DNA of 64,000 bases, taken from Rhizobium sp. ZPR4 (GTDB lineage: Bacteria; Pseudomonadota; Alphaproteobacteria; Rhizobiales; Rhizobiaceae). Positions 1-64,000 of the stretch are shown here, in pieces (positions within the stretch are counted from its first letter, which is position 1; every line of letters starts with the position of its first letter). The stretch is from assembly GCF_040215725.1 (NCBI RefSeq), contig NZ_CP157967.1, positions 558,001 to 622,000 on the forward strand, given 5' to 3'. A model generated the notes under the pieces. That model worked only from the letters and a program-made list of their open reading frames with translations, was not told the origin of the DNA and did no database searches. Position numbers and translations under genes: made by a program.

Positions 1-99
1 GATATGGACGCAGCAGGCAAACGCCGCGCGCTTGATGACGCCCTGCATAATCTCGGGGATGGGGCTGGTAGCGCGAAGCAGGTGAGGGCGGCCCGCTGA
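1..99 (+). CDS. 3' end of an unidentified CDS (partial)
   Basis: Frame 1 is open from the first base and ends in TGA at 97-99, giving the last 32 codons of a gene that begins outside the window. The tail is polar and basic (KRRALDDAL near its start). The stop overlaps the ATG of the next gene by one base (TGATG), so the two are probably translated together. Too little is visible to name a product. Confidence 0.5.
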   Translation, partial: DMDAAGKRRALDDALHNLGDGAGSAKQVRAAR

Positions 100-1826
100 T
101 GCCGCAAGCTTCCGCGACTTCATCGTCGACCGAGGGCGTCGTCGTTTCCGATATTGTTTCCGCGCACGACGCGGTTGATGCGAATGCCGCCATCGTCAGG
201 CAGAGGCCGGGCATCGCCATCGCTGCCTTCCTCATCCTGGTCGCCGTTTTCGTCACCATCTTCAAGTTTCCGCCGATCCTCGATTACCCAAACCATTATG
301 CGCGCATGTGGTTGCTGGCCGGCGGCATCAACACGCCGCCGTTTCATGAGATCTATGCGATTGACTGGAACAGAACGTTCACCAATGTCGGCATTGATCT
401 TGCCGCATATTGGCTGGGGCCGTTGATCGGCGTTTCACTGCTGGCTCGCGGCCTTCTTTTCCTGGCGATCGTACTGCCGCCACTCGGGGCGATCGCTTTA
501 CACCGGCGCTTGCATGGCGGCGGCCATTACTGGCAGATCGGCATATTGTATTTCGCCTGGTGTGCGACGCTGATTGGCGGCTTCATCAATTTTCAGATCG
601 GGCTCGGCATGGCGCTGTTCTTTGCGACCGCCGATCATGCTCTGCAGTCCCGCAATCCGGGCGCGCTGTTCTGCTGGCGTCTGCTGGCGGGCCTGCTGCT
701 CACCGTTATGCACCTCTTTTCGCTCGGCTTCTACATGGCGCTCGTCTGCGGTCTCGAATTCTCGCCGACGACGGCAGCATTGAGGTCACCTCGCGATTTC
801 CTGCGCTTATGCGGCAGGCTTCTGCTTGCGATGCTGGCCTGCGCCCTGCCGGCGATCTGTCTTTTTCTCTATCAGCCTGTCTTGCCCGATGGAGGCGGCA
901 GTCTGGATGCATCCTGGAACGATTCACCCATTCTGCTCGTAGCCAACCTGATGTCGGCATTCTGGAGCTATGGGCTGTCGGCGGACATGCTGTTCCTGAT
1001 CCCGTTGATATTCGTTGGAATCTATGCGGCTCTCACGCGCCGTCTGAGCGCGCATGCCGGCATGGCGGTGACGGCCGCCGGCCTGCTGCTTCTGTCCTGC
1101 GTCGTGCCGCGTCATATGCTCGGGACGGGCTGGATCAGCTGGCGTTTTCCGATCATGATGGCGCTCGCTGCCATGGTGATGATCTGTCCCTTGCCTCGCG
1201 TGCCACGCCGGCAAGCTTTTCTGGTCATGCTCGTGCTCTCGACGGTCGTCTTGGGCAGAACGGCCTGGATCGGTGTCAATTGGTGGCAGGGTCAGGCCGA
1301 TGCCGCTGATGTCAGCACTGTCCTGGCGGCGGTGCCCGAAGGTGCAGCCGTCCTGCCGGTCATGCGGCAGCAGAGCGAGCGCGGCACGGCGGATCATCGC
1401 TACTTCGCCTGGAACCAGGACACTTTCCGGCATTTGCCCACGCTTGCGGTCCCTTACGCCCATGCCTTCGTGCCGACGATCTTCACCGCCAGGGGTAAGC
1501 AGCCGCTGACCGTGTTGCCGCCCTGGAGCGACATCGCCGTGCCGGAAGGCAATCTGTTCCCCATAAGCCTGCTGGATTGCCCTGACGAGATTTCGGCCTT
1601 CAGCGGCATTGCGCCCTACCTCAAGGATTGGCGGCATCGCTTCGACTTCATTCTGCTCGTCAACGCCGATGTCGAGGACCGTTTTGGCGGCGTGGTTCCG
1701 CAAGGTGTGAAACTTGCCGCCGAAACGTCCTTTGCCAGGCTTTATGCCATCGACAAGACTTTCATACCCGCTGGCGATGTGCCGCGACCGAAAAGCTGCG
1801 CCGAGCTCGCCGATGCCAACGGCTAA
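99..1826 (+). CDS. Polytopic membrane protein of unknown function
   Basis: 575 residues with a soluble N-terminus of about 35 residues and then roughly ten hydrophobic stretches up to about residue 405 (for example around residues 40-58, 115-135, 150-175 and 195-220). A soluble domain of about 165 residues follows. The layout, with FPPILDYPNHYAR just after the first membrane segment, resembles uncharacterised GT-C/ArnT-like membrane proteins of rhizobia. No catalytic motif can be picked out with confidence. It overlaps the stop of the preceding gene, so it is probably in the same transcript. A GC-rich hairpin at 1844-1863 follows. Confidence 0.7.
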   Translation: MPQASATSSSTEGVVVSDIVSAHDAVDANAAIVRQRPGIAIAAFLILVAVFVTIFKFPPILDYPNHYARMWLLAGGINTPPFHEIYAIDWNRTFTNVGIDLAAYWLGPLIGVSLLARGLLFLAIVLPPLGAIALHRRLHGGGHYWQIGILYFAWCATLIGGFINFQIGLGMALFFATADHALQSRNPGALFCWRLLAGLLLTVMHLFSLGFYMALVCGLEFSPTTAALRSPRDFLRLCGRLLLAMLACALPAICLFLYQPVLPDGGGSLDASWNDSPILLVANLMSAFWSYGLSADMLFLIPLIFVGIYAALTRRLSAHAGMAVTAAGLLLLSCVVPRHMLGTGWISWRFPIMMALAAMVMICPLPRVPRRQAFLVMLVLSTVVLGRTAWIGVNWWQGQADAADVSTVLAAVPEGAAVLPVMRQQSERGTADHRYFAWNQDTFRHLPTLAVPYAHAFVPTIFTARGKQPLTVLPPWSDIAVPEGNLFPISLLDCPDEISAFSGIAPYLKDWRHRFDFILLVNADVEDRFGGVVPQGVKLAAETSFARLYAIDKTFIPAGDVPRPKSCAELADANG

Positions 1827-1843
1827 CGCCCGCAAACGCAACA

Positions 1844-1863
1844 GGCGGCCTTTGCAGGCCGCC
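1844..1863. terminator. Hairpin between convergent genes
   Basis: A perfect 7-bp stem (GGCGGCC / GGCCGCC) with loop TTTGCA lies between the ends of the membrane-protein gene and the convergent lipoprotein gene. There is no clear T tract on either side, so it is only a probable shared transcription end. Confidence 0.45.
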
Positions 1864-1895
1864 CGCTCATATTGTTCCGTGATGAAGCTTTGTTA

Positions 1896-2303
1896 TCAGC
1901 TCGCCTTTTCCGGCGGAGCCAGAAGCTCGGCGCAGTAGGACGGGCCGCTGACACCAGGCTGGTCGCCGAGGATTTTAACCGAGCGGATTTCGTAGCTCTG
2001 GTTGGTGACGATGTCGGCCTTGCAGCTGAGGGAGCGCTTGCCGCTCTTCTTGCCGTCCTTGGTGACGACGGTGACGTTCTTGTAGCCGCCGCGCCAAGTA
2101 TAGACGCGATTGCCGCTTTCGTCGCGATCTGAGATCGGCGGGCCGTAGGCGGCGAAGAAGCGGCCTGCGGACTGGCCCTGCCAGCGATCCTGAACCGGGT
2201 TCTTCGCAAGCAGCGGAAGGGCTGCTGTCGTTGTTGTCGTCGTGGTGCTGCAACCGGCCAATGCCAGCAACAGTCCAGCCGCGGTGATCATGCGGATATT
2301 CAT
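1896..2303 (-). CDS. Small lipoprotein, unknown function
   Basis: 135 residues. The N-terminus is a lipoprotein signal, with a hydrophobic run ending in LALAGC, so the mature protein should start at Cys18 and be lipid-anchored. A threonine run follows the cysteine, then a mature domain of about 110 residues with two cysteines that could form a disulfide (SCKAD and SYCAE). It contains GRFFAAYGPP and DESGNRVYTWRGG, a layout found in small SmpA/OmlA-like or hypothetical rhizobial lipoproteins. No function can be given. It is convergent with the upstream membrane-protein gene. Confidence 0.75.
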   Translation of the reverse strand: MNIRMITAAGLLLALAGCSTTTTTTTAALPLLAKNPVQDRWQGQSAGRFFAAYGPPISDRDESGNRVYTWRGGYKNVTVVTKDGKKSGKRSLSCKADIVTNQSYEIRSVKILGDQPGVSGPSYCAELLAPPEKAS

Positions 2304-2564
2304 CGTGTCGTCCTTGAGCTTCTGTCACGCATAAGGTTGCGGAAAAGCCGTGCTGTCCCACGACGTTTCCACCTGTCCCGCTTAGGGCTTTAGCGCCAAA
2401 GCCGGCAAAAGAAAATTCCCATCCGCGTGTACAAGCGGGATTTTACTTGATCTGTTGCGTCTTTTGCACGCCGGCATTTTCGACAGCTGTTTCCTGCCAA
2501 TTTTACAGGCAGATACGACTGTAATTTTTTCGTCAAAAATCAAAAGGTTTTTTGAAATTGGTGC

Positions 2565-2593
2565 TTGTGCATCAAAAATGGCTGGTCTATAGA
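2565..2593 (+). promoter_or_regulatory. Putative promoter of tRNA-Pro
   Basis: A -35-like TTGTGC (2565-2570) is separated by 17 bases from a -10-like TATAGA (2588-2593), placing a start about 8 bases before the tRNA. The rest of the 304-bp gap from 2304 to 2607 is AT-rich around 2500-2580 and shows no gene. Confidence 0.5.
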
Positions 2594-2607
2594 AGCGCCG
2601 CTGGTCA

Positions 2608-2684
2608 CGGAGTGTAGCGCAGTCTGGTAGCGCACCACGTTCGGGACGTGGGGGTCGAGTGTTCGAATCACTCCACTCCGACCA
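2608..2684 (+). tRNA. tRNA-Pro (anticodon CGG)
   Basis: A 77-nt cloverleaf. The acceptor stem CGGAGTG pairs with CACTCCG, the anticodon stem CCACG/CGTGG encloses loop TTCGGGA with anticodon CGG, the T loop reads TTCGAAT, and the discriminator A is followed by an encoded CCA (2682-2684). It reads CCG proline codons, which are frequent in this GC-rich genome. Confidence 0.95.
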
Positions 2685-3021
2685 GCTTAAAACACTGATC
2701 TTTTTCCCGAAAAGCCCCCCACCGAAAAACGCTATTTGCCAGATTTGCGCAAGGCTCGGCCGTGTTTCGTCGCTATGCGATGGCGGCGTTTCCGCCTCAA
2801 TTGTCGGCGGCTCAAGGCCGAGCATTTGTGGCTTTGCAGAAGCCGTTCCGACGCCGCTAAGCCATTCCCGATCCACATCGACCAAGATCTAAACCACGCT
2901 TCAAATATGCTTTTACAAAACCGGCTCTTTTTGTCGCCCGAAGCACCATATACAAGGAAGAGGGACGTGCCTCCGACTCATGGAGGAGTTCGGCTGGCAG
3001 GCGCTGGAGTGGAGTAACGGA
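2685..3021. other. Intergenic stretch, nothing recognised
   Basis: About 340 bases between the tRNA and the pentapeptide-repeat gene. I see no convincing ORF, terminator or operator. A minus-strand frame crosses it and the tRNA but has no coding character. Confidence 0.4.
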
Positions 3022-3825
3022 ATGGATCTTGTTGACGGGGTGGCCAGATTGGCTGGGGAGACGATCATAGGGCGGCGTAGCGGCGTTTTGCGCGGTAGTG
3101 CCGTTGGGAAGAGATTGGGGATCACCACCGGCTTTGGCGTGCTGGCGTTGAGCGCCGCATTTCTTCTGGGCTCCAGCAGCAATGCCCTGCGTGCGGCCGA
3201 TTGTGGCAATGTCGCCGGACCCGGGCTCGACTGGAGCGGCTGCAGCAAGACCAATATCATGCTGCAGAGTAGCGACCTCCACGGTGCCAACCTTGCCGGC
3301 GCCCATTTCGATAGCACCGATCTCAGCGACACCAATCTGACCTCGGCCAATCTCGAGAAAGCGACTCTGGTGCGTGCCTGGCTGAAGAATGCCAAGGCCG
3401 ACGGCGCCAACTTCGCAAAGATCGAGGCATACCGCTCCGATTTCAGTAATGCCTCCGCCAATGGCGTGTCTTTCGCCAATGCCGAATTGCAGCGCGCCGA
3501 ATTTGCCGGCGCACAGCTGAAGAACGCCGATTTCCAGAAGGCGGAACTCGGCCGTGCCGATTTCGACAAGGCCGTGCTGACGGGTGCGAATTTCTCCTTC
3601 GCCAATCTCTCGCGGGCGACCTTGAATGGCGCGGTGATGGACGGGGCAACCTCCTTCAGTGGCGCTTTCATGTATCTGACGCGCATCGAGGGCCTTGATC
3701 TGTCGAAGGCAAGCGGTCTGCAGCAGGCGCAGATCAACCTGGCCTGCGGGGACAACACGACCATATTGCCCTCCTGGCTGAAAGCGCCTTCCAGCTGGCC
3801 TTGCCCGCCTGACGACAAGGACTGA
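3022..3825 (+). CDS. Exported pentapeptide-repeat protein
   Basis: 267 residues from the chosen ATG, which follows a GGAGTGGAG ribosome-site-like run. The frame is open further up, with an ATG at 2980. A basic region is followed by a hydrophobic segment and a probable signal-peptidase site at ALRA|ADC. From about residue 60 to 210 the protein is built of A(N/D)LxX/AxFxX pentapeptides (SDLHGANLAGAHF, ANLEKATL, AEFAGAQLKNADF), which fold as a right-handed quadrilateral beta-helix. The C-terminal 45 residues carry two cysteines (LACGD, WPCPP). Known pentapeptide proteins of the Qnr/MfpA type act in the cytoplasm on gyrase. The signal sequence here argues for a periplasmic location and against that role. 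Confidence 0.75.
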   Translation: MDLVDGVARLAGETIIGRRSGVLRGSAVGKRLGITTGFGVLALSAAFLLGSSSNALRAADCGNVAGPGLDWSGCSKTNIMLQSSDLHGANLAGAHFDSTDLSDTNLTSANLEKATLVRAWLKNAKADGANFAKIEAYRSDFSNASANGVSFANAELQRAEFAGAQLKNADFQKAELGRADFDKAVLTGANFSFANLSRATLNGAVMDGATSFSGAFMYLTRIEGLDLSKASGLQQAQINLACGDNTTILPSWLKAPSSWPCPPDDKD

Positions 3826-3862
3826 TATCTCCGCAAGACAGGAACTTCGAAAGGGTAAGCCC

Positions 3863-4360
3863 ATGTTCGTAGAAAAAGCGATCCGATATGACAGCAAGCC
3901 CGAATTCTATCGCGAACTGGCCGATCAATTGAAAGCCCTGCTTGATGGCGAGCATGATCCGATTGCCAATGCGGCGAATACGTCCGCGCTGATCTTCCAG
4001 ATGCTGCCGGATCTCAACTGGGCTGGCTTCTACTTTTTGCGGCAGGATAGCGAGCTTGTGCTCGGGCCATTCCAGGGCAAGCCGGCCTGCGTGCGCATTG
4101 CCGTCGGCCGCGGCGTCTGCGGCACGGCGGTCGAAAGGGCCCAGTCGGTCCTCGTCGAGGATGTGCACGCCTTTTCCGGACACATTGCTTGCGATGCCGC
4201 CTCGCGGTCGGAGCTGGTCGTGCCGCTCTTTCGCGATGGAAAGGTCTTCGGCGTCATCGATCTCGACAGCCCGCTTCCCGGCCGCTTCGATGGTGACGAT
4301 CAGGCCGGCATCGAGGCGCTTGCCGCTATTTATACCGGTTCGAGCGAGATGCATGGGTAA
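3863..4360 (+). CDS. msrC: Free methionine-(R)-sulfoxide reductase, GAF type
   Basis: 165 residues forming a single GAF domain. Family members reduce free Met-(R)-sulfoxide using thioredoxin. The three cysteines of the family (E. coli YebR type) are present: Cys76 (KPACVRI), Cys86 (GVCGTA) and Cys110 (HIACDA), in the surroundings expected for the active site. The length is typical. An AAGGG run 9 bases before the ATG supports the start. It is followed by msrB and msrA, which repair protein-bound and S-form sulfoxides, so the three together cover the main methionine sulfoxide substrates. Confidence 0.9.
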
Positions 4361-4470
4361 GGCGCGGGAAGGGCAGAGCGTCACGCAGTCGTGATCGATA
4401 TGGCAAATCGATCGCGCGATGCCTATATTGGCCCTGCAACCACTCCCTTAGCGCTGATCGAGCTTCATCC

Positions 4471-4517
4471 GGCCTTCCCGAGTCCTCAGTGAGGACGTCA
4501 GGCCAAGCTCGGAAGGC
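4471..4517 (+). promoter_or_regulatory. Structured 5' leader of msrB
   Basis: The msrC-msrB gap holds nested inverted repeats. GTCCT/AGGAC (4482-4496) lies inside a long-range pairing of GCCTTCC-CGAG (4472-4482) with CTCG-GAAGGC (4508-4517). A competing pair GGCCT (4471-4475) with AGGCC (4500-4504) shares bases with the long stem. No T tract follows. It may be a folded mRNA leader; its function is unknown. Confidence 0.4.
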
Positions 4518-4542
4518 GTGCCAAGGGGCAAGGAGAACAACA

Positions 4543-4992
4543 ATGGGCAAATACAGCAAGACGGCAGAGGCAGTAGCCAAGCTCACCCCTGAGCAGTATC
4601 GCGTGACGCAGCAGAGCGGCACGGAACGTCCCGGCTCCGGCGAATATCTCTACAACAAGCAGTCCGGCATCTATGTCGACATCGTCTCGGGCGAGCCGCT
4701 TTTTGCCTCCGCCGACAAGTTCGATTCCGGCTGCGGCTGGCCGAGCTTTACGAAACCGATCGAGCCCGCCAATGTCAGCGAATTGACCGACATGTCGCAC
4801 GGCATGGTGCGCGTCGAAGTGCGCTCGGCCGGTGGCGACAGCCATCTGGGCCATGTCTTCCCGGACGGCCCGATCGATCGCGGCGGCCTGCGCTATTGCA
4901 TCAATTCCGCCTCGCTTCGCTTCGTGCCGCGTGACCGCATGGAAGCAGAGGGCTATGGTGCCTACATCGATCAAGTGGAGGATGTAAGATGA
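4543..4992 (+). CDS. msrB: Peptide-methionine (R)-S-oxide reductase MsrB
   Basis: 149 residues from the ATG preceded by AAGGAG; a longer frame starting at 4489 lacks a ribosome site. MsrB reduces protein Met-(R)-sulfoxide. The resolving Cys64 lies in SGCGWPSF and the catalytic Cys119 in [11 protein letters not shown], with the family [10 protein letters not shown] motif between them. The two CxxC zinc-binding pairs of the zinc form are missing, so this is the zinc-free class. The stop overlaps the msrA start by 4 bases, implying translational coupling. An unusually structured leader lies upstream. Confidence 0.95.
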
Positions 4993-5516
4993 CAACGGAA
5001 CGTGCAGTTCTCGCCGGCGGTTGCTTCTGGGGCATGCAGGATCTCATCCGTCGCTATAACGGCGTTATCTCGACGCGCGTTGGCTATAGCGGCGGCGATG
5101 TCCGCAACGCCACCTATCGCAACCATGGCACCCATGCCGAGGCGATCGAGATCATTTTCGACCCGCAGAAGATCAGCTTTCGCGATCTGCTGGAATTCTT
5201 CCTCCAGATCCACGATCCGAGCACGCGCAACCGCCAGGGCAACGATGTCGGCTTGAGCTATCGCTCGGCGATCTTCTACACCAGCGAAGAGCAGAAGCAG
5301 GTCGCCTTGGATACGATCGCCGATGTCGACGCTTCCGGCCTGTGGCCCGGCAAGGTCGTCACCGAGGTCACACCGGTCGGCGACTTCTGGCAAGCCGAGC
5401 CGGAGCACCAGGATTATCTGGAGCGCTATCCGAACGGCTATACCTGCCACTTCGTCCGGCCGGGCTGGAAACTGCCCCGCCGGCAGGCCGACGCAGTGCA
5501 GCGCGCGGCCTCCTGA
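4989..5516 (+). CDS. msrA: Peptide-methionine (S)-S-oxide reductase MsrA
   Basis: 175 residues. MsrA reduces protein-bound and free Met-(S)-sulfoxide. The catalytic Cys12 is in the GGCFWG signature close to the N-terminus, and the conserved YSGG and THAEAIEI stretches follow. A second cysteine, near residue 159 in NGYTCHF, is the candidate resolving residue. It overlaps msrB by 4 bases and the next gene by 1 base, so msrB, msrA and that gene look like one operon. Confidence 0.95.
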
Positions 5517-5929
5517 TGAAAGAATCGGCCGCCATCGGCCGGCTGAGTCTTTTCCTCGGCGCATGGGAGGTGAAGCGGCGGATCATCGATCGCTTCAACC
5601 GTTCCCTGATCACATTCGAAGGACAGGCGTTTGTTACGCCTGTCCAGTTCGAGGAATACGGCGATACGCGAAGCGACCACGCGACGCTGAGAAGCAGCCG
5701 CACCTATCGACTCGATCACGCAGACGACGATCTCGTCGTGCATTTCCCCAATCTTTCGGAATTCATTCGCATCGGTGAAGGCGCCTCGCAGCGCGTCACC
5801 CATCATTGCAGTCCCGATCTCTACCGGGGCCGCCTGTTCTTTCGCTCGCCCGATGCCTGGGCCGAGATGTGGCATGTGCGCGGGCCGAGAAAAAACTATC
5901 TGAGCCTCGCGCACTACCGACGTATTTGA
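5516..5929 (+). CDS. DUF6314-like small protein
   Basis: 137 residues. The ATG overlaps the msrA stop (TGATG), which fixes this start over a longer upstream frame. The sequence begins with a short helix followed by LFLGAWEVKRRIIDR and a series of alternating beta-type stretches ending in WAEMWHVRGPRKNY, a pattern I associate with the DUF6314 family (lipocalin-like barrel prediction). No catalytic residue is evident. Its coupling to msrA suggests co-expression under oxidative stress, but no role can be stated. The family name is from memory of the pattern. Confidence 0.65.
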   Translation: MKESAAIGRLSLFLGAWEVKRRIIDRFNRSLITFEGQAFVTPVQFEEYGDTRSDHATLRSSRTYRLDHADDDLVVHFPNLSEFIRIGEGASQRVTHHCSPDLYRGRLFFRSPDAWAEMWHVRGPRKNYLSLAHYRRI

Positions 5930-5960
5930 CCCGAACCTGTTTCCCGAATGGGAGACGGTG

Positions 5961-7043
5961 TTAGCGCGCCTGACGCCGTGCCCGGATAGCCTTTGCCAGA
6001 TCTTCCAGCGTGCGGACCGAGGTCGGCCAGTCGATGCAGCCATCGGTGATGCTCTGGCCATAGACCAGCGGCTTGCCGGGCACGAGATCCTGGCGGCCAG
6101 CCACCAGATTGCTCTCCATCATCATGCCCTTGATCCGCCGGTCGCCGGCTGCAACCTGCTCTGCGACTGAGGTGACGACGAGCGGCTGATTTTCCGGATT
6201 CTTGCTGCTGTTGGCATGGCTGGCGTCGATGATGATGCGCGGCTCAAGCCCGACCTTGAGGGACTGTTCCGCTGTCGACTGCACGCTTGCGGCATCATAG
6301 TTGGGCTCTTTGCCGCCGCGCAGGATGATATGGCAGTCCTCGTTGCCGCGGGTGGAGGCGATCGCTGCAAGCCCTTCCTTGGTCACGGCCGGGAAGTGAT
6401 GCGGCTGCGATGCCGCAACGATCGCGTCAAGCGCGATGCGCACGTCACCATTCGTGCCGTTCTTGAAGCCGACGGGGCAGGAGAGGCCCGATGCCAGCTG
6501 CCTATGCACCTGGCTCTCGGTCGTCCTCGCGCCAATCGCGCCCCAGCTGACCAGGTCGGAAATGTACTGAGGCGTGATCGTATCGAGATATTCACAGCCC
6601 GCCGGCAGGCCGATCTCGTTGACATCGAACAGCAGCTTGCGGGCGATGCGCAGTCCTTCCTCGATGCGGTAGCTGCCGTCGAGATGCGGATCGTTGATGA
6701 GACCCTTCCAGCCGACAGTCGTGCGCGGCTTCTCGAAATAGACGCGCATGATGATTTCGAGATCGTCGGCGAAGCGGTCGCGCTGTTCCTTGAGGAGTGC
6801 TGCATATTCGTGGGCCGCAGCCGGATCATGGATGGAGCAGGGGCCGATCACGACGATCAGTCGGTCGTCCTCGCCGTGTAGGATGTTGTGAACGGCATTG
6901 CGGGCGCCGCTAACGGTCGCCGTCACGGCCTCGTCGCGGGGAATTTCATCTATGATCCGAGAGGGCGGCGTCAGCGCCGTGATCTCGACAATGCGCAGGT
7001 CATCAGTGGAATTCAACACGGTATCGGTTCCTTTTGGGGTCAT
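5961..7043 (-). CDS. aroG: 3-deoxy-7-phosphoheptulonate (DAHP) synthase, class I
   Basis: 360 residues. The enzyme condenses phosphoenolpyruvate with erythrose-4-phosphate, the first step of the shikimate pathway. Class I hallmarks are IGPCSIHD, VYFEKPRTTVGWKG, GARTTESQVHR, GFKNGTNG, IIDASHANS and the C-terminal TDGCI, and the length is typical. The ATG at 7043 has no clear ribosome site because the bases before it are a terminator hairpin and T tract. An alternative GTG at 7019 has AAGGA about 9 bases upstream and may be the real start. The leader carries an apparent Phe/Tyr attenuator. Confidence 0.93.
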   Translation of the reverse strand: MTPKGTDTVLNSTDDLRIVEITALTPPSRIIDEIPRDEAVTATVSGARNAVHNILHGEDDRLIVVIGPCSIHDPAAAHEYAALLKEQRDRFADDLEIIMRVYFEKPRTTVGWKGLINDPHLDGSYRIEEGLRIARKLLFDVNEIGLPAGCEYLDTITPQYISDLVSWGAIGARTTESQVHRQLASGLSCPVGFKNGTNGDVRIALDAIVAASQPHHFPAVTKEGLAAIASTRGNEDCHIILRGGKEPNYDAASVQSTAEQSLKVGLEPRIIIDASHANSSKNPENQPLVVTSVAEQVAAGDRRIKGMMMESNLVAGRQDLVPGKPLVYGQSITDGCIDWPTSVRTLEDLAKAIRARRQAR

Positions 7044-7054
7044 ACCGTGGCGAC

Positions 7055-7081
7055 AAAAAAGCCGCCAGGTAGACTAGCGGC
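7055..7081 (-). terminator. Attenuator terminator before aroG
   Basis: On the minus strand an 8-bp stem (GCCGCTAG with CTGGCGGC, one G-U pair in RNA) and loop TCTAC are followed directly by six T. The T run ends 11 bases before the aroG ATG. A strong intrinsic terminator this close to a start codon can only act on the aroG transcript itself, as expected for attenuation. Confidence 0.75.
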
Positions 7082-7114
7082 TGGTTCGGGTCTTTGCTGT
7101 CGTGTCTCTTTTAA

Positions 7115-7189
7115 CTACGCACAGGCCCGCCTCCGCTGAGAGCAGCGGTACGAATAAAATCGCGCGGCATATGCGAAGGTCAAAGACAT
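7115..7189 (-). CDS. Putative Phe/Tyr leader peptide of aroG (24 aa)
   Basis: A 24-codon ORF between the presumed promoter and the terminator. It holds two Phe and three Tyr codons, with FYSY at residues 11-14, directly before the hairpin at 7133-7148 (CCGCTG/CAGCGG, loop CTCT), followed by an arginine-rich end. The second arm, CAGCGG, can also pair (AGCGG with CCGCT) with the 5' arm of the terminator. This gives the classic 1:2, 2:3, 3:4 arrangement. Stalling at the Tyr/Phe codons would free arm 2 to form the antiterminator. The ribosome site is weak (AGAGAC). Inferred from sequence only. Confidence 0.65.
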   Translation of the reverse strand: MSLTFAYAARFYSYRCSQRRRACA

Positions 7190-7380
7190 GAGTTGTCTCT
7201 ACGATAAAAAATGCCTGGTGTCGATGAGGGAGAATGATAATTGAAGAGGCCGCGCTACGGCGTCGCCATTCGGCAGCCAATTATCTGTCCGCCGGGCTTC
7301 CGCTCGCGTTTCGCCGAAGTCTCCTGCCAAAACAATCCCTGATCGGCCCTCAGAAAAATGACTAACCCCTGCCTCGGAAA

Positions 7381-7414
7381 GACCGGCCCGACTTCGCTGG
7401 AAGTAAGGCCGGCC
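7381..7414 (-). terminator. Hairpin terminator after the porin gene
   Basis: A long, nearly perfect stem of about 15 bp (GGCCGGCCTTACTTC with GAAGTCGGGCCGGTC, one mismatch) and loop CAGC lies about 50 bases beyond the porin stop. Only a short TTT follows, so termination may be less than complete. The stretch 7190-7380 shows nothing else. Confidence 0.6.
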
Positions 7415-7461
7415 CCCATCCGATCAGGGGTCAAGTCAGATCAGATCTCGTAAACGAGCTA

Positions 7462-8523
7462 TTAGAAGCTGCGATGGAAGCGCAGCACGCCCGACCACTG
7501 GTCCTGATTGATGGAGTCCCAGTTGGTGTAGGATACTTCCGGCGTGATCTGGAAGTTCTTGACCGGGGTGAACTTGAGGTTCGCCGTGGCGGCAAAGATC
7601 TTCGAGTCGGTGTAGGCAACCTGAGCGTTTGCCTGCAGCTTTTCGTTGATCGGAACGGTTACGCCGCCCCAGGTAGCCCAGTCGCCCCAGCCGATGTTCT
7701 TGGCCGGACCTGCACCGTTCGCGCTGGCGTACTTGTTCAGCTGGTCGCCGTCGGTGTTCCAGCCAGCCATGAGGAAGGCCTTGAAGATGCCGAAGTCGGC
7801 ATCGACGCGAGCCTTGATGGCGCCTTCTTCGACGATGGAGTCATAACCGCCGACGATCTTGAAGCCGAAGTTGCCGGCCTTGTAACCGAGACCCGCAACG
7901 ACGTCCGGCGTGTAGTGGTTGGTGCTGCTGCGGCCGTTTACGCCCGTGGCGCCAGCGCCGGAGTTGCTGTCTTCGAGCGAGACGACAGCGGTGAAGCCGT
8001 TGCCTGCGTCGTAGTTGTAGGTCAACTGGTTGAGTTCGTACGGACCGTCATAGACCACGTCGTCGTTGATGACGCCGCCAGCATAACCCGTGTAGAGGTT
8101 GTACTGAGAGTCGAGCTTACCGACGGTGAAGCCGCCGAGGCTGATGTTGGCGAAGATCAGCTTGGTGGTGGTCGCGCCGCCATCGTTCCAGTCGAAACGC
8201 AGAACGGTGTTGGTCTTCAGCGCACCGTATTCCGTGTCGGATGCAGTGTCGACGGTCAGGTGTGCACGGCTGCGCCAGTAGGTGCCGTTGGTCGAGCGCG
8301 GGTTGTAAGCGTCGTACCACTTGCCTTCGGTACGAACATAACCGCCGATCTTGAGGCAGGTTTCGCTGCCCGGGATGAAGAAGTAACCAGCGCCGAATGC
8401 GTCGCAGATGCGGACATATTCCAACGGTTCCGGCTCGGCAGCTACGATAGCGTCAGCCGCCTGGGCGCCAGAAACTACTGCGAGAGCAGCAGCGGAGCCG
8501 AGAAGAAGGCTCTTGATGTTCAT
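7462..8523 (-). CDS. ropA: Outer-membrane porin, RopA/Omp2 family
   Basis: 353 residues from the ATG at 8523, preceded by GGAG; this start leaves a clean signal peptide ending at SGAQA|AD. The family forms trimeric 16-stranded general diffusion porins of Rhizobiales. Typical features are the N-terminal EYVRICDAFGAGYFFIPG segment with a cysteine pair (residues about 42 and 57), KIGGYVR, many alternating beta strands, and the terminal phenylalanine (RFHRSF) used for outer-membrane assembly. It stands alone with a long AT-rich upstream region and a strong hairpin downstream, consistent with a monocistronic, highly expressed gene. Confidence 0.93.
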   Translation of the reverse strand: MNIKSLLLGSAAALAVVSGAQAADAIVAAEPEPLEYVRICDAFGAGYFFIPGSETCLKIGGYVRTEGKWYDAYNPRSTNGTYWRSRAHLTVDTASDTEYGALKTNTVLRFDWNDGGATTTKLIFANISLGGFTVGKLDSQYNLYTGYAGGVINDDVVYDGPYELNQLTYNYDAGNGFTAVVSLEDSNSGAGATGVNGRSSTNHYTPDVVAGLGYKAGNFGFKIVGGYDSIVEEGAIKARVDADFGIFKAFLMAGWNTDGDQLNKYASANGAGPAKNIGWGDWATWGGVTVPINEKLQANAQVAYTDSKIFAATANLKFTPVKNFQITPEVSYTNWDSINQDQWSGVLRFHRSF

Positions 8524-8960
8524 AAATACTCCAATCCAATATAGATTGGGCACAGGCAATCGCGCCGAAAAATCGACGTGCCTTAACCCTATCCCTGTTT
8601 AAAAACCCCGACTCGGGAGAAACGGGCCCCACCCGCTTCTGGTCGCCATTAAAGACGAATTCCTGCAAAGTTATATGATATATTTTTCTGCAGATGACTT
8701 TTTCGTGAAATTTAAGTTTTAGTTGCAAGAAAGCAACATATACAAACAAAGATGGTAAGTACTGCATAATATTGGCTGCCGAATAGTCATTTTGGGGTAG
8801 AATATGGAGTTTTATTTTATTCGAATATTAGTTGATAATATTTATCGTCACGCGGTCAGCCAGACGCAATTGCCCATTTGATTGTTTATACGGCGATCAT
8901 CACCCTCCCGCGGCAGCTGAGGGGTGTATATTCGAGCGATCGCTGGCTCTTGCGGTATGG
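8524..8960. other. Long AT-rich region upstream of the porin
   Basis: 437 bases between the porin start and the next gene. The part from about 8640 to 8870 is markedly AT-rich for this genome (runs such as TTATATGATATATTTTT). It probably holds the porin promoter and leader. I could not fix a -35/-10 pair, and no RNA gene is recognised. Confidence 0.4.
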
Positions 8961-9326
8961 TTAGTATGAGGCTGGTCGCTTGGAGGCCGTGATGATGAGT
9001 TTGCTCAGCATCGAGCCGATCATAATGCCCCAGAGCCCGCTGGTCATGCCGACGATGATGTCGAGCGTCGAGCCAAAATTGCCGTTTGCCAGCAAATGCG
9101 ACACGGAAAGCAGCAGCACGCTGCCAATCATCAATAGGCAGGTGAAGGAGGGAGATTGCGGGTAGGCGAGCCGGGCAAGCATTCCTGCTATGCAGAGTGC
9201 GGCGGCGCGAAAGATATCGAACGGATTGCCGAACGTCGCCTGCCAATTGAGATGCGCAAAGGTCACGCCGATGAGCGTCGCAATATAGGTCCAGGCTATA
9301 ATCTTCAAAAACCGGTCTGATATCAT
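8961..9326 (-). CDS. Small integral membrane protein, VanZ-like
   Basis: 121 residues with about four predicted membrane helices (near residues 7-24, 38-56, 62-80 and 85-110). The layout (short N-terminus, WTYIATLIGVTFAHLN, then helices with FDIFRAAALCIAG and a basic tail) resembles VanZ-like proteins of alphaproteobacteria, whose role is unknown. A 187-codon frame on the same strand overlaps it but lacks hydrophobic structure, so this frame was preferred. No strong ribosome site is visible. The gap to the MFS gene (9327-9547 lies on its other side) shows nothing. Confidence 0.55.
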   Translation of the reverse strand: MISDRFLKIIAWTYIATLIGVTFAHLNWQATFGNPFDIFRAAALCIAGMLARLAYPQSPSFTCLLMIGSVLLLSVSHLLANGNFGSTLDIIVGMTSGLWGIMIGSMLSKLIITASKRPASY

Positions 9327-9547
9327 GGGGATATGATATAGCAGCGGTGAATATAAACGCCAGTCTGATGCCGCTGCGAAGATCGTTCGCGCATGGATCT
9401 GGTGCGCACATTTTATGTGGTTTCGAAATATTCTGTTGCGACGCGGTAGGATTTTCGGCCGTGCCCGGCCTTCGATTCGCCTCGTTGCTATGCCGCCGAC
9501 GGTGGTCGGACTGGCCGGAAAATTGCCCAGCCAGTCATCAGTGCTGC

Positions 9548-11110
9548 TTAAGCTTTCGATACGCGGAGCGTATCTTCGTCCTCTTGCAATTGTTCCGCAT
9601 CTTCTGCGGCGGCGGTCGATGACGAGCGGCCGAGGAAGGAAAAGACGACGACGGCTGTCAGAACGGTGATGGCGGTCAGAAGCCAGAGTAGCGCACTGAA
9701 GGCGTCACTATAACCCTGAATGAGAGCGTCATGCCCGATCGCCGGTACATTCGACGTCGCGGCGGTCAGATTGCCTGTCACGAGCTGCTGTGCAGCCATC
9801 GCGGCGTGCTCACCAGCGGCTGCGCCGAGGTTCGATTGAATGAAGGCGGAGAGGATGGCGCTGACGATTGCAAGCGCGACACCTTCGCCGGCGACGCGGG
9901 TGGTGCTGAAGATGCCGGTTGCCATGCCGGCCCGCTCCTTGGGAACGACGCTGACGGCAAGCCCGTCCATCAGCCCCCAGGGCAGGCTGATGCCGACGCC
10001 GATCGTTAGCAGCGGACCGATGAGAGCGGCTGGGGCCGAACCGGTGGTAAAGTGGCTGAGCCAGAAAAGGCCTGCCGCCGAGATGATGAGGCCTGTGCCG
10101 CAGATCGTTGCAGGGCTGAACCAGCGCGTCAGAAGCCCGGCGACGATGGGCAGGATGAGCAGTGGCGCCGAGAGCGCGACCATCATGCGCCCGGCGGCGA
10201 TCTCGCTCATGCCCTCTATGCCGACGAAACGCACGGGCAGCAGGATCAGCAGCACGACGAAGGCATAGGCGGGTGCGGCCGCCAGAAGCTGCACGCCGAC
10301 GAAACGCGGATAGCGAAACAGACTGAGATCCAGCATCGGTCGCTTCACGACGCGCTCGATGATACCGAAGGCGAGAAAGAGCAATGCAGCGCCGACCAGC
10401 AGGGCGATGACGAGCGCATCGCTCCAGCCGGTTTCCGGCGCGCGCAGCACGCCATAGGTAAAGAGCGTCAAGGCGAGCGTGAAGCTCAGCGCGCCTGGCC
10501 AATCCAGCCCTGCCGCATCGGGATCTCTGGATTCGCGCAGAAAGCAGGCGCCGAGGCCAAGTGCGAGCAATGCCAGCGCAACAACGAGAATGAAGATAGA
10601 CGGCCAGCCGAAGGCATCGATCATCAGGCCGGAGGCGATCGGTCCGAAGGCGAGGCCGACGCCGAAGCTGGAGCCGACAATGCTGAAGGCCCGCATCCGC
10701 GCCGTGCCGTCGAACTCCTGAGCCAGCGAGGCCATGCCGCCGGAAAAGGCGGCTGCGGCGCCAAGGCCTTGTAGAGCGCGCAATATGTCGAAGCAGACGA
10801 TGTTGCCGGCGAGCGCCAATCCAGCGGAGAATAGCGCGAAGCAGCCGACGCCGGTCAGAAAAATGCGCCGCCGGCCAAAACTGTCCGCCAGCGCGCCCGA
10901 TGCCATCAGGCAGCTGCCGAAGGTCAGCATGAAGGCATTGGTGACCCAGTTGAGCGCGATCGGGCTGTCGCCGAGCGCGCGGCTGATGGCCGGTAGGGCA
11001 ACGGCCGGGCCGGTGAAAGTGAGCGGCATCGCCGCCGCCGCACAGCAGACGGCGACGAGGACAAAGAATTTCTCGGTCGGATTTGCGACCTTTGTCTGGG
11101 GAGAGGTCAT
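9548..11110 (-). CDS. MFS drug-efflux transporter, DHA2 (14-TM) family
   Basis: 520 residues from the ATG at 11110; an upstream extension is out of keeping with the family. It has about 14 hydrophobic segments. Signatures include NWVTNAFMLTFG in the first part, the motif-A-like loop ADSFGRRR, and the motif-C-like region GPIASGLMIDAFGWPSIF. DHA2 pumps expel cationic drugs, dyes and acids by proton antiport. It is divergent from a LysR regulator across 179 bases, the usual arrangement for an efflux gene with its own activator. The substrate cannot be read from the sequence. Confidence 0.85.
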   Translation of the reverse strand: MTSPQTKVANPTEKFFVLVAVCCAAAAMPLTFTGPAVALPAISRALGDSPIALNWVTNAFMLTFGSCLMASGALADSFGRRRIFLTGVGCFALFSAGLALAGNIVCFDILRALQGLGAAAAFSGGMASLAQEFDGTARMRAFSIVGSSFGVGLAFGPIASGLMIDAFGWPSIFILVVALALLALGLGACFLRESRDPDAAGLDWPGALSFTLALTLFTYGVLRAPETGWSDALVIALLVGAALLFLAFGIIERVVKRPMLDLSLFRYPRFVGVQLLAAAPAYAFVVLLILLPVRFVGIEGMSEIAAGRMMVALSAPLLILPIVAGLLTRWFSPATICGTGLIISAAGLFWLSHFTTGSAPAALIGPLLTIGVGISLPWGLMDGLAVSVVPKERAGMATGIFSTTRVAGEGVALAIVSAILSAFIQSNLGAAAGEHAAMAAQQLVTGNLTAATSNVPAIGHDALIQGYSDAFSALLWLLTAITVLTAVVVFSFLGRSSSTAAAEDAEQLQEDEDTLRVSKA

Positions 11111-11289
11111 CGGATTACCGTGAGGTTCGAGCAAAGGGGAAGCGGCGGGCAATCCTGGGAGTGGTGGTGGCCAAAGGCCGGCGTCCGCGCGCTTCAAATG
11201 ACCCAAGCAGGATATATTTGCTGTAATCAGATGATAATTGCGCTAGTTTTCCATATATACCGGAATAAAACTCTCGAATGGAGTGCGCT

Positions 11290-12213
11290 ATGGATCGTTT
11301 GAGCGGCTTGACGGCCTTCGTTCGCACAGCGGATCTTGGCAGCTTCGCGGCCGCCGGGCGCGTGCTCGATCTTTCGGCGTCCGCCGTCGGCAAGGCGGTT
11401 AGCAATCTGGAGCATCAGCTTGGCGTGCGGCTGCTGCAGCGGTCCACGCGCAGCATCCGGTTGACCGAGGAGGGGCGTCTCTTTCACGAGCGTTGCCGGC
11501 GGGTGCTCGACGATCTCGACGATGCGCAGGCCTCGCTTGCGCAGGCGGTCGCCGTGCCACGCGGGCGGCTGCGCGTCAGCGTGCCGATCGTCAGCTACCA
11601 CTTCCTTTTGCCCGTCGTGCCGGAATTCGTCGCCCGTTATCCCGAAGTCGAACTCGACATCGATTTCAACGACCGCATCGTCGATATGATCGAGGAGGGG
11701 GTCGACGTCGCGATCCGCAGTGGCGACCTGCCGGATTCGCGGCTGATATCGCGCACCTTGCGGCCGTTCCAGATGCTGCTCTGCGCAGCGCCCAGCTATC
11801 TCGAACGCTTCGGTCTTCCCGATTGCCCGCGCGATCTCAACGAGCATCTGGCAATCCGGTTTCGCTTCCCAAACAGCGGCAAGCTGCAGGATTGGCCATT
11901 GAAAATGTCGGAGGGTGAGCTGGATCTGCGAATGCGGACGGCCTTCTCCTGCAACAATATGGAGGCGGTGCGCGGCGCAACGGTCGCCGGCCTCGGCATC
12001 GGCTGCATGCCGGATTTTCTCGTGCGCAGTACACTTGTGGAAGGAAAACTGCAGACGGTTCTCGATGATTTCATCGACGAGCCCGGCCACTTCCATCTGC
12101 TCTGGCCGTCCAATCGCCACATGTCGCCCAAGGTTCGGGTTTTCGTCGATTTTCTGAGCGAGCGGCTTTTCGCGAAGAGCTGTGATGTTTTGCCGGCGAC
12201 GACTGCTGCCTGA
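11290..12213 (+). CDS. LysR-family transcriptional regulator
   Basis: 307 residues. The N-terminal winged helix is canonical (MDRLSGLTAFVRTADLGSFAAAG, then LEHQLGVRLLQRSTRSIRLTEEG), followed by the two-lobed substrate-binding domain from about residue 90. The ATG at 11290 is preferred over 11278 because GGAG lies 5-8 bases ahead of it. It belongs to the branch of LysR proteins with short linkers often found beside oxidoreductases or pumps, and it probably controls the divergent MFS gene. I did not find a convincing T-N11-A box in the intergenic gap. Confidence 0.85.
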   Translation: MDRLSGLTAFVRTADLGSFAAAGRVLDLSASAVGKAVSNLEHQLGVRLLQRSTRSIRLTEEGRLFHERCRRVLDDLDDAQASLAQAVAVPRGRLRVSVPIVSYHFLLPVVPEFVARYPEVELDIDFNDRIVDMIEEGVDVAIRSGDLPDSRLISRTLRPFQMLLCAAPSYLERFGLPDCPRDLNEHLAIRFRFPNSGKLQDWPLKMSEGELDLRMRTAFSCNNMEAVRGATVAGLGIGCMPDFLVRSTLVEGKLQTVLDDFIDEPGHFHLLWPSNRHMSPKVRVFVDFLSERLFAKSCDVLPATTAA

Positions 12214-12383
12214 GACAGAGGTCTTTGGGCCAGTCCGAATAACGTCTGTTTGATCGGAGAGATAATTTCTGGAATTGCCTGAGAAGCAGTTGTCGTCGGA
12301 GTTCGATTTTGCGACGGTGTCGGCTTGATACGCAGATTTGCCGCGCTGATCCGCGGCTTGTGCAGCCAAATTTGGAAATCACG

Positions 12384-13442
12384 ATGAGCCGCTTCTGGAG
12401 CCCGATTGTTCATTCCTTGACCCCCTATGTCGCCGGCGAGCAGCCTACCGCGGGCGGGATAACCAAGCTCAACACCAATGAGAGCCCCTACGGTCCTTCG
12501 CCGCTTGCCCTCGAGGCGATCTCGAGGGCCACGTCCAATACGCTTCGCCTCTATCCGGACCCGACGGCGCGAGAACTGCGCGTCGCAATCGCCGAGAGTT
12601 TTGGGCTCGACAAGGATGAGGTCTTCGTCGGCAATGGATCGGACGAGGTTCTGGCTCATACCTTCCAGGCACTCTTGAATCACGAAGAGCCCCTGCTTTT
12701 CCCCGACATCACTTACAGCTTCTATCCGACCTACTGCCGCCTCTTTGGCGTTCGGTTCCAGCAGGTCCCGGTCGATGCCGAGATGTGTGTCCGCGTCGAT
12801 GACTATCGCCAGCTCTGCGGCGCGATCATCCTGCCCAATCCTAATGCGCCCACAGGCATCGGCCTGCCTCTGGCTGATATCGAGAGCCTTCTTAGGGATC
12901 ATCCCGATCAGGTTGTGGTGATCGATGAAGCCTATGTCGATTTCGGCGGCGAAAGCGCCGTTCCGCTTGTCCGAAGCAATCCGAATCTCTTGGTGATCCA
13001 GACCCTGTCGAAGTCGCGCGGGCTTGCCGGTTTGCGTGTCGGTTTCGCTGTCGGCCAGCGGCCGCTCATCGAGGCTTTGGAAAGGGTCAAGGACAGCTTC
13101 AATTCCTATCCTCTCGACCGGCTCGCTTTGGCCGGCGCCGTCGCCGCCTGGAAGGATCGGGACTGGTTCGAGCGTCATCGTGCCATGATCATCGCCAGCC
13201 GGGAACGGCTGGCCGCCGCGCTCAAGGAGCTCGGTTTTCACGTCCTCCCGTCATCCGCCAATTTTCTGTTCGCTCGGCATCCGAACCGGGCAGGTGCGGA
13301 GCTTGCGGCGGAGCTGCGGAGCAGGGGGATTTTGATAAGACGGTTTTCGGCAGAGCGTATCGGCGACTTCCTGCGCATCAGCATCGGCACGGATGAGGAA
13401 TGCGATCGGCTGGTGGCGGCGCTTGGCGAGATATTGCATTGA
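12384..13442 (+). CDS. hisC: Histidinol-phosphate aminotransferase
   Basis: 352 residues. It is a PLP enzyme that transaminates imidazole-acetol phosphate with glutamate in histidine synthesis, and members often also act on aromatic amino acids. Marks are LNTNESPYGPSP near the N-terminus, NGSDEVL, PNPNAPTG, IDEAYVDF and the PLP lysine, Lys210, in TLSKSRGLAGLRVG, with arginine RISIG at the C-terminus. The start follows GGAAATC. It stands apart from other his genes. Rhizobia usually carry more than one hisC-like gene, so a second role in aromatic transamination is possible. The 170 bases upstream show nothing clear. Confidence 0.88.
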   Translation: MSRFWSPIVHSLTPYVAGEQPTAGGITKLNTNESPYGPSPLALEAISRATSNTLRLYPDPTARELRVAIAESFGLDKDEVFVGNGSDEVLAHTFQALLNHEEPLLFPDITYSFYPTYCRLFGVRFQQVPVDAEMCVRVDDYRQLCGAIILPNPNAPTGIGLPLADIESLLRDHPDQVVVIDEAYVDFGGESAVPLVRSNPNLLVIQTLSKSRGLAGLRVGFAVGQRPLIEALERVKDSFNSYPLDRLALAGAVAAWKDRDWFERHRAMIIASRERLAAALKELGFHVLPSSANFLFARHPNRAGAELAAELRSRGILIRRFSAERIGDFLRISIGTDEECDRLVAALGEILH

Positions 13443-13447
13443 CCGGC

Positions 13448-13472
13448 AGCCTCGGACGATCGTTCCGAGGCT
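13448..13472. terminator. Hairpin between hisC and the threonine dehydratase gene
   Basis: A perfect 9-bp stem (AGCCTCGGA / TCCGAGGCT) with a 7-base loop lies just after the hisC stop and before the convergent gene's end. No T run follows on either strand, so it is a probable bidirectional end. Confidence 0.5.
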
Positions 13473-13496
13473 AGTTCCAGCGAACCGGGAGTGGTT

Positions 13497-14447
13497 TCAA
13501 TCAAATCGAACAGCGGTCGTGTTGGCGCCGCAAAGCAGCACGGCCACACGCTCGTCCGGGACCGGGACATATTTGCCGGCAAACAGCGCGGCAAAGGCCG
13601 TTGCGCCACCGGGTTCGGCGACGATCCTCAGCCGATCCCACAAAGCCTCCTGCGCTTGGCGGATCTCATCATCGGTGACCAGCACGGGACGTTGCGCATA
13701 GGCCCGGGCGATCGGAAACATGAGCTCGCCGACGCGTTTTGGCGCCAGTGAATCGGCGGCGATGCTGCCGGCGGGAGCATCGACCGGGTGCCCTGCCTCA
13801 AAGGCTTGCCAGAGTGTCGGTGCGCCTTCCGGCTCGACGGCAACGACCCGGACGCGGCCCTGAAACCAGGCAGCGATGCCGCCAATCAGTCCACCGCCAC
13901 CGACCGCGACCAGCAGCGTATCGATATCAGGAATATCCGCCTCGATCTCGACCCCGATCGTCCCTTGCCCAAGCAAGGTCTCGGGCTGGTCATAGGCGTG
14001 GATCGCCATGGCGCCGCGCTCCTCCACCCAATGCTGGCTGGCGGCAAGCGCATCGGCATAGCGTTCCCCGCCGATGATCAGGTTCGCACCATAGCCGCGG
14101 ATACGCTCGGCCTTGGCCGGCGAGGTCACGCTCGGCACGAAGATCGTTGCGGGAATGCCGAGCCGCATCGCTGCATAAGCGACTGCTGCACCATGATTGC
14201 CGCCGGAGGCCGCAACGACACCGGCCGCCGGCACATCTCTGCCGAGCAGACTGGAAAAGGCGCCGCGCGCCTTGAATGAGCCGGAATGTTGCAGAAATTC
14301 AAGTTTGAAGCCGAGATAACCCGGAGCAAGGCCGAAATCCGCCAGGTCCGAATGCAGAACCGGCGTGTGGCGGATATGCGGGCGGATCCGCTTTTCGGTC
14401 TCTGCAATGCGGGCGGGGATGATCATCGTGTCGGAAAGCATTGGCAT
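13497..14447 (-). CDS. Threonine/serine dehydratase (PLP fold type II)
   Basis: 316 residues from the ATG at 14447; the open frame runs on to a TTG at 14468, and ATGs at 14441 and 14426 are also possible. The PLP lysine is in GSFKARGA, the phosphate-binding loop in SGGNHGAAVAYAA, and the glycine-rich GGGGLIGGIA follows. There is no C-terminal ACT domain, so this is the short catabolic or racemase-like type rather than biosynthetic IlvA. The likely reaction is deamination of Thr or Ser to the 2-oxoacid. It is divergent from an ArsR regulator that may control it. Confidence 0.8.
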   Translation of the reverse strand: MPMLSDTMIIPARIAETEKRIRPHIRHTPVLHSDLADFGLAPGYLGFKLEFLQHSGSFKARGAFSSLLGRDVPAAGVVAASGGNHGAAVAYAAMRLGIPATIFVPSVTSPAKAERIRGYGANLIIGGERYADALAASQHWVEERGAMAIHAYDQPETLLGQGTIGVEIEADIPDIDTLLVAVGGGGLIGGIAAWFQGRVRVVAVEPEGAPTLWQAFEAGHPVDAPAGSIAADSLAPKRVGELMFPIARAYAQRPVLVTDDEIRQAQEALWDRLRIVAEPGGATAFAALFAGKYVPVPDERVAVLLCGANTTAVRFD

Positions 14448-14470
14448 CTCGCAGACGGAAGTTGACAATA

Positions 14471-14490
14471 ACTTTGTTACTTAGCAAAGT
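14471..14490. promoter_or_regulatory. Inverted repeat between the dehydratase and arsR-type genes
   Basis: ACTTTG and CAAAGT separated by 8 bases form a dyad 7 bases before the ArsR-type ATG and within the divergent promoter region. This is the kind of site an ArsR repressor dimer would occupy. Assignment is by position and symmetry. Confidence 0.45.
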
Positions 14491-14496
14491 GACGAA

Positions 14497-14796
14497 ATGC
14501 AAGAGCTCGATCTCATCAAGGCTTTGGCCAACGAACGCCGTCTCACCATTCTGCGCTGGCTGAAGGATCCGTGTGCCCATTTTGCGCCGCAACTCGACGG
14601 CGATCTTGTGGAGGATGGTGTCTGTGCGCTCCTCATTGCCGAGAAGCTGAAAATATCCCAGGCAACGCTGAGCGAGCACATGCGCATTCTGGTGCAAGCG
14701 GGCCTAGTGCGGCCGAAGCGCATCAAACAGTGGATTTTCTACAAGCGCGATGAAGCTCGCATGGCAACGCTGGCTGCCGTTGTCGCGAGCCTCTAA
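14497..14796 (+). CDS. ArsR-family transcriptional regulator
   Basis: 99 residues, one winged-helix domain (KALANERRLTILRWLKDP, recognition helix near SQATLSEHMRILVQAGLV, wing KRIKQWIFYKRD). Two cysteines, Cys26 and Cys43, lie around the first helices, but the ELCVCDL metal motif of classical ArsR is absent. It belongs to the subgroup with an HF.. insert (CAHFAPQLDGDLVEDGVC) that is often metal-independent. It is divergent from a threonine dehydratase and a dyad sits in between, so it probably regulates that enzyme and itself. Confidence 0.8.
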   Translation: MQELDLIKALANERRLTILRWLKDPCAHFAPQLDGDLVEDGVCALLIAEKLKISQATLSEHMRILVQAGLVRPKRIKQWIFYKRDEARMATLAAVVASL

Positions 14797-14836
14797 GCAC
14801 ATCACCAAGCTTTCGCTCGGAGCGGCTTCTCCAAAT

Positions 14837-14875
14837 GAAAAAGGCGGCTGAGCCGAGCCCGCCGCCTTACTTTTT
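14837..14875. terminator. Bidirectional intrinsic terminator
   Basis: AAGGCGGC and GCCGCCTT form the stem; five A precede it and TTACTTTTT follows it. It serves the converging arsR-type gene on the plus strand and cysN on the minus strand. Confidence 0.8.
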
Positions 14876-14889
14876 AGACGCAGTAGCGA

Positions 14890-16368
14890 TCAGATGTCGC
14901 TTGCCGCATTCGCCCAGATTTCCGCTGCCTGCGCGGCGGTGACGCGGCGCACATCCGTTTCATCACGGCGGCTGACGAAGAGCTCGCTTGCCATGATCTG
15001 CTCGGCGAGATCGGCCGGCAGGGACAGGAGAACCCGCTGGCCATCCTTGTGGATGCCGCCGAGATCGGAGCGCTTGCCAGTGATCATGCCGCCGGCAACC
15101 GTGTTGTTGCTTTCGGGGTCGATCAGGATGAAGGAGCCGGTCGAGCGGTTCTGCTCATAGGGGTCGAAGATGGCGCTTTCGTCGAAGGTCAGGCGAACCT
15201 TGCCGATGGCGTTCATCCAGAGCGCCTGCGCCGGTGCCCATGCGCCGGTCTTCAATTCAAGCTGGGCGATCGGCTGTACCTGGACGCGCTGGCGGCGGCT
15301 GCCGCTCTTCAGCCAGTAGCGCTTGCCCGGCTCAATGCCTTCCGGCTGCAGCGCAACGATCTGGGCGTCGAAGGAGAGGCCTGTCTGCGGCTGGCTATCG
15401 ATGGCGACAATCATGTCGCCGCGCGACACATCCACCTGGCGGTCAAGAACGAGCGTGATGGCGTCGCCGGCAACAGCCGCGTTGCGTACGAGATCGAAGG
15501 TTACGATCTTCGAGACGTTGGCGACCATGCCCGACGGCAGGATCATGACGCTGTCGCCCGGCTTCACCGAGCCGCCAGCGACCGTGCCCTGATAGCCGCG
15601 AAAGCTCTCGCCAGGGCGGGAGACGCGCTGCACCGAAAGACGGAAACCGACCGTCTGCGCCGAGCGCACGGTCGCGAGTTCCAGCGTCTCGACCAGCGTC
15701 GGGCCAGTGTACCACGGCATGGCAGCCTGGCCGGAATAGACGACGTTTTCGCCCTTCAGCGCCGACATCGGAATGGCGGTGATCTGCTTGACGCCGAGCG
15801 ACAGCGCGAATTCGCGGAAGTCGTTGGAAATCTTCTCGAAACCGGCGCGGTCGTAATTCGTCAGGTCGATCTTGTTGATGGCCAGTACGAACTGCTTGAT
15901 CCCGAGCTGGGAGGCGATGGTCGCGTGCCGGCGGGTCTGCTCGAGGATGCCCATGCGCGCATCGACCAGCAGCACGGCGAGATCGGCGGTCGAGGCGCCG
16001 GTTGCCATGTTGCGGGTATATTGCTCGTGGCCGGGCGTATCCGCGACGATGAAGGAGCGCTTATCGGTCGAGAAATAGCGATAGGCGACATCGATGGTGA
16101 TGCCCTGTTCGCGCTCGGCCTGGAGGCCATCGAGCAGCAATGCGAAATCGGGCAGGCCGAGATCGTTCTGCTTGCCGGTGGAATCGCGCTGGAGCGTGGC
16201 GGCCTGGTCTTCCTTGACCGCTTTGGTATCCCAGAGAAGTCGGCCGATCAGCGTGGACTTGCCGTCATCGACGCTGCCGCAGGTGATCAGGCGAAGCGGG
16301 CGCGAATCGCGAAGTGCCTTGGCCGGTTCGGCTGCGGGAATGGCGACGACGTTTGCGTTGACGGTCAT
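14890..16368 (-). CDS. cysN: Sulfate adenylyltransferase subunit 1 (GTPase)
   Basis: 492 residues. CysN is the EF-Tu-like GTPase that drives ATP sulfurylase (CysD) to make adenylylsulfate. The P-loop GSVDDGKST is at residues 31-39, followed by DTPGHEQY and NKID. The protein ends after the beta-barrel domains with no APS kinase (CysC) domain, unlike the NodQ/CysNC fusions of some rhizobia. The ATG at 16368 is separated from the cysD stop by one base, so the genes are coupled; a longer frame overlapping cysD is discounted. Confidence 0.93.
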   Translation of the reverse strand: MTVNANVVAIPAAEPAKALRDSRPLRLITCGSVDDGKSTLIGRLLWDTKAVKEDQAATLQRDSTGKQNDLGLPDFALLLDGLQAEREQGITIDVAYRYFSTDKRSFIVADTPGHEQYTRNMATGASTADLAVLLVDARMGILEQTRRHATIASQLGIKQFVLAINKIDLTNYDRAGFEKISNDFREFALSLGVKQITAIPMSALKGENVVYSGQAAMPWYTGPTLVETLELATVRSAQTVGFRLSVQRVSRPGESFRGYQGTVAGGSVKPGDSVMILPSGMVANVSKIVTFDLVRNAAVAGDAITLVLDRQVDVSRGDMIVAIDSQPQTGLSFDAQIVALQPEGIEPGKRYWLKSGSRRQRVQVQPIAQLELKTGAWAPAQALWMNAIGKVRLTFDESAIFDPYEQNRSTGSFILIDPESNNTVAGGMITGKRSDLGGIHKDGQRVLLSLPADLAEQIMASELFVSRRDETDVRRVTAAQAAEIWANAASDI

Positions 16369-16369
16369 C

Positions 16370-17323
16370 TCAGAAATATCCTTCGCGCTTCTTCTTTTCC
16401 ATGGAGCCGGACTGGTCGCGGTCGATCGCGCGTCCCTGCCGTTCGGAAACCGTGGCGATTTCCAGCTCTGCAATGATTTCTTCAAGGGTTGTGGCGGTGG
16501 AGCGGATCGCGCCGGTCAGCGGGAAGCAGCCGAGCGTGCGGAAGCGGATGAGCTCCTCGCGCTTGACTTCGCCGGGTAGCAGTTCGAGCCGCGGATCGGC
16601 GGCCATGATCATCATGCCGTCGCGCTCGACAATCGGGCGCTTTGCCGCGAAATAGAGCGGCACGATCGGAATATCCTCGGCCTGGATGTAGCGCCAGATA
16701 TCGACCTCGGTCCAGTTGGAGAGCGGGAAGACGCGAACGCTTTCGCCCTTGCGGATCTGGCCGTTATAGACATTCCAGAGTTCCGGGCGCTGGTTGCGCG
16801 GATCCCAGCGATGGTCCGGCGTGCGGAAGGAGTAGATGCGCTCCTTGGCGCGAGAGGCTTCCTCGTCGCGGCGGGCGCCGCCGAAAGCCGCGTCGAACTG
16901 GCCGGCATCAAGCGCATGGCGCAGCGCCTCGGTCTTCATGATGTCGGTGTAGCGCGCCGAGCCATAGGTGAAGGGCGTGATGTTCTCCGCCTTGCCGCGC
17001 GGGTTGATATGCTCGATCAGATCGAGATCGTATTTCTTCACGATCTCGTCGCGGAAGGTGATCATCTCGGCGAATTTCCAGCCGGTGTTCACATGCAGCA
17101 GCGGGAAGGGGATGCGGCCGGGATAGAAGGCCTTGCGCGCCAGATGTAGCAGCACCGACGAATCCTTGCCGATCGAATAGAGCATGACGGGACGCTCGAA
17201 TTCGGCCGCAACCTCGCGGAAGATGTGAATGGCTTCGTTTTCCAGCGCTTTCAGATGCGGATCGAGCGGTGGCTTGACGCTTTGCGGATTGGAGATTTCT
17301 GTATCCGGACGGCTATCGGGCAT
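16370..17323 (-). CDS. cysD: Sulfate adenylyltransferase subunit 2
   Basis: 317 residues. It is the catalytic subunit of ATP sulfurylase, which activates sulfate to adenylylsulfate (APS). The PP-loop [11 protein letters not shown] is at residues 50-60, and [17 protein letters not shown] and [19 protein letters not shown] are family stretches. The C-terminus ends in the usual KKKREGYF. The start has GGAG 7 bases upstream. It lies between cysH (127 bases upstream) and cysN in one probable operon cysH-cysD-cysN. The 127-base gap to cysH shows no promoter I can support. Confidence 0.95.
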
Positions 17324-17449
17324 TTATCACTCCAGAACTTTCAAATGTCCCGACCGAAGCTTGGCCGGAAAGAATGGATGCGTTGGTTCCCTGGATATCG
17401 GCGGCGTAGGTGACGCGCTTCACATCGATGCAGGGAACCGGCGGGTGCT

Positions 17450-18190
17450 TTATTGTGCTGTTGCGGCAGCGCCTTCTTCGTGGACATGCAGACCGCATTC
17501 GCGCTTTTCGTCGTTTTCCCACCACCAGCGGCCGGCGCGCTCGGGCTCGCCCGGCTTGATGGCGCGGGTGCAGGGCTCGCAGCCGATCGAGGGATAACCG
17601 CGTGCGTGCAGCGGGTTTACCGGAACGCTGTTGTCGGCGACATAGGTGCGAATGACGTCGATGTCCCAATCGGCAAGCGGGTTGACCTTGATGAGATTGC
17701 GCTCGGGGTCGAACTCGGCAAAGGGCGTATCGGCGCGGTTGGCGGATTGGCCGCGGCGCAGGCCGGTGATCCAGATGCTGGCGCCCGAAAGTGCACGCGC
17801 AAGCGGCTTCAGCTTGCGCACGCCACAACAGGCATGTCTGGCTTCAACGCTCTCGTAGAAACCGTTCAGACCGTATTTTTCCGCGTAAGCATCGATATCG
17901 GCCTGCTCCGGCTCGTAGCGGACGATATGGATATCATATTGGCTTTCCGTCTCGTCGATCAGAGCGAGCGTTTCCGGAAAGAGACGGCCGGTCTGCAGGG
18001 TCGCCACTTCGATCGGCAGGCGGTGATTGCCGATCTCCGCCGTGATCACCTGATCCTCGATCCCGAGCGAGGTCGTGAACACGGCGCGGCCACCGAGGCC
18101 GGCCACGAGAGACAGACGGCCGGCAAGATCGAGCGATGCGAGCTGGCTGTTAAGCGTCGCGGCATCTTCAATGGATGTAATGGCAGTCAT
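17450..18190 (-). CDS. cysH: Phosphoadenylyl/adenylyl-sulfate reductase (APS type)
   Basis: 246 residues. The enzyme reduces activated sulfate to sulfite with thioredoxin. The cysteines of a [4Fe-4S] cluster are present as Cys121-Cys122 (HACCGVRK) and Cys204/Cys207 (GCEPC), and the catalytic Cys232 is in ECGLH. Presence of the cluster cysteines marks the APS reductase class, so PAPS formation is not needed, matching the absence of a CysC domain in the neighbouring cysN. The reading starts at an ATG with a GGACC-rich upstream region. It is the first gene of the cys operon and is divergent from an Rrf2 regulator. Confidence 0.93.
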   Translation of the reverse strand: MTAITSIEDAATLNSQLASLDLAGRLSLVAGLGGRAVFTTSLGIEDQVITAEIGNHRLPIEVATLQTGRLFPETLALIDETESQYDIHIVRYEPEQADIDAYAEKYGLNGFYESVEARHACCGVRKLKPLARALSGASIWITGLRRGQSANRADTPFAEFDPERNLIKVNPLADWDIDVIRTYVADNSVPVNPLHARGYPSIGCEPCTRAIKPGEPERAGRWWWENDEKRECGLHVHEEGAAATAQ

Positions 18191-18680
18191 GGGGGGTCCT
18201 GTCCTGATGTTGCCCGGAGTATCGCAGTTAGTCAGGGCAGCGGACAGAAAAATAGATTTCGAAAGGGAGCGGCTGGAGGGTAAATATCTCCATGAAGCGG
18301 CGCCGATAAGGAAAAGCGACCGCCTCGGCTGTTAACCAAGACGTTTTGCCGCCGGACGCGGCCTTTCGGAAGCACCTGATATGGCGGGCCATGTTTAAGT
18401 GCTTGCTTTAATGTCTATAGAAATAGTAGAGTTACACATAGCTTGTCAAACGGAAATCGGAAGTGATGCCCAAAATGATGCGCTGCGGTGAATTTTGCGC
18501 TAAACTATGGGCATAGCGACGAAGAATGATAACAAGTCTGGGTTGCTAGCGTTTCCTGGCATTGCGCCAAGGGTGTGAGTGCTTCGAAATTGCCCCGGGG
18601 ACGAGGGCTGAGGAGTTCTATAGCGGACCGGCCGAATCGATCGGCCGAACGTATCGCATGTGTGTGTGAAGCGGTTCGAA
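18191..18680. other. cysH / Rrf2 divergent intergenic region
   Basis: 490 bases holding the cysH promoter region at 18414-18449 and a cysH leader of about 220 bases. I looked for a SAM-type riboswitch in the leader and recognised none. The 180 bases before the Rrf2 gene hold nothing I can name. Confidence 0.4.
18414..18449 (-). promoter_or_regulatory. Putative cysH promoter with overlapping dyad
   Basis: On the minus strand a perfect -35 TTGACA (complement at 18444-18449) is followed 15-18 bases later by TACTAT/TATTTC. An imperfect dyad, TCTAT and AGTAGA around AGAAAT (18414-18430), covers the -10 region. A repressor bound here would block cysH; the divergent Rrf2 protein is the obvious candidate. 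Confidence 0.5.
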
Positions 18681-19127
18681 ATGATTACTCAGAAAGCAAA
18701 ATATGCGCTGCGGGCGCTGTCTGCCTTGGCCCAATCCGAGGCGGGCGAGCCGATGATGATTTCCGACATCGCAGCCCAGCAGAAGATCCCGAAGAAATTC
18801 CTGGAACAGATCCTTCTCGACCTGAAACATCAGGGTATCGTCATCAGCCGACGTGGCAAGCAGGGTGGCTATCTCCTGCGCAAGCCGGCAAACGAAATCA
18901 CCTTCGGCGAGATCCTGCGGGTCATCGATGGACCGTTGGCGCCGCTGCCCTGTCTGTCGCTCACCGCCTATCGTCGCTGTGACGATTGCGATGGTGAGCA
19001 GACCTGCGAAATTCGCCACGTCTTTGCCCGGGTGGCGGATGCGACCCGCAAAGTGCTGTTCTCGACGACCATCGCCGATGCGATCGCTCAGCCCGAGGGT
19101 GCGGAAGTTGCCAGGCTGATGGCCTGA
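18681..19127 (+). CDS. Rrf2-family transcriptional regulator
   Basis: 148 residues from the ATG beginning MITQKAKYALRAL, the conserved Rrf2 start; an upstream in-frame start lacks support. The N-terminal winged helix is complete (DIAAQQKIPKKFLEQILLDL, then SRRGKQGGYLL). A cysteine-rich segment follows (CLSLTAYRRCDDCDG and TCEIR, about residues 92-114). This resembles the cluster-binding or thiol-sensing region of IscR/NsrR/RsrR-type proteins. Its position divergent from cysHDN suggests control of sulfate assimilation, in the manner of CymR, though regulation by an Fe-S cluster is equally possible. Confidence 0.85.
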   Translation: MITQKAKYALRALSALAQSEAGEPMMISDIAAQQKIPKKFLEQILLDLKHQGIVISRRGKQGGYLLRKPANEITFGEILRVIDGPLAPLPCLSLTAYRRCDDCDGEQTCEIRHVFARVADATRKVLFSTTIADAIAQPEGAEVARLMA

Positions 19128-19187
19128 CGATCAAGTTCAAGGAAGTCCTTTGGAGGGCTCCCTTCGGCCATTGCAGGGCTTCGGTAC

Positions 19188-20594
19188 TCAGTGGGCGGGG
19201 TGTTCCTCGCCGCTTTCCTTTTCCATGGCGCGCCGGGCGCGGATCGCCGCTGCAATGAAGACGCGCGACAGGCCATGGTACAAGGGCTCGCGCGACAGCA
19301 GCCGTGAGGTCACATAGCCGATCATCGATACCGCCATGATCGGGATGACGGCCTGATGGTCGCCGGTCATTTCCAGGATGATGACGAAGGCGGTCATCGG
19401 TGCCTGAACGACGCCGGCGAAATAGCCGGCCATGCCGAGGATCGCCGCAAGCGCCACGCCGCCGCCGACCAGCGTGCCGACCGTGCTGCCGAAGCCGGCG
19501 CCGACGGCAAGCGAGGGCGCGAAGATGCCGCCGGGAATGCCCGAGATCATCGACAGGAAGCTTGCAAGCAACTTCTCGAAGAAGAAGAACGGCGGCAGCG
19601 CATGTCCTTCCACTGCGCCGCGTGCCTGTTCATAACCGGTGCCGAAGGTCTGGCCGCCGGAAATGACGCCGACGGCCGCAACGACGAGGCCGCAGAACCC
19701 GGCAAGGATCAACATGCGTTTCAGCGGCTGCGGTTGCGCCCAGCGGCGGATGCGGATGCCGGCATAGAGCGCCAGCCCGCTGAAGGTGGCGCCAAGCGCG
19801 CCGCCGCCGACACCACAGATCAGCATGACGATCCAATCCCGAAACATCGTTGGGGCGGCGTCGGCCGTGCCGAAATAATTGTAGCTGCCGGAAAGCCCGA
19901 GTGCGGCGAGGCCGGAAAGAATGACGGCGGTCAGGACCAGGCCATTGGCGCGCGCTTCATAGGTGCGGCTCATCTCCTCGATGGCAAAGACGATACCGGC
20001 GAGCGGCGTATTGAAGGCCGCCGCGATGCCGGCGGCAGAGCCGGCGAGGATCAGCCCCTTGGCCTGCGCCATGCCGCCGAACCGGGCAACGGCCAGCATG
20101 AAGGAAGCGCCGACCTGCACTGTTGGTCCCTCGCGGCCGATGGAGGCGCCGCTGAGTAGCCCCAATATGGTCAGCACGATCTTGCCGAAAGCCAATCGGA
20201 GCGACAGCAGCTTCGTGCGATCCTCGTCATGATGCAGGTGCCGTGCGGCAATTGCCTGTGGAATGCCGCTTCCCTGCGAGTTAGGAAACAGCGTCGCTGC
20301 GAGATAGGCCGAGAGAATGAAGCCGAGCGGCGTCAGCAGCAGAGGCAGTAGCCACATCCACTCGCCCGATTGTGTCACGCCGGCAAAAGCCCGTTGCGCC
20401 AGATCCGCCAGTTTGGCAAAGCCGACACTGATGACGCCGATCGCCAGAGCCCCCGTCCAGAACACCAGGCGCGGCCGCCAAAGATTGAAAGAGCCCCAGA
20501 TGACACGGGAACGACGAAGCAGTTTGGACTTGCGGTAGATTGGGGGCATGGGACGTATGACCGGCAGGCTGGCCCGCATGTCTCTTGAAGACAT
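19188..20594 (-). CDS. clcA: CLC-type chloride channel / H+:Cl- antiporter
   Basis: 468 residues with about 11 hydrophobic segments. CLC selectivity motifs are all present: GSGIPQAIA, GREGPTVQVGA carrying the gating glutamate, and GIPGGIFAPSLAVGAG. Because the gating glutamate is intact, a proton-coupled antiporter is plausible. There is no C-terminal CBS pair, as in E. coli ClcA. Three possible ATGs (20594, 20579, 20549) precede the first helix and none has a good ribosome site; the longest is given. It stands alone, with the ParDE module upstream on the other strand. Confidence 0.88.
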   Translation of the reverse strand: MSSRDMRASLPVIRPMPPIYRKSKLLRRSRVIWGSFNLWRPRLVFWTGALAIGVISVGFAKLADLAQRAFAGVTQSGEWMWLLPLLLTPLGFILSAYLAATLFPNSQGSGIPQAIAARHLHHDEDRTKLLSLRLAFGKIVLTILGLLSGASIGREGPTVQVGASFMLAVARFGGMAQAKGLILAGSAAGIAAAFNTPLAGIVFAIEEMSRTYEARANGLVLTAVILSGLAALGLSGSYNYFGTADAAPTMFRDWIVMLICGVGGGALGATFSGLALYAGIRIRRWAQPQPLKRMLILAGFCGLVVAAVGVISGGQTFGTGYEQARGAVEGHALPPFFFFEKLLASFLSMISGIPGGIFAPSLAVGAGFGSTVGTLVGGGVALAAILGMAGYFAGVVQAPMTAFVIILEMTGDHQAVIPIMAVSMIGYVTSRLLSREPLYHGLSRVFIAAAIRARRAMEKESGEEHPAH

Positions 20595-20672
20595 TCCTTC
20601 GGGTGGCTCGGATTGCGATATCGGCCTTTCTTACAGAATTTCCCATTATGGCCAAGACTTAATCCGCGTGTT

Positions 20673-20711
20673 GACGCTTGTCCGTGATCGAATAAAATGC
20701 ATCGCAATTGC
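20673..20711 (+). promoter_or_regulatory. Promoter/operator of the ParDE module
   Basis: TTGACG (20673-20678), a 16-base spacer and TAAAAT (20695-20700) form a good promoter. Directly after it is the palindrome GCAATTGC (20704-20711), where an autorepressing antitoxin could bind. The ribosome site AAAGGAG and the ATG at 20731 follow. Confidence 0.6.
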
Positions 20712-20730
20712 AACGCAAAGGAGCTGATAC

Positions 20731-21003
20731 ATGAAATCCGCCTCCATTCCTTCCTTGCGAGTTGATCCAGCCTTGCGTGCCGCAGCTGAAAGCGTGCTGC
20801 AGGAGGGCGAGACCTTGTCCGCATTTGTGGAAACTTCGCTACGTGCTCAAATCGAGCATCGGCGGACAACGGCCGAATTCATCGCTCGCGGTCTTGCCGC
20901 GCGTGAGGAGGCACGCAGAACTGGTGTGTATCACAGCGCAGATAGTGTGCTCGGTAGGCTGAGGAGCAAGCTTGAAGCCGCGAAAGCTTCCAAGCATAAA
21001 TGA
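20731..21003 (+). CDS. Antitoxin of a ParDE-like toxin-antitoxin module
   Basis: 90 residues. The N-terminal part (SIPSLRVDPALRAAAESVLQ, then LSAFVETSLRAQIE) reads as a ribbon-helix-helix DNA-binding domain; the charged C-terminal part would wrap around the toxin. It has its own promoter with an overlapping palindrome. The last codons overlap the toxin ATG by 4 bases (ATGA), the usual arrangement. RHH antitoxins repress their own operon together with the toxin. Exact subfamily is uncertain. Confidence 0.8.
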   Translation: MKSASIPSLRVDPALRAAAESVLQEGETLSAFVETSLRAQIEHRRTTAEFIARGLAAREEARRTGVYHSADSVLGRLRSKLEAAKASKHK

Positions 21004-21299
21004 CATTTGCCGTCCGCTATTCTCAAGGTGCACTCGAAGATCTCGAGCGGCTCTATGACTATTTGCTTGAAAGAGATATCGAGCTTGCGGAAAGGGCCTA
21101 TCAGGCAATCGCCAAGGCAACGGAACTTCTGGAGAATTTTCCGTTCAATTGCCGTAAGGCGTTGGCGGACAACGCACTGCTCCGCGAACTCGTCATTTCG
21201 TTCGGATCTTCGGGCTATGTAGCGCTATTCGAGATCGAAGATAGCGAGACGGTCACGATATTGGCGCTCAGGCATCAGCGAGAAGAAGATTATCATTGA
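21000..21299 (+). CDS. ParE/RelE-family toxin
   Basis: 99 residues with the RelE/ParE fold pattern: FAVRYSQGALEDLERLYDYLLE, a long helix, then RELVISFGSSGYVALFEIED and the end VTILALRHQREEDYH. ParE members poison DNA gyrase, while RelE members cut mRNA on ribosomes. The protein has ParE-like features (no cluster of basic catalytic residues of RelE that I can point to), so ParE is favoured. It overlaps its antitoxin by 4 bases. No mobile element is visible nearby. Confidence 0.82.
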   Translation: MTFAVRYSQGALEDLERLYDYLLERDIELAERAYQAIAKATELLENFPFNCRKALADNALLRELVISFGSSGYVALFEIEDSETVTILALRHQREEDYH

Positions 21300-21311
21300 T
21301 GCTCGCCAATT

Positions 21312-22961
21312 TTACCGATCACTCGTCTCCCACCGCGGATTGATCCACGGCTCCTGGTTCGAGCGTGCCAGCCGCGGCTTGCCGAGGATATGATCGGCGG
21401 CCTTTTCGCCGATCATGATCGAAGGGCCGTTCAGGTTGCCGTAGGTGACGTGCGGGAAGATCGAACTGTCGGCGACGCGCAGGCCGTCGACGCCGATGAC
21501 GCGAGTATCGGGATCGACCACCGCCATCGGATCGTCCTTTGAGCCCATCTTGCAGGTGCCGCAGGGATGATAGGCGCTTTCCAGGTGCTCGCGCAGGAAG
21601 GCGTCGATCTCGTCGTCCGTCTGAACATTCGCCCCCGGCTGGATTTCCGCGCCGCGATAGTCGTCGAAGGCCCTTTGGCTGAAGATTTCGCGGGTGAGGC
21701 GCACGCAGTGACGGAATTTTTCCCAGTCTTCCGGATGGCTCATATAGTTGAAGCGGATGACTGGATCGGCTTTCGGGTCAGAGGAGCGGAGCGTGACGTT
21801 CCCGCGCGATTTCGACAGGTTGTAGCCGACATGCACCTGGAAGCCGTGGCTCTTGGCGGCGGCCTTGCCGTCATAGCTGATGGCGACTGGCAGGAAGTGA
21901 TACTGAATATCCGGCTGCTTGACGCCCGGCGCGGAACGAAGGAAGGCACAGGCCTCGAACTGGTTTGAGGTGCCAAGCCCCTTCTTGAAGAACAGCCATT
22001 GCGCGCCGGCGATCCCCTGCATGTACCAGGGCAGCCAGGAATAGAGCGACACCGGCTTCAGGCTCGTCTGCTGGAAATAGAATTCCATATGGTCCTGCAG
22101 GTTGGCGCCGACGCCGGGCCGGTCGACCTTCACCTCGATCCCCATATCGCGCAGATGCTGGCCAGGTCCGATGCCCGAAAGCATCAGCAGCTTCGGCGAA
22201 TTGAACGAGGAGGCGGAGACGATCACCTCGCGGTTCGCCTTGATCACCTCGATCTTGCCGTCCCGCTCGACTTCGACGCCGGTCGCGCGGCCGTTGTCGA
22301 TGACGATCTTGCGGGCATAGCAACGGATGAGCTGCACGTTCGGCCGCTTCAGGGCGGGCTTGAGATAGGCAGTCGCCGCAGACCAGCGCCGGCCCATCCA
22401 AGTCGTCTGCTCCATCAGGCCGAAGCCTTCCTGCTTGCCGCCGTTATAGTCTTCCGTCGCCTCGAAGCCCGCCTGTTTGCCTGCCTCGATGAAAGCGTGG
22501 AAGAGCGGGTTACGGGCATCGCCCCGGCGCACATGCAGCGGGCCGTTCGTGCCGCGCCACCCCTCTTCGCCGCCATGCGAATGCTCCATCCGCTTGAAGT
22601 AGGGCAGCACGTCGGCATAGGCCCAGCCCTGGGCGCCGAGCTCCTCCCAGCGATTGAAATCCTCGGCGTGCCCGCGCACATAGACCATGCCGTTGATCGA
22701 GGAGGAGCCGCCGATCACCTTGCCGCGTGGCGCGGTGATGCGCCGATTGTTGAGCTGTGACTCGGGTTCTGAAAGATAGCCCCAATTGTAGCGATCCATG
22801 CTCATCGGCCAGGCAAGTGCTGCCGGCATCTGGATGAACGGGCCGAAGTCGCTGCCGCCGAACTCCAGAACAATGACCGAATGCTTACCGTCTTCCGACA
22901 AGCGCGCAGCCATGGCGGAGCCGGCCGAACCAGAGCCAACGATGACGAAATCTGCTTGCAT
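21312..22961 (-). CDS. betA: Choline dehydrogenase
   Basis: 549 residues, a GMC-family FAD oxidoreductase that oxidises choline to betaine aldehyde at the membrane. The N-terminal dinucleotide motif is [17 protein letters not shown], followed by [19 protein letters not shown], and the C-terminal part has HPCGTCKMG and the histidine in [10 protein letters not shown]. The length matches BetA. It is the last gene of the betI-GST-betB-betA operon, 69 bases after betB, with a GC-rich hairpin in that gap. The product feeds betB for synthesis of the osmoprotectant glycine betaine. Confidence 0.93.
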
Positions 22962-23005
22962 GACGATGTGCTCCAGGTGGCAACAGGCATAAATCGAAGT
23001 GGTCT

Positions 23006-23028
23006 ACACCCCCCTCAAGGGGGAGGTG
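23006..23028 (-). repeat. GC-rich hairpin between betB and betA
   Basis: CCTCCCCC and GGGGGG flank TTGA in the minus-strand transcript. The sequence resembles the CTCCCCC...GGGGG core of the longer repeats at 57307-57354 and 57428-57473. It may be a shortened copy of that element or an mRNA-stabilising hairpin. Confidence 0.45.
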
Positions 23029-23030
23029 GA

Positions 23031-24494
23031 TCAATAAGGCGCCTGTACCGGCCCCATGCCGACATAGACGGTCTTCAGTTCCGAATAGTGCTCCAGCGCC
23101 GCCAGCGAGTTTTCGCGGCCGAAACCGGATTGCTTGGAGCCGCCGAAGGGAATTTCCACCGGCGCGAGATTGTAGGCGTTGATCCAGAGCGTGCCGGCCT
23201 CGAGCTGGTCGACGACGCGGTGGGCGCGGGTCAGATCAGCAGTGAAGACGCCGCCGGAAAGGCCGAATTCGGTGGCATTGGCGCGGGAGATCACCTCGGC
23301 TTCGTCATCGAAATCGAGCACGCACATGACCGGCCCGAAGATCTCCTCGCGGGCGATCGTCATATCGTCGGTAACGTCGGCAAAGACGGTCGGCTGAATG
23401 TAATAGCCTTCGCCGGAGACATTGTTCGGGATGCCGCCGCCGGTCAGCAGCGTCGCGCCCTCGGCCTTGCCCTTTTCGATATAGGCGAGCACCTTCTCGC
23501 GCTGCGCCCAGGACACCATCGGGCCGATCTGGGTTGCCTCGTCCATCGGGTCGCCAATGAGCATGGCGTCGGTGCGGGCCTTCAGCCGCTTCAGGAATTC
23601 GGACTTGATCTTACGGTTGACGAAAACGCGCGTGCCGTTGGAGCAGACCTGGCCCGTCGAATAGAAATTGCCGAGCATCGCGCCGCCGATGGCGCTGTCG
23701 ATATCGGCATCTTCGAAGACGATGAGCGGCGACTTGCCCCCGAGTTCCATGGTGACGTGCTTGAGGTTGCCCGCAGCGGAGGCCGCGACCTTGCGGCCCG
23801 TCGGCACGGAGCCGGTCAGCGACACTTTGGCAACGTCGGGATGGTTGATGAGGAGCGGCCCGGTTTCGCGGTCACCCTGGATGACATTGTATAGGCCTTT
23901 GGGCAGGCCGGCTTCGATGAGGATCTCGGCGATCTTCAGCGCGCCGAGCGGCGTGTTCTCCGAAGGCTTGAACACCATGGCATTGCCGGCGACGAGAGCC
24001 GGTGCACCCTTCCAGCAGGCGATCTGCTGCGGGTAGTTCCATGCGCCGATGCCGACGCAGACACCAAGCGGCACGCGCTTGGTATAGGCGAAGTCGCCGC
24101 CGAGCGGGATATAGGAGCCGTTGAGGCCGGCGGCCGCGATGCCGCCGAAGAATTCGAAGCTGTCGGCGCCCGAAGTCGGGTCCGCAACGATGGTTTCCTG
24201 GATCGGTTTGCCGGTATCCAGGGTCTCCAGTTCTGAAAGCTCGCGGTTACGCTCGCGCATGATATCGGCGGCCCGCTTCAGGATACGGCCGCGCGCCGTC
24301 GGGCTCATGGCGGCCCATTCTGGCTGCGCACGCTTGGCGGCAGCGATTGCCTGTTCGACGATGGCTGGCGTCGCGGCGTGCAGGCGGGCGATCACCTCGC
24401 CGGTCGCGGGATAGATGCTTTCGATAAGGGTGCCTTCGGTGTCCTCGACATATTCGCCGTCGATGAAATGCGAGGCTTTCGGTTGTGCGCGCAT
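23031..24494 (-). CDS. betB: Betaine-aldehyde dehydrogenase
   Basis: 487 residues. It is an NAD(P)-dependent aldehyde dehydrogenase that converts betaine aldehyde to glycine betaine. The catalytic Glu250 lies in MELGGKSP and Cys284 in GQVCSNGTR, and IGAWNYP and KPSENTP form the coenzyme site. The length is typical. The ATG overlaps the stop of the preceding GST-like gene by one base (TAATG), so translation is coupled. Betaine produced here serves as osmoprotectant or is catabolised. Confidence 0.93.
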
Positions 24495-25135
24495 TATAGA
24501 ACCCTCAATTCTTCGTAGGACACCATGACATGCTCTTGGAAAGCAGGCCGCTCGGTCAGGTTTTCGTAGTAGCGCTCAAGCCGCGGATGGGCAGGGCGCT
24601 GGATGTCGATGTCGAAATAGCGATAGAGAACGTGCCCGAACTGTATGTCGGCAAGCGTCAGATTATCGCCGGCGAGGAAGCGATGTCGTCCGAACTGCGA
24701 CTCGGCGATGTCAAGCTTCGCAGCGAGCGCGGCAACCGCCGCGACGATTGCCTTCTCGTCCTGGAGAGCGGGGGCCGTGCGCACCACGCGCCAGAACACC
24801 GGACCGGTGAAACCTTGGGCGATATTGATCTTGGCCCATTCCGTCCATTTGTCGATCTGGGCGCGATCGCGGGCATCCTTCGGCCAGAAGTCGTCCTCGC
24901 CATATTGGGTGGCGAGATAGCGCAGGATCGCGCCGGTTTCCCATAAGGGATCCCCCTCGCCGTCGCGCAGCACCGGAACGGTGCCGTTCGGGTTCATCGC
25001 CAGGAATTCAGGTGTGTCATTGACGCCGTATGTGAAGCCTGCATCGATGCGCTCATAGGCGAGACCCAGCTCGCCGATGCACCACATCAGCGCCTGCACG
25101 TTGGATGATGATTTGCGGCCCCATACGGTCAGCAT
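24494..25135 (-). CDS. Glutathione S-transferase-like protein within the bet operon
   Basis: 213 residues. The N-terminal thioredoxin-like domain ([25 protein letters not shown], then [15 protein letters not shown] and [10 protein letters not shown]) is followed by an all-helical C-terminal domain with the GST signature [12 protein letters not shown]. The first serine of SSSNV is a candidate glutathione-activating residue. The gene lies between betI and betB, 4 bases from betI and overlapping betB by one base, so it is surely co-transcribed. The choline sulfatase gene betC, common at this place in rhizobial operons, is absent here. A role in aldehyde or thiol detoxification is only a guess. 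Confidence 0.85.
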
Positions 25136-25139
25136 GGCG

Positions 25140-25727
25140 TCAGCCTTTCAACGCGTTGAGATGGGTCGTCAGATAATCCTCCGTCAGCGCGATCGACGCC
25201 TCGGTGCTGATCGGCGCGGATCTGAGACCCTGGCGGATATAGAGCCCGTCGATCATCGCAGCCGCACCCTCCGCAATCCGTCCGGCATCGCCGGCTGGGC
25301 ACAGAGCCTTGAGATTGGCAACGAGATTCGAATGCAGGCGGCGTGCATAGATGACGAGAAAGCGGCGCGTCTCTTCCGAGCGCTGCGCCTCGGCATAGAA
25401 GGCGAGCCACGCAGCGATCGTTTCCGGGGCGAACTGATCGGCCTGGAAGCTGACGCGGATGACGGCCGAGAGCTTTTCGCGCGGCGTTTTTGCCGCGCGC
25501 AGCGCCGTCACGACGCTGTCGCGCAGGCGCTGTAGATGCACACGGACGGTCTCGATGAGCAGCTGTTCTTTGCTGCCGAAATAGTGATGCGCAAGGGCAG
25601 GGGAAACGCCGGCCTGCTTGGCGATTTCGGACATGGTGACGGTCAGCGAGCCGTGATCGCCGATCACGCGCATCGCAGCATCCACCAGCGCCTTGCGGCG
25701 CACCGGTTCCATTCCGACTTTCGGCAT
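25140..25727 (-). CDS. betI: TetR-family repressor BetI
   Basis: 195 residues. The N-terminal HTH (RRKALVDAAMRVIGDHGSLTVTMSEIAKQAGVSPALAHHYFGSKEQLL) is the BetI type, and the remaining helices would bind choline. BetI represses bet genes until choline is present. It is the first gene of the operon, and a matching dyad operator lies 35 bases upstream. The start begins MPKVGMEP, as in known BetI proteins. Confidence 0.92.
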   Translation of the reverse strand: MPKVGMEPVRRKALVDAAMRVIGDHGSLTVTMSEIAKQAGVSPALAHHYFGSKEQLLIETVRVHLQRLRDSVVTALRAAKTPREKLSAVIRVSFQADQFAPETIAAWLAFYAEAQRSEETRRFLVIYARRLHSNLVANLKALCPAGDAGRIAEGAAAMIDGLYIRQGLRSAPISTEASIALTEDYLTTHLNALKG

Positions 25728-25761
25728 GCATCAATCCCCAAGGCTGGGCCTGAGTGTATTT

Positions 25762-25781
25762 TTGATTGACTGATCAATCAA
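25762..25781. promoter_or_regulatory. BetI-type operator
   Basis: An imperfect 20-bp palindrome, TTGATTGA followed by CTGATCAATCAA, sits 35 bases ahead of betI and matches the TTGATTGA/TCAATCAA dyads reported for BetI boxes. It probably overlaps the promoter of the bet operon. Confidence 0.75.
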
Positions 25782-25880
25782 TAAAAAAATCAGGCGCCGT
25801 ACGCTCCACGGCGAAAAAACCGCAACCTCTTTCCGCAAAGCATTTCTGTGCCATACTTCCTCATAGGAGGAGGTGCAGTC

Positions 25881-26429
25881 ATGGTTGATATTCTTGATGA
25901 AGTTCCCCCATCCGCAATGCGCGACAAATGGGGCTGGTTTGTTGCGCTCGGCATATTGCTGCTGATCTGCGGCGGTATCGCGCTTGGCAATCTGTTCATC
26001 GCTACGGTGGCGTCAGTCTATTACGTCGGCATGCTGATGCTGATCGGCGGCATCGTGCATCTGGCCCATGCCTTTCAGGTGAGGGGCTGGGAGCATATCC
26101 TGTTCTGGGTGCTAAGCGGCCTGCTCTATACGGTTGCCGGTATCCTTGCCTTCGCCAATCCGCTGTTGGCCTCCGAAGCATTGACCCTGTTCCTTGCCAT
26201 AGCACTCCTCATCGCCGGCACGTTCCGCGTTTGGGTCGGCCGCAAGCTGAAGCCGGAGCGTGGTTGGGTCTGGATTGTTGTCAGCGGCCTTGCGACTGCT
26301 GTCGCCGGCATCGCCATCGCTCTTGGCTGGCCCGTCAACAGTCTTTGGATTCTCGGTCTTTTCCTGGCATTTGATCTGATTTTTCAGGGTTGGACGCTGG
26401 TGGTCTTCGGTCTCGTGCTCAGGCGGTAG
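25881..26429 (+). CDS. HdeD-like membrane protein
   Basis: 182 residues from the ATG preceded by GGAGGAGG. It has six hydrophobic segments arranged as three hairpins, starting WGWFVALGILLLICGGIALGN and ending WILGLFLAFDLIFQGWTLVVFGL, the pattern of the HdeD/DUF308 family. E. coli HdeD is an acid-resistance membrane protein of unknown mechanism. The gene is single and is divergent from the bet operon. Function here is inferred from the family only. Confidence 0.8.
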   Translation: MVDILDEVPPSAMRDKWGWFVALGILLLICGGIALGNLFIATVASVYYVGMLMLIGGIVHLAHAFQVRGWEHILFWVLSGLLYTVAGILAFANPLLASEALTLFLAIALLIAGTFRVWVGRKLKPERGWVWIVVSGLATAVAGIAIALGWPVNSLWILGLFLAFDLIFQGWTLVVFGLVLRR

Positions 26430-26655
26430 GGCACCTCCCAAAAGGGGTAACGGACTGCTACTTTTTGACAAGAAGCGTGAGCGGCGCTACTCTTCTGCTT
26501 TCCGTCTTGCGAGGCGGAGCGGCGTTGAGTTGATGTAACGACAATACCTTCATCTGGATACGCATGTCCGAGGACATGCCATGAAGGCATTGGTCGAAGC
26601 CGCGGAACATGCTTCCAGCCAAAGTTCCGCGTGGCAACGTCAAGGGAGGAATATC

Positions 26656-26907
26656 ATGCCGATGGTAACGGTTTCCATCTCTCCGCTTCAGGCAGCCGGC
26701 ATTCGGGCAGCCGTCGATACCGGCACCTATGCCTCGAGCAGCGAAGTCGTGCGGGAGGCCTTGCGCATGTGGGATGCAGCCCGCAAACGCGGTGACATTT
26801 GCGAGGTGCCGCGAGCCGCCAACGATGGCGGCGAGACGGCAAAGAGCGGCCGCTGCGTTGCCGATATGTTTGCCGACTATGAGGCGGAGCGGCACTCAAG
26901 TAATTAG
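26656..26907 (+). CDS. ParD-type antitoxin without a partner toxin
   Basis: 83 residues from the ATG after GGGAGG. The sequence VTVSISPLQAAGIRAAVDTGTYASSSEVVREALRMW is a textbook ParD/CopG ribbon-helix-helix domain. The C-terminal half is short and charged. No ParE frame follows: the next 199 bases hold a perfect hairpin (26926-26949) and then the upstream region of the next gene. It is either an orphan antitoxin or an autonomous RHH regulator. The 226 bases upstream (26430-26655) show nothing clear. Confidence 0.75.
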   Translation: MPMVTVSISPLQAAGIRAAVDTGTYASSSEVVREALRMWDAARKRGDICEVPRAANDGGETAKSGRCVADMFADYEAERHSSN

Positions 26908-26925
26908 CCCAGAACTCTCACGTAT

Positions 26926-26949
26926 CACGGCAGCCGCTCGGCTGCCGTG
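26926..26949 (+). terminator. Perfect hairpin after the orphan parD
   Basis: An 11-bp perfect stem (CACGGCAGCCG / CGGCTGCCGTG) with a 2-base centre starts 19 bases after the stop. No T run follows, so it is a probable rather than certain terminator. Confidence 0.5.
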
Positions 26950-27118
26950 TGTTGGTCTTGCGCCCCGGCGAATGGTTAACATTGCTTTACCATTCATCAA
27001 ACTTTCACATAGGGGAAAGGTTTCGTTGACGCCTTATGGCGCATCTTAGGTTGAAAACGCGGTAAATCCAAAGTTTTACTTAAATAAATTAGATTAGAAT
27101 CCGCAAGTGGAGATGGGC

Positions 27119-28924
27119 ATGTCCCTGACTGCCGCAGTCGAACCGGGCGTATTGCGCCGATATGCCAGCGACCAGATCGTCACTCTCGCCAAACTCGTGA
27201 TCGAAAACGCATTTCAGCCGATCGTGGAGGCCGGCACCGGCGCGGTTTTCGGCTATGAATCCCTGATGCGCGGGCAGGAACGTATCGGCTTCGGCAGCCC
27301 TGTGGAGATACTCGACGAAGCCGAGCGCACCGGCCAGCTTCTCGGGCTGGAGCAGATGGTCACGAGCCGCGCGCTGGCGAAATTTGCCACTCTGGCCAAC
27401 ATCGCCACCACGACGCTTTTCCTCAACCTGGATGTCCGCTTGATTGCGCAAGGCGCCGCGTTGGTCGACGGCCTGCTGCAGCATATGAGAAAGGCCGGCA
27501 TCGCCCCGTCCTCCGTCTGCTTCGAATTCTCCGAACGTTTCGACAATACCATCGTGCCAGAGTTCTCGGCGCTGGTTGCCAAGATGCGCAACGCCGGCTT
27601 CAAGCTCGCCATCGACGATTTTGGCGTCGGTCGCGGTGAAATGAAGCTGCTCTCCGATTATCCCGTCGATTATCTCAAGATCGACCGGCACTTCATCGTC
27701 GATATCGACCGCAGTGCCCGCAAGCGGCATATCCTCAGGAATCTCGTCAATATCGCCCATGTCCTCGGGACGCGCGTCATCGCCGAGGGCATCGAGACCG
27801 AGGCGGAGTTCCTGACCTGCCGCGAATTCGGCGTCGATCTCGTCCAGGGCTGGTTCATTGCCCGCCCGACGGTGCTCGTCAACGAGCTCAAGTCGAGCTT
27901 TCCGCATCTGCAGGATCTCGGCAAGACGGCGCGCAACAGCCAGTCGCTCGATGAGATCCTCATCCGCAAGCAGATCGAGGTGCTGCCGACCATCCGCGAA
28001 AGCGACAGTATCGACAGCGTCTTCGAGCTATTCCGCCGCAATCCCCGCCGCGCCTATTTTCCGGTCGTCAACGCCAATGATGAGCCGCGCGGCATCATCC
28101 ACGAATATCAGCTCAAGGAATATATCTATCAGCCTTTCGGCCGCGACCTGCTGAAGAACAAGGTCTATGAGCGCTCGATATCGCATTTCGTCGAGATGGC
28201 GCCGATCGTCGGGCTTGATTCCGATGCCGACACGCTGATGACGATCTTCGCCAACATGGAAAGCAGCGATTGCCTGATCGTGACCGAAGGCACGCATTAT
28301 GCCGGCATCGTCTCGGCGGCCTCGCTCATCAAGGTCATCAACGAGAAGCAGCTGAAGATCGCCCAGGACCAGAACCCGCTGACCGGTCTTCCGGGCAACA
28401 GGGCGATCCATGATTTCATGCAGAGTGCCGGCCGCGATGGCGATGAAATCAGGCATTTCTGCTATTGCGACTTCGACAATTTCAAGCCGTTCAACGATGC
28501 CTACGGCTTCCATCTCGGCGACCATGCCATCTCGCTGTTTGCCGCGCTGATGCGTCGCTATTTCTTCGCCGAAGGCCATTTCCTCGGCCATGTCGGCGGC
28601 GACGATTTCTTCATCGGCGTCACAGGCTGGAGCACGCAGGAGCTTCGCGAGGTTCTGGATCGGCTGCTTGCCGATTTCCATGCCGACGTCCTCGAACTCT
28701 ATTCCGCCGAAGACCGTGCTGCCGGGCGCATCCATGGTCACGACCGCAGCGGCGCAGTCGCGGAGTTTCCACTGATGCGCTGCTCGATCGGCATCCTGCA
28801 GCTGCCGGAAGGGTTGGTGATCGACAACATCAACCGCGTCAGCACCTCCATCGCGGGTATCAAAGCGAAGGCAAAGGAAAGCGCCATCGGCGTCGCATTC
28901 CTCGGCTTGGCCGAGACGAATTGA
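27119..28924 (+). CDS. EAL-CBS-GGDEF cyclic-di-GMP protein
   Basis: 601 residues from the ATG with GTGGAG upstream; GTG at 27107 and ATG at 27113 are alternatives. The EAL domain comes first (about 25-265). Its key residues remain: Glu47 in [35 protein letters not shown] and QGWF. A pair of CBS-like repeats follows (about 275-415), then a GGDEF domain (about 420-595) with GGDDF at about 492 in place of GGDEF and no RxxD inhibitory site. The EAL half looks able to hydrolyse c-di-GMP; the cyclase half may be weak or may bind a regulatory nucleotide. CBS pairs usually sense adenine nucleotides. It stands alone. Confidence 0.87.
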
Positions 28925-29003
28925 CGCCCTCTCGCACTCGGTCCTTTTCAAGCGCGCTGCGCTAAACTATCTCCACTGCTTTGCTGGGAGAGGAGATTGC
29001 GCC

Positions 29004-30002
29004 ATGCCCTTGCCGTCTGAAATGCGTTTCGTGGATTTGCCGTCCTTTGGCGGACCCGAGGTCATGACCATCGCCCGCAAGCCCTTGCCGGTCTTGAAGC
29101 CGGGCGAGATCCTGGTCCGTGTCGAGGCCGCCGGCGTCAACCGGCCTGATGTGGCGCAGCGGCAGGGTACCTATCCGCCGCCGAAGGAAGCAAGCCCAAT
29201 CCTCGGCCTCGAAATATCAGGCGAAGTCGTTGACGTGGCACCTGGCGTCACGGAATTTGCGATCGGCAACAAGGTCTGCGGCCTTGCCAATGGCGGCGGC
29301 TATGCGGAATATTGCGTGCTGCCAGCCGGCCAGGCGCTGCGCTTCCCGAACGGCTATGACGCCGTGCGCGCAGCGGCTTTGCCCGAGACATTCTTCACCG
29401 TATGGGCCAATCTCTTCCAGATGGCGGGCCTCACCGAAGGCGAAAGCGTGCTGATCCACGGCGGCTCCAGCGGCATAGGCACGACGGCGATCCAGCTTGC
29501 CCGCGCTTTCGGCGCAACGGTCTATGCGACCGCCGGATCGAAGGAAAAATGCGAGGCCTGCGAGAAGCTCGGCGCCAAGCGGGCGATCAATTATAAAGAA
29601 GAGGATTTCGCCGAGGTCATCAAGGCCGAGACGGGTGATGGCGTCGATATCATCCTCGACATGATCGGTGCTGCCTATCTTGAAAAGAATCTCGCCTCTC
29701 TCGCCCGCGATGGCTGCCTTTCGATCATTGCTTTCCTTGGCGGAGCGGTGGCGGAGAAAGTCAACCTGGCGCCGATCATGGTCAAACGCCTGACGGTGAC
29801 CGGATCGACCATGCGTCCGCGCACGGCTGAGGAAAAGCGGGCCATCCGCGACGACCTTCTTTCGCAGGTCTGGCCGCTGCTCGACCAGGGCACAGTCGCC
29901 CCGGTCATTTATCGGACCTTCTCTTTCGACGACGTGGTCGAGGCGCATCGGTTGATGGAAACCAGCGACCACATCGGCAAGATCATGTTGAAGCTGGCTT
30001 GA
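29004..30002 (+). CDS. NAD(P)H:quinone oxidoreductase, zeta-crystallin type
   Basis: 332 residues of the medium-chain dehydrogenase family without zinc ligands, as expected for quinone reductases. The N-terminal GroES-like part ([19 protein letters not shown]) is followed by a Rossmann domain with [30 protein letters not shown] and the tail [10 protein letters not shown]. It resembles the PIG3/QorA subgroup that reduces quinones with NADPH. The start has GAGAGGAG upstream. Its last 20 bases overlap the end of the convergent MFS gene. Confidence 0.85.
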
Positions 30003-31407
30003 TCGTGAAGGACAGGATGATGGCGAGCAGGCCGGGTATCGCCATCAGCGTGTAGAGCCAATTTGCAGCCGAAAGGCCGCCGGCAATGCCGCCCGGATGG
30101 GTTAGGCCGGCGCCGTTGACGATGACGCCGGCAAGGGCAGCGCCGAACGCGCCGCCAAGCGACTGCGTCATCGAAATGGCGGCCGAGGCCTTGTCCTCAT
30201 CGGCTTTCCTGGCGATGCCGATGATCCTGGTTACGAGGTGTGCCCAGCCCAGGCCGACGCCGAAGCCCATCAGGAACATGGCAATAACAGCCGGCGCAAA
30301 TTCCGCGAGTACGGTGAAGGGCGTCGCGGTCGCCAGGAATGGAATCAGCGAGGCCGTGGCTGCGGTTTCAAGAATGCAACCGGTCACGATGGCGATGGCT
30401 GCCTGCCGGCCCGAGAACGAAGCGCTGAAGAAGGCCGCGGTGGTCCAGCCAAGCGCGACAAGCGCGACGAGATAGCCCGATATCAGTGGCGTCACGCCGT
30501 GGAGCGTCTGCAGGAAATAGGGAATGTAGATGTCGCTCGTCAGCACAAGCATCATCGTGAATATCGTCAGGTAGAGCCGCGCGATCGGATTGCTGAGCAT
30601 GACGGCCCCATAGGGGAGGAGGCGCACCCCGCTCTTGCGCTCGATCAGCACCGTCGCTGCAACGAGAGCGATGGAAACTGCGATCAGCACGGCCTTATAG
30701 GATCCATGTTCGATCGTGCCGGCAATGCTGACGAGTAGGACTGCGGCGAGCAGCAATATGATCTGCAGAAGCGGCGTTCTGGTGTCGGTCCGATCATCCG
30801 CGACATCGGGCAGCAACCGGCGGGCCGAAAACGCCATGATGACGGCCAGCGGCACCAGAATGATGAAGGCCTCCCGCCAGGCGCCTCCGGCGGCGAAGAG
30901 GCCGCCGAGGGTCGGTCCAAGTACCGTCGCCACCCCCCATATGGCGGCGTAGAGTGTGGACGCCCTGCGCCACAGGGGCTGGGGATAGATGAAACGGATG
31001 AACGCATAGGCAAGGCCGGACAGCATGCCGGAGCCATAACCCTGAACCGCACGTCCGACGAGCAGCACCGGCATGGTCGGCGCGATGGCGCATGCCAGGC
31101 TACCGGCGCCGAAAGTGAGCGCCGCCACGACATAGACGGCACGCAGGCCCATGCCTTTCGGCCGGGTTGCGACCGTGATCGAGCCGAGCACGCCAGCGGC
31201 GACGAAGAGCGTCGTCATCCATGAAAAGAGTTCGAGACCGCCGATATCCCGGACGATCGACGGCGCGATCGTAGCCGTGATGTAGGACTCGACGGCATAA
31301 AGCGTCACGCCGCCGCCGAGCATCAGCGTTGCCGGCAGAAGTTTCGGCGAAAACAATGTGAAGACGGAGGAGGATGGGGTGGGGGCGGTGTTTTCGATGC
31401 TGGACAT
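29983..31407 (-). CDS. MFS transporter (DHA-type drug efflux)
   Basis: 474 residues with about 14 hydrophobic segments. It starts [35 protein letters not shown] and contains [15 protein letters not shown] and a motif-C-like [21 protein letters not shown] stretch, all common in multidrug antiporters. It is divergent from a cysteine-rich HTH regulator, with a 24-bp dyad in the 101-bp gap, so it is probably induced by whatever that regulator senses. The C-terminal end overlaps the quinone reductase gene by 20 bases on the other strand. Confidence 0.85.
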
Positions 31408-31443
31408 CGGGCGATCCTCGGTATTTTCCCTAGCGGTTGATTA

Positions 31444-31467
31444 TTTTCCAAGTTATAATTTGGAAAA
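31444..31467. promoter_or_regulatory. Perfect dyad operator between MFS and regulator genes
   Basis: TTTTCCAA (31444-31451) and TTGGAAAA (31460-31467) are exact inverted repeats around an 8-base AT centre, 37 bases from one start and 42 from the other. A further TTGGAAAA half-site (31501-31508) abuts the regulator's ATG, consistent with autoregulation. Confidence 0.7.
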
Positions 31468-31508
31468 TTACATCCTTGTCGGATTAAAACAAGAGAAAAC
31501 TTGGAAAA

Positions 31509-32135
31509 ATGCGCCAGTCACCTGCTAATCGAATCCTGATCCTGTTGAAAACCGATGGGCCGCAATTGGCAGCGGCCATCGGCGATGCGCTCGGCATATC
31601 GTCGGAGGCGGCCCGTCAGCAGCTGACGAAGATGGCTGAAGAAGGGTTGGTCGAGCCGGTGGCGGAGGCTGCCGCCGGCCGGGGCAGGCCGCGTCAGTTC
31701 TGGCATCTGACGGCTGCCGGCAACAGGCAGTTTCCGGATGGCCATGCCGATCTGACCGCTACCCTGCTTGCGACCATGGTCAGCCAATTGGGGCAGGGTG
31801 CCGTCGATGCCGTCATTTCCGCCCGTGAAACGGAGACGCTCCGACGCTATCGCAGCGAGATCGATCTTATGGCCGATCTGCCGTCGCGCGTCGCGAGCCT
31901 CGCGGCGATCCGCACGCAGGAAGGCTACATGGCCGATCACTGGCAGGACGATGATGGTTCGCTGATGCTGGTGGAGAATCATTGCCCCATCTGTGCGGCC
32001 GCATGTGCCTGTGCCGGCTTCTGCCGTTCCGAGCTTGAAACCTTCCGCATGGTGCTCGGCGCGGAAGTCGAGCGGGAGGAGCACATCCTGCTCGGCGCCA
32101 GGCGCTGCGCCTACAGGATCCGCGACGCAGCCTGA
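31509..32135 (+). CDS. HTH regulator with SufR-like cysteine cluster
   Basis: 208 residues. The N-terminal winged helix (ILILLKTDGPQLAAAIGDALGISSEAARQQLTKMAEEGLV, then RGRPRQFWHLT) resembles the ArsR/DeoR-like domain of SufR. The C-terminal third carries six cysteines: Cys159, 162, 166, 168, 172 (ENHCPIC, ACACAGFC) and Cys200 in GARRCAYRI. SufR-family proteins bind an Fe-S cluster through such cysteines, so redox or iron sensing is likely here. Its neighbour is an MFS efflux pump under a strong dyad operator. Confidence 0.75.
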   Translation: MRQSPANRILILLKTDGPQLAAAIGDALGISSEAARQQLTKMAEEGLVEPVAEAAAGRGRPRQFWHLTAAGNRQFPDGHADLTATLLATMVSQLGQGAVDAVISARETETLRRYRSEIDLMADLPSRVASLAAIRTQEGYMADHWQDDDGSLMLVENHCPICAAACACAGFCRSELETFRMVLGAEVEREEHILLGARRCAYRIRDAA

Positions 32136-32235
32136 GAGGTCGCTTTTTGATGCTGCCCGCCAGCATCGGCGATTGGCAATGCGCAGTGCAGCGGCTATCA
32201 CTGGCCATCCCGCAAATCAAAGGCTGCCTCCCGTC

Positions 32236-33243
32236 ATGTCCAATCCCGTCTGCGTCGAAGTTACCCGTGGCAATTTGGTCGAAAGCCGCCATCGCGGCTC
32301 TGTCGTCGTTGTCGATGGCGATGGAAAGCTGGTTTTCTCGCTCGGCGATATCGAAAGCGGCGTTTTTCCCCGCTCTGCCTGCAAGGCGATGCAAGCCCTT
32401 CCGCTGGTCGAAAGCGGTGCCGCGGACGCCTATGGCTTCGACAACAAGGAATTGGCGCTCGCCTGTTCCTCCCACAATGGCGAGGACGAGCATGTTGCCC
32501 TCGCTGCCTCGATGCTGGCGCGCGCCGGCCGCGATGTCGGCACGCTCGAATGTGGCGCGCATTGGTCTTCCGACCTGAAGACGACAATTCACCAGGCCCG
32601 CACCATCGACAAGCCGACGGCGCTGCACAACAATTGCTCCGGCAAGCATGCCGGCTTCGTCTGCGCCTGCTGTCATCAGGATATCGATCCAACCGGCTAT
32701 GTCGGCTACGATCACCCGCTGCAGCAGCAGATCCGCGAGACGATGCAGAGCCTGACCGGCGCTGTTCTTGCGCACGACAATTGCGGCACGGACGGCTGCT
32801 CGATCCCGACCTATGCCGTGCCGCTCAAGGGGCTGGCGCATGGCTTTGCCAAAATGGCGACCGGTGTCGGGCTGGAGCCGTTGCGCGCCAAGGCATCGCG
32901 CCGTCTGTTCGAGGCCTGCATGGCCGAACCGTTTTACGTGGCCGGCACCGATCGCGCCTGCACCAAACTCATGCAGATCGCTCCCGGCCGCATCTTCGCC
33001 AAGACCGGCGCCGAAGGCGTGTTCTGCGCGGCGATCCCGGAACAGGGCATTGCCGTCGCGCTCAAATGCGATGACGGTACCGGCCGCGCGGCCGAGGTCA
33101 TGGTAGCGGCAACGCTGGCTCGCTTCTTCGAAAAGGACGGCGCCATTCACAACGCTCTCACGGCAATGGCCGACAGGTCGTTCAAGAACTGGAACGGCAT
33201 TCATGTCGGCGATATCAGGCCGGCAGCGGCGCTGACGGCATAA
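32236..33243 (+). CDS. L-asparaginase, R. etli ReAV type (class 3)
   Basis: 335 residues. The protein matches the rhizobial class of asparaginases unrelated to the E. coli type I/II enzymes. Residues described for R. etli ReAV are found with a shift of one: Ser47/Lys50 (PRSACK), Ser79 (SSHNGE), and the zinc ligands Cys134, Lys137 (NNCSGK) and Cys188 (TDGC). It hydrolyses asparagine to aspartate and ammonia, for use of Asn as carbon and nitrogen source. There is no signal peptide, so it should be cytoplasmic. The start was chosen where the homology begins; no strong ribosome site is seen. Confidence 0.88.
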   Translation: MSNPVCVEVTRGNLVESRHRGSVVVVDGDGKLVFSLGDIESGVFPRSACKAMQALPLVESGAADAYGFDNKELALACSSHNGEDEHVALAASMLARAGRDVGTLECGAHWSSDLKTTIHQARTIDKPTALHNNCSGKHAGFVCACCHQDIDPTGYVGYDHPLQQQIRETMQSLTGAVLAHDNCGTDGCSIPTYAVPLKGLAHGFAKMATGVGLEPLRAKASRRLFEACMAEPFYVAGTDRACTKLMQIAPGRIFAKTGAEGVFCAAIPEQGIAVALKCDDGTGRAAEVMVAATLARFFEKDGAIHNALTAMADRSFKNWNGIHVGDIRPAAALTA

Positions 33244-33257
33244 CTCCGCGTCTTGTA

Positions 33258-33746
33258 TCAGCCCCCGACCTGTCGCGCCGGCACATGTTGCCGGACGACC
33301 TTATATTCCTGCCAGATCAGGATCATGACCACGAGGTCGAAGATCGTGAGGATGATGAGCCCGATGCCATGCGTGTCGGTGAAGCGGTAAAGTTGGTAGG
33401 CGATGAAAAGCCCGAGTGCCACCAGCGATGCCGGATAGGCCCACATCTTGCCCCGGAGCAGGCCGATGACCAGCAGCACCTTCACCAGCCCATGGCTCAG
33501 CAGGTAATAGGCATAGAAGTTCTTGGTGCCGACGGAAAAGTCCCGCGCCCAGGTCAGCAGGTGCGTCGCGATGAAATCATGGGGATCGTTGAGCAGCTCG
33601 GGCTGCGCAATCCTGTTTGCGAGACGCAGGATGGATTCCGTGCTGACCAGCGCCAGCACAATGCCGCCAAGACATTCGATCAGGGCATGCGCGCCCTTCA
33701 ACAGAACGCTGATTTCGAAGAGCTGGTGAATGCGGCGTTCGTTCAT
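33258..33746 (-). CDS. DUF2127 family membrane protein
   Basis: 162 residues with four hydrophobic segments (about 14-36, 85-105, 110-125 and 128-145). IHQLFEISVLLKGAHALIECLGG and FYAYYLLSHGLVKVLLV are typical of DUF2127, a family of unknown function. The neighbours do not suggest a role; it lies between the asparaginase gene (convergent) and a DeoR regulator. A 7-bp inverted repeat AGGCAGG/CCTGCCT (33802-33822) lies upstream, between this gene and the next. Confidence 0.72.
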   Translation of the reverse strand: MNERRIHQLFEISVLLKGAHALIECLGGIVLALVSTESILRLANRIAQPELLNDPHDFIATHLLTWARDFSVGTKNFYAYYLLSHGLVKVLLVIGLLRGKMWAYPASLVALGLFIAYQLYRFTDTHGIGLIILTIFDLVVMILIWQEYKVVRQHVPARQVGG

Positions 33747-33910
33747 GGTCGATCATAACCTCTTGGACATAGTGAGGTAGGCCTGATCGGCGATGACAAC
33801 AAGGCAGGCCGATATCCTGCCTGCATAGGATCAATCTTCGACCGCATCATGATGACGACGCTGCAGATCGCGGTGTGGATTTTGCTTTGCTCGCTGTCGC
33901 GCTGGCGGCC

Positions 33911-34666
33911 TCAGGCCAGGAAGATCGGCATGTCGGTGTCCCGGTAAGGCGCCAGACTTTCGTCCGGAGCATCCGACGGCACGATCAGGCCGGAAATGCT
34001 CCTCAAAGGCAGGATCTGGCATGGCGAGGCAGCATCGAGCTTCTCGACCGTCGCCAGCACATAGGTTTCCGCCGAGCATTGCGCGATATGCCGCTTGATC
34101 GCCGCCTCCTCGAAATCACCGGTCGAAAAGCCGCGAGCCGGGTGGATGGCCGTGACGCCCAGAAAGAAGATATCGGCCCTTATGGAGGAGATGGCCGCCA
34201 TGGCGACAGCGCCCGTCGCCACCATCGAATGCTTGTAGAGCTTACCGCCTATCAGAATCACCTCGGCCAGAGGATGATGCTCCAGCTCGCCAGCGATCGT
34301 CGGGCTATGGGTGACGATAGTGACGGCAAGATCTTTTGGAAGCTGACGGGCGATCTCGGCATTCGTCGTGCCGCCATCGACGAACACGGTCTGGCCCGGC
34401 TCGATCATATTGGCTGCATAGGCGCCGAGTCGCCGTTTCGCGTCGGATGAAACCGCCTGTCGCGCTGTAAAATCGGGCAGCTCCGGTGACAGCGGCAGCG
34501 CGCCGCCATGCACCCGCTTCAGCAGTTTTTCAGCTGCCATCTCCCGCAGATCCCTGCGGATCGTGTCTTCGGAAAGGCCGAGATCGTCGGCCAGCGCCTT
34601 GGCGATCACCTGGCCGTCCCGGCGCAATCTGTCGAGAATGAGGGTTTTGCGTTGGCTGGTCAGCAT
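33911..34666 (-). CDS. DeoR-family transcriptional regulator
   Basis: 251 residues from the ATG at 34666; a longer frame has no support. The N-terminal HTH (MLTSQRKTLILDRLRRDGQVIAKALADDLGLSEDTIRRDLREM) and the wing KRVHGGALP are canonical, followed by the sugar-phosphate-binding domain (VFVDGGTTNAEIARQLP, ILIGGKLYKHSM, DIFFLGVTAIHPARGF). DeoR proteins usually respond to phosphorylated sugars or nucleosides. It is divergent from a DUF4406 gene whose family acts on nucleotides, and three palindromes lie in the gap, so it probably controls both. Confidence 0.85.
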   Translation of the reverse strand: MLTSQRKTLILDRLRRDGQVIAKALADDLGLSEDTIRRDLREMAAEKLLKRVHGGALPLSPELPDFTARQAVSSDAKRRLGAYAANMIEPGQTVFVDGGTTNAEIARQLPKDLAVTIVTHSPTIAGELEHHPLAEVILIGGKLYKHSMVATGAVAMAAISSIRADIFFLGVTAIHPARGFSTGDFEEAAIKRHIAQCSAETYVLATVEKLDAASPCQILPLRSISGLIVPSDAPDESLAPYRDTDMPIFLA

Positions 34667-34685
34667 GTCGATCTCTGCACGATAG

Positions 34686-34745
34686 TTCACGAACAATCGT
34701 GAATTTATCAGAATCGATTCGACATTCAAGAAAATATGCGCATAT
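34686..34745. promoter_or_regulatory. Three stacked palindromes (DeoR/DUF4406 gap)
   Basis: In the 125-bp divergent gap are TTCACGA/TCGTGAA with a 4-base centre (34686-34703), GAATCGATTC (34711-34720) and ATATGCGCATAT (34734-34745). Each is a perfect dyad, centred about 21-24 bases apart, near two helical turns. This suggests several operator sites on one face. Confidence 0.6.
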
Positions 34746-34791
34746 TCGTGCAAATTCCTGCAGGATGCGGGAAGGAAAAAGGAGATATGAC

Positions 34792-35148
34792 ATGTTGATC
34801 TTGATTGCGGGACCTTATCGCTCCGGCACCGGCGATGATCCGAAGAAGATGGCCGAGAACCTCAAGCGCCTGGAGGAACCGTCCTATGCCCTGTTCAAGG
34901 CCGGGCATCTGCCAATGATCGGCGAATGGGTTGCCTTGCCGGTCTGGCACGCCGCCGGCGGCAAGAGCATCGGCGACGGTCTCTATGAAGAGATCTTCCA
35001 CCCGACAGCCGGCCGGCTGCTGCAGCTTTGCGAGGGTGTTCTGAGGTTGCCTGGTGATTCCAAGGGCGCCGACAACGATGTCCGCATCGCCCGCGAGCGT
35101 GGCATTCCGGTCTGGCACAGGCTGGAAGACGTGCCCGGCTGCGCCTAA
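34792..35148 (+). CDS. DUF4406 / nucleoside 2-deoxyribosyltransferase-like protein
   Basis: 118 residues from the ATG that follows AAAGGAG. The first part, MLILIAGPYRSGTGDDPKKMAENLKRLEE, has the IAGPYR motif of the nucleoside 2-deoxyribosyltransferase superfamily, and DNDVRIARERGIPVWH fits the end of the fold. Family enzymes exchange bases between deoxyribonucleosides or hydrolyse nucleotides, but DUF4406 members are uncharacterised. The neighbouring DeoR regulator supports a nucleoside or sugar-phosphate link. No close functional call can be made. Confidence 0.72.
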   Translation: MLILIAGPYRSGTGDDPKKMAENLKRLEEPSYALFKAGHLPMIGEWVALPVWHAAGGKSIGDGLYEEIFHPTAGRLLQLCEGVLRLPGDSKGADNDVRIARERGIPVWHRLEDVPGCA

Positions 35149-35306
35149 GATCGACCGCCCATCCCCACTAAGCCAGCCGATGGGGATGGGCATGGGGATG
35201 CGGTCCGACCGATCAAAACCTTTTGTAGCGCCCATCAGCATCAGCCACTTCCGTATTGGCCGGGTTCGCTTTAGCTTCCTCGCAGAATTCAATCGAGGAA
35301 CGGAAC

Positions 35307-35927
35307 ATGCTGACATTCTATTTTGCGCCGGGAAGCTGCGCGCTCGCCAGTCTCATCGCCCTGGAAGAGTCGGGTCTTGCTTACGAACACCGACGCCTCA
35401 ACCTCGCCAATGGCGATCAGCGCCAGCCGGATTATCTGGCCATCAACCCCAAGGGCCGGGTTCCGGCGCTGGTGACCGATCGCGGCGTCATCACCGAGAA
35501 TATCGCGATCATGACCTATATCGCCCAGATTGCGCCGGCCGCAAAGCTGGCACCGCTCGACGACCCCTTCGAATTCGCCCAGATGCAGTCCTTCAACAGC
35601 TATATCGCCTCCACCGTTCATGTGAACCATTCGCACAAGGGTCGCGGCTATCGCTGGACCGACGATGCCGCGGCCATCGAGACAATGAAGGCCAAGGTGC
35701 CGCAGACCATGACCGAGGCCTTCGCCTTGATCGAAGACAAGATGCTGAAAGGCCCCTGGGTGATGGGTGAACAATATACTGTTGCTGACGGCTATCTCTT
35801 CACCATGGAGACGTGGCTTCCGGGAGACGGTGTCGATCGCAGCCGGTTCGCCAAGGTGGACGCCCACTACCAGCGCATGCTCGAGCGCCCGGCCGTCAAG
35901 AAGGCGCTCGCCATCGAGGAAGGCTGA
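35307..35927 (+). CDS. Glutathione S-transferase family protein
   Basis: 206 residues from the ATG at 35307. The N-terminal thioredoxin-like fold carries FAPGSCALASLIALEESGL, in which Ser/Cys in PGSC is the candidate glutathione-contacting site as in bacterial beta-class GSTs. YLAINPKGRVPALV and ITENIAIMTYIA follow, then a helical domain with GEQYTVADGYLF. Substrate unknown. It is the second of three GST-like genes in the window (24494, 35307, 37555). Confidence 0.85.
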   Translation: MLTFYFAPGSCALASLIALEESGLAYEHRRLNLANGDQRQPDYLAINPKGRVPALVTDRGVITENIAIMTYIAQIAPAAKLAPLDDPFEFAQMQSFNSYIASTVHVNHSHKGRGYRWTDDAAAIETMKAKVPQTMTEAFALIEDKMLKGPWVMGEQYTVADGYLFTMETWLPGDGVDRSRFAKVDAHYQRMLERPAVKKALAIEEG

Positions 35928-35932
35928 TCCCG

Positions 35933-36289
35933 TCAGCCGAATGTTGCCAGGAGCTTTTTCGGGGCGCGGTATTGCCACGCCTCGATCAATCGCTCCAACA
36001 GTTCCTCGTCGCCGATCGCGCCGATGCGTAAGGGCAGGGAAGGCCAGCCGACATAGTGATCGGTCTGGAAATAGATCTCCGGCGCCATTTCCATCAGCTG
36101 TTCCTTGCGGTCAATCGGCAGCGACAGCACGACGGTTTCGTTGTTCTTCACCGTGACGAAGGCTTTGCCGCCGACCTTGAAGGCCGGCAGGCCGTAATGC
36201 AGGCCAGGTTCAACCGCCGGCAGCCGGGCTTGAGCTATAAGCCGCTGCAATCGTTCGGCGATGGCGTCCATATCGATGGTCGATGTCAT
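35933..36289 (-). CDS. MmcQ/YjbR-like protein
   Basis: 118 residues from the ATG at 36289. Its compact sequence (GLHYGLPAFKVGGKAFVTVKNNETVVLSLPIDRKEQLMEMAPEIYFQTDHYVGWPSLPLRI, then ELLERLIEAWQYRAPKKLL) matches the MmcQ/YjbR fold, a double-wing motif of unknown biochemical function. It is convergent with the GST gene, 5 bases apart. No operon partner can be assigned except the small ORF upstream. Confidence 0.78.
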   Translation of the reverse strand: MTSTIDMDAIAERLQRLIAQARLPAVEPGLHYGLPAFKVGGKAFVTVKNNETVVLSLPIDRKEQLMEMAPEIYFQTDHYVGWPSLPLRIGAIGDEELLERLIEAWQYRAPKKLLATFG

Positions 36290-36315
36290 GTTTGCGCGTG
36301 TGGAGCAGGTCTCTC

Positions 36316-36501
36316 TTAGGCGCATTCTTCCGGCTGAACGGTCCGCTTGTCCATGGGGCGCCCGAGATTTTCCGGCATCAGCGGCAGGTCGGCCAGTTCT
36401 TCCAGCGACATGGCGGCGAGCATTGGGTGCAGCAGCGGATCGTTTTCCTGTTCGCGATCCTCTTCCAGCAGATGACTAAAGAAAAGCTTCAAGATCGACA
36501 T
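36316..36501 (-). CDS. Small hypothetical protein (61 aa)
   Basis: 61 residues from the ATG at 36501, which has a near-perfect AAGGAGG 6-7 bases upstream; this strong ribosome site is the main evidence. The sequence begins MSILKLFFSHLLEED and is acidic and leucine-rich with MLAAMSLEELADLPLMPENLGR. It is cytoplasmic by composition, with an amphipathic N-terminus. It lies 26 bases ahead of the MmcQ gene and could be co-transcribed with it. I do not recognise the family. Confidence 0.55.
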   Translation of the reverse strand: MSILKLFFSHLLEEDREQENDPLLHPMLAAMSLEELADLPLMPENLGRPMDKRTVQPEECA

Positions 36502-36651
36502 GCAATGCCTCCTTGGATTTCCGCATCGATGCAACCATAAGGGCGTCTACCGGCGGAACAGCGGTGGTTTTCAATTCCATGCTGCAATAATCGCGCGTAT
36601 TCGCGCTTTGCGCAATTGAGAATGACGAGATGCTGTTATAGATATTCTATA

Positions 36652-37548
36652 ATGAGAAACCTCAATAACGTTCATCTGAATGGCTTGCGCGCCCTTGAGG
36701 CGGTTGGGCGGCTCGGTTCACTGCAGGCGGCGGCCGACGAACTTGGCGTGACGGTCGGCGCGGTCAGTCAGCAGGTCATCAAGGCCGAGGCGCAGCTCGG
36801 CCGGCCGCTGTTCGAGCGCACCTCCAAAGGCATGATGGTCACTGCGTCGGGATTGGCGGTTCTGGCGAGGCTTGGCGAAGGTTTCCAGTCGCTTTCGGCG
36901 GCAATCGCGCTTGCGCAGCACAAGGATGAGAACATTCTCACCATTTCGGTCGCGCCGGTTTTCGCTGCCCGCTGGCTGGTGTACCGGCTCGACCGCTTCG
37001 CCAGCCGCCACCCGGATATCCGCCTGCGCATCGATGCCACCACACGTCTGATCAATCCGGCGACATCGGATGTCGATATCGGCATTCGAGTTGGCAATGG
37101 GCAATGGCCCGGGGTCAGGTCCGAGCTCTTGCTGGCGCAGGAGGTGTTCCCGGTCGTTACCCCGCAGATCGCGGCCACGCTCCGGGAGCCCGCTGATCTC
37201 CTGAAAGTCCCCGCCGTCATCGACGGACATGCGATGTTCGGCTGGGAGGTGTGGCTGCGCAAGGCGGGACTATCGGGCCATTGCATGGAGGAGCGGCACA
37301 TCTTCAACGATGCGTCGCTCTGCCTGGATGCCGCCATAGCGGGGCAAGGGGTGATGCTCGCCTGGCAGACGCTGGCGGCCTATGCCCTCCAGCAGAAATG
37401 TCTCGTCGATCCCTTTGGCATCCGCGCCAAAATCGGTTTCGGTCACTACTTCGTCACCGCCGCAGGCGTGCGTGAGCCGAAGAAGGTCTCCGCCTTCAAG
37501 GCCTGGATACGCGAGGAAATGGAAGAGAGCATGCGTCTCTTCCAATGA
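36652..37548 (+). CDS. LysR-family regulator, GcvA-like
   Basis: 298 residues from the ATG beginning MRNLNNVHLNGLRALEAVGRLGSLQAAADELGVTVGAVSQQV, the GcvA-type N-terminal HTH. The effector domain starts near residue 90 (ILTISVAPVFAARWLVYRLDRFASRHPDIRLRI). The branch includes regulators of glycine cleavage and of beta-lactamase (AmpR). Upstream is the divergent 61-aa gene; downstream is a convergent GST gene. The target cannot be read directly. Confidence 0.85.
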   Translation: MRNLNNVHLNGLRALEAVGRLGSLQAAADELGVTVGAVSQQVIKAEAQLGRPLFERTSKGMMVTASGLAVLARLGEGFQSLSAAIALAQHKDENILTISVAPVFAARWLVYRLDRFASRHPDIRLRIDATTRLINPATSDVDIGIRVGNGQWPGVRSELLLAQEVFPVVTPQIAATLREPADLLKVPAVIDGHAMFGWEVWLRKAGLSGHCMEERHIFNDASLCLDAAIAGQGVMLAWQTLAAYALQQKCLVDPFGIRAKIGFGHYFVTAAGVREPKKVSAFKAWIREEMEESMRLFQ

Positions 37549-37554
37549 TCCATG

Positions 37555-38214
37555 TCAGGTCGGCTCCTTGCCGCGGGTCGCCTGCATTGCCTTGTAGGCA
37601 TCACGCGACTGGCAGCGCTCGATCCAGGCCTTCATCTTCGGACGTGCATCGAACAATTCCTGTTCGGTCTGGGCGTAGCGCATCACTTCGGCCAGGTTGA
37701 GGTCGGCGACGGTAAAGCGATCCCCGAGGAGGTAGTCCTGATTCTGCAGGTGCTTCTCCAGTACGTCGAGCGGTTTCTTCAGCGAGCGGCAGGCAACCGT
37801 GATCCCGGCCTTACCCTGCTCGCTATTTTCCTTGGCATTGTCATAGATGCGCACGAGCGCGACGCTGTAGGGCTCGACTTCGGTCGCCGCCCACATCGTC
37901 CACATCGCCAGCAGCCCTTCTTCTTCGGCCGTCTTGCCAGCCAGCGGGCCGCCATATTTGCGCGCGAGGTAGAGATTGATGGCGAGCGACTCGTGCATGG
38001 CGAGATCGCCATCCTTGATGCAGGGGATCATGCCCATCGGATTGACGGCCAGAAACTCCGGCGACATCGTATTGATCGGGGCGTCGGCGGCGAGTGGGTT
38101 GGCAAGCCGGCTGGCCTGGATCACAGGCACGGATTTGAACTCGACGCCGATCTCCCTAGCCATCCAGTAATTGCGCGAGGCGCGCGAGCGATAGACACCG
38201 TAGATCGTCAGCAT
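37555..38214 (-). CDS. Glutathione S-transferase family protein
   Basis: 219 residues from the ATG at 38214. The thioredoxin-like part ([31 protein letters not shown], then [35 protein letters not shown]) and the helical part with [15 protein letters not shown] are both present. SRASRN holds serines that may contact glutathione. It is convergent with the LysR gene, 6 bases between them. Its specific substrate is unknown. Confidence 0.85.
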
Positions 38215-38517
38215 GAGGGTCTCCCAGATTCGAGTCGGCGCGACATTATTGGGCACTCGGGGACAGCGGAAGGCCCTGCCGTTGATATCTCGATGAAAGC
38301 TTGTGATGGATGGCGGATGGCCGGCGCCGCGCAAGCACGAAAATATCCACCAACCCGCCGCAATCTTTGCAAATCATGCTGCCGAGGCCTAGCCTTCGTT
38401 CAGAAATTAGCGTCGCTGCATGTTACCGTTCGATTACGGCTTTCGTCGGATGCGGTAGGAGGCATTCGGTGAAATGCACATGGGCAATCGGTAACTGCGA
38501 TCTCGGGAGGAGAGCAG
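38215..38517. other. Intergenic gap before the oxidoreductase gene
   Basis: 303 bases separating the divergent GST gene and the large oxidoreductase gene. It ends with a GGGAGGAG ribosome site for the latter. I could not identify a promoter, operator or RNA gene in it. Confidence 0.35.
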
Positions 38518-41500
38518 ATGCTTGCGACCGGCGTTTCGCTAGACGACAAATATACCGCTGAGGATGGCCGCGTTTTCATGACCGGCCTGCAGGCGCTGGT
38601 GCGGCTGCCCATGACCCAGATGCGGCGTGACCGCGCCGCCGGGCTCAATACTGCAACGTTCATTTCAGGCTATCGCGGCTCGCCGCTTGGCGGCTACGAC
38701 CAGCAGCTTCTGAAAGCCAAGACTTACCTCGACACTCATGACGTCACCTTCCAGCCCGGGATCAATGAAGACCTTGCCGCCACCGCCGTCTGGGGCTCGC
38801 AGCAGGTCGGCCTTTCCCCAGGCGCCCGCAAGGATGGTGTGCTCGGCATCTGGTACGGCAAAGGCCCCGGCGTCGATCGATCTGGCGACGTGCTGAAACA
38901 TGGCAATGCCGCCGGCACCTCCAGGCATGGCGGCGTCCTCTGTTTTGCCGGCGACGATCATTCCGCCAAATCCTCGACCATTCCGCATCAGACTGACCAT
39001 GAATTCATGTCGGCGGTCATGCCGGTCATCTATCCCTCGTCCATCCACGAATTCCTGGAATACGGCCTGCTCGGCATCGCCATGTCGCGCTACTCCGGCT
39101 GCTGGGTCGGCATGAAGTTTATCGCCGACACGGTCGAGACGACGGCGGCCGTCGATCTCTCCGGCGAGCGGCGGCAATTCGTCCTGCCGACTGATTTCGA
39201 GATGCCTCCCGGCGGCCTCAACCTGCGCTGGCCCGACCCACCCTTGATGCAGGACGACCGCCTGCAGAACTACAAGGCCTATGCGGCCATCGCCTTTGCC
39301 CGCGCCAATCGCGTCGATGAAATCACCCATGACGTACCCAATGCCCGCTTCGGCATTATTTCTTCAGGCAAGGCCTATGAGGACGTGCTGCAGGCGCTGC
39401 GCGAACTCGAGATCGGCCCGAAAGAAATGGCAGCGATCGGCCTGCGTATCCTGAAGGTGCGCATGCCCTGGCCGCTGGAGCCGGAGGCCGTGCGGCATTT
39501 CTCCGAAGGGCTGGACGAGGTGCTCGTCGTCGAGGAGCGGCGCGAGATCATCGAAAACCAGATCAAGCAGCAGCTCTTCAACTGGCGCGCCGATGTCCGC
39601 CCGCGCATTGTCGGCAAGTTCGACGAGCACGACAGGCCCTATCTCAGCCTGTCCTCGGCATTGACCGTCGGCGCGGTCGCCAGAGCCATCGCCGGCCGCA
39701 TCGTCAAGCTCGATCTCGATCAGGGCCTGCATGATCGGATAGCTGCCAAGCTTGCCTATCTTGCCGAGCGCGGCCAGATCAGCCGCAGTCATGTCGCGCC
39801 GCTGAACCGCACGCCCTTCTTCTGTTCCGGCTGTCCGCACAATACCTCCACTCGCGTCCCCGAAGGCAGCCGCGCCATCGCCGGTATCGGCTGCCACTAT
39901 ATGGCCACCTGGATGGACCGCAGCACCGAGACCTTTACGCAAATGGGCGGGGAAGGCGTGCCGTGGACGGCGATCGCGCGCTACACCGACGAAAAGCACA
40001 TGTTCGTTAATCTCGGCGACGGCACTTATTTCCATTCCGGCATTCTCGCTGTCCGCCAGTCCGTCGCTGCCAAGGTCAACGTCACCTATAAGCTGCTCTA
40101 TAACGACGCCGTTGCCATGACCGGCGGTCAGCAGATCGATGGCCATCTGACGCCGCAATTGGTGACGAAACAGCTGCATGACGAAGGCGTCAGGCCGATC
40201 TATCTGCTCTCCGATAATCCTGATGCCTATCGCGCTTCCGAGCTGGCGCCCGGCGTCAAGATCCTGCATCGCGATCATATCGACCAGGTGATGCTGACGC
40301 TGCGCGAGACCGAAGGTTGTTCGGCGATCGTCTATGTCCAGACTTGCGCGGCCGAGAAACGCCGTCGCCGCAGCCGTGGCTTGATGGAAGATCCGGCCAA
40401 GCGTGTCTTCATCAACAAGGCTGTCTGCGAGGGCTGCGGCGATTGCTCGGTGCAATCCAACTGCATTTCCATCGAGCCGCTGGAGACTGAGTTTGGCCGC
40501 AAGCGCCAGATCAACCAGTCGAGCTGCAACAAGGATTTTTCCTGCGTCAAAGGCTTCTGCCCATCCTTCGTGACCGTTCATGGCGGCAAGCGCCGCAAGC
40601 GGAAGGCGCTGGACCATGGGAATGTTGCGGTGCCGATGCCGGAAATCCCCGTCATCGCCGATCGCCCTTGGAATATCGCGATTGCCGGCGTCGGCGGCAC
40701 CGGCATTCTGACCATCGGCGCCATTCTCGGCATGGCCGCGCATCTGGATGGCAAAGTGCCGATGATCCTCGACATGGCCGGCCTCGCCCAGAAGGGCGGC
40801 GCGGTCATGAGCCATCTTCGCATCGGGCATAGTCAGGCCGACGTCACCTCCTCGCGCATCGTCAATGGCGGCGCTGATCTGCTGTTATCAGCCGATGAGG
40901 TCGTGGGCGCGTCCAAGGATGCGATCACGCTCTGCTCACCGGCGCGGACGACGGCCATCGTCAACACCGGGCTGATGCCGGTTGCCGATTTTGTCCGCAA
41001 CCGTGATTTCGATTTCAAGACCGGATCGATCCAGCACACGATCGCCAAGACCGTCAGCGACAAATCCGTCTTCCTCGATTTTGGCCATGTCGCGACAGAA
41101 GTGACCGGCGATGCCATATCGACCAATATCCTGCTGACCGGCTTTGCCTGGCAGCGCGGCCTGCTACCGCTGTCGCTGGAGGCAATCGAAAAGGCGATCG
41201 AACTTAACGGCGTCGCCGTCAAGCCGAGCCTCTCCGCGTTTCATTGGGGCCGGCTTCTGGCGCATGATCCGCAGGCTGTTCATGCCCTGATGGCCGCGCC
41301 CGATGCAGGAAAGACGCTGGCGGACATGAGCCTCGATGAACTCATCAAGCATCGTTCGGCGCATCTGACCGCCTATCAGGATGCAGCACTTGCCGATCGC
41401 TATGCCGCATTCGTCGCCCATGCCAACGCGCTGGCGATAAGGGAGCGGCTTTCGGACAAGGTGCCCTTTGCCGTCGCCGTCACCTATGCGCGGGTTCTGG

Positions 41501-41991
41501 CCTACAAGGATGAATACGAGGTCGCCCGGCTTCTGATCGATCCCACATTTGAAGCGCAGCTGCGCGAGGAGATGGAGGGCGATTTCAAGCTGGTCCTCAA
41601 TCTTGCTCCGCCCATCCTCGGCGGCAGGGATCCGAACGGCCGGCCGAGGAAGCGCGAGTTCGGCGCCTGGATATTGCCGCTGCTGCGGGTGCTTGCACCA
41701 ATGAAACGGCTGCGCGGCACCCCCTTCGATCCCTTCGGCTACATGGCGGAACGCCGGATGGAGCGCCGCCTGATTGCCGATTACGAAGGGATCGCCAAGC
41801 GCGTGCTTGCCGGCCTGCGCCACGACAACGAGGTCGAAGCCCTTGCCATCCTCTCGCTGTTCGATGAGATAAGAGGCTTCGGACCGGTCAAGGAGGAGGC
41901 TGCCCGGAAAATCATGCTGACGATCGCGGACAGGCTGAAAGCCTACGAGATGACGCGGGAGAGACAGCACGTACCCGCGGATGCGGCGTGA
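38518..41991 (+). CDS. Indolepyruvate-type 2-oxoacid:ferredoxin oxidoreductase, fused subunits
   Basis: 1157 residues. The alpha-type part includes SGYRGSPLGGYD near the N-terminus and the thiamine-diphosphate site NLGDGTYFHSG (about 500). A ferredoxin-like cysteine block follows (CEGCGDC, SNC, CNKDFSC, GFC, about 640-685), then the gamma-type domain with GVGGTGILTIG (about 725), and a long C-terminal DUF6537-like part. Such fused enzymes oxidatively decarboxylate arylpyruvates or branched 2-oxoacids to acyl-CoA with ferredoxin. It precedes the leucine catabolic genes by about 90 bases, so a supply of isovaleryl-CoA from 4-methyl-2-oxopentanoate is possible but unproven. Confidence 0.88.
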   Translation: MLATGVSLDDKYTAEDGRVFMTGLQALVRLPMTQMRRDRAAGLNTATFISGYRGSPLGGYDQQLLKAKTYLDTHDVTFQPGINEDLAATAVWGSQQVGLSPGARKDGVLGIWYGKGPGVDRSGDVLKHGNAAGTSRHGGVLCFAGDDHSAKSSTIPHQTDHEFMSAVMPVIYPSSIHEFLEYGLLGIAMSRYSGCWVGMKFIADTVETTAAVDLSGERRQFVLPTDFEMPPGGLNLRWPDPPLMQDDRLQNYKAYAAIAFARANRVDEITHDVPNARFGIISSGKAYEDVLQALRELEIGPKEMAAIGLRILKVRMPWPLEPEAVRHFSEGLDEVLVVEERREIIENQIKQQLFNWRADVRPRIVGKFDEHDRPYLSLSSALTVGAVARAIAGRIVKLDLDQGLHDRIAAKLAYLAERGQISRSHVAPLNRTPFFCSGCPHNTSTRVPEGSRAIAGIGCHYMATWMDRSTETFTQMGGEGVPWTAIARYTDEKHMFVNLGDGTYFHSGILAVRQSVAAKVNVTYKLLYNDAVAMTGGQQIDGHLTPQLVTKQLHDEGVRPIYLLSDNPDAYRASELAPGVKILHRDHIDQVMLTLRETEGCSAIVYVQTCAAEKRRRRSRGLMEDPAKRVFINKAVCEGCGDCSVQSNCISIEPLETEFGRKRQINQSSCNKDFSCVKGFCPSFVTVHGGKRRKRKALDHGNVAVPMPEIPVIADRPWNIAIAGVGGTGILTIGAILGMAAHLDGKVPMILDMAGLAQKGGAVMSHLRIGHSQADVTSSRIVNGGADLLLSADEVVGASKDAITLCSPARTTAIVNTGLMPVADFVRNRDFDFKTGSIQHTIAKTVSDKSVFLDFGHVATEVTGDAISTNILLTGFAWQRGLLPLSLEAIEKAIELNGVAVKPSLSAFHWGRLLAHDPQAVHALMAAPDAGKTLADMSLDELIKHRSAHLTAYQDAALADRYAAFVAHANALAIRERLSDKVPFAVAVTYARVLAYKDEYEVARLLIDPTFEAQLREEMEGDFKLVLNLAPPILGGRDPNGRPRKREFGAWILPLLRVLAPMKRLRGTPFDPFGYMAERRMERRLIADYEGIAKRVLAGLRHDNEVEALAILSLFDEIRGFGPVKEEAARKIMLTIADRLKAYEMTRERQHVPADAA

Positions 41992-42078
41992 TGGCCGCAG
42001 TGGAAACTTGAAGCAGGCACAACGAGACATACGTTCAAAGTGATTGGACGTTCGGGAAGATCGGGAGGAGAAAGCCGG

Positions 42079-43242
42079 ATGTTTTCTGGGGGATTGAACT
42101 TCGCGCTAGGCGAGGACATCGATGCACTGCGCGAGCAGGTGCGCCGTTTTGCCACCAACCGCATCGCACCATTTGCCGACGAGATCGATCGCAACAACAA
42201 TTTCCCGATGCATCTGTGGCGGGAGATGGGCGATCTCGGCCTGCTCGGGGTCACCGTCGATGAGGCTTATGGCGGTGCCGGGCTCGGCTATCTGGCCCAC
42301 ACGGTCGTCATGGAGGAGATCAGCCGTGCGTCCGCCTCTGTCGGCCTGAGCTATGGCGCTCACTCCAACCTCTGCGTCAACCAGATCCATCGCAACGGCA
42401 CGACCGCGCAAAAGGAGCGCTATCTGCCGAAGCTGATTTCGGGCGAGCATGTCGGCGCCTTGGCCATGTCGGAGCCGGGTGCGGGCTCCGATGTCGTCTC
42501 CATGAAGCTGCATGCCGAAAAGCGCGGCCATCATTATGTGCTGAACGGCAGCAAGATGTGGATCACCAACGGCCCCGATGCCGATGTCCTTGTCGTCTAC
42601 GCCAAGACCTCGCCGGATGCCGGCCCGAGAGGGATCACCGCATTTCTCGTAGAGAAGGGTTTCAAAGGGTTTTCGGTTGGCCAGAAGCTGGACAAGCTCG
42701 GCATGCGCGGCTCGAATACATCCGAGCTGATCTTCGTCGATTGCGAAGTGCCGGAGGAAAACGTCCTGGGGCAGATCGATGGCGGTGTTCGCGTGCTGAT
42801 GTCGGGCCTCGACTATGAGCGCGTCGTACTCTCCGGCGGCCCTGTCGGCATCATGGCCGCCTGCATGGATGTGGTTCTGCCCTACATGCACGAGCGCAAG
42901 CAGTTCGGCCAGTCGATCGGCGAGTTCCAGCTGATGCAGGGCAAGCTTGCTGACATGTATGTGACGATGAATGCGTCGCGCGCGTATGTCTATGCTGTGG
43001 CCGCCGCCTGCGATCGCGGCGAGACCACCCGCAAGGATGCGGCCGGCTGCATTCTCTATTCCGCCGAGAAGGCGACGACGCTGGCGCTCGAATGTATTCA
43101 GGCGCTCGGCGGCAATGGCTATACCAATGATTATCCCGCCGGCCGGCTGCTGCGCGACGCCAAGCTCTATGAGATCGGCGCCGGTACCTCCGAAATCCGG
43201 CGCATGCTGATCGGCCGCGAATTGTTCGGCGAAACGGCCTGA
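42079..43242 (+). CDS. ivd: Isovaleryl-CoA dehydrogenase
   Basis: 387 residues from the ATG preceded by GGGAGGAG. It is an acyl-CoA dehydrogenase with the FAD-binding MSEPGAGSD and [10 protein letters not shown] segments and the C-terminal [13 protein letters not shown]. The catalytic base Glu247 lies in [12 protein letters not shown], the position used by isovaleryl-CoA and long-chain enzymes rather than the medium-chain position. It converts isovaleryl-CoA to 3-methylcrotonyl-CoA and passes electrons to ETF. The next gene is the carboxylase beta subunit, so it starts the leucine (liu-type) gene cluster. Confidence 0.92.
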
Positions 43243-43277
43243 TTTCGAATTCCATTTTACTTGACCGGTGAGGCCGC

Positions 43278-44885
43278 ATGACCGTCCTGAAATCAGAGAT
43301 ATCGACGCATTCGGACCGCTTTCGCGACAACCGCGCCGCGTTGCTGGAGGCGATCGGTGTCGCCGAGGCTGCGGCCTCGAAGGCGGCAGAAGGCGGCGGG
43401 GCGCAGGCGCGCGAGCGGCATGTGAGCCGCGGCAAGATGCTGCCGCGCGATCGCGTTGCCGGATTGATCGATCCTGCCACGCCGTTTCTGGAAATCGGTG
43501 CGACGGCGGCCTATGGAATGCATGGCGACGAGGCGCCGGGTGCCGGCCTGATCGCCGGCATCGGCCGCGTTTCCGGCCGCGACTGCATGATCGTCTGCAA
43601 CGATGCTACGGTCAAAGGCGGCACCTACTATCCGATCACGGTGAAGAAGCATCTGCGGGCGCAGGAGATTGCGACGGAAAACAACCTCCCTTGCATCTAT
43701 CTCGTCGATTCCGGTGGCGCCAATCTGCCGAACCAGGATGAGGTCTTTCCGGACCGCGATCACTTCGGCCGCATCTTCTACAATCAGGCCAATATGTCGG
43801 CGGCCGGCATTCCGCAGATCGCCGTCGTCATGGGCTCCTGCACGGCGGGCGGCGCCTATGTGCCGGCCATGTCGGACGAAACGATCATCGTCGAGAAGCA
43901 GGGAACGATCTTTCTGGCCGGTCCGCCACTCGTCAAGGCGGCGACGGGGGAGGTGGTCTCGGCCGAAGATCTCGGCGGCGGCGATGTCCATACGCGCCTT
44001 TCCGGCGTCGCCGATCATCTGGCGCGCGACGATGCCCATGCTCTTGCGCTTGCCCGGCAGGCAGTTGCCAATCTCAATCGCCGCAATCCCGAGGGTGTCG
44101 AGCTTCGCACCCCGGAGGCGCCGCTTTACGATCCCGAAGAAATCCTTGGTATCGTCCCTTCCGACCTGCGCACGCCCTATGATGTGCGCGAGGTCATCGC
44201 CCGCGTGGTGGATGGCTCCCGCCTCGATGAGTTCAAGGCGCGCTATGGTACGACGCTGGTCTGCGGCTTCGCCCATATCCACGGCATTCCCGTCGGGATC
44301 ATCGCCAACAACGGCGTCCTGTTCTCGGAATCGGCTCTCAAGGGCGCGCATTTCGTCGAGCTCTGCTCGCAGCGCAAGATCCCGCTGGTCTTCCTGCAGA
44401 ACATCACCGGCTTCATGGTCGGCCGCAAATACGAGACCGAGGGCATCGCCAAGAACGGCGCCAAGCTGGTGACGGCGGTTGCCACCACCAAGGTTCCGAA
44501 AGTCACCATGCTCATCGGCGGCTCCTTTGGTGCCGGCAATTACGGCATGGCCGGTCGCGCCTATTCGCCGCGGTTCCTCTGGACCTGGCCCAACAGCCGC
44601 ATCTCCGTCATGGGCGGAGAACAGGCGGCGGGTGTGCTCGCCACGGTGCGCGGCGAGGCGCTGGCGCGTGCCGGCAAGCCCTGGACGACCGAAGAAGAGG
44701 CGGCCTTCAAGGCGCCAACGCTCAAGATGTTCGAAACCCAGAGCCATCCGCTCTATGCCTCGGCCCGCCTCTGGGACGATGGTATTATCGACCCGCGCAA
44801 GAGCCGCGATGTGCTGGCTCTGTCGCTTTCAGCAGCACTCAACGCGCCGATCGAAGACACACGCTTCGGTCTGTTCAGGATGTGA
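43278..44885 (+). CDS. mccB: Methylcrotonyl-CoA carboxylase beta subunit (carboxyltransferase)
   Basis: 535 residues, the carboxyltransferase half of 3-methylcrotonyl-CoA carboxylase. Typical stretches are [48 protein letters not shown], and the oxyanion-type [19 protein letters not shown] in the second domain. It transfers CO2 from biotin to the gamma-methyl of methylcrotonyl-CoA. It follows ivd and is followed 10 bases later by a RidA homologue. Confidence 0.93.
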
Positions 44886-44895
44886 GGAGACGGAG

Positions 44896-45279
44896 ATGAA
44901 ACGCGATGCCATCAATGCCAAGAATGCGCCGCAGCCCCGCGGCGGTTATGCCCAAGCCGTAAAGCTTGAGAATTTCGAGCGATTGCTGTTTGTCAGCGGT
45001 CAGATCCCGATGACGTCGGATGATACGCTTCCCGAGGGGTTCAAGGCCCAGGCTCGCCAGGCCTGGCTGAATGTCGATGCCCAGCTGAAGGCGGCCGGCA
45101 TGACCAAGGACGATATCGTCAAGGTCACCACTTTTCTCGCTGATCGACACCATACGATGGAGAACCGCGAGATCCGCGCCGAATATCTAGGCCCGCTCAC
45201 GCCAGCCATGACTGTCGTAATCGCTGGCATTTTCGATACCGCCTGGCTGCTCGAAGTCGAAGTCATTGCCGCGCAATAG
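44896..45279 (+). CDS. RidA-family protein without the canonical arginine
   Basis: 127 residues from the ATG with GGAG ahead. The chorismate-mutase-like Rid fold is clear: NFERLLFVSGQIPM, LKAAGMTKDDIVKVTTFLAD and LLEVEVIAAQ. In RidA the residue following PA in the PAR(S/T)xV motif (Arg105 of E. coli RidA) binds the imine acid; here it is Met105 in TPAMTVV. This enzyme therefore probably lacks classical 2-aminoacrylate deaminase activity. It is sandwiched between mccB and mccA, implying a link to leucine breakdown. Confidence 0.85.
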   Translation: MKRDAINAKNAPQPRGGYAQAVKLENFERLLFVSGQIPMTSDDTLPEGFKAQARQAWLNVDAQLKAAGMTKDDIVKVTTFLADRHHTMENREIRAEYLGPLTPAMTVVIAGIFDTAWLLEVEVIAAQ

Positions 45280-45288
45280 GGTCTGCCG

Positions 45289-47277
45289 ATGTTTTCGAAG
45301 ATACTGATCGCCAATCGCGGCGAAATCGCCTGCCGTGTCATCCACACTGCAAGGCGCCTGGGCATCCGCACGGTCGCCGTCTATTCCGACGCCGATCGAG
45401 ATGCCCTGCATGTGGCACTGGCCGACGAGGCCGTTCATATCGGCCCGGCGGCGGCGAGCGAAAGCTATCTTTCGAAGGAAAAGATCATTGCGGCGGCAAA
45501 GCGCACCCAAGCGGAAGCCATCCATCCGGGCTACGGCTTTCTCTCGGAAAACGCGGGCTTTGCCGAAGCCGTCGAGGCCGCTGGCCTCGTCTTCATCGGT
45601 CCGTCGCCGGCCTCGATCCGGGCGATGGGGCTGAAGGACGCCGCCAAGGCGCTGATGGAGCGGGCAGGGGTGCCGGTCGTGCCAGGCTATCACGGCGATG
45701 GGCAGGAACCCGGCTTTCTTGCCGAGCAGGCCGCTGGCATCGGCTTTCCCGTTCTCATCAAGGCGCGGGCAGGCGGCGGCGGCAAGGGCATGCGCCGCGT
45801 CGACCGGCCGGAGGAATTCGCTGCCTCGCTGGAAGCGGCAAAGCGCGAGGCGAAATCCGCCTTCGGCGATGATGCCGTGCTGATCGAGAAATATCTGATC
45901 AAACCGCGCCATATCGAGATTCAGGTCTTCGGCGATATCAATGGCAATGCCGTGCATCTCTTCGAGCGCGACTGCTCCCTGCAGCGCCGGCATCAGAAGG
46001 TGATCGAGGAGGCGCCTGCACCCGGTATGACAGAGGAAATGCGCAGCGCCATGGGCGAAGCGGCCGTTCGTGCCGCCCGCGCCATCGACTATCGCGGCGC
46101 CGGCACCGTCGAATTCATCGCCGATGTCTCCGACGGCCTATCGCCGGATCGCTTCTTCTTCATGGAGATGAACACCCGCCTGCAGGTCGAGCATCCCGTC
46201 ACCGAGGCGATCGCCGGCGTCGACCTTGTCGAGTGGCAATTGCGCGTCGCCAGCGGCGAGCCGCTGCCGAAATCCCAGGACGAACTCACCATAAGCGGCT
46301 GGGCCTTCGAAGCGCGCATCTACGCCGAAGACCCCTCGCGCGGCTTTCTGCCGGCAACCGGCACGATCTCGCGCTTACGCTTTCCCGAAGGCGATGTCCG
46401 CATCGATGCCGGCGTGCGTGAGGGCGATACCATCACCCCGCATTACGATCCATTGATCGCCAAGCTGACCGTGCATGCGCCGGATCGAGCCGCCGCCCTT
46501 GCCAAGCTCACGCGTGGTCTTGAGCAGACGCAGGTCGCCGGAACCACGACCAATCTCGATTTCCTCATTCGCCTCAGCCGCCAGCCGGATTTCGCCGCTG
46601 GCCACCCGGACACTGGATTGATCGACCGGGAAGTGGAGGCTCTGACCTCGGCGCGGCAGCCGGACGACGCGGCTCTTGCCATCGCCGCCATTGTCGAGGC
46701 GGGCGGATTTGTTCGAACAGCCGCCAATGATCCCTGGCTCTCGCTGGGTGCATGGCAGCTCTGGGGCAATGCAAGTCGTCCCGTCACGCTGCATTTTGCC
46801 GGCGGTCAGAGGAGCTGCCGGGTGAGCGCTGCGGGGCATTCGCTTTTCAGCGTCGCCTTTGATGATCACGCCATCCCGGTTCGGCTGCTTGCCGATGAGG
46901 GAGGTTCTCGACGCGTCGAAATCGACGGCCGGCAGTCCCACATCGATATCTTCGAGACATCGTCGGACGTGACGCTGTTCCTCGACGGGCAGACACATCA
47001 CTTCCACCGCCTCGATCCGCTCGACGGCGGTGAGGAGACGGCCAGCGGCGGCGACCGCGTGATTGCGCCGATGCCGGGCCTCGTCAAGATCGTGCGAGTG
47101 CGTGAGGGCGATACGGTGGCGAAGGGGCAGGCGCTGATCGTCATGGAGGCCATGAAGATGGAGCTGACCTTGACGGCCGCCCGCGACGGCATCGTCGAAA
47201 GCCTGCATGTCGGCGAGGGCGATCAGACCAGCGAAAGCGCCGTGCTTCTGTCGCTTCGCCCGGAGGATGCTGCATGA
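45289..47277 (+). CDS. mccA: Methylcrotonyl-CoA carboxylase alpha subunit (biotin carboxylase + BCCP)
   Basis: 662 residues. The N-terminal biotin-carboxylase domain (IANRGEIACRVI, then HPGYGFLSENAGFAEA, ARAGGGGKGMR, FFMEMNTRLQVEHPVTE) extends to about 450. A variable middle part follows and the BCCP domain ends the protein, with the biotinylated lysine, about Lys623, in VMEAMKMEL. It carboxylates biotin with ATP and bicarbonate. The length and the MccB partner distinguish it from propionyl-CoA or acetyl-CoA carboxylase subunits. Its stop overlaps the next gene by 4 bases. Confidence 0.93.
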   Translation: MFSKILIANRGEIACRVIHTARRLGIRTVAVYSDADRDALHVALADEAVHIGPAAASESYLSKEKIIAAAKRTQAEAIHPGYGFLSENAGFAEAVEAAGLVFIGPSPASIRAMGLKDAAKALMERAGVPVVPGYHGDGQEPGFLAEQAAGIGFPVLIKARAGGGGKGMRRVDRPEEFAASLEAAKREAKSAFGDDAVLIEKYLIKPRHIEIQVFGDINGNAVHLFERDCSLQRRHQKVIEEAPAPGMTEEMRSAMGEAAVRAARAIDYRGAGTVEFIADVSDGLSPDRFFFMEMNTRLQVEHPVTEAIAGVDLVEWQLRVASGEPLPKSQDELTISGWAFEARIYAEDPSRGFLPATGTISRLRFPEGDVRIDAGVREGDTITPHYDPLIAKLTVHAPDRAAALAKLTRGLEQTQVAGTTTNLDFLIRLSRQPDFAAGHPDTGLIDREVEALTSARQPDDAALAIAAIVEAGGFVRTAANDPWLSLGAWQLWGNASRPVTLHFAGGQRSCRVSAAGHSLFSVAFDDHAIPVRLLADEGGSRRVEIDGRQSHIDIFETSSDVTLFLDGQTHHFHRLDPLDGGEETASGGDRVIAPMPGLVKIVRVREGDTVAKGQALIVMEAMKMELTLTAARDGIVESLHVGEGDQTSESAVLLSLRPEDAA

Positions 47278-48143
47278 CCGACCAGCCTTCCAACCACGTC
47301 ACCATCGTCGAGATGGCGCCGCGCGACGGGCTGCAGAACGAGAAGCAGCAGGTCGATACCGCGCGCAAGATCGAGCTGGTCGACCTGCTCTCCGATTGCG
47401 GTTTCGAGCGTATCGAGGTTACCAGCTTCGTCAGTCCGAAATGGGTGCCGCAGCTTGGCGATGCCGCTGCCGTGATGGCCGGCATAGAGCGACGTCCCGG
47501 TGTCCGTTACGCGGCCCTCGCGCCCAACATGCAGGGCTTCGAAGCGGCGCTTGCAGCCGACGCCGATGAGGTGGCGATCTTCGCGTCGGCTTCCGAAACC
47601 TTTTCCATGCGCAACATCAATTGCTCGATCGCCGAGAGCATCGAACGCTTCCGACCGGTTGCCGCCGCCAGCCGGGATCGCGGCGTTCCATTGCGCGGCT
47701 ATGTCAGCTGCGTCGTCGAATGCCCCTACGAGGGTGCGGTGCCGCCGCAAAATGTCGTCAGCGTCGCCTGGCAATTGCGGGCGCTTGGTTGCTATGAGAT
47801 CAGCCTCGGCGACACGATCGGCAAAGGCACGCCTGAGGCCGTCGACCGGATGCTCGCCGCAGTTCTGGGCGAGCTGCCCGCGGCAGTCCTCGCCGGCCAT
47901 TTTCATGACACGTCCGGACGGGCGCTCGAGAATATCGGCGTCGCCCTGGAGCGCGGCCTGCGGGTGTTCGATGCCTCAGCCGGTGGCCTCGGCGGCTGCC
48001 CTTTCGCGCCCGGCGCCAAGGGCAATGTCGATACCGTTTCGGTTCACGATTATCTATCGGCGCGGGGTTTCGAGACGGGTCTCGGCAAGGACAAGCTTGC
48101 CCGCGCCGCCGCTTTTGCCCGCAACCTCAGGAGCGCCTCATGA
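47274..48143 (+). CDS. mvaB: Hydroxymethylglutaryl-CoA lyase
   Basis: 289 residues. It is a DRE-TIM-barrel lyase that cleaves HMG-CoA to acetoacetate and acetyl-CoA, the last step of leucine catabolism. The metal-binding start VEMAPRDGLQNEKQ, the ISLGDTIGKGTPE helix region and HFHDTSGRALENI are conserved. The C-terminal cysteine loop reads GGLGGCPFAPGAKGN. It overlaps both neighbours by 4 bases (ATGA), so translation is coupled to mccA and the hydratase. Confidence 0.93.
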   Translation: MTDQPSNHVTIVEMAPRDGLQNEKQQVDTARKIELVDLLSDCGFERIEVTSFVSPKWVPQLGDAAAVMAGIERRPGVRYAALAPNMQGFEAALAADADEVAIFASASETFSMRNINCSIAESIERFRPVAAASRDRGVPLRGYVSCVVECPYEGAVPPQNVVSVAWQLRALGCYEISLGDTIGKGTPEAVDRMLAAVLGELPAAVLAGHFHDTSGRALENIGVALERGLRVFDASAGGLGGCPFAPGAKGNVDTVSVHDYLSARGFETGLGKDKLARAAAFARNLRSAS

Positions 48144-48928
48144 TATCGCAAACGATCCGCATCGCCACCGACGCGCGCGGTGTTGCCCATCTGACGCTGG
48201 CACGCCCGGAAAAGCACAATGCTCTGTCGGCGGAGATGATCGATGACTTGACGGCGGCGGCGGACGATCTTGCCCACGACAAATCAGTCCGGGTCGTCGT
48301 GCTGACCGGCGAAGGCGCCAGCTTCTGTGCCGGCGGCGATCTCGGCTGGATGCGTGCCCAGTTCGACGCCACGCGGGACGGGCGCATGGCCGAGGCGCGA
48401 CGGCTTGCCATGCTGTTCAAGGTGCTGAACGAGTTGCCGAAGCCTCTGATCGCCCGCGTCCAGGGTAACGCTTTCGGCGGGGGTATCGGCATCCTGAGCG
48501 TTTGCGACATGGTAATCTCGGCATCGACAGCCCGTTTCGGCTTGACGGAAGTGCGCCTCGGCATCATCCCGGCCACCATCAGCCCCTATGTCGTCGCCCG
48601 CATCGGCGAAGCGAATGCGCGTCCGCTCTTTCTCTCCGGCAAGATCATTGACGCCTGGCAGGCGCACGCGGCGGGCCTCCTGTCGCGGGTCGTTGCGGAG
48701 GAGGCACTGGATGAGGCCGTGGAGGCCGAAGTCCGTCATTTTCTGGCGGCGTCTCCACAGGCGGCCGCTCGTGCCAAGGCCCTGGCGCGCTCTGTCGGCA
48801 GACCCATTACCGATGATATGATCGATCATGTCGTCGAGCAGCTGGCGGATGCCTGGGAGACTGAAGAGGCGAAGGAGGGCATTACCGCCTTCTTCGAAAA
48901 GCGGCAGCCGAGCTGGCGAACGGCTTAA
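48140..48928 (+). CDS. liuC: Enoyl-CoA hydratase family, probable methylglutaconyl-CoA hydratase
   Basis: 262 residues of the crotonase fold. LARPEKHNALSAEMIDDL, GEGASFCAGGDLGWMR and GNAFGGGIGILSVCDMVISASTARFGLTEVRLGIIPATISPYV are the oxyanion and active-site stretches. In this operon it should hydrate 3-methylglutaconyl-CoA to HMG-CoA. The crotonase fold alone does not fix the substrate; the call rests on gene order. It is the last gene of the leucine cluster and its end overlaps the convergent gene by 4 bases. Confidence 0.85.
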   Translation: MISQTIRIATDARGVAHLTLARPEKHNALSAEMIDDLTAAADDLAHDKSVRVVVLTGEGASFCAGGDLGWMRAQFDATRDGRMAEARRLAMLFKVLNELPKPLIARVQGNAFGGGIGILSVCDMVISASTARFGLTEVRLGIIPATISPYVVARIGEANARPLFLSGKIIDAWQAHAAGLLSRVVAEEALDEAVEAEVRHFLAASPQAAARAKALARSVGRPITDDMIDHVVEQLADAWETEEAKEGITAFFEKRQPSWRTA

Positions 48929-50295
48929 ACGAGTCTGTTGTTTTCAATGGTCAACTGCGGGAACTGCGTACTTCCCTTGATGAGATCGCCGGATGCCGGC
49001 TTGTCCCAGCGAAAGCCCATGATTGCTGCCTGCTCCATCTCCTGAAAGAGATTGCCTGTAATCACTGCCGAGCCGGCGCCGTCGGCGACCGAGATGACGC
49101 AACCGATGCCGGCCTGCCTGACGATATTGCCTGTTGCGACGACATTGCGGAGATATTGCCCCCAGCCGAGCCGCATGCCCCAGAGCGGCGCATTCTCGAT
49201 GATATTATCGGCAACAAGCGTATCGGCTTCGGCAGAGATGCCGATGCCAAAGCCGCCATCCTGCGCGTAAGGGGCAGTGAGCGACAGGTTGCGGATGACA
49301 TTGCCCGTCACCGAAGCGAGCCTGCCTCCCTTGTCAAAATTCGTGACCGAGATGCCGTTCGCTGCGCCATCGACCAGATTGTTATTGATCGTGGCGCCGA
49401 CGAATTCGAATTCGCAGTAGATGGCGGTTTCGCCCGAGCGCAGGCACTGATTGTTGGAGATCTGCACATTCGAAGCCGAGTTGGCGCGAATGGCGGTGAA
49501 GGCGCAATCGGTGATCTGGTTGCCCGAAACCGTGACGCCATCGGCTCGGAAGACATTGATGCCGTTGCCGTTCTGGCCGGTGCCGCCGCCATTGGCGCGG
49601 ATGCGGGCAATGCGGTTGTTGGTGACGCTGCTGCCATCCTCCGCCTTGTCCCAGCGATGGATCAGGATGCCGCCATTGCCACAATCCTCGACGCGATTGC
49701 CTGTCACCGTCAATCCGGTTGACTGGACGGAATAGATGCCGGCCTCGGCAGCGCCGGAAATGCGGCTGCGTTCGATCCGGCCGCCACAGCGCTCCAGCTG
49801 CAGCCCGTGCTTGCGGCTGCCGGTAACTTCGCAATTGTCGATGAGCACTTCGTCGACGCCGCTAAATTGCAGGAGGCCGCCGGCATAATCGGCAAGCCAG
49901 CGATTGCCGCCATCAAGGACGAGGCCGGAAAGCTCGATACGCCGGGCCTTGTCGGCATTCATCAGATGGCCGTCGCCGCTATAGACGAGCCGCGAGGCAC
50001 CGGGAACGCCGGTGATGCGGGTATTGTCGGGAAGTGTCAGGTTGGAGATGTTGTATGTGCCCGGCGGCAGGAACAGCGGCATGTTGGTGCGCGCCGCATT
50101 GTCGATCATCGCCTGCAGCTTGCCGCTCTTGAAATCGCTCGCTCCCGGCGTGGTTTTCAGTGTGATGGCATCGATCGGCCCCCGCAGCTCGGCGCCGGTC
50201 ATCTTGGCAAGCGGCGCGGCGAAAACGCGGGGCGCAAGCAGGCCGGCCGCCGCCGAGGCAGCGAGGGAAACGATGAAGGCGCGGCGTTGGATCAT
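48925..50295 (-). CDS. Tat-exported parallel beta-helix protein (TIGR03808-like)
   Basis: 456 residues from the ATG preceded by GGAG. The start MIQRRAFIVSLAASAAAGLLAPRVFAA is a twin-arginine signal. The rest is made of repeated short turns rich in N, G and V (TGNRVEDCGNGGILI, VSGNQITDC, ISNNQCLRSG, TGNLFQEM), the pattern of right-handed parallel beta-helices of the pectate-lyase/carbohydrate-binding group. TIGR03808 covers such twin-arginine-translocated repeat proteins of rhizobia with unknown function. Folding before export would fit the cofactor-free rigid helix. It is convergent with the leucine operon. Confidence 0.8.
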   Translation of the reverse strand: MIQRRAFIVSLAASAAAGLLAPRVFAAPLAKMTGAELRGPIDAITLKTTPGASDFKSGKLQAMIDNAARTNMPLFLPPGTYNISNLTLPDNTRITGVPGASRLVYSGDGHLMNADKARRIELSGLVLDGGNRWLADYAGGLLQFSGVDEVLIDNCEVTGSRKHGLQLERCGGRIERSRISGAAEAGIYSVQSTGLTVTGNRVEDCGNGGILIHRWDKAEDGSSVTNNRIARIRANGGGTGQNGNGINVFRADGVTVSGNQITDCAFTAIRANSASNVQISNNQCLRSGETAIYCEFEFVGATINNNLVDGAANGISVTNFDKGGRLASVTGNVIRNLSLTAPYAQDGGFGIGISAEADTLVADNIIENAPLWGMRLGWGQYLRNVVATGNIVRQAGIGCVISVADGAGSAVITGNLFQEMEQAAIMGFRWDKPASGDLIKGSTQFPQLTIENNRLV

Positions 50296-50502
50296 GGCGA
50301 ACTCCGTAGATGACGCCGACGAAGCAGAAATCATGCCAAGACTATCTGTTTCATTTTGATACAGGAGTAGGTCTCTAACGGCGTTCGGACTGCGGAACGC
50401 TCAGACATCCTCCCATTTCATTTACCAGTTCGGCGCAGACGGAACTTCGCCAGCGGTCGATCGGCACTAGGGGCGACTCGGCGCACATGATACCCCTGCC
50501 GC

Positions 50503-51273
50503 ATGCGGATAGCGGCCTTTCAACGTCTGGCACTTTTCGATGCCGTCGAGCAGACGGCCAAGGTTTTGGCGCGCGATTTGGCCTGGGCGGAGGCTGAAGG
50601 AATCGATCTCGCCCTCTTTCCCGAATGCTACCTGCAGGGGCACAGCTACGATAAGGCCATCGCCAAACGCCGCGCTATGTCTTTGGACGATCCGCATCTG
50701 AACGCTCTCATTGGCCGCTTTGCTGCCGGGAAAACGACCGCGATCGTCGGCCTTTTCGAGCGCAGGAGCGATGGGGTCTACAACAGCGCCATCGTCGCCA
50801 AGTCCGGCCGGATCAACGGGGTCTATGCCAAGGCACATCCGCTCGAGAAGGGCTGCATGCCCGGCAGGGATTTTCCCGTCTGGGAGGAGAGCCATTGGCG
50901 CTTCGGCATCAATATCTGCGCCGATCTCAGATATCCCTATACCGCACACCGTCTGGCCCGAAAGGGAGCAGGCCTCATCTGCAATCCCATCAATCTGATG
51001 CTCCGGCCTCACAAGGCGGAAAGGTGGCACAGGCCTGGCATTTCGGGCCTGCAGATATGCGCCCGGCATACGGGATGCTGGGTCATGGCATCGGATGTGG
51101 TTGGCAGCAACGAGGACGGCTGGGTAAGCTATGGCAGCAGCGCCATCGTCGATCCGAATGGCGTCGTCGTCGCCAAGGCCAAGCCCTATTGCGAGGATGT
51201 TCTCCTTTTTGATCTCCCCGATCGGCAACCCGAGCGCGGTTTCAATCGAAAGACTACTGTTATCGCTACCTAA
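50503..51273 (+). CDS. Carbon-nitrogen hydrolase (nitrilase superfamily)
   Basis: 256 residues with the complete Glu-Lys-Cys triad: Glu41 (LFPECYLQG), Lys110 (VYAKAHPL) and Cys139 (NICADLRYP). It is an amidase-like enzyme of the type found as aliphatic amidases or omega-amidases. The start has no strong ribosome site. No neighbour gives the substrate: a Tat-exported protein lies upstream on the other strand and the DNA exonuclease/ligase pair begins 29 bases downstream. The 207-base region upstream shows nothing clear. Confidence 0.82.
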   Translation: MRIAAFQRLALFDAVEQTAKVLARDLAWAEAEGIDLALFPECYLQGHSYDKAIAKRRAMSLDDPHLNALIGRFAAGKTTAIVGLFERRSDGVYNSAIVAKSGRINGVYAKAHPLEKGCMPGRDFPVWEESHWRFGINICADLRYPYTAHRLARKGAGLICNPINLMLRPHKAERWHRPGISGLQICARHTGCWVMASDVVGSNEDGWVSYGSSAIVDPNGVVVAKAKPYCEDVLLFDLPDRQPERGFNRKTTVIAT

Positions 51274-51302
51274 TCGAGCAAATCGCGCTATCCTCTTCAC
51301 TC

Positions 51303-52313
51303 ATGAGACCGGAACAACTGCTTTATCCCGCGCCCGAAGGATTGTTCTGCCCGATCGGCGGCTTTTACATCGACCCCGTGCAGCCGGTCGAGCGCGCGCT
51401 CGTCACGCATGGCCATTCCGATCATGCCCGCTCCGGCCACGCGCATGTGCTCGCTACACGCCAGACGCTCGATATCATGCGCATCCGCTACGGCGATGGC
51501 TTTGCCGGATCGGAGCAGGCGGTCGCCTTCGGCGAGGAGGTGACGATCAATGGCGTGAAGGTGCAGTTCTATCCGGCCGGCCATGTGCTCGGCTCGGCGC
51601 AGATCGCCGTGGAGACGGATGGGCTGCGTATCGTCGTCTCCGGTGACTACAAACGCCGGCCGGACCCGACCTGTGAAGCCTATGTGCCAGTTCCCTGCGA
51701 CGTGTTCATCACCGAGGCTACCTTCGGTCTGCCGGTCTTTCATCATCCCGATCCCATGGCCGAGACGTGCAAGCTGCTGGCCTCGCTTCGCCAGTTTCCG
51801 GAACGGACACATCTGGTTGGCGCCTATGCGCTCGGCAAGGCGCAGCGCGTCATTCGCCTGCTGCGCGATGCCGGCTATGACAAGCCGATCTATATCCATG
51901 GCGCTCTGGAAACGCTCTGCGACTATTATGTCAGCCAGGGCATCGCGCTTGGCGAACTCAGGCCGGCTACCATCGAAAGCCGTGATCAGTCGATCTTTCA
52001 TGGCGCCGTCGTCGTCGGCCCGCCCTCGGCATTCCAGGATCGCTGGGCGAGGCGGTTCCATGATCCGCTGCCGGCTTTCGCCTCCGGCTGGATGATGGTG
52101 CGCCAGCGCGCCAAGCAGCTCGGCGTCGAGCTGCCGCTGGTCATATCGGACCATTGCGACTGGCCGGAGCTGACCGAGACGATCTCCGATCTGAAACCGA
52201 GCGAAGTCTGGGTTACCCACGGACGCGAAGAGGCCCTGGTGCGCTGGTGCGAGCTGCAGGGCATCGCGGCCAAGCCGCTGCATCTCATCGGCTATGAAGA
52301 CGAGGGCGATTGA
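51303..52313 (+). CDS. Ligase-associated DNA exonuclease (metallo-beta-lactamase fold)
   Basis: 336 residues. The metal-binding start THGHSDHARSGH (residues 35-46) is the HxHxDH motif, with FYPAGHVLGSAQI and VVSGDYKRRPDPTCE further on, typical of the SNM1/CPSF-like nuclease family. Members sit beside ATP-dependent DNA ligase in many proteobacteria and are thought to process DNA ends in repair. The stop overlaps the ligase ATG by one base (TGATG). The usual additional partners, an Lhr-type helicase and a PdeM-type phosphoesterase, are not in the window. Confidence 0.9.
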   Translation: MRPEQLLYPAPEGLFCPIGGFYIDPVQPVERALVTHGHSDHARSGHAHVLATRQTLDIMRIRYGDGFAGSEQAVAFGEEVTINGVKVQFYPAGHVLGSAQIAVETDGLRIVVSGDYKRRPDPTCEAYVPVPCDVFITEATFGLPVFHHPDPMAETCKLLASLRQFPERTHLVGAYALGKAQRVIRLLRDAGYDKPIYIHGALETLCDYYVSQGIALGELRPATIESRDQSIFHGAVVVGPPSAFQDRWARRFHDPLPAFASGWMMVRQRAKQLGVELPLVISDHCDWPELTETISDLKPSEVWVTHGREEALVRWCELQGIAAKPLHLIGYEDEGD

Positions 52314-53950
52314 TGAAAGCCTTTGCCGACCTTCTCGACCGTCTGGTGCTGACACCGAGCCGCAACGGCAAGCTGAAGCTGCTGACCGACTATTTTCGCG
52401 ACACGCCCGATCCCGACCGCGGCTATGGCCTGGCCGCCATCGCAGGCACGCTTGAAGTGCGCAACGTCAAGCCCGCCATGCTGCGTGAGCTCGTGCTCGA
52501 GCGCATGGACGAGGTGCTGTTCCGCTATTCCTATGATTATGTCGGCGATCTCGCCGAGACGATCTCGCTGGTCTGGGACAAGGAAAGCGACATTGAACGC
52601 CCTGCCGGCGAACAGCCCAGGCTCGGCGACGTCGTGCGCCGCATGAATGCGCTGGGGCGGACCGAAGTGCGCAGCTTCGTCCGGGATCTGCTCGATAGGT
52701 TGGATACATCAGGCCGTTTCGCCTTCCTGAAGCTTGCAACCGGCGCCATGCGCATCGGTGTCTCGGCGCGGCTTGCCAAGCAAGCTTTAGCGGAGCTGAG
52801 CGGCAAGGATGTGACCGAAATCGAAACGCTGTGGCATGGCCTGCAACCGCCCTATGAGAGCCTGTTCCGCTGGCTGGAAGGCGAGGCCGAACGGCCGATA
52901 TTGGCGACGCCGGCGATCTTCCATTCCGTCATGCTCGCCAATCCCGTCGAACCCGGTGATCTCGACGGGCTCGACCCGAAAGACTTCGCCGCCGAATGGA
53001 AATGGGACGGCATTCGCGTCCAGCTTTCGCGCTCCGGGGAAACGAGCAAGCTCTATTCGCGCTCGGGCGATGACATATCCGGTGCCTTTCCCGATATCGT
53101 GGAGGCGATGAGTTTCGAAGGCGTCATGGATGGCGAGCTGCTGGTTGGCGGCACCGTTCGTTCCAACAGCCCGACGCGCAGCTTTTCCGATCTGCAGCAG
53201 CGCCTCAACCGCAAGACCGTGACTTCGAAGATGCTGGAGGAGTTTCCGGCCTTCATCCGCGCCTACGACCTTCTGTTCGATGGTGCGGAGGACGTGCGTG
53301 CCCGTGGCTTCCTCGATCGGCGCGAGCGGTTGACCGAGATTGTCGAGGCAGCACCGCACGACCGTTTCGATCTGTCGCCACTCGTCGATTTCACCTCCTG
53401 GGAGGAGCTTGACCGGCTGCGCTCCTCGCCGCCCGATCCGGTGATCGAAGGGGTGATGATCAAGCGCCGCGACAGTTCCTATCTCGCCGGCCGCGCCAAG
53501 GGACCCTGGTTCAAGTGGAAGCGCGATCCTTATAATGTCGATGCGGTGCTGATGTATGCGCAGCGCGGCCACGGCAAGCGATCCAGCTACTATTCCGATT
53601 TCACCTTCGGCGTCTGGGCGATGACGCCGGAAGGCGAGCAGCTCGTGCCCGTCGGCAAGGCCTATTTCGGTTTCACGGATGCGGAGCTGGAAGTGCTCGA
53701 CAAATTCGTGCGCAACAACACCGTCGATCGTTTCGGCCCCGTACGGGCCGTGCGTGCCGACCGCGATTTCGGCTTCGTGCTCGAGGTGGCCTTCGAGGGC
53801 ATCAACCGCTCCACCCGCCATAAATCCGGCGTTGCCATGCGTTTTCCGCGCATCGCTCGGCTGCGGCCAGACAAGCCTCCCTACGAAGCCGACAGGCTGG
53901 AAACTTTGATCGCGATGATTGACGCCAAGGCTCCCGTTGTCGATGAATAG
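52313..53950 (+). CDS. ATP-dependent DNA ligase (cluster-associated type)
   Basis: 545 residues from the ATG at 52313. The adenylated lysine is Lys230 in EWKWDGIRVQ, followed by YSRSGDDIS, MDGELLVGG and WFKWKRD of the nucleotidyltransferase domain, then the OB domain. A long N-terminal DNA-binding domain precedes it. It is the long (LigB-like) type rather than LigD, with no polymerase or nuclease fusion. It forms a coupled pair with the exonuclease just upstream, pointing to a joint repair role. The essential replicative ligase would be the NAD-dependent LigA elsewhere. Confidence 0.92.
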   Translation: MKAFADLLDRLVLTPSRNGKLKLLTDYFRDTPDPDRGYGLAAIAGTLEVRNVKPAMLRELVLERMDEVLFRYSYDYVGDLAETISLVWDKESDIERPAGEQPRLGDVVRRMNALGRTEVRSFVRDLLDRLDTSGRFAFLKLATGAMRIGVSARLAKQALAELSGKDVTEIETLWHGLQPPYESLFRWLEGEAERPILATPAIFHSVMLANPVEPGDLDGLDPKDFAAEWKWDGIRVQLSRSGETSKLYSRSGDDISGAFPDIVEAMSFEGVMDGELLVGGTVRSNSPTRSFSDLQQRLNRKTVTSKMLEEFPAFIRAYDLLFDGAEDVRARGFLDRRERLTEIVEAAPHDRFDLSPLVDFTSWEELDRLRSSPPDPVIEGVMIKRRDSSYLAGRAKGPWFKWKRDPYNVDAVLMYAQRGHGKRSSYYSDFTFGVWAMTPEGEQLVPVGKAYFGFTDAELEVLDKFVRNNTVDRFGPVRAVRADRDFGFVLEVAFEGINRSTRHKSGVAMRFPRIARLRPDKPPYEADRLETLIAMIDAKAPVVDE

Positions 53951-54039
53951 GGCAGGGCGATTCCTCACCACAAAGTGAGTTGGCCTTGCCTTTCAACCCG
54001 TGCAGATTTGAGCTGCGCCGGGATATTTGGACAGAGCCT

Positions 54040-55026
54040 ATGACCATGTCTGACGACAACGTATTTCGTCCCAATCGCCGCGGCGTTCTTGCCGGTATCG
54101 CCGTCACGCTTTTTGCGCCCTCCATCGTCAGGGCCGCTGACGACAGCACGACAGGGAGCAAGCCCGCCGAGACCAAGGGTGCGATCGCCCGGAGCGATGA
54201 AAAGGCAGAGGATGCGCCGCCGCTGCTTTCGGGCGACTACGCCAAGGAGCGCCATCTGTTTCGCACCGATCTCCTGAGCAAGGGGCCGGCCCCCGATATC
54301 TACGAGCGGCTGGTTACGCCGTCGACCGCCGAACGGCTTTTTTATCGTAGCGGTGTTGGTGAAGAACTGGAGCTCGTCGCCTGGGTTTCCCGTTATACGC
54401 GCTCGGAGAAGCCGAAGCCGGCGGTGCTGTTCCTGCATGGCGGCAACGCCATCGGCCAGGGGCATTGGCAGCTGATGAAGCCCTATGTCGAGGCCGGCTA
54501 TGTTGTCATGATCCCCTCGATGCGCGGGGAAAATGGCCAGAAGGGCAATTTCTCGGGCTTTTATGATGAAGTAGCCGACGTGCTGGCCGCATCCAACCGG
54601 CTGCGGCATCTGCCGGGCGTCGATCCGCACCACATGTTCCTGGCGGGTCATAGCATCGGTGGTACGCTGGCCATGCTCGCCGCTATGTCGACCAAGCGGT
54701 TCCGGGCGGTCGCACCGATATCCGGCAACCCCGACGCCTATGCCTTCTTTAGTCGCTATCCGCAGGATATTCGCTTCAACACCAGGAACCCGCGCGAATA
54801 TCAGATGCGGTCGCCGCTCTGCTATGCGCACAGCTTCAAGAGCCCGATAAAGCTGTTCCACGGCACCGAGGAAGCCCATTTCGATTCGCGTCTGGCTCTG
54901 CTCGCAAAGCGGGCGACGGGCGCCGGCGTGAAGATGGAAATGGCGACTGTAACGGGCAGCCACAATTCGGCTCTGCCGGGCGAAATCGAACAGAGCATCG
55001 AATTCTTCAAGAGCGTGGCCGTCTAA
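54040..55026 (+). CDS. Exported alpha/beta hydrolase
   Basis: 328 residues from the ATG at 54040 (54046 is also possible; an upstream TTG is discounted). A twin-arginine-like signal, NRRGVLAGIAVTLFAPSIVRA, is at the N-terminus, so the protein is probably periplasmic by the Tat route. The hydrolase core has VLFLHGGNAIGQGHW (oxyanion), Ser205 in GHSIGGTL as the nucleophile, and a C-terminal histidine in GSHNSALPG. It resembles dienelactone-hydrolase/prolyl-oligopeptidase-type enzymes. Substrate unknown. It follows the ligase gene by 89 bases. Confidence 0.78.
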   Translation: MTMSDDNVFRPNRRGVLAGIAVTLFAPSIVRAADDSTTGSKPAETKGAIARSDEKAEDAPPLLSGDYAKERHLFRTDLLSKGPAPDIYERLVTPSTAERLFYRSGVGEELELVAWVSRYTRSEKPKPAVLFLHGGNAIGQGHWQLMKPYVEAGYVVMIPSMRGENGQKGNFSGFYDEVADVLAASNRLRHLPGVDPHHMFLAGHSIGGTLAMLAAMSTKRFRAVAPISGNPDAYAFFSRYPQDIRFNTRNPREYQMRSPLCYAHSFKSPIKLFHGTEEAHFDSRLALLAKRATGAGVKMEMATVTGSHNSALPGEIEQSIEFFKSVAV

Positions 55027-55027
55027 A

Positions 55028-55071
55028 GCAATTCCAGGAAAAGTGCGTAGCGGTTTTCCGTCCGGAATTGC
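55028..55071. repeat. Intergenic palindromic repeat of rhizobial type
   Basis: GCAATTCC (55028-55035) and GGAATTGC (55064-55071) are exact inverted arms, with inner GGAAAA and TTTTCC also able to pair. From memory, closely similar sequences occur many times between genes of Rhizobiales. It lies just after the hydrolase stop and before the convergent mutB end, so it may also act as a transcript end. Confidence 0.6.
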
Positions 55072-55138
55072 GAGACAACAAGGAGATAGAACGGCTCAGA
55101 GATACCGTGAAAAGCTGAATCGCTCTAAAGCCGGGCCG

Positions 55139-57271
55139 TCATGCCATCAGCTTTTGCATCAACGCCGCCGCCGCTTCGGCGATCACGGTTCCGGGCGGAA
55201 AGATCGCATCGGCACCGGCTGCTTCCAGTGCCGCGAAATCCTGTGGCGGAATGACGCCGCCGACGGCGATCAACACATTGCCGGCGTGACGGCGGGTGAG
55301 CGCCTCCTTCAATTCCGGCACCAGCGTCAGATGGCCTGCAGCCAGCGACGACGCGCCGAGGATGTCGACCCCCTCGCGCACGGCGACATCGGCCACTTCT
55401 TCCGGCGTCTGAAACATGGCGCCGACGACGACATCGAAACCGAGATCGGCGAAAGCCGTCGCGATGACCTTCTGGCCGCGATCGTGTCCGTCCTGACCCA
55501 TTTTGGCGATAAGGATGCGGGGTTTTTCGCCACGTGCCCTGCGGAAAGCTTCGACTTTGGCCACGGCCGCATTGAAGACCGGATCTTCGGAACCGACTTC
55601 CTTGCGGTAGACGCCGGAGATGGTTCGGATCTCGGCGACATGACGGCCATAGGCTTTTTCAAGCGCCAGAGAGATTTCGCCGACGGTGGCTCTGGCTCTT
55701 GCTGCCTTGACGGCAAAATCGAGCAGATTGCCGGTGCCGTTTCGCGCCGCATCCGTCAGCGCATCCAATGCGCTTTCCACCGTAGCGGTCTCGCGGGTGC
55801 CCTTCAGCTGCTGGAGCTTGGAAAGCTGGCGTGCCCGCACCTCGGAATTCTCGACCTTCAGGACATCGACCTCGATATCCTGTTCCGGCTTAGAAAAATT
55901 GACGCCGACGACGGTCTGTTGGCCGCTGTCGATGCGCGCCTGCGTGCGGGCCGCTGCCTCTTCGATTCGGAGCTTGGGGATGCCTTTCTCGATCGCCTTC
56001 GCCATGCCGCCGAGCGCCTCCACCTCCTCGATATGGGCCATCGCGCGGGCCGCAAGATCATGGGTCAGCCGCTCGACATAGGCCGAGCCGCCCCAGGGGT
56101 CGATGATCCCTGTCGTGCCGGATTCCTTCTGCAGCAGGATCTGCGTGTTGCGGGCGATGCGGGCGGAATGATCGGTCGGCAGGGCGAGTGCCTCATCGAA
56201 GGAATTGGTGTGGAGCGACTGGGTATGCCCCTGCGTTGCAGCCATCGCCTCGATCATGGTGCGGATGATGTTGTTCATCGGGTCCTGCGCCGTCAGCGAC
56301 CAGCCTGATGTCTGGCTGTGGGTCCGAAGCGCCAGTGATTTCTGGTCCTTCGGCGCGAAATTCTTCTGCATCAGCGCGGCCCAGATCAGCCGTCCGGCCC
56401 GCATTTTGGCGACTTCCATGAAGAAGTTCATGCCGACGGCCCAGAAGAAGGAAAGACGGGGGGCAAAACTGTCGATATCAAGGCCTGCGGCGACGCCTGC
56501 GCGGGCATATTCGACGCCATCGGCGATCGTGTAAGCGAGCTCCAGATCCGCCGTCGCACCGGCTTCCTGCATGTGGTAGCCGGAGATCGAAATGGAGTTG
56601 AATTTCGGCATCCTTTGGCTGGTGTAGCTGAAAATGTCCGAAACGATGCGCATTGAGGGCTGCGGCGGGTAGATATAGGTGTTGCGAACCATGAACTCCT
56701 TGAGGATGTCGTTCTGGATCGTGCCGGACAGCTTGTCCTCGGAGACGCCCTGTTCCTCCGCCGCAACGATATAGAGCGCCATGACCGGCAGCACCGCGCC
56801 GTTCATGGTCATCGACACGCTCATCTCATCAAGCGGAATTCCATCGAAGAGCTGGCGCATGTCGAGAATGGAATCGATCGCCACGCCTGCCATGCCGACA
56901 TCACCCGCCACACGCGGATGATCGCTGTCATAGCCGCGATGGGTGGCAAGATCGAAGGCGACGGAAAGGCCCTTCTGCCCGGCCGCGAGGTTGCGGCGAT
57001 AGAAGGCGTTGGACTCCTCGGCCGTCGAGAAGCCGGCATATTGCCGGATGGTCCACGGCTGCTGGACATACATTGTCGGGTAAGGGCCGCGCACGAACGG
57101 CGCTGCACCGGGATAGGTGTCCAAAAAGTTCAGGCCGGCGAGATCGCTTTCGCTGTAGGCACGCTTGACCGCAATGCCTTCGGGGGTTTCCCAGGCTGGG
57201 GCGGTGGTCGTTGGTGCCGTTGCCTGTAGCTTGGCCCAGGGGATGGTGCGGAAGTCGGGGATTTTGGTCAT
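55139..57271 (-). CDS. mutB: Methylmalonyl-CoA mutase large subunit
   Basis: 710 residues from the ATG at 57271. The catalytic TIM barrel begins with RTIPWAKLQ and has [56 protein letters not shown] and further typical stretches ([11 protein letters not shown]). The cobalamin-binding domain is at the C-terminus with the base-off motif DGHDRG (about 605) and the GGVIPPQD loop near residue 680. The enzyme isomerises methylmalonyl-CoA to succinyl-CoA, completing propionyl-CoA breakdown from branched amino acids. It lies downstream of mutA, separated by about 230 bases that carry two inverted repeats. Confidence 0.93.
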
Positions 57272-57306
57272 GGAGCTGAAGTCTCCGTGAGTGTAGAGGG
57301 CGCGAT

Positions 57307-57354
57307 ACCCCCCTCTGTCGCTTTCGCGACATCTCCCCCACAAAGGGGGAGATT
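57307..57354. repeat. Repeat copy A between mutA and mutB
   Basis: The copy starts ACCCCCCTCTGTCGC and runs through GCGACATCTCCCCC to GGGGGAGATT. Its own arms (CTGTCGC with GCGACA; TCTCCCCC with GGGGGAGA) make two small hairpins. Copy B at 57428-57473 is the same sequence on the other strand, differing at a few positions. Confidence 0.75.
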
Positions 57355-57427
57355 GGAAAAACGAAAAACTTGATCTGTGGCCATCAAGGCTGTGGCCGCT
57401 GATGGGATTAGATTTTGGCGCGGAATG

Positions 57428-57473
57428 ATCTCCCCCCTTGTGGGGGAGATGTCACGAAGTGACAGAGGGGGGT
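57428..57473. repeat. Repeat copy B, inverted relative to copy A
   Basis: Read on the minus strand it begins ACCCCCCTCTGTCAC and continues TGACATCTCCCCC to GGGGGGAGAT, about 85-90% identical to copy A by eye. The copies lie 73 bases apart, inverted, so the intervening stretch could be held in one large stem-loop in the mutA-mutB transcript. Confidence 0.75.
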
Positions 57474-57503
57474 GCGCGACCTCCTGAAACACGATGTTCA
57501 TCC

Positions 57504-58853
57504 TCATGCCTTCACCACCTCATCCAGCCGCACCGGCATCAATCCCATGCTACCCTCAATCGGACCCAAAGGTCCCGAAACGGTTACCGGCCGCTCCGCC
57601 TTCATCGCAAACAGCGTCGTACCGACGATCGGCTTGGCGACACGCTTCGCGCGCGCATCGGCGATCATCGCTGCCAGCTCACCGCTTGCGATCACCTTTG
57701 CCAATCCGCCCTTGCCATCGATGCCGGTGAAAATCCCCCAGGCCCGTTCAGCGAGCGCGTCGGTCAGCGCCTCGATGCCACCCGCACCGGCAGCGGGATC
57801 GAGGACATGATCGAGGTGGCTTTCGGCAATCAGAATTGTCTGCGTGTTGCGCGCCAGCCGTCGCGCCAGTGGGTCGGGTATGCCATGCGTCAGACTGTGC
57901 GGCAGGACGGAAATCTCGTCGGCGCCGCCAACCCCGGCCGAAAAGACCGCGATCGCATTGCGCAGGATATTCGTCTCGGGGTCGAGGCGGGTCAGCATGC
58001 GATAGCTCGTCTCGACAAAAAGATGCGCCGGCGCTGGATCGGCGACGCCGCAAGCTTCGGCGATCCGGGCAAAGATTAGTCGCGCTGCACGGATCTTGGC
58101 GATCGTCGTGAACTGGTTCTGATCGGCCGAGAGGCAGAGGCTGGTTGCCGCAAGCGCTGCTTCCGGCGACAGTCCAGCCTCCTCAAGCAGTCGTAAATGG
58201 CCGACGAGGCTTGCGGCCATGACCGCCAACTCCTGCGCCTCGGTCCCGCCGGCATTATGCACTATGCGGCCGTCCGCATTGACGATCGTGTCAACCGGTT
58301 TCAACTCTTTTAAGTATTTGATATCGCTATTAAAATTGGTAAAATGTACGGCTGACAAGAAAGCGTCGAGGCCAAGGTGCAATCTCTGGGAGCCCCCACC
58401 CGAAATTGAAGCTGCTACCGTTTTGGCAACACCGGACGAAAAGCCATCGAGGCGCAATGTCGCAATCCTGCCTGATGCTGCCGCCAGCACCTCGGAGAGG
58501 GGCGGAAGCGGCGCATCCATGCCGGTGCCGAAGGCCGAACCGGAATCGGCGGAGACGAGGCAGATGCCGCTGGCGCCATTGGCAAGATCGTCGCGGAGCT
58601 GCACCATTGCCCGCTCCATATCCGGATCGTCCATGCGTTGGCTCACCGTCCAGGGCCGATCGTCCCGTTGGCGGAAAAGCGGCGCGCCATCGCGCCGCCG
58701 CTCGTAAAGCGGTTCGATGGCGATGCCATCATCGGTTCGCGATACCAGCGTTTCCTGGAAATCCTTACCTTTCAGCGCCCGTTCGACAAGCTTCAGCCAA
58801 GCCTTCTGATCGCTCTGGCCGAAGATGCCCGGGTCGAGACTGTCGATATTCAT
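57504..58853 (-). CDS. mutA: Methylmalonyl-CoA mutase small subunit
   Basis: 449 residues from the ATG at 58853, which follows GGAGGAG; a longer frame reaching 59288 runs through the next gene and is not real. The start MNIDSLDPGIFGQSDQKAWLKLVERALKGKDF and RRDGAPLFRQRDDRPW are typical of the small subunit. The barrel part lacks the residues for cobalamin binding, and no B12 domain follows. It pairs with MutB. Its gene precedes mutB in the same direction, so the two form one operon. Confidence 0.88.
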   Translation of the reverse strand: MNIDSLDPGIFGQSDQKAWLKLVERALKGKDFQETLVSRTDDGIAIEPLYERRRDGAPLFRQRDDRPWTVSQRMDDPDMERAMVQLRDDLANGASGICLVSADSGSAFGTGMDAPLPPLSEVLAAASGRIATLRLDGFSSGVAKTVAASISGGGSQRLHLGLDAFLSAVHFTNFNSDIKYLKELKPVDTIVNADGRIVHNAGGTEAQELAVMAASLVGHLRLLEEAGLSPEAALAATSLCLSADQNQFTTIAKIRAARLIFARIAEACGVADPAPAHLFVETSYRMLTRLDPETNILRNAIAVFSAGVGGADEISVLPHSLTHGIPDPLARRLARNTQTILIAESHLDHVLDPAAGAGGIEALTDALAERAWGIFTGIDGKGGLAKVIASGELAAMIADARAKRVAKPIVGTTLFAMKAERPVTVSGPLGPIEGSMGLMPVRLDEVVKA

Positions 58854-59021
58854 GTGCTCCTCCGTACCGCATTGGTCTAGCCCATGATGCCGCAAGGGAA
58901 AACAGGAGTTTGGCCAATCGGTGCAATATCTTCGTTGGAGCTGTCTGGCGATCGACGCCAGCCTCGCTCCAGCCGCGGCAGTCATTATGTGGACGATCCG
59001 ATATCTTCCAACTGGTTTCCG

Positions 59022-59828
59022 ATGATGGCCGATCTGCTGCCTGCTTCCCGCCACCTGCTTACCGCTGCTGCGCTGGCGACATTGTCTGCCTGCAGCATCA
59101 TTCCCGATACGGGCGCGACGGATCCGGACCGGTTCGTGCAGGAGACCACGCCGGTCTTCTATCGTCCGGAAGGTATCGAGCCGAACCGGGTAAAGCGTCT
59201 GCCCGTGCAGCCTGTGCCGCAGGCGCGCGATCTCTTCCAGACACAATTCCATCAGACCTATGGTTTGCCGACCTTCAATCCAGTGCATCAGGCCATGTAT
59301 GCGCAGCGCAGCGAAGACGACTTCACGTTACCTGCGATTCCCTACAAGCGCATCGATCCACGCTTCCTGCGGCAGGAGGTGGATTACCAGACCAAGGAGC
59401 GCCCCGGCACCATCGTCGTCGATACGCGCGACCATTTCCTCTATTTCGTCGAGCCGGGCGGCAAGGCGATGCGTTATGGCGTCGGCCTCGGCGCGGCAGG
59501 GTATGCCTGGCACGGCAGAGGCCTGATCCAATGGAAGCAGAAATGGCCGCGCTGGACGCCGCCTGCCGAAATGGTGGCGCGCGATCCGCAGATGAGGCCG
59601 CTATCGGCCGAGCGCGGCGGCATGAATCCAGGGCCGACCAACCCGCTCGGAGCGCGTGCGCTCTATATCTATCAGAACGGCCGGGATACGCTTTATCGGG
59701 TTCACGGCACGCCGGATTGGCAGTCGATCGGCAAGGCTGCATCTTCTGGATGCGTGCGCATGCTCAATCAGGACGTGATAGATCTCTACAACCGGGTGCC
59801 CGATAAGGCGGAAATCGTCGTTCTGTAG
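59022..59828 (+). CDS. L,D-transpeptidase (YkuD) lipoprotein
   Basis: 268 residues from the first of two adjacent ATGs. The N-terminus has a hydrophobic run ending in ATLSAC, a lipobox, so the mature protein starts at Cys24 and should be membrane-anchored. The YkuD domain covers the second half with RVHGTPDWQSIGKAASSGCVRM; Cys244 in SSGCVRM is the nucleophile. Such enzymes make 3,3-crosslinks in peptidoglycan or attach outer-membrane proteins to it. A homologous gene lies 161 bases downstream. An in-frame start at 58884 has no signal peptide and was rejected. Confidence 0.85.
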   Translation: MMADLLPASRHLLTAAALATLSACSIIPDTGATDPDRFVQETTPVFYRPEGIEPNRVKRLPVQPVPQARDLFQTQFHQTYGLPTFNPVHQAMYAQRSEDDFTLPAIPYKRIDPRFLRQEVDYQTKERPGTIVVDTRDHFLYFVEPGGKAMRYGVGLGAAGYAWHGRGLIQWKQKWPRWTPPAEMVARDPQMRPLSAERGGMNPGPTNPLGARALYIYQNGRDTLYRVHGTPDWQSIGKAASSGCVRMLNQDVIDLYNRVPDKAEIVVL

Positions 59829-59989
59829 CAGTATTTTACCACAAATTTTCGTGATGTTGCATAAGTGCGATAGTCGGGGTGGTTTGCGCTCTTTAGTTTT
59901 GCGTCTGTCTCTGCGAACCTCTCGGGGAACCGAATCAGCCTGTTGTTACGGGTTTTCGCTTCCTCCACAAAAGGAACTATGCTGTCGAC

Positions 59990-60721
59990 ATGAGCCTTCC
60001 TTCATCCCTATCCCGACGTAATTTTCTCGCGCTTGCTGGTCTCGGCGCCGTTTCGACGCTTGCCAGCTGCGCCTCCACTATCGACAACGGCCCCGTCGTC
60101 AGCCCGGTTCAATATACCGGTTCGCCGAGGCCGTTCCGCACCTGGTTCTCCAGCTATGATGGCGAGCAACCCGATCCGGCCGAAATCTATGCGTCCGTCG
60201 AGGACGGCGGCTTCGTTGTTCCGGCGGTTCCCTACAAGCAGATCGATCCGCGCTTCTATCGCCAGCGGGTGGTCGATCCCACAGGCGAAGCACCCGGCAG
60301 CGTGGTCGTCAACACCACCCAGCGCATGCTCTATGTGACCGAGCAGGGTGGCACGGCGATGCGCTATGGCATCGGCGTCGGCCGCGAAGGCTTTGCTTGG
60401 CAGGGCCGCGGCGTCATTCAGTGGCGCAAGAAGTGGCCGCGCTGGAATCCGCCGGACGAAATGGTCGCCCGCCAGCCGGAGCTCGTGAAGTATTCCATCG
60501 CCAATGGCGGCATGGCTCCGGGCCTGATGAATCCGCTCGGTGCCCGTGCGCTTTACATTTTCGAGGACAAGCAGGACTCGCTCTATCGCCTGCACGGCAA
60601 TCCCGACTGGCGCTCCATCGGCAAGGCCGTTTCTTCCGGCTGCGTCCGTCTGCTGAACCAGGACGTCATCGATCTCTATGATCGCGTGCCGGAGCGTGCG
60701 CCGATCCTGGTTACTGCCTGA
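59990..60721 (+). CDS. L,D-transpeptidase (YkuD), second copy
   Basis: 243 residues. The start MSLPSSLSRRNFLALAGLGAVSTLASC holds a twin-arginine pattern and a lipobox (LASC), so export and lipid attachment are likely. The YkuD part is closely similar to the upstream gene (FVVPAVPYKQIDPRFYRQ, YGIGVGREGFAWQGRGVIQWRKKWPRW, LHGNPDWRSIGKAVSSGCVRL), with catalytic Cys218. The two look like a tandem duplication with divergent N-termini. Rhizobia use L,D-transpeptidases in polar growth and in outer-membrane attachment. An intrinsic terminator follows. Confidence 0.9.
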   Translation: MSLPSSLSRRNFLALAGLGAVSTLASCASTIDNGPVVSPVQYTGSPRPFRTWFSSYDGEQPDPAEIYASVEDGGFVVPAVPYKQIDPRFYRQRVVDPTGEAPGSVVVNTTQRMLYVTEQGGTAMRYGIGVGREGFAWQGRGVIQWRKKWPRWNPPDEMVARQPELVKYSIANGGMAPGLMNPLGARALYIFEDKQDSLYRLHGNPDWRSIGKAVSSGCVRLLNQDVIDLYDRVPERAPILVTA

Positions 60722-60736
60722 TATCGCACCATCGAA

Positions 60737-60768
60737 AAAAGGGGCGCCGTGGGCGCCCTTTTTGTTTT
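60737..60768 (+). terminator. Intrinsic terminator
   Basis: GGGCGCC and GGGCGCCC form a GC-rich stem followed by TTTTTGTTTT, 20 bases after the second L,D-transpeptidase gene. It ends that transcript before the convergent ohrR. Confidence 0.85.
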
Positions 60769-60807
60769 GTAGTTCTGACCGGAAGTATCCGGCGTCCTGA
60801 ATCGGTT

Positions 60808-61272
60808 TCAAATCGTCGTCAAATTGACCTTCAGTTGCTGCAACCGGTCTCGCAGATTGGCCATTTCCGCCATATCGCAGCCCGTCGCCTGGCCGATGGC
60901 ATCCATGATCGTGGTGAGCTGACACTTCATGGCGATACCTTTTTCCGTCAGTGAAATGATGACCTGACGCTCGTCCTTCGGATCGCGGGCGCGGCTTATC
61001 AGGCCGGCCTGTTCGAGCCGCTTGAGAAGCGGCGACAGCGTGCCGGAATCCAGATCGAGCTTCTCGCCGATGGTCTTGACCGGCAGATTGCTCGTTTCCC
61101 ACAGCACGAGCATGACGAGATATTGCGGGTAGGTGAGGCCGACGCGATCGAGGATCGGCTTGTAGGCACGGTTGAAGGCATGTGCTGCACCGTAAACGGC
61201 AAAGCAAAGCTGTCTTTCCAGCCACTTTTCCTCATCGGGGATCGTAGGGTTCCCATCCGCCTTGTCCGTCAT
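60808..61272 (-). CDS. ohrR: OhrR, organic-peroxide-sensing MarR-family repressor
   Basis: 154 residues from the ATG at 61272 (ATGs at 61308 and 61335 are also open). The N-terminal QLCFAVYGAAHAFNRAY is the OhrR signature; Cys23 is the peroxide-sensing cysteine. The winged helix follows (LPVKTIGEKLDLDSGTLSPLLKRLEQAGLISRARDPKDERQ). Oxidation of the cysteine releases the repressor from the ohr promoter. It is divergent from ohr with a dyad between. Confidence 0.9.
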   Translation of the reverse strand: MTDKADGNPTIPDEEKWLERQLCFAVYGAAHAFNRAYKPILDRVGLTYPQYLVMLVLWETSNLPVKTIGEKLDLDSGTLSPLLKRLEQAGLISRARDPKDERQVIISLTEKGIAMKCQLTTIMDAIGQATGCDMAEMANLRDRLQQLKVNLTTI

Positions 61273-61355
61273 CGCCAATTCGCATCCGCCATCTTTTGTT
61301 GGTGGCATTGTCACAAATTCATTTTCCGAAATCAAATTGCGAAATATCTATTGTG

Positions 61356-61370
61356 CACGATTAAATCGTG
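61356..61370. promoter_or_regulatory. OhrR operator
   Basis: CACGATT and AATCGTG are exact inverted repeats around one A (61356-61370), 38 bases before the ohr ATG and in the divergent promoter region. The position fits control of both ohrR and ohr. Confidence 0.7.
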
Positions 61371-61408
61371 ATGTATATAAAATTCATCCAACCGAAGGGA
61401 GACATGAC

Positions 61409-61831
61409 ATGCCTATTCTCTACACGACCAAAGCTTCCGCCACCGGTGGCCGCGCCGGCCATGCAGTTTCCGAAAATGGCGTCCTCGACGTCACGCTGAC
61501 CGTGCCGAAGGAACTCGGCGGCGACGGCGCCACCGGCACCAATCCCGAACAGCTCTTTGCGGCTGGCTACTCGGCCTGCTTCCTGGGTGCCCTGAAATTT
61601 GTCGCAGGCCAGCAGAAGGTCAAGATTCCGGAAGACGCAAAGGTTACGGCGACTGTCGGCATCGGCCCGCGCGCAGACGGCACCGGCTTCGGAATCGAAG
61701 TTTCGCTGGCCGTCCACATTCCCGGCATGGACAAGGCCGAGGCTGAAAAGCTCGCCGCCGCCGCCCATATCGTATGCCCCTACAGCCACGCCATGCGCAC
61801 CTCGACCGAAGTGCCGGTTGCTGTCGTCTGA
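61409..61831 (+). CDS. ohr: Organic hydroperoxide resistance protein Ohr
   Basis: 140 residues from the ATG with GGGAGA upstream. Ohr is a thiol peroxidase that reduces organic hydroperoxides using lipoylated partners. The catalytic Cys57 is in GYSACFLGAL and the resolving Cys123 in IVCPYSHAMR, both in canonical contexts. The start MPILYTTKASATGGRAG is typical. It is the second half of the divergent ohrR/ohr unit and ends before a strong terminator. Confidence 0.95.
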   Translation: MPILYTTKASATGGRAGHAVSENGVLDVTLTVPKELGGDGATGTNPEQLFAAGYSACFLGALKFVAGQQKVKIPEDAKVTATVGIGPRADGTGFGIEVSLAVHIPGMDKAEAEKLAAAAHIVCPYSHAMRTSTEVPVAVV

Positions 61832-61880
61832 CGCGAGGCGCGCCGCCGGCCAATCGAGGGCCGGATATCAGGATATATTG

Positions 61881-61920
61881 AAAAGGAGCGACAGTTTTAT
61901 CTGTCGCTCCTTTTCTTTTG
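61881..61920 (+). terminator. Intrinsic terminator after ohr
   Basis: AAAAGGAGCGACAG and CTGTCGCTCCTTTT form a perfect stem of 14 bp around TTTTAT, followed by CTTTT. It separates ohr from the RES-Xre pair. Confidence 0.9.
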
Positions 61921-61961
61921 CAAGAAAAATGCTATATCTTTTCTTAGGAAAGGACGTAGCC

Positions 61962-62345
61962 ATGATAAAAGCCCAGGTAATAGGCCAGACGATGCCCGGC
62001 GAAGCACTCGTCATCACTAAGGCTGTCGTCAATGCCGCCGAGAGGCTGGGCCTGAATGCCCGTATCCTCGCGGCCGTCATCGGCGTGTCGGAGGCGACCG
62101 TTTCGCGCATGAAGCGGCAGGATCATCTGCTGGAGCGCGATAGCAAGCCGTTCGAGCTTGCCGTGCTTCTCGTCCGTCTCTTCCGTTCACTCGATGCCAT
62201 CGTCGGCGGAGATGAGGCTGTGGCGCGGCAATGGCTCCGCAACGGCAATCTCGCCTTTGGCGTAGCGCCAATCGACAAGATCATCTCGATTTCTGGATTG
62301 ACCGATGTCCTTGCCTATCTGGACGCCCGCCGCGCTCTCGTCTGA
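61962..62345 (+). CDS. Xre/MbcA/ParS antitoxin
   Basis: 127 residues. The Xre-like HTH at the N-terminus (NAAERLGLNARILAAVIGVSEATVSRMKRQD) and the DUF2384 C-terminus (LAVLLVRLFRSLDAIVGGDEAVARQWLRNGNLAFG) are the layout of RES-partner antitoxins. The start has AGGAAAGGA upstream. Antitoxins of this type repress their operon and block the toxin active site. It overlaps the toxin start by 41 bases. Confidence 0.88.
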   Translation: MIKAQVIGQTMPGEALVITKAVVNAAERLGLNARILAAVIGVSEATVSRMKRQDHLLERDSKPFELAVLLVRLFRSLDAIVGGDEAVARQWLRNGNLAFGVAPIDKIISISGLTDVLAYLDARRALV

Positions 62346-63075
62346 GGCAAGGGCCATTTCCGGCCAATATTGGCGGCTGGTGGAATCGCAGCATCAGGTT
62401 TCGACGCTGAAGCTTGTCGACACGCTGGAAGAGCAGGCTCTTCTCGAAAGCGTGCTCGAGGAAAGCAAGCCGGTTCTGCCGCCGGAATGCGCCGGGCTCG
62501 ATTATCTGCTCGCCACACCCTTCCGGTATGGAGCCATCTATCCCCACGGTTCCCGTTTTCGGCGTGCCGGTCGCACACTTGGTGTTTTCTACGCCTCCGA
62601 GAAGGTGGAAACGGCGCTGGCGGAGATGAGCTTCTATCGGCTGCTCTTCTTTCGCGATTCTCCTGACACGCCGCTGCCCGCCAATGCTGCGGAATATACC
62701 GCCTTTGCCGCTGCGATTGCGACGAAAGCGGCAATCGATCTGACCGCGCCTCCCTTGGATCGAGATCGGCAGCTATGGACCGATCCTGTCGATTATGAGG
62801 CCTGTCAGTCGCTTGCCGAAGCGGCGCGGACCGGCGGTATCGAGGCAATCCTCTATCGCTCCGTCCGGGATCCCCGCGGTGGCAGCAACATCGCGCTGCT
62901 CACGGCCAAGGCCTTCTCCGCCCGCGAACCCGCCGAGCGTCAGACCTGGCGCATCCGGCTGTCGCGTGTCGGCGTACAGGCGCTGTGCGAATTCCCCCGG
63001 CGTCGCATCGGCTTCGAAAGACAGGATTTCGACGGTGATCCGCGGCTGTCTGAACCGCAATTCAAAGCAGAATAG
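62305..63075 (+). CDS. RES-domain toxin
   Basis: 256 residues. The RES core is GSRFRRAGRTLGVFYASEKVETALAEMSFYR with a conserved arginine, tyrosine and glutamate, and GIEAILYRSVRDPRGGSNIALL supplies the serine. Characterised members (MbcT, ParT) degrade NAD+ or ADP-ribosylate target enzymes. The protein is slightly longer than the common 150-200 residues because of an N-terminal segment of about 80 residues. The ATG lies 41 bases inside the antitoxin gene in another frame; a later in-frame start cannot be excluded. It overlaps the convergent MarR gene by 14 bases. Confidence 0.85.
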   Translation: MSLPIWTPAALSSEARAISGQYWRLVESQHQVSTLKLVDTLEEQALLESVLEESKPVLPPECAGLDYLLATPFRYGAIYPHGSRFRRAGRTLGVFYASEKVETALAEMSFYRLLFFRDSPDTPLPANAAEYTAFAAAIATKAAIDLTAPPLDRDRQLWTDPVDYEACQSLAEAARTGGIEAILYRSVRDPRGGSNIALLTAKAFSAREPAERQTWRIRLSRVGVQALCEFPRRRIGFERQDFDGDPRLSEPQFKAE

Positions 63076-63508
63076 CAAGATCGCTGCGTAGGCGGTCGCC
63101 ATTGCCGTCGGGCAATCGCTCTTCAAGGGCCGCATGCGTCGTCTTCCAGATCGGCACGGCGGCGGCGAGCGCTGCCTTGCCTGATGGGGTGAGGCTGAGC
63201 AGGCGGGCACGTCGATCCCTCGGATTAGGCACGATGCTCACCCATCCCCGCCGTTCCAGCGGCTTTAAGGCGGCCGTCAGCGTCGTCTGGTCTATTGCCA
63301 GGAGTGCCGTGACCGATCCCATGGACGCCGGCACCGGCCTGTTGAGCGACATCATCAGGGAGAACTGGCCGTTCGTTAGCCCAAACGGCCGCAATGCCTC
63401 GTCAAAGCGACGGGCAAGCGCGCGCGCCGCGCGTTGAACATGCAGGCATAGGCAGGTATCGCGTACTAACAGCGTGGTTTCAAAGGGGATTTCGACTGCG
63501 TTTGACAT
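63062..63508 (-). CDS. MarR-family transcriptional regulator
   Basis: 148 residues. The winged helix is clear (PASMGSVTALLAIDQTTLTAALKPLERRGWVSIVPNPRDRRARLLSLTPSG), with a helical dimerisation part before it. Cysteines Cys19 and Cys21 (RDTCLCLH) near the N-terminus could sense thiol-reactive compounds. It is divergent from the DUF899 gene with a palindrome between, so it probably represses that gene. It overlaps the RES gene end by 14 bases. Confidence 0.85.
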   Translation of the reverse strand: MSNAVEIPFETTLLVRDTCLCLHVQRAARALARRFDEALRPFGLTNGQFSLMMSLNRPVPASMGSVTALLAIDQTTLTAALKPLERRGWVSIVPNPRDRRARLLSLTPSGKAALAAAVPIWKTTHAALEERLPDGNGDRLRSDLAILL

Positions 63509-63519
63509 GATTCATTAAT

Positions 63520-63531
63520 ATTGATATCAAT
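63520..63531. promoter_or_regulatory. Palindrome between MarR and DUF899 genes
   Basis: ATTGATATCAAT is a perfect 12-bp dyad located 12 bases from the MarR start and about 50 bases from the DUF899 start. TTGATATCAA-type sites are common MarR operators. Confidence 0.65.
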
Positions 63532-63579
63532 GCATTTGTCAAGATTTGGGACTGAAAACGCCAGAGGAGGGCGCGGACA

Positions 63580-64000
63580 ATGAACCAGGTCGTTTCCAGG
63601 GAAGTGTGGCTCGAGGCCCGCCGTCAACTGCTCGCCAGGGAGAAGGAGGCCACGCATCTTCGCGATCGCGTCAATGCGGAACGCTTGGCCTTGCCCTGGG
63701 TAAAGGTCGATAAGGACTATGTTTTCGACACGCCAGCTGGCAGCAAGACGCTCGCCGATCTCTTCGACGACCGCAGCCAGCTGATTGTCTATCATTTCAT
63801 GCTCGGCCCGGATTGGGATGCTGGCTGCACCGGCTGCTCCTTCCTTGCGGATCATTTCGATGGAGCGCTTCCGCATCTCAATCACCACGATGTCACGCTG
63901 GTCGCTGTGTCCCGCGCGCCGCTGGAGAAGGTGGAAGCCTATAAGAAACGCATGGGCTGGGGTTTTCCCTGGGTGTCGTCCTTCGCCAACGATTTCAACT
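63580..64000 (+). CDS. DUF899 thioredoxin-like protein (5' part)
   Basis: The first 140 codons of a gene that runs off the window, with GGAGG ahead of the ATG. The sequence WLEARRQLLAREKEATHLRDRVNAERLALPWVKVDKDYVFDT, then YHFMLGPDWDAGCTGCSFLADHFDGALPHL and TLVAVSRAPLEKVEAYKKRMGWGFPWVSS, matches the DUF899 family. The WDAGCTGC cysteines lie where thioredoxin-like proteins have their active site. Members are often controlled by a divergent MarR or ArsR regulator, as here. Biochemical role unknown. Confidence 0.85.
   Translation, partial: MNQVVSREVWLEARRQLLAREKEATHLRDRVNAERLALPWVKVDKDYVFDTPAGSKTLADLFDDRSQLIVYHFMLGPDWDAGCTGCSFLADHFDGALPHLNHHDVTLVAVSRAPLEKVEAYKKRMGWGFPWVSSFANDFN

Follow-up and report, generated by a model that had tools for sequence, protein, structure and literature searches.

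A predicted transcription attenuator with an aromatic leader peptide upstream of a class I DAHP synthase gene in Rhizobium and other Proteobacteria

On the minus strand of the window, i.e. the whole 64,000 nt stretch of Rhizobium sp. ZPR4 DNA analysed here, a short leader ORF (7189–7115), a hairpin formed by its arms 1 and 2 (1:2 hairpin, 7148–7133), a terminator (7082–7060) with a U-run and a class I DAHP synthase gene follow each other in this order (Table 1). DAHP synthase opens the shikimate pathway, and most of what is known about its control comes from enteric bacteria and corynebacteria. The gene product reached 512.1 bits against TIGR00034 (aroFGH; cut-off 173.2). Since it scored 533.8 bits against the NCBIfam AroG model, i.e. 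below the cut-off of 568, and 475.5 bits against the NCBIfam model of the Trp-sensitive AroH, i.e. just above the cut-off of 463, the name aroG is used loosely here. The same genome also encodes a class II DAHP synthase, as well as a second PF00793 protein (frame of 301 aa), which we infer to be a KDO-8-phosphate synthase. The real start of aroG is probably the GTG rather than the upstream in-frame ATG, since, by eye, AAAGGA precedes the GTG and the counterpart of the ATG in the related locus L010 lies in another frame than the GTG. The terminator had been placed 11 bases before the start codon; it is indeed there, while the gap to the gene becomes larger if the GTG is the start. Upstream of the leader lies a gene judged by eye to be porin-like (7462–8526, minus strand; no NCBIfam match), with a GC-rich inverted repeat behind it.

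Table 1. Features of the aroG leader region, in coordinates of the window
Feature	Position	Strand	Basis or remark
Predicted -35 element TCGACA	7219..7224	-	GAC[AT] spacing in alpha-like leaders
Weak predicted -10 element TAGAGA	7196..7201	-	17 nt after the -35 element, 6 nt before the leader ATG; positional inference, poor consensus match
Leader ORF, 24 codons, MSLTFAYAARFYSYRCSQRRRACA	7115..7189	-	ATG at 7189, stop ends at 7115; probably leaderless
Putative regulatory codons UUU UAU UCG UAC (F11 Y12 S13 Y14)	7148..7159	-	Aromatic cluster kept in relatives
Arm 1, CCGCUG	7143..7148	-	Sequence and fold
Arm 2, CAGCGG	7133..7138	-	Able to pair with arm 1 or arm 3
Predicted antiterminator stem	7074..7138	-	Fold: AGCGG:CCGCU base, CGGG:CCCG middle, apical hairpin; -21.4 kcal/mol
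Arm 3, AGCCGCUAG, 5' arm of terminator	7074..7082	-	Pattern scan
Arm 4, CUGGCGGCU, 3' arm of terminator, then U-run	7060..7068	-	Pattern scan
Class I DAHP synthase gene (aroG), probable GTG start at 7019	5961..7019	-	PF00793, TIGR00034; upstream in-frame ATG at 7043

The aromatic codons of the leader ORF are F5, Y7, F11, Y12 and Y14, and the elements from which the original prediction had started, i.e. a 24-codon ORF with FYSY just before a hairpin at 7133–7148, are all present. The 1:2 hairpin is predicted to have 6 bp (-8.2 kcal/mol, z -3.86) and lies inside the second half of the ORF, while the terminator is predicted to fold into a 9 bp stem with the loop UCUAC (-14.6 kcal/mol, z -4.34). 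A pattern scan of positions 5500–8500 gave five terminator-like sites against 2.2 expected, with the aroG-leader terminator having the most pairs. Throughout the 64 kb of the window, seven ATG ORFs of 10–45 aa carry at least four F/Y/W in eight residues, and the aroG leader is the only one of them followed, within about 110 nt, by a U-run behind a perfect stem of 8 bp or more. Random sequences of the same length (30, Markov-1) held on average 4.0 aromatic short ORFs, and none of these came with a terminator.

The motif GAC[AT] begins 33–37 nt before the leader ATG in 40/40 alpha-like leaders, including that of the window (L059, L069 and L023 were left out of this count), and a Shine-Dalgarno-like motif was found in one of 42 alpha-like vs nine of 40 beta-like leaders. 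Taken together, the constant -35-like spacing and the missing Shine-Dalgarno sequence suggest that the transcript begins at or near the leader ATG and that the ORF is leaderless. A simple sigma-70 scan found no promoter at the window leader.

For comparison, 80 GTDB loci and five whole-genome loci were collected, of which 84 had enough upstream DNA, i.e. the window (L081) and 83 relatives, many of them near relatives; L074, with only 54 nt upstream, was left out of the counts. One of the locus sets used to check the conservation of the ORF and its aromatic codons comprised 46 loci from 44 genomes. At all 84 loci, an aromatic-cluster short ORF and then a terminator precede aroG; the ORF and its aromatic codons, on whose conservation the attenuator hypothesis depended, are thus kept across the relatives. 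Leaders were assigned to an alpha-like (43) and a beta-like set (41) by leader similarity and record title, the titles of L030, L013 and L045 being vague or doubtful. The clusters of the close Rhizobium relatives read RFYSYR, RFYWYR or RFYYFR, other alpha-like leaders typically have FWYFSYP or FWYFSYDSS, and the typical beta-like cluster is FYFYFSYSSP. Phe, Tyr and Trp all occur in the cluster of 33 of the 43 alpha-like leaders, the window being one of the ten without Trp, while the 41 beta-like clusters contain Phe and Tyr only (35), all three residues (five) or Phe and Trp (one). Therefore, the description as a Phe/Tyr leader is right for the window and too narrow for most alpha-like leaders. 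Codon 13 is Ser in the window and Trp at the same place in the relatives L007, L082 and L095.

Codons 10–14 are nearly fixed at the nucleotide level in the Rhizobium clade, as would be expected if termination were constitutive or tuned to another signal and the aromatic codons were a by-product of conserved RNA sequence. Between clades, however, the nucleotides vary and the codons change while the residues remain aromatic (FYSY, FYWY, FYYF, FWYFSY, FYFYFSY), and L010 carries YF in place of the SY of its kin, which makes this alternative very improbable.

The window's family also holds a second AroG type (65–66 % identity) in genus g73 (L085, L119, L122, L160, L162, L164, L172 and L173), with a Bradyrhizobium-like WYF...SSLAAGG leader instead of the RFYSYR type, and the AroG gene may have entered this family twice together with its leader. 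Many beta-like leaders share a conserved GGTTCACGTAG just past the leader stop codon, as seen in alignment A2 (beta-like leaders without L015, L019, L038, L040, L075 and L080 of the 41).

The pairing between arm 2 and arm 3, on which an antiterminator would depend, was examined in alignment A1, which holds 40 leaders (39 distinct) after L004, L042 and L062 had been dropped from the 43 alpha-like ones. Standard pairs occupy 91.1 % of the cells of the arm 2:3 helix vs 18–63 % when the helix is slid by up to three columns. Paired changes, i.e. the covariation that the original prediction had proposed to look for, are found at two positions of this helix: pair 45–114 is GC in 28, AU in ten and unpaired in one sequence, and pair 48–111 is GC in 37, AU in one (L053) and unpaired in one. 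At both positions arm 4 retains its G and pairs by wobble; therefore, the change in arm 2 follows that in arm 3, as an antiterminator demands. The two positions probably reflect two evolutionary events, while the ten AU cells of pair 45–114 may go back to a single one. Both the number of double-change cells and the covariation score of A1 exceed all 500 shuffles, in contrast to the number of pairs with a double change, which is not above the shuffles (284/500 shuffles). The outer pair 44–115 fails in 16 of 32 sequences, and the arm 1:2 pairs in the register of the window fail in many relatives, above all in Bradyrhizobium.

Within the Rhizobium clade, the helices of the predicted antiterminator are broken in few places across 11 sequences, and double changes do not occur. 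The bare arm 2:3 helix of this clade has 5 bp and is no better than shuffles (P=0.34 for the window), while bare complementarity between the two arms reaches P<0.05 against shuffles in 51 of the 84 leaders. A partition function for the stalled-ribosome state gives 0.55 for the window vs 0.48 for shuffles, with weak values throughout the window clade and stronger ones in other alpha-like and beta-like leaders. Once arm 4 is included, equilibrium favours the terminator in the window clade; therefore, the timing of transcription would matter.

The whole RNA from arm 2 to arm 3 (7138–7074) is predicted to fold at -21.4 kcal/mol (z -2.85; 2/200 shuffles as good), as compared with -14.6 kcal/mol for the terminator, and the CCCG immediately 5' of arm 3 belongs to this predicted stem. 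The estimate of an antiterminator of only some 5–6 bp therefore describes the bare helix well and underrates the predicted three-part stem, which is longer. In the corresponding folds of all 84 leaders at least half of arm 3 is paired with arm 2, in agreement with the proposed ability of a second arm to pair with the 5' arm of the terminator; the fold is more stable than the terminator in 78 leaders and has z < -1.5 in 68. Because the arm 2 motif, and hence the start of the folded region, had been picked by the analyst, the whole procedure was repeated on shuffled spacers, where an equally stable fold with arm 3 paired arose in 2/100 cases for the window, and at most 5/100 were as good for 74 of the 84 leaders. 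Fold prediction and the paired changes at two positions thus point to a predicted antiterminator that is mutually exclusive with the terminator.

How firmly the leader is tied to aroG was assessed with R1, a covariance model built from alpha-like leaders. AroG of the window's type is found in 48 of 347 genomes of the order, and R1 matches all 48 at E≤1e-4, on the same strand and 8–48 nt before the AroG match. Sequences from at least three of the 48 (G000, G029 and G073) went into the model, and others may overlap with it. The only other match at this threshold (G173, 36 bits) was rejected, being a terminator behind a cold-shock-like gene. In the window's own genome R1 has a single strong match, the window leader (E=2.6e-18), and five weak ones (E=0.014–0.85) that were dismissed by eye as hairpins or terminators. 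Among the latter is a trpL-like leader (L090, G000:C1:2155285-2155396; E=0.59), in which the trpL-like ORF ATGGCTTTGAACAACATTGCAGTTTGGTGGTGG is followed by a GCCGCC/GGCGGC hairpin and a U-run. A search with the pattern ATHTGGTGGTGG gave no match, and a looser pattern gave 26, of which one was the trpL-like ORF.

This association bears on two other views of the leader. The porin-like gene lies upstream on the same strand, so that the terminator could in principle belong to an upstream transcript unrelated to aroG, with the leader ORF there by chance; given that the leader stays with aroG in all 48 genomes and that no ORF–terminator pair arose in the 30 random sequences, we consider this extremely improbable. 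A role mainly in trans, with attenuation of aroG secondary, might be assigned to the leader RNA or the 24-residue peptide on the model of rnTrpL/peTrpL of Sinorhizobium meliloti, whose trp attenuator is described as freeing a leaderless small RNA and a peptide, both with trans functions; the aroG leader, too, is predicted to yield a terminated RNA, of about 135 nt. However, the N-terminal third of the peptide differs from one close relative to the next and the leader adjoins aroG in 48/48 genomes, and the leader therefore fits a role in cis; a function chiefly in trans appears unlikely, and less remote than either the by-product or the upstream transcript.

The attenuator proposed here had been regarded as a rhizobial solution, a view that does not hold, since AroG of the window's type is rare in the window's own family (5/151 genomes, own genome counted) and the leader extends to other Alphaproteobacteria as well as to Betaproteobacteria and one more family, f85. 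In a sample of the phylum, 216 of 378 genomes had an AroG match, and 39 upstream regions from 37 of the 216, picked by family and hence not at random, were read. An ORF with at least four aromatic residues in eight was found in 19 of the 39 regions, and 15 were judged leader-like, i.e. f85 with nine of nine best AroG copies (for example MQARTSFYFYFWFSSPAEER; terminator by simple scan in 7/9), f119, f108, f88 and f60 with one each and f55 with two. The ORFs of L207, L222, L224 and the Trp-rich L226 were judged to be chance occurrences. No aromatic ORF was seen in 20 of the 39 regions, including one f113 genome, a second f108 genome and members of f80, f82, f83, f95 and f118, and at L204, L205 and L224, whose families we took as enteric, no leader-like ORF with a terminator was found upstream of AroG. 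The model built from beta-like aroG leaders (R2) matches 71/378 genomes at E≤0.001; since many of these matches, of which part was followed up, are weak and apart from AroG, R2 is not a clean detector. It also matches a leader ORF with a terminator at L225 (G662, C23:107780-108400), which we take to be pheM of the pheST attenuator and which is useful as a positive control.

Based on the ORF, the arms, the terminator, their conservation and their adjacency to aroG, all of which are seen in the sequence, we predict that the aroG leader is a ribosome-mediated transcription attenuator (probability about 0.9). The original prediction of this mechanism is thus supported, in particular by the conserved ORF and terminator and by the comparison of arms 2 and 3, while the start site, translation, stalling, termination in the cell and the response to Phe and Tyr are inferred from sequence. 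Transcription would start at or beside the leader ATG, with translation proceeding independently of a Shine-Dalgarno sequence. If charged tRNA-Tyr and tRNA-Phe were abundant, the ribosome would pass codons 11–14, whereupon arms 1 and 2 would pair, or a ribosome at the stop codon would occupy arm 2, leaving arms 3 and 4 to form the terminator and transcription to stop at about position 7055. If charged tRNAs were scarce, the ribosome would stall at F11, Y12 or Y14 and mask arm 1, so that arm 2 and the following sequence could pair with arm 3 and the CCCG on its 5' side, which would block the terminator and let aroG be transcribed.

A stalled ribosome covers about 12 nt downstream of its A site. 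The distance from the last cluster codon to the core of arm 2 is 10–14 nt in 62 of the 84 leaders, including 13 nt in all 12 Rhizobium-clade leaders, 19–23 nt in 21 leaders, of which 18 are beta-like, and 6 nt in a single leader, a spacing that would let a stalled ribosome mask arm 1 and yet free arm 2. In the window, a ribosome stalled at Y12 or Y14 would sit on arm 1 and keep clear of arm 2, while one stalled at F11 would cover arm 1 only in part. Since the spacing thus puts the Tyr codons 12 and 14 in the best place to mask arm 1, the window leader may sense Tyr more than Phe.

It is tempting to speculate that in most alpha-like leaders (33/43 sampled), with their adjacent Phe, Tyr and Trp codons, a single attenuator reads the tRNA pools of all three amino acids at the common first step, a tentative proposal to which we give somewhat less than an even chance. 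If it were true, such a pan-aromatic leader would do the work that enterics split among feedback-sensitive DAHP synthases and TyrR/TrpR, and it could be retuned through single codon changes, such as that between Ser in the window and Trp in the three relatives named above.

Attenuation of a DAHP synthase gene has a precedent in Corynebacterium glutamicum, where aroR, encoding a leader peptide with Phe-Tyr-Phe, precedes the DAHP synthase gene aroF (Neshat et al. 2014, as cited in PMC11802643 and PMC4046766). Transcription of aroF rises on Phe limitation, and the response is reported to be to Phe and not to Tyr (PMC11802643, PMC4046766). The aroG leader resembles this system, as described there, in having an aromatic leader peptide ahead of a DAHP synthase gene, and it differs in belonging to another phylum and, in many proteobacterial members, in longer clusters, often with Trp, and in GGCGG/CCGCC arms. 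Because attenuation of a DAHP synthase gene has already been reported in C. glutamicum, the proteobacterial aroG leader is a known kind of element found in another phylum.

For Escherichia coli, the original prediction had set repressor control of the DAHP synthases against attenuation. In E. coli, TyrR and TrpR also couple DAHP synthase to the aromatic amino acids, by repression; for C. glutamicum, attenuation of a DAHP synthase gene is on record. The E. coli pheL–pheA and pheM–pheST systems likewise combine attenuation with a leader ORF, which is rich in Phe; unlike the aroG leader, however, they sense Phe and control pheA or pheST instead of a DAHP synthase gene. Another rhizobial attenuator is that of S. 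meliloti trpL–trpE(G) (rnTrpL), whose leader ORF is described as leaderless, a trait that the aroG leader ORF may share; unlike the aroG leader, it has Trp codons and controls trpE(G).

None of the Rfam 15 families matched the aroG leader at gathering score, either in the window or at 15 of the related loci, and a relaxed Rfam search of positions 6990–7260 returned only a snoRNA match (E=4.6) and no Phe_leader. No report of a proteobacterial aroG leader peptide was found in those parts of the open-access literature that were covered, and an earlier description is possible. The predicted attenuator is ordinary in its mechanism and unusual in its target and breadth. It occurs in Proteobacteria of the alpha- and beta-like sets and in at least one other family and is, as far as tested, not in Rfam 15. 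A conserved aroG attenuator would explain how the entry flux is matched to the supply of aromatic amino acids, and it offers a clean case for studying the joint sensing of two or three tRNA pools by a single leader. For practical use, a covariance model is ready, and the leader is a simple target in strains built to produce aromatic compounds.

Elsewhere in the window, a tRNA gene (2608–2681, plus strand) is the sole Rfam match at gathering score. Three adjacent plus-strand ORFs at 3863–5516 are, as we presume by eye, a GAF-type free methionine sulfoxide reductase, MsrB and MsrA, and could form a cluster for the repair of oxidised methionine.
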